10,097 nucleotides of DNA, taken from assembly GCA_913044155.1 (NCBI GenBank), contig CAJWNF010000012.1:1-10097 (forward strand), written 5' to 3'. Of this stretch, positions 1 through 10,097 are shown piece by piece. Within the stretch, counting starts at the first letter, position 1. Each line of letters begins with the position of its first letter. The notes under the pieces are model-generated. The model was given only the letters and a program-made list of their open reading frames with translations. It ran no database searches and was not told where the DNA came from. Source of the stretch: an uncultured Gammaproteobacteria bacterium (GTDB lineage: Bacteria; Pseudomonadota; Gammaproteobacteria; PS1; Thioglobaceae). Position numbers and translations under genes: made by a program.

Positions 1-7
1 ATTCATA

Positions 8-109
8 TTAACTGAGTTTTCTAAATAATAAACCTACAACAAATGCACCGGATAAAAATATAGCGATACAAAATGCGGTCATAAATGTTGTATTGAATAG
101 TATGTCCAT
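8..109 (-). CDS. Small single-pass membrane protein, 33 aa, unknown function
   Basis: The reading frame starts at ATG 109-107 and stops at TAA 10-8. A purine-rich ribosome binding site, AAGGAAG, lies just upstream (118-112). The product begins MDILFNTTF and is almost entirely one hydrophobic helix (about residues 9-29), ending in the short basic tail RKLS. This is the size and shape of the tiny single-helix subunits that accompany respiratory oxidases, but I do not recognise the family and assign no function. It is the first gene behind an FNR-type promoter (303-344) and a structured leader. It could therefore be made under low oxygen together with the oxidase, or be the leading gene of an operon that continues outside the window. 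Reality as a gene is supported by the start, RBS and helix; with only 33 codons, chance cannot be excluded. Confidence 0.6.
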   Translation of the reverse strand: MDILFNTTFMTAFCIAIFLSGAFVVGLLFRKLS

Positions 110-296
110 GGCTTCCTTTTATTGCTGATGGTTAAGGGAGTCTGGCGCTGATATAAAGGACTACCAAAGGAGGAAGAATCCAATAGGATGAATCAGCGCC
201 GAACTCTTAATGACGCCAGGGGCTAATATTCATTTTGCCCTCTCTCCCAGCAAGACAGCAAAACACGGCATTAGATTCAAGCCCAAGGCGTCACTA
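110..296 (-). promoter_or_regulatory. Structured 5' leader of the 33-aa gene
   Basis: This stretch has no long reading frame but holds complementary segments, read as minus-strand RNA. Stem 1 pairs 287-293 with 211-217 (7 bp, TGACGCC/GGCGTCA). It continues past a 2x2 internal loop with 280-284 pairing 220-224 (GGGCT/AGCCC). Inside it, 258-263 can pair with 233-238 (TTTTGC/GCAAAA). Stem 2 pairs 192-200 with 144-152 (GGCGCTGAT/ATCAGCGCC, 9 bp). The loop of stem 2 contains CTTCCT (171-176), complementary to AGGAAG (112-117), the RBS of the 33-aa gene. Stem 1 begins a few bases after the transcription start predicted from the FNR promoter. It matches no riboswitch class that I recognise. The pairings are seen directly; a regulatory role is inference. 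Confidence 0.5.
207..233 (-). CDS. Possible 8-codon upstream ORF (leader peptide MNISPWRH)
   Basis: ATG 233-231 is followed by seven codons and TAA 209-207. A strong Shine-Dalgarno run, AGAGAGGG (245-238), sits 5 nt upstream, better than most genes here have. The coding bases form the 3' strand of stem 1 in the leader, so ribosomes translating it would open that stem. There is no run of one amino acid as in classical amino-acid attenuators, although Trp, Arg and His are adjacent. It could be a chance ATG behind a purine run. Confidence 0.35.
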   Translation of the reverse strand: MNISPWRH

Positions 297-302
297 GGAG
301 TT

Positions 303-344
303 ATTATTGCAAGATTAAATAATATGTGTCTTGATATAAATCAA
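303..344 (-). promoter_or_regulatory. FNR-type class II promoter facing the 33-aa gene
   Basis: Positions 331-344 read TTGATATAAATCAA, a perfect match to the FNR consensus TTGAT-N4-ATCAA. On the minus strand a -10 hexamer AATAAT (308-303, 5 of 6 to TATAAT) lies with its centre 32 bp from the box centre. That is the spacing expected when FNR sits at -41.5. The start would fall near 296. In the plus direction the corresponding position (CTCGGA) is no -10, so the promoter faces the small membrane protein and anything beyond the window edge. Confidence 0.75.
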
Positions 345-361
345 GTTTTACAAAATTTATA

Positions 362-408
362 TCTACCTCGGATATCCATATAACATCAATCAAAATGAGG
401 TAGGTAGA
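362..408 (-). terminator. Possible weak terminator region after ccoS
   Basis: Between the ccoS stop and the FNR box, CTACCTC (403-397 in minus-strand RNA) can pair with GAGGTAG (369-363), and a shifted register (408-402 with 368-362) is also possible. The loop is about 27 nt and is followed only by an AT-rich stretch with four T near the end. This is a poor intrinsic terminator. It is listed because it is the only hairpin that could end the cco transcript before the next FNR promoter. Confidence 0.22.
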
Positions 409-435
409 GGGTGCTTTTTTGTTGGTTTTTTGTAA

Positions 436-588
436 TTATTTATCGTCGCTTTCTTCATCGAAAAGAATTCTGTTAGCGGCGCCATCCAGATCTTCATATT
501 GGTTATTGTTGAGAGCCCAGAAAAATGCAATCAAACCAATCAAGCCGAGCGTCAATGCGATGGGAATGAGGTAAACTAACACATCCAT
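436..588 (-). CDS. ccoS: CcoS, cbb3 oxidase assembly protein (50 aa)
   Basis: ATG 588-586 overlaps the last base of the ccoI TAA (TAATG), so translation is probably coupled. The 50-residue product has one helix (about residues 4-25) and then the diagnostic CcoS signature: FFWAL, NNQYEDLDG at about 28-36, and an acidic tail with RILFDEE. In studied bacteria CcoS is needed to insert cofactors (hemes b and/or CuB) into CcoN; without it the oxidase assembles but is inactive. As last gene of the operon after ccoGHI it has its usual position. The length is normal for the family. Confidence 0.95.
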   Translation of the reverse strand: MDVLVYLIPIALTLGLIGLIAFFWALNNNQYEDLDGAANRILFDEESDDK

Positions 589-2903
589 TATAAACCCCTA
601 ATACGGTTTAATCGAAAGCTGTTCCCTATAACAACTAATGAAGAACTTGACATAGCGATGGCTGCTATTAGAGGAGTCACATAACCCATCACCGCTAAAG
701 GTATAGCACAAATATTGTACAAAACTGCAATCGTAAAGTTTTGCTTAATAAGTTTATTTGCCTTCAGAGCGACCTTCCATGACTGATATACAGGCGCCAG
801 CTTCTCTCCTTGAAAGACTATATCGGCAGTGTTTTGTGTTATATCTATTGCTGATGATGGAGACATTGAGACACTAGCTGATGACAAAGAAGGGGCGTCA
901 TTTAGCCCATCTCCAACCATCAATATCTTTCTTCCTTTTTCTCTCATTGAATCTATATATTTACATTTATCGACAGGCGAGAGAGAAGCAAAATAGGTTG
1001 AAATTCCAATGCTTTTTGCTACCTTATTTACTACTTGCTTTGTGTCGCCAGAAAGGAGCGCTGTCACCAAGCCAGCATCTTGCATCTTTCCAACCACCTC
1101 TTTTGCATCTGACCTAAGAGAGTCAATGAAATTAAAACACACTTTTTCACCATCTATATTGAGCCACAATTCAAGCGACTCTAGATCATTAATCGAGTCT
1201 TCGCCACACCATTGACGACTCCCAAGCTTCACCTCTTTGTCATCTAATAATGCCTGGACTCCCATCCCGGGGAATTCTTTCACTTTCTCTATACTAACTA
1301 ATTCTTTTGAGTAAGCATTAGAGATGGCCTTGGACAATGGGTGTTTACTGTTTACAGCAAGTGAAGCTGCAATCTGAAGTTGTCTATCATTGTATTGACC
1401 ATCTAGCAGTGTAGGAAGTCCTGTAGTCAATGTACCGGTCTTGTCTAAAACTACAAAGTCAATTCCGGCAAGCCTCTCTAGTGCATCTCCAGACTTTAAC
1501 AGGATACCGTTCTTAAAAAGTTTGCCTCGTGCAAGCACTTGTGTGACCGGGACTGCCAGACCAAGCGCACAAGGGCAAGTAATTATTAATACAGTAATAG
1601 CATTCAGTAGCGCTAACTGCCATGCCAATCCTAACAGCCACCAGCCCAAAAAAGTCATTAACCCCATAAAATGAACGATTGGTGTATAAAGCTGTGCAGC
1701 TTTATCAGCAATCCTGACAAAGTATGCCTGTGACTTTTCTGATTGCTCCATCAACTTTACTATATCTCCAAGGAGACTGGTATCACTGGACTTCGATGCA
1801 ATTATACGAATTGGCGCTGAAATATTAACCGTCCCGGCAAATACCCTGTCGTCCTCTTTGACGCTCTTGGGTATCGTCTCTCCTGTAATCAAACTAATAT
1901 CGAGTTCAGAAATGCCCCAGGACACTTTACCGTCTACAGGAACATTTTCACCAGCAGATACTAGTATTGTCATGCCTTCTTTTAGCTCACGTATTGGCAC
2001 AACCTTCTGTTTGCCATCCTTGAGGACTGTAGCGGTTCCCTGCAGCTTTGAGAGTAATTCTTGTGCAGACTCCTTTGCCTTGCCTTTTGCTCGCACATCA
2101 AGATAGCGCCCAATCAACAAAAAGAAGAGCAGCATAACTGCGGAATCAAAATAGATATGCTCGCCATGATTTAGTGTCTCAAAAACGCTCATCGCGCTTG
2201 CCAGAATTATTGCCAGAGAGATAGGCACATCCATATTGGTATGCCTTTTTTTCAAAATTGATATAGCTGAATAAAAGAACGGTCTACCTGCATACATGAT
2301 AGCTGGCAGCGCAATAACGATAGACACCCAATGTAAAAAGTCTTGCGTCGCGTTGCCCATTAATTTTGACTCTTCAGACCAAAGCCCTATAGAGATCATC
2401 ATCAAATTTCCCATTGCAAATCCTGCAACGGCAAGGCAGCGTAAAAGGTATTTTTCTTGGTCGTTTGAATGATCCTTTTTAGAGCCGCCAAAAGGGACCA
2501 AATCGTAGCCAAGATTTATGACGGCATTGGCCAAAATATCTCCATATTCCTTGGCGCCTTTCCATGAATATGTCAGTCTATCTGTTGACATATTGACTCT
2601 TGCGGATAATACCCCTTCATGCTCGTAGAGCCCTCTTTCGACCCTTTGTACACAAGCAGCGCAATGAATATTTTTTATCGACAGTGTTAGGCTATAGTGC
2701 CCAGCAGAGTCTTGCACGGCAAATACAGAGAAAAGGGGTTTCTGTTCCGGTGCCGCGCTTTTAGCCTCCTCAATATTTCCATAGGCCTCCTCACAGCCCG
2801 AACAACAGAATTTTTGTTCGGTCGATACAGGTGTATTGCAGTACAAACACCTTGCTAATTCACTATGATGCGCTTGCTTTGTTGGTATTTCTGTTGATTC
2901 CAT
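588..2903 (-). CDS. ccoI: CcoI/FixI copper-exporting P1B-type ATPase for cbb3 assembly
   Basis: Moves copper across the inner membrane for CuB insertion into CcoN. I place the start at ATG 2903 (771 aa); a GTG at 2927 would add 8 residues but deepens the overlap with ccoH from 49 to 73 nt. Numbering from ATG 2903: a cysteine-rich N-terminal metal-binding module (C19-x2-C22, then C33, C34 and C37); a heavy-metal-associated domain with HCAAC (C81, C84); TGE of the actuator domain (340-342); the CPC transport motif (443-445) in the sixth helix; DKTGTLT with phosphorylated D487; HP (521-522); GDGLND (664-669); and a YN pair (729-730) and MSSSS (751-755) in the last two helices, typical of Cu+-ATPases. 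All catalytic motifs are intact. The CcoI assignment rather than housekeeping CopA rests on the extra N-terminal module and the position between ccoH and ccoS. Confidence 0.95.
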   Translation of the reverse strand: MESTEIPTKQAHHSELARCLYCNTPVSTEQKFCCSGCEEAYGNIEEAKSAAPEQKPLFSVFAVQDSAGHYSLTLSIKNIHCAACVQRVERGLYEHEGVLSARVNMSTDRLTYSWKGAKEYGDILANAVINLGYDLVPFGGSKKDHSNDQEKYLLRCLAVAGFAMGNLMMISIGLWSEESKLMGNATQDFLHWVSIVIALPAIMYAGRPFFYSAISILKKRHTNMDVPISLAIILASAMSVFETLNHGEHIYFDSAVMLLFFLLIGRYLDVRAKGKAKESAQELLSKLQGTATVLKDGKQKVVPIRELKEGMTILVSAGENVPVDGKVSWGISELDISLITGETIPKSVKEDDRVFAGTVNISAPIRIIASKSSDTSLLGDIVKLMEQSEKSQAYFVRIADKAAQLYTPIVHFMGLMTFLGWWLLGLAWQLALLNAITVLIITCPCALGLAVPVTQVLARGKLFKNGILLKSGDALERLAGIDFVVLDKTGTLTTGLPTLLDGQYNDRQLQIAASLAVNSKHPLSKAISNAYSKELVSIEKVKEFPGMGVQALLDDKEVKLGSRQWCGEDSINDLESLELWLNIDGEKVCFNFIDSLRSDAKEVVGKMQDAGLVTALLSGDTKQVVNKVAKSIGISTYFASLSPVDKCKYIDSMREKGRKILMVGDGLNDAPSLSSASVSMSPSSAIDITQNTADIVFQGEKLAPVYQSWKVALKANKLIKQNFTIAVLYNICAIPLAVMGYVTPLIAAIAMSSSSLVVIGNSFRLNRIRGL

Positions 2904-3328
2904 TCTGCTACCACTCTTATATCCCACTGCCCTTTTAAGGGAAAATTCACCGCATTATTCTCATAACTCCCTTCAGCATTATGATAAAGCAATACTTCAA
3001 AATCCAACCCTGATTTAGTAGCGCGAGAAATATGGGCAACAACTTTCGCTCCCACAATTGGCTGCCCTTGCTTGTCGTTTAGTTGAAAGAAAAGTGCAGG
3101 CTGAGTAAAACCTATATCTCCATTCCAGCCGAGCATCTCTTGTTGATCGTATGCAGTTATATACTGATTATAATTTAGCCCTTTTTGGTAAGCGTTTTCG
3201 GTAACAACACCGCTATGAGTTGTTGTAGCAAGGTAAACAAAGATGCCGTCCATTATTGCTATAAACACAAAAAAGGCGACAAAATATAGCGGAATTATTC
3301 TATCTCTTTTTGCCATATCACTATACAT
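2855..3328 (-). CDS. ccoH: CcoH/FixH, cbb3 oxidase assembly protein
   Basis: A 157-residue protein with a basic N-terminus (KRDR), one transmembrane helix at about residues 11-34 and a periplasmic domain of about 120 residues. The family hallmark just after the helix is visible: ENAYQKGLNYNQ. The C-terminal half (LLYHNAEGSYE ... GQWDIRVVAEW) fits the FixH fold. CcoH is a stable assembly partner of the oxidase and interacts with CcoN. ATG 3328 overlaps the ccoG stop by one base (TAATG), implying coupling. A second in-frame ATG at 3316 is possible; neither has a clear RBS. The 3' end overlaps ccoI by 49 nt. Confidence 0.93.
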   Translation of the reverse strand: MYSDMAKRDRIIPLYFVAFFVFIAIMDGIFVYLATTTHSGVVTENAYQKGLNYNQYITAYDQQEMLGWNGDIGFTQPALFFQLNDKQGQPIVGAKVVAHISRATKSGLDFEVLLYHNAEGSYENNAVNFPLKGQWDIRVVAEWNQQKYQQSKRIIVN

Positions 3329-4740
3329 TATTCTGTCCCGCTCACAAATATACTATCCTTCTGCTTTTTGATTTTGGTTTTGACATCCTCAACATAAAAA
3401 GTGAAATTTTGGCGCAACTTTTTTTGTCTATAAGATGTCAAAAATACACGAAAATGGCCGACACTATCAGCAAATACTTTCAAATTGTCGATTCTCATAA
3501 TTCCAGCGCCCGCAACCCGTATTTCTACTTTATCTAGCCCGGAAACACTAAGCGCATAACTCTTATCTTCATGAGTCTTGTTGAGAATTTTAATATCGTA
3601 GCCGTTACGAATTTTGTGGGCAGTAAGCTGCACAAACATTGGGTTGCGGTCGTGCAATACGTGGAGTTCTATAGGGGAACGAGAGGCCAGCCCGTACAAC
3701 ATAATGGTGGTAGCTATAAGAAGAATAGATATGTAGTAAGTTGTTCTTTTTCGTAATATATGGACACTTTCTTCTATATGTTTTTCACGTAATTTGTGCT
3801 TTAGCTCGGTATCATAGCGGACCAATCCATGAGGCAAACTTAGCTTGTCCATTACATTATTACATGCGTCGATGCACATCCCGCAAGCGATACATTCCAT
3901 CTGCAGGCCGTTTCTAATATCAATCCCGGCTGGGCATACATGGACACAAATTTTACAATCTACACAATGTCCTCTGCCTTCCCAACTTGCCCCTTTTTTG
4001 TAGGCGCTTCTTGGTTCGCCACGAAACTCGTCATAACATATAATCAACGATTCCTCATCGAACATTGCTGACTGAAAACGGGCATAAGGACACATATAAT
4101 TACAGACCTGTTCGCGGCCAAAACCAGCCAACAAATAGGTACTGCCGGTGAGCGCCACAATCCAGCCAGTGACTGACCATGGAACATCGAAGTTGAGTAT
4201 CTGAGACATCAGAGTAGGCGCGTCATTATAATAAAAAACCCATGCGCCCCCGGTAATTAGTCCGATAAAAATCCAGGTTAGATGGGTAGCCAACTTACGC
4301 CAAAATTTATTAAAGCTAAAACTCGACTGGTCGAGCTGCATTCTTTTTTGACGGTCGCCCTGAAAGATTCTCTCAACCCAAACGAACAAATCGGTCCAGA
4401 CCGTCTGCGGACATATATAGCCACACCAGGCTCGGCCAAAAAGACTAGTAACTAAAAAAAGACCTACCGCAGCAATAATCAAAAGGCCTGTAATATAGTA
4501 AACCTCTTGAGGCCATATTTCGATAAAGAAAAAGTAGCCCCTACTGTTAGGGATGTCTAGCAGTATTGCTTGGTCTGGTGCATTTAATCCACGATCCCAC
4601 CTAATCCAGGGAGCAAAATAATAAATCCCCAAAGTGATGAACATTATCAACCATTTTATTTTGCGGTATTTACCCCAGACTCGTTTTGGATAAATTTTTT
4701 GCTGCTTCTCAAAAAGCTTGATTTTATTATCGCTAGGCAA
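3328..4740 (-). CDS. ccoG: CcoG/RdxA/FixG, membrane iron-sulfur protein (cupric reductase)
   Basis: A 470-residue polyferredoxin-like membrane protein. Helices are visible at about 31-46, 81-99, 153-171, 188-207 and 335-352. Two intramembrane C-x3-C-P motifs (C106/C110 and C213/C217) precede two cytoplasmic 4Fe-4S clusters: C259-x2-C262-x2-C265-x3-C269-P, and C283-x2-C286-x2-C289-x3-C293. The C-terminal 110 residues form a beta-rich periplasmic domain. CcoG has been shown in other bacteria to reduce Cu(II) to Cu(I) for oxidase assembly. The start is TTG 4740, two bases after the ccoP stop, with GGTGAG (4751-4746) 5 nt upstream. The first in-frame ATG is codon 33 and would cut off the conserved basic IYPKRVWGKYRKIKW segment, so TTG is preferred. 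Confidence 0.95.
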   Translation of the reverse strand: MPSDNKIKLFEKQQKIYPKRVWGKYRKIKWLIMFITLGIYYFAPWIRWDRGLNAPDQAILLDIPNSRGYFFFIEIWPQEVYYITGLLIIAAVGLFLVTSLFGRAWCGYICPQTVWTDLFVWVERIFQGDRQKRMQLDQSSFSFNKFWRKLATHLTWIFIGLITGGAWVFYYNDAPTLMSQILNFDVPWSVTGWIVALTGSTYLLAGFGREQVCNYMCPYARFQSAMFDEESLIICYDEFRGEPRSAYKKGASWEGRGHCVDCKICVHVCPAGIDIRNGLQMECIACGMCIDACNNVMDKLSLPHGLVRYDTELKHKLREKHIEESVHILRKRTTYYISILLIATTIMLYGLASRSPIELHVLHDRNPMFVQLTAHKIRNGYDIKILNKTHEDKSYALSVSGLDKVEIRVAGAGIMRIDNLKVFADSVGHFRVFLTSYRQKKLRQNFTFYVEDVKTKIKKQKDSIFVSGTE

Positions 4741-4742
4741 AC

Positions 4743-5624
4743 TTACTCACCGCCACCCAGAGAGTGCACGTAAACAGCGAGCTGCCTTATTGTTGCGTCA
4801 TCCAAACGACCTTCCCAAGATGGCATAACGCCATGCTGTGGGTTTTCAATTTGGCTAACTATCCCTGGATTGCTGTCCTCAACATGCAACCAAATGCTGT
4901 CGGAAATGTTGGCAGCTCCTAGACTTGTGTTGCCAATTCCATCCTTACCATGACAATACAAACACATCTGTTCGTAGCTTGTTTTTCCTTCCGCTGTATA
5001 GCGATATCCCTTCGATAAGCTCAGTATATATGCAGCAATTTTTTTCATTGCCTCTTCATCAAGTATACCTTTAAATGCGGGCATTGTAGAGCTTCGAGTG
5101 TTTGGGTTGTCGGCACGAATACCATGCTTTATCGTTAGATAAATGTTGTCTATCGAGCCTCCCCACAACCAATCGTCATCGTTCAAATTAGGGTACCCTT
5201 TAGCGCCGCCGGCACCACTTCCATGGCATCCCGCACAATTTTCCTTGAAAGCTGATTTGCCTCCTACTACTGCAAACGCGTAGAGCTTTTGATTATTCAA
5301 AATATCCTCGATTGAGGTTTTTTGAAATTGCGCTAGGTTTTCTGCACGACGAGAAAATATTTCATTTTGGCTCTCTTCTAGCTGCTTGTACTGATTCCAC
5401 TCGATGCTACCTTTGGTGCCTCCACGAAAACCATCACCTGAAAGTGTTGGCCATGCAGGATAGACATACCAATAACCGATAGCCCAAACAATTGTAGCTA
5501 TAAATAACCACACCCACCAACGCGGCGAAGGGTTGTTTAATTCTTTAATGCCGTCCCATTCATGGCCTGTTGTTTCTATACCGGTGTGTTCATCAATGTT
5601 TTTATTGTTATCGTTTGGGACCAT
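4743..5624 (-). CDS. ccoP: CcoP, di-heme cytochrome c subunit of cbb3 oxidase
   Basis: Receives electrons from soluble cytochromes c and passes them to CcoO. The 293-residue protein has an N-terminal cytoplasmic segment, one helix (about 36-56: WWVWLFIATIVWAIGYWYVY) and two periplasmic cytochrome c domains. Heme sites are CAGCH (C130, C133, H134) with axial M181 (STMPAF), and CLYCH (C221, C224, H225) with axial M267 (GVMPSW). I chose ATG 5624, because GGAGG (5635-5631) lies exactly 6 nt upstream. A TTG at 5639 in the same frame would add MWRIL but places the RBS inside the gene. Starts 17 nt inside ccoQ. Confidence 0.96.
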   Translation of the reverse strand: MVPNDNNKNIDEHTGIETTGHEWDGIKELNNPSPRWWVWLFIATIVWAIGYWYVYPAWPTLSGDGFRGGTKGSIEWNQYKQLEESQNEIFSRRAENLAQFQKTSIEDILNNQKLYAFAVVGGKSAFKENCAGCHGSGAGGAKGYPNLNDDDWLWGGSIDNIYLTIKHGIRADNPNTRSSTMPAFKGILDEEAMKKIAAYILSLSKGYRYTAEGKTSYEQMCLYCHGKDGIGNTSLGAANISDSIWLHVEDSNPGIVSQIENPQHGVMPSWEGRLDDATIRQLAVYVHSLGGGE

Positions 5625-5772
5625 CAGAATCCTCCACAATAGGTATATATTTATATGACTCTATGGTTTTCTTTTGGCTCGGACGAAAAGCCCAAAACAC
5701 AACCCCAACGAAAACACTAACAAAGAATAACAGCCCAATTAGTCCAGCATTTGCATGTGTTAAATCAATCAT
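5608..5772 (-). CDS. ccoQ: CcoQ, small single-helix subunit of cbb3 oxidase
   Basis: ATG 5772 overlaps the ccoO TGA (ATGA), and the frame ends at TAA 5610-5608 inside ccoP, giving 54 residues. One helix (about 9-29) is followed by the typical CcoQ segment [14 protein letters not shown] and a charged tail. CcoQ stabilises association of CcoP with the CcoNO core in other bacteria. No separate RBS is obvious, which fits translational coupling to ccoO. The last 17 nt are shared with ccoP in another frame. Its position between ccoO and ccoP is the canonical one. Confidence 0.92.
5631..5635 (-). promoter_or_regulatory. Ribosome binding site of ccoP
   Basis: GGAGG lies inside the 3' end of ccoQ, 6 nt before ATG 5624. 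It is the strongest Shine-Dalgarno sequence in the operon and decides the ccoP start against the upstream TTG at 5639. Confidence 0.85.
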
Positions 5773-6515
5773 TCTGAGCTCGCATCTTTTGTTAAAACAT
5801 CTGGATCATAATCCTTGAGTTCGGCCATAGTTCCAAGAACTTGAAGATAAGCAATAATTGCGTCTAATTCAGATACAACGCCTTCTTTGCCATCAAAGTC
5901 TCGAATATTTGTGTTTTTGCCATAACGCTCCATTAAGCCGGCTTCGCTGTCGCTATTTCCTTCATGGGCTTGGGCCATAGCATCGCTATAGGCATTTTCA
6001 ATCATTGCATCTGTATACGGAACACCTACAACTTTAAGGGCCTCCAAATGCGCCGCGATATCATCAAGCTTAGCATCTCTTTTTGCCATAGTGCTATAGC
6101 GCGGCATAATCGACTCGGGGACATACTCTTGTGGGTCAATCATGTGACCAACATGCCAGCTGTCCGAATATTTGCCACCAACACGAGCTAGGTCTGGGCC
6201 TGTTCTCTTTGAACCCCATTGAAAGGGATGGTCATACATACTTTCTGCCGCCAATGAGTAGTGCCCATAACGCTCTACCTCGTCTCTTAGTGGCCTAATT
6301 TGCTGGCTATGGCAACCGTAACAACCTTCTCGAATGTAAATATCCTGCCCTGCTAACTCCAACGGCGTATACGGTCTAATCCCCTTTACTGGCTCAATTG
6401 TTGTTTCCAATCGGAAAAGCGGCACAATCTCAACCAGCCCACCTATAGAAATAGCAATAACAGTAAAAATCAACAACAAGATTGAGTTTTTTTCAAGCTT
6501 TTTATGATTTAACAC
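5769..6515 (-). CDS. ccoO: CcoO, mono-heme cytochrome c subunit of cbb3 oxidase
   Basis: Carries electrons from CcoP to CcoN. The 248-residue protein has an N-terminal membrane anchor (about 11-31), the heme c site CYGCH (C65, C68, H69) within [12 protein letters not shown], and axial M137 in [23 protein letters not shown] (100-116) is a CcoO hallmark. The start is GTG 6515, since the frame is closed upstream by TGA at 6539-6537. GGAG (6527-6524) lies 8 nt before it. An ATG at 6529 or 6520 opens only a tiny frame ending TAA that overlaps the start. Length is slightly longer than the roughly 200-residue forms because of a loop around 165-205. Confidence 0.96.
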
Positions 6516-6523
6516 GTCATTTG

Positions 6524-6527
6524 CTCC
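6524..6527 (-). promoter_or_regulatory. Ribosome binding site of ccoO (GTG start)
   Basis: GGAG lies between the ccoN stop and GTG 6515, 8 nt before the start. It supports GTG as initiator in the absence of any in-frame ATG. Confidence 0.7.
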
Positions 6528-6532
6528 ATTAC

Positions 6533-7948
6533 TTATTCAACTTGTGTGCTTTCTTCATCAACCATAATAGTCTTCCAGATGTTGTAGACCATAATCAGAG
6601 CGCCACCTAGGAATAAAGCACCTCCAAGCGCGCGGATAATATAGAACGGGTGCATAGCCATTACGGTTTCTACGAATGAATACTCCAAAAAACCTAGACT
6701 GTCATAACTCCGCCACATCAACCCTTGCATAACTCCAGCAATCCACATTGCTGAAATATAAAAAACGATTCCAATTGTGGCAATCCACAAATGCATATTT
6801 ACTAGTTTTAATGAATATAATTCTTTCTTTTTCCAGAGCACAGGAACTAGATGATAAATAGCGCCAAAACTTATAAAGGCAACCCAACCTAAGGCTCCAG
6901 AGTGAACATGGCCAATCGTCCACTCAGTGTAATGACTCAGAGCATTTACCTCTTTGATTGCCATTATAGGGCCCTCAAAAGTACTCATGCCATAAAAGGC
7001 TAGAGAGATAATCAAGAACTTTAGAACTGGATCTTCGCGCAGTTTATGCCATGCACCTGAGAGTGTCATTAGGCCGTTAATCATTCCACCCCAACTTGGC
7101 ATCCACAATATAATCGAAAAAGTCATCCCCAGAGTTTGGGCCCAATCAGGGAGCGCTGTATAGTGAAGATGGTGTGGCCCTGCCCAGATATAAATAAATA
7201 TTAATGACCAGAAATGTATGATCGAGAGTCGATATGAATAAACTGGTCGGTTAGCACGCTTTGGCACAAAATAATACATAATCCCTAAAAATCCTGCAGT
7301 GAGAAAAAATCCTACCGCATTATGGCCATACCACCACTGAATCAAAGCATTCTGTACACCTCCCCATAGCGGGTAGCTTTTTAGACTTGTTAACGATACC
7401 GGAACCGAAATACCATTCACTATATGAAGAATTGCCACGGTCGCAATAAAAGCCAAAAAGAACCAATTTGCAACATAGATATGAGGCTCTTTTCTCCTTG
7501 ACAGTGTCATCAAAAAAACAACAAGATAAACAACCCAAACAATGGCCAACCATAAATCGGCATACCACTCTGGCTCTGCGTACTCTTTACCCTGTGTTAC
7601 GCCAAACACGTAACCAAGAGCGGCCATTACAATAAATGCTTGATACCCCCAAAATGTAAAGTTGGCAAGACTATCTCCCCATAACCTTGCCCGACATGTT
7701 CTTTGAACGACAAAATAACTTGTCGCAAACAAGACATTGCCTCCAAAAGCAAAGATTACCGCCGATGTGTGAAGTGGTCTTAGTCTGCCGAAGGTAAAAT
7801 ATGGTTCAAAATTTAACCATGGAAATGCCATCTGAAGAGCAATATATAGCCCAACCAGAAAACCTACTATTGCCCAAAAAACCGATGCAATTGTAAATTT
7901 TTTTACGATTGATTCGTTGTATTCTGGTATTGCCAATGCCTCAGTCAT
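6533..7948 (-). CDS. ccoN: CcoN, catalytic subunit I of cbb3-type cytochrome c oxidase
   Basis: Reduces oxygen to water at the heme b3-CuB centre while pumping protons; very high oxygen affinity is typical of the family. The 471-residue, roughly 12-helix protein has all expected ligands: H60 (low-spin heme b, RPLHTSAV), H209 (CuB, WWYGHN), Y253 (the position of the helix VII tyrosine cross-linked to a CuB histidine), H259-H260 (CuB, GPHHLHY), E325 (STFEGP), H347 (heme b3) and H349 (heme b) in [10 protein letters not shown]. Numbering is within two residues of the crystallised Pseudomonas stutzeri enzyme. ATG 7948 has AGGA 8 nt upstream. It is the first gene of the cco operon, behind a long leader and an FNR-type promoter in the divergent gap. 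Confidence 0.98.
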
Positions 7949-8009
7949 CCTATTTATCCTGTAACAATTAATTTCGTCAACTTACTGGGAAACTATAACA
8001 ACAGTAATT

Positions 8010-8132
8010 GTAAATTGGTAAGTCCAATTTTAATAAATATTAATTATACTTATATTATAACGATTAATTAATAAATTATATCCGCTTACTGGCGCCAATA
8101 GCCCGTCAATGGTAAACTGGTATGTCCAATTT
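8010..8132. repeat. Two copies of a palindromic element, 102 bp apart (GntR/FadR-like operators)
   Basis: Copy A (8010-8030) and copy B (8112-8132) agree at 19 of 21 positions in the same orientation. The core of A, AATTGGTAAGTCCAATT, is TTGG-N5-CCAA with arms extending to 7 bp (AAATTGG/CCAATTT). B is AACTGGTATGTCCAATT. The half-sites and spacing match those of FadR-subfamily GntR regulators; the E. coli PdhR site is, as I recall, ATTGGTNNNACCAAT, from which A departs at one base. A second shared word, CTTACTGG (7981-7988 and 8085-8092), precedes each copy at nearly the same distance, which suggests an old duplication of a unit of about 50 bp. In RNA, copy A could form a 7-bp AU-rich hairpin. 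The regulator is not in the window. Confidence 0.6.
8054..8080 (-). promoter_or_regulatory. Two consensus -10 hexamers facing ccoN
   Basis: On the minus strand, TATAAT occurs at 8080-8075 and again at 8059-8054, between the two palindromes. Neither has a good -35 at 16-18 bp; TTGACG at 8109-8104 is 23 bp from the first. They may be FNR-independent ccoN promoters or chance in AT-rich DNA. Confidence 0.3.
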
Positions 8133-8177
8133 ATAAAATACTATATATTTAATTTTCAAAAAAGCATGTGACGAAAA

Positions 8178-8219
8178 ATTATCACAAACAAATAAAATGT
8201 TTTTCTTGATATAGGTCAA
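8178..8219 (-). promoter_or_regulatory. FNR-type class II promoter for the cco operon
   Basis: TTGATATAGGTCAA (8206-8219) matches the FNR consensus except for one base of the second half-site. On the minus strand, GATAAT (8183-8178, 5 of 6 to TATAAT) lies 32 bp centre to centre, placing the box at -41.5. The start would be near 8171, giving a leader of about 223 nt before ccoN. In the plus direction the same distance gives GATAGG, a poor -10, so the box primarily serves ccoN. FNR-type control of cbb3 operons (FnrL, FixK, ANR) is well established. Confidence 0.75.
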
Positions 8220-8258
8220 TAATTACAAAATATAAAATCGAGATAGGCTTTTAATATA

Positions 8259-8264
8259 TATAAT
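8259..8264 (+). promoter_or_regulatory. Possible -10 of the fnr-type gene
   Basis: A consensus TATAAT on the plus strand lies 125 bp before the fnr ATG, with no good -35. The FNR box 8206-8219 would be centred near -58 relative to it, close to a class I position, so autoregulation is possible. The AT-rich background makes this weak. Confidence 0.3.
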
Positions 8265-8389
8265 TATGTTGAGGAAGAATCGTCAGATAAAGTTTAAATT
8301 AAATTTAATTATTAGCCATTAAATAATTGATAGCGCTAGGCTTATGTAATTAAAAGGCGAACCTCTAATTTATTAGACAATAGTTCAAT

Positions 8390-9115
8390 ATGAATTCTAA
8401 ATCCAATAATGTCCATCAACCCCTTGATTTCTTGTCTGGGTTGGCGCTATTTGATAACCTCCAAGACCAAGAAATTGAATCAATCTTTTCTTTAATGAAA
8501 GTGAAAAATTACCGAAAAGGAGAGATATTCTCGATTGATCTTGATAACCGGCCTAGACTCTATATAACCTATGACGGCCAGTTTAAACTGACAAAAGTCA
8601 ATGAACGTGGTGATGAAATGATTTTAAGAGTGGTAAGCAAAGGAGAGGTTATCTCACCAATGCATTTTTCGCACTATTACGACGTTTCCGCTGAATTTGT
8701 AAAACATACCACTCTGTTCTACCTTTCTGAAGATAAAGTCAATGAACTGATTAAAAGCAGTCCCTTGTTTGCAAAAAATATCATCAATATGCTGGCTGAA
8801 AGCATTCAGTCTCTTATGATGACGGCAGAGGTGTGGCGTTTAAAAAATACCAAGGAAAGATTGGGCTGGTTTTTGGCTTCCGTTAATACCAATAATTTAG
8901 GTAAGTTGCCAATATCCAAATCACTGCTTGCCTCCTATCTAGGGATGACACCAGAGTCACTTTCAAGAGCATTGAGAAAACTAAAAAATGAAGGTATTTC
9001 GATTGAGAACAAAACCATCAAAATGCAAACTGGAAATGAGCTTTGTTCTTACTGTGATAAAGTTATAGGTTCTAACTGTGATCTTTTTGGCTCTAAAGAT
9101 TGCCCACTGTTCTAA
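8390..9115 (+). CDS. CRP/FNR-family transcription regulator with C-terminal cysteine cluster
   Basis: The 241-residue protein has a cyclic-nucleotide-type beta barrel (about 18-112), a dimerisation helix (about 116-155) and a helix-turn-helix (about 155-210). The recognition helix TPESLSRALRKLKNEG carries E189, S192 and R193, matching the E-xx-S-R of E. coli FNR that reads TTGAT; three such boxes lie in this window. Unlike E. coli FNR it has no N-terminal cysteines and none at the mid-barrel position. All four cysteines are at the C-terminus (C219, C222, C230, C238: C-X2-C-X7-C-X7-C), ending DCPLF. Bacillus subtilis Fnr holds its 4Fe-4S cluster through C-terminal cysteines, so an oxygen- or NO-sensitive cluster here is plausible but unproven. 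ATG 8390 has no clear RBS, and an in-frame TAG closes the frame 9 nt upstream. Transcribed divergently from ccoN; narK follows. Confidence 0.88.
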   Translation: MNSKSNNVHQPLDFLSGLALFDNLQDQEIESIFSLMKVKNYRKGEIFSIDLDNRPRLYITYDGQFKLTKVNERGDEMILRVVSKGEVISPMHFSHYYDVSAEFVKHTTLFYLSEDKVNELIKSSPLFAKNIINMLAESIQSLMMTAEVWRLKNTKERLGWFLASVNTNNLGKLPISKSLLASYLGMTPESLSRALRKLKNEGISIENKTIKMQTGNELCSYCDKVIGSNCDLFGSKDCPLF

Positions 9116-9142
9116 CTCCTTAGAATGGTTAATTTATAATCC

Positions 9143-9184
9143 TTGATATAAATCAAAGATAAAAATCTCCTTAATAAACATAAT
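9143..9184 (+). promoter_or_regulatory. FNR-type class II promoter for the narK-like gene
   Basis: TTGATATAAATCAA (9143-9156) is a perfect FNR consensus and identical to the box at 331-344. CATAAT (9179-9184, 5 of 6 to TATAAT) lies 32 bp centre to centre, putting the box at -41.5. A start near 9191 would leave an untranslated leader of about 27 nt. The E. coli narK promoter has the same FNR arrangement. Confidence 0.85.
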
Positions 9185-9217
9185 AGCCAATAAATATAGT
9201 TTATTACTGGCTAAAAC

Positions 9218-10097
9218 ATGTTTACAACGAAAAAAGCGCAAGCCAACTCGGTATTGACCGCCAATACATTTGCATTCACGTCATGTTTTGCAATATGGGT
9301 TATGTTTTCAATTATTGGCATCCCCATAAAAGATCTTCTAGATTTGTCTGAAACCCAATTTGGATTATTAGTAGCAACACCAATTTTGACCGGCTCATTA
9401 TTAAGACTGCCAGTAGGAATGTTATGCGACAAGTTGGGGGGTCGCATAGTTTTTTTCTGCTTGATGCTCTCGATTATTCTCCCTTTGTGGTTTATTGGTG
9501 ATGCAACAAAATATTGGCAATTTTTATTACTTGGACTTTTTGTTGGTGTTGCAGGAGCAGCCTTTTCTGTTGGCATTGCCTATACATCTAAATGGTTTGA
9601 CGATGACAGACAAGGATTTGCGATGGGTGTTTTTGGTGCCGGCAACGCTGGCGCCGCACTTACTAAATTCATAGCGCCCTCCTTGGTTATTGCCTATGGT
9701 TGGGAGATGGTGCCCAGAGTTTATGCCGTTAGCATGATTGTTGTTGTGTTCCTCTACTGGATGTTTACCTATGAAGATCCACACCATAGAGTGTCCTCAA
9801 AAGTAACTTTCAAAGACCAACTAAGTTTATTAAGGGACCCCAAGATATGGAAATATATGCAGTATTACTCGTTGGTCTTTGGCGGATTTGTTGCGCTATC
9901 TCTATGGATGACAAAATATTATATTAACGAGTATGGCTTTGAGTTAAAAACCGCAGCCCTTATGGCTTCAATATTTGTATTGCCTTCGGGCGTTATTCGT
10001 GCGCTGGGCGGTTGGTTTTCTGATAAACATGGGGCTTATAAAGTTACCTGGTGGGTAATGTGGATTTCATTGGGGTGTTTGTTTTTCATGTCATACC
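9218..10097 (+). CDS. narK: NarK-family nitrate/nitrite transporter (MFS), 5' part
   Basis: The first 293 residues of a major facilitator of the nitrate-nitrite porter family, cut by the window end. Substrate-binding arginines expected from E. coli NarK (R89, R305) are present as R63 in helix 2 (GSLLRLPVG) and R261 in helix 8 (GVIRALGGW). The nitrate signature is seen at 138-149 (VFGAGNAGAALT), and the MFS loop GMLCDKLGGR follows helix 2. Helices continue to the edge, at least eight or nine of an expected 12. It imports nitrate and/or exports nitrite for anaerobic nitrate reduction; narGHJI genes often follow but lie outside. ATG 9218 is the first possible start (an in-frame TAA lies 6 nt upstream) and lacks a good RBS. 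The FNR promoter directly upstream supports anaerobic induction. Subtype is not resolvable from the fragment. Confidence 0.92.
   Translation, partial: MFTTKKAQANSVLTANTFAFTSCFAIWVMFSIIGIPIKDLLDLSETQFGLLVATPILTGSLLRLPVGMLCDKLGGRIVFFCLMLSIILPLWFIGDATKYWQFLLLGLFVGVAGAAFSVGIAYTSKWFDDDRQGFAMGVFGAGNAGAALTKFIAPSLVIAYGWEMVPRVYAVSMIVVVFLYWMFTYEDPHHRVSSKVTFKDQLSLLRDPKIWKYMQYYSLVFGGFVALSLWMTKYYINEYGFELKTAALMASIFVLPSGVIRALGGWFSDKHGAYKVTWWVMWISLGCLFFMSY

Follow-up and report, generated by a model that had tools for sequence, protein, structure and literature searches.

A family of proteobacterial Crp/Fnr regulators with a conserved four-cysteine tail and a possible Fe-S sensor site behind the DNA-binding domain

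What does a Crp/Fnr regulator sense when its only cysteines lie behind its DNA-binding domain, and is such a protein an oddity of one genome or a member of a family? The question is raised by a gene in the window (the whole stretch of 10,097 nucleotides that we analysed), which sits between a leftward ccoNOP-ccoG-(ccoH position)-ccoI-ccoS array and a rightward narK-type gene (Table 1). Oxygen-minimum zones are often dominated by SUP05 bacteria, a group linked to denitrification (PMC10927645, PMC4616170), and how nitrate respiration is switched on in these bacteria is directly relevant to nitrogen loss from the sea. The proteins described here, which we call C4 proteins after the four cysteines of their tail, are a candidate for such a switch, with both operators and target genes.

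Table 1. Position and basis of the features of the window
Feature	Position	Strand	Basis
ccoS (FixS), 50 aa	436..588	-	PF03597
ccoI-type copper P-type ATPase	588..2927	-	TIGR01511/TIGR01525
157-aa ORF at ccoH position, named by position only	2855..3328	-	no NCBIfam match
ccoG	3328..4740	-	TIGR02745
ccoP	4743..5639	-	TIGR00782
ccoO	5769..6515	-	TIGR00781
ccoN, cbb3 oxidase subunit I	6533..7948	-	TIGR00780
Crp/Fnr regulator, C4-tail family, 241 aa	8390..9115	+	ORF, Pfam
cNMP_binding (beta-roll) domain, residues 39-123	8504..8758	+	Pfam PF00027
HTH_Crp_2 DNA-binding domain, residues 157-207, with E189/S192/R193	8858..9010	+	Pfam PF13545
C-terminal tail, residues 217-241, C219-X2-C222-X7-C230-X7-C238	9038..9112	+	alignments, AlphaFold
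narK-type transporter (MFS), runs off the window	9218..10096	+	MFS_1; NarK family TIGR00886 best, 185 bits, below cut-off 311.7
Perfect FNR-type box, downstream of ccoS and upstream of the 33-aa peptide ORF	331..344	.	
FNR-type box with a single mismatch (TTGATATAGGTCAA), lying between ccoN and the regulator gene	8206..8219	.	pattern search
Perfect FNR-type box, just past the regulator stop codon, 62 bases before the narK-type gene	9143..9156	.	

The regulator, its tail and its relatives

The window protein belongs to the Crp/Fnr superfamily, since PF00027 (cNMP_binding, E 5e-8) is followed by PF13545 (HTH_Crp_2, E 8e-10), both above their Pfam cut-offs, and since its fold matches those of FNR and CRP in a structure comparison that covers mainly residues 8-225 and barely includes the tail. 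A first-pass annotation, made from the letters of the window, had described its cysteines as confined to a C-terminal C-X2-C-X7-C-X7-C cluster, and positions 219, 222, 230 and 238 are indeed the only ones. It had also pointed to E189, S192 and R193, which we take, by comparison with E. coli FNR, to be the residues that read TTGA; all three are invariant in our alignments A1, A2 and A3. The NCBIfam Fnr subfamily model NF008365 gives 30.3 bits for this protein against a cut-off of 228, and the cysteine arrangement of classical E. coli-type FNR is absent, with 0 cysteines before residue 219 and no conservation of cysteines outside the tail among the relatives. The FtrB equivalog model PRK09392 (NCBIfam) gives 84.9 bits (E 5e-24), below its cut-off of 211, and the Bacillus-type C-terminal pattern C-X2-C-X4-C differs in both spacing and number from the four cysteines found here.

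A protein search with the window protein returned 78 relatives, 61 of them close (P0002-P0062) and 17 remote (P0063-P0079). All four cysteines were found at identical spacing in 59 of the 61 close relatives, the exceptions (P0051 and P0061) being sequences that stop or diverge ahead of the tail. Because of this constancy the tail is not a product of chance; at the cysteine rate of untailed relatives, the probability of four or more cysteines in 30 residues is about 8e-4 per protein. The remote relatives, which are of FtrB/Dnr type, all lack the tail (17/17). It was present again in 16 of the 30 proteins (P0081-P0096) from a second search started with an alphaproteobacterial relative, and in six of the 34 new proteins from a third search with a mixed alignment. 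In a 23-row alignment, whose rows were picked for having the tail and are as little as 24% identical to the window protein, 15 columns are invariant: G63, K66, E76, N130, G159, K177, L184, E189, S192, R193, L218, C219, C222, C230 and C238.

A less biased test than this alignment is a tree of 135 proteins computed from residues 12-205 only, with the tail columns excluded (156 input rows, 102 from loci and 54 hand-picked from the searches, of which 21 were dropped as short or duplicate). In this tree, made by a quick method and containing several long branches, the 72 tailed proteins and the protein L089 form one group (SH-aLRT 96). Its nearest neighbours are FtrB/Dnr-type proteins without a tail, and the FNR proteins with N-terminal cysteines (N-Cys FNR) of SUP05 genomes lie far from it. 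The possibility that the window protein is a stray variant of E. coli-type FNR is ruled out by the model scores and the tree, and the possibility that the tail is a peculiarity of the window clade is ruled out by the tailed relatives beyond that clade and, again, by the tree. Judged by its sequences, the C4 tail is the hallmark of a family with members in the Thioglobaceae (SUP05) and in nine or more genomes of Alphaproteobacteria. The first-pass annotation had proposed an alignment of homologs as a check, and this came out in its favour: conservation of the four cysteines is specific to a clade without a conserved N-terminal set.

Two departures from the pattern were seen. In a natural variant (L089/L117), encoded beside narK-type and narGH genes, a tyrosine replaces the second tail cysteine and an extra cysteine stands three residues ahead of the first. 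In L094, L100 and P0113, three proteins that cluster with support close to the C4 clade, the C terminus carries another motif, C-X2-C-X5-C, possibly a second C-terminal metal site.

The tail is also predicted to be ordered. A first AlphaFold model based on 23 rows left its end uncertain (pLDDT 71, 54 and 46 in the last blocks), and an alignment of 59 rows raised these values to block means of 88, 85 and 84 over residues 211-240, with 66 for the last residue. The structure prediction that the annotation had called for thus places a probably ordered tail after the DNA-binding domain. A profile of the tail had no match among PDB sequences at E values up to 10, which leaves room for a structural relative, and the spacing is therefore not tied to any known Fe-S site.

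Genomes and neighbouring genes

The 18 genome loci come mostly from SUP05/Thioglobus/Ruthturnera and gammaproteobacterial assemblies, plus one alphaproteobacterium (L018). Among 83 genomes of the family to which G002 belongs, 18 carry a full-length standalone C4 gene, nine a copy fused to an N-terminal NIT domain and two both, which makes 25 in all; these genome sets were written by hand from search hits, broken copies in G047, G048, G050, G051 and G053 were left out, and the nine fusions include one whose NIT and C4 parts lie in separate frames (G063) and one cut by a contig end (G058). The broken copies belong to small genomes, and the stretch that matched has stop codons or only short frames; the start of narG also lies in a short frame in G047, G050 and G053. 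Among 385 genomes in an alphaproteobacterial sample, 112 had matches to A2 at E <= 1e-20, and the best 30 loci held nine C4 genes (one of them L018 again, as L083), one variant and 20 genes without the tail, so that nine is a lower bound for these 112 genomes. In a gammaproteobacterial sample, 11 of 369 genomes matched at E <= 1e-40, namely G002 and ten others, and the loci of those ten lack the tail.

The C4 gene goes together with nitrate respiration. narG (PF14710) was found in 20 of the 25 genomes with a C4 gene as against 8 of the 58 others (Fisher p ~1e-8, only a guide since the genomes are related and partly draft), and in all nine Thioglobaceae genomes with a NIT-C4 fusion. Five of the 18 genomes that carry an unfused full-length gene gave a match to neither narG nor napA. 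Ten of these 18 have no HTH_Crp_2 match at E <= 1e-6 other than the C4 protein. One of the ten, G010, is titled complete and has narG, and here the C4 protein is the sole Crp/Fnr above the HTH cut-off, next to a weak sub-cut-off HTH match that the Crp/Fnr profile missed. Seven other genomes hold an N-Cys FNR besides the C4 gene, so that FNR boxes there may serve the N-Cys FNR, and where both proteins occur they may share boxes.

The mapped neighbours tell which processes the C4 proteins might control. We call narK-type those genes for which the NarK family model was best or nearly so, yet below its cut-off (185-262 bits versus 311.7); the moeA-type gene of L115 also scores below the MoeA cut-off. 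In the window clade (L001-L003), the C4 gene occurs with two narK-type genes and narGHJI, the narG of L002 scoring above the equivalog cut-off, and with divergent cco genes in the window and in L002. In SUP05, where one copy per neighbouring gene was named by a model and the others by BLAST cluster, the C4 gene is divergent from hemN at nine loci (L004, L006, L007, L008, L011 and L013-L016) and lies near napGHAB at four (L009, L010, L012 and L017), and second C4 copies follow nrdD (L008 and L015). In Alphaproteobacteria, narK-type and narG genes adjoin L113, L115, L117, L119 and L120, with nrdD at L115, L117 and L120 and moeA-type genes at L113 and L115, and L114 adjoins ccoNOPG. Altogether, narK/nar, nrdD, moeA-type or cco genes were found at 6 of the 9 mapped alphaproteobacterial loci, variant included, and no respiratory neighbour was found in the mapped stretch at L116, L118 and L121. 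G069 holds two C4 genes. The C4 copy of L074 is divergent from nirK (TIGR02376, above cut-off), that of L075 adjoins a multicopper-oxidase gene, and nnrS occurs at the L120 locus.

An ORF for a 33-aa membrane peptide at the left end of the window (8-109, minus strand) is conserved at L002:1757-1852 (62.5%) and at L074:6432-6530 (54.5%), where it lies just after nirK and near the C4 gene. No box with up to one mismatch was found near the L002 copy, at L002:1501-2400. Rfam gave no match in the window.

Candidate operators and NIT fusions

The annotation had listed three operators in the window, and all three are real, two of them perfect and one with a single mismatch (Table 1); the latter, TTGATATAGGTCAA, is also found upstream of the regulator copy of L001. 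Two perfect TTGAT-N4-ATCAA boxes were observed versus 0.04 expected, and two boxes appeared in 0 of 200 shuffles. When as many as two mismatches are tolerated, the window shows no clear excess (16 observed versus 10.9 expected; 14 of 200 shuffles had as many).

The enrichment extends to the family. In the regions up to 350 bases ahead of 33 C4 or variant genes, we counted 11 perfect boxes versus 0.04 in shuffles and 21 boxes with up to one mismatch versus 1.2; at least one such box with up to one mismatch precedes 20 of the 33 genes, and none precedes the other 13. The density of perfect boxes is 0.96 per kb upstream versus 0.057 per kb in the remainder of the same loci, a 17-fold difference. 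Genome-wide, perfect boxes compare with a reversed-pattern control as 11 to 1 in G001, 14 to 3 in G002, 24 to 3 in G010 and 20 to 3 in G069, and as 3 to 3 in G003, where there is no excess. Many of them lie inside ORFs (6 of 11 in G001, 9 of 14 in G002, 2 of 3 in G003 and 16 of 24 in G010) and may be there by chance; outside ORFs of at least 90 aa there are 5 in G001, 5 in G002, 1 in G003 and 8 in G010. Intergenic perfect boxes precede hemN, a narK-type gene and the gene of a B12-binding protein in G001 and G002 (Pfam on the G002 copy), and ccoN and a ccoG-like gene in G010. The E-x2-S-R motif in the recognition helix, together with the enrichment of TTGAT-N4-ATCAA at target genes, predicts binding of FNR-type specificity, and both neighbours and boxes fit an anaerobic regulator and to that extent support the annotation's interpretation.

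A subset of the family carries a second candidate sensor. PF08376, the NIT domain, matches above cut-off before the Crp/Fnr part in nine scanned fusions (L018, with E 2.6e-38, L022, L033, L063, L066, L067, L084, P0081 and P0086), of which L084, P0081 and P0086 are truncated at the N terminus and match only the later part of the model. Both Q-x-E-R and G-x-E-R are kept in all eight full-length fusions (L018, L022, L033 and L063-L067), and the truncated ones show G-x-E-R (P0081 and P0086) or G-R-Q-R (L084). These motifs align with Q-x-x-R and G-x-x-R of NasR (4akk), which PMC8199190 gives as its nitrate-binding motifs. Domain and motifs together predict nitrate sensing by the fused relatives. 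Among the nine Thioglobaceae fusions, eight adjoin a narK-type gene and the contig of the ninth (L069) is too short; narG lies in the fetched stretch of five and otherwise elsewhere in the genome, and three have a mogA-type gene. The L018 fusion adjoins a narK-type gene as well. Two long gammaproteobacterial Crp/Fnr proteins, L160 and L162, have no NIT domain in Pfam. Ahead of two fusions, GTGAT-N4-ATCAC palindromes were found and no TTGAT boxes (L063, -30, and L033, -76 from the NIT-C4 start), perhaps a shifted operator.

What the tail may sense, and known systems

Most likely, the four-cysteine site behind the helix-turn-helix holds an Fe-S cluster labile to O2 (or to NO), through which anaerobic nitrate respiration is activated. 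We are led to an Fe-S sensor in the tail by the FNR-type DNA specificity, the FNR-type targets, the lack of N-terminal ligands and the conserved four-cysteine site after the helix-turn-helix; the conserved cysteines and the predicted order of the tail are consistent with an Fe-S cluster protein. On balance we favour, with some reserve, an FNR-like transcription factor that senses through a [4Fe-4S] cluster of this kind, placed directly after the helix-turn-helix. In the mechanism that we infer, a cluster kept intact by the absence of oxygen would order the tail against the DNA-binding domain and would be lost on contact with O2 (or NO). A dimer with intact clusters would bind TTGAT-N4-ATCAA boxes and activate the genes of nitrate uptake and respiration (narK-type, narGHJI and nap) as well as cbb3 oxidase, hemN and nrdD. 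In the fused subset, the NIT domain would add nitrate sensing, and one protein could then need both low oxygen and nitrate.

Instead, the cysteines might bind zinc (Cys4) in a structural role, as a stabiliser of the DNA-binding domain. Any sensing would then be done elsewhere, for example by a beta-roll that detects NO or a small ligand, as in Dnr-like proteins. We consider this reading unlikely, though worth weighing: zinc would suit four invariant, closely spaced cysteines no less than Fe-S would, the tail is ordered in the AlphaFold prediction even with no cofactor included, and the nearest neighbours of the clade are tailless FtrB/Dnr-type proteins. However, the tail is precisely what sets the clade apart from these relatives, and the C4 protein is the sole Crp/Fnr found in more than half of the 18 genomes, beside FNR-type genes, where a sensor of O2 or NO would be expected.

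Alternatively, an Fe-S cluster in the tail may sense NO and not O2, the protein then reporting ongoing nitrate or nitrite reduction. This we judge rather improbable: hemN, cbb3 oxidase, nap and nrdD are targets of O2-type FNR and lie beside the gene, and neither nor nor hmp is among the annotated neighbours (a subset of all neighbours). Yet the link to nitrate reduction is strong, nirK, the multicopper-oxidase gene and nnrS at the loci named above fit NO sensing, and the corynebacterial ArnR, a [4Fe-4S] regulator of narKGHJI, responds to NO and not to O2 (PMC12343034). A metal-free thiol-disulfide switch, which close cysteines could form and which has a parallel in PrfA, a Crp/Fnr protein with redox-active cysteines (PMC12937710), is very improbable, since all four cysteines keep their spacing across two classes and two would suffice for a disulfide. 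The annotation had also considered a CP-motif heme; as a family feature this is disfavoured, Cys-Pro being unconserved (a proline follows the fourth cysteine in 38 of the 82 distinct tails).

Returning to the Fe-S reading, the chances seem to us about even for the following view: the C4 proteins are a separate proteobacterial family of anaerobic regulators; their Fe-S site had a single origin behind the DNA-binding domain in a Dnr/FtrB-like lineage, unrelated to the site of classical FNR; they replaced FNR as the only Crp/Fnr in some lineages; and their NIT-fused branch integrates O2 (or NO) and nitrate for nitrate uptake and narGHJI. If true, the family could be used to learn how DNA binding is controlled by a cluster behind the helix-turn-helix, and each fusion would be a nitrate regulator that reads two signals in a single protein.

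In the open-licence literature, with subscription journals mostly outside its coverage, we found no account of the C4 tail or of NIT-Crp/Fnr fusions; what we did not find described there are the ligand pattern, the proteobacterial clade, the role as sole Crp/Fnr and the NIT-Crp/Fnr-C4 architecture. crp-fnr genes ahead of nirK-cbb3 regions are noted in SAR11 (PMC12816887). A Crp/Fnr protein with a C-terminal cluster is already known: like the C4 proteins, Fnr of B. subtilis and B. cereus has a cysteine-rich C-terminal extension, which there binds the cluster and works without a dimer-monomer change (PMC12937710 and PMC3520743), and the annotation went too far in expecting signal transmission in a new way. 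The C4 family is set apart by the published description of the Bacillus ligands, three cysteines (C-X2-C-X4-C) and an aspartate elsewhere, D141 in B. subtilis (PMC3520743), as against four cysteines in C-X2-C-X7-C-X7-C in Proteobacteria. In FNR of E. coli and Aliivibrio fischeri, by contrast, the cysteines are N-terminal plus one central, whereas those of C4 proteins follow the helix-turn-helix, and the FtrB/Dnr-type proteins are the nearest sequence relatives yet have no tail. Paracoccus NarR is likewise a proteobacterial Crp/Fnr regulator of narGHJI tied to nitrate or nitrite, but NarR is described as having no [4Fe-4S] cluster (PMC8139620). NasR (NIT-ANTAR), finally, resembles the C4 fusions in its one-component design with the NIT nitrate domain at the N terminus, and they conserve its ligand arginine motifs; its output is an RNA-binding ANTAR domain (PMC8199190), whereas that of the fusions is a Crp/Fnr DNA-binding domain.
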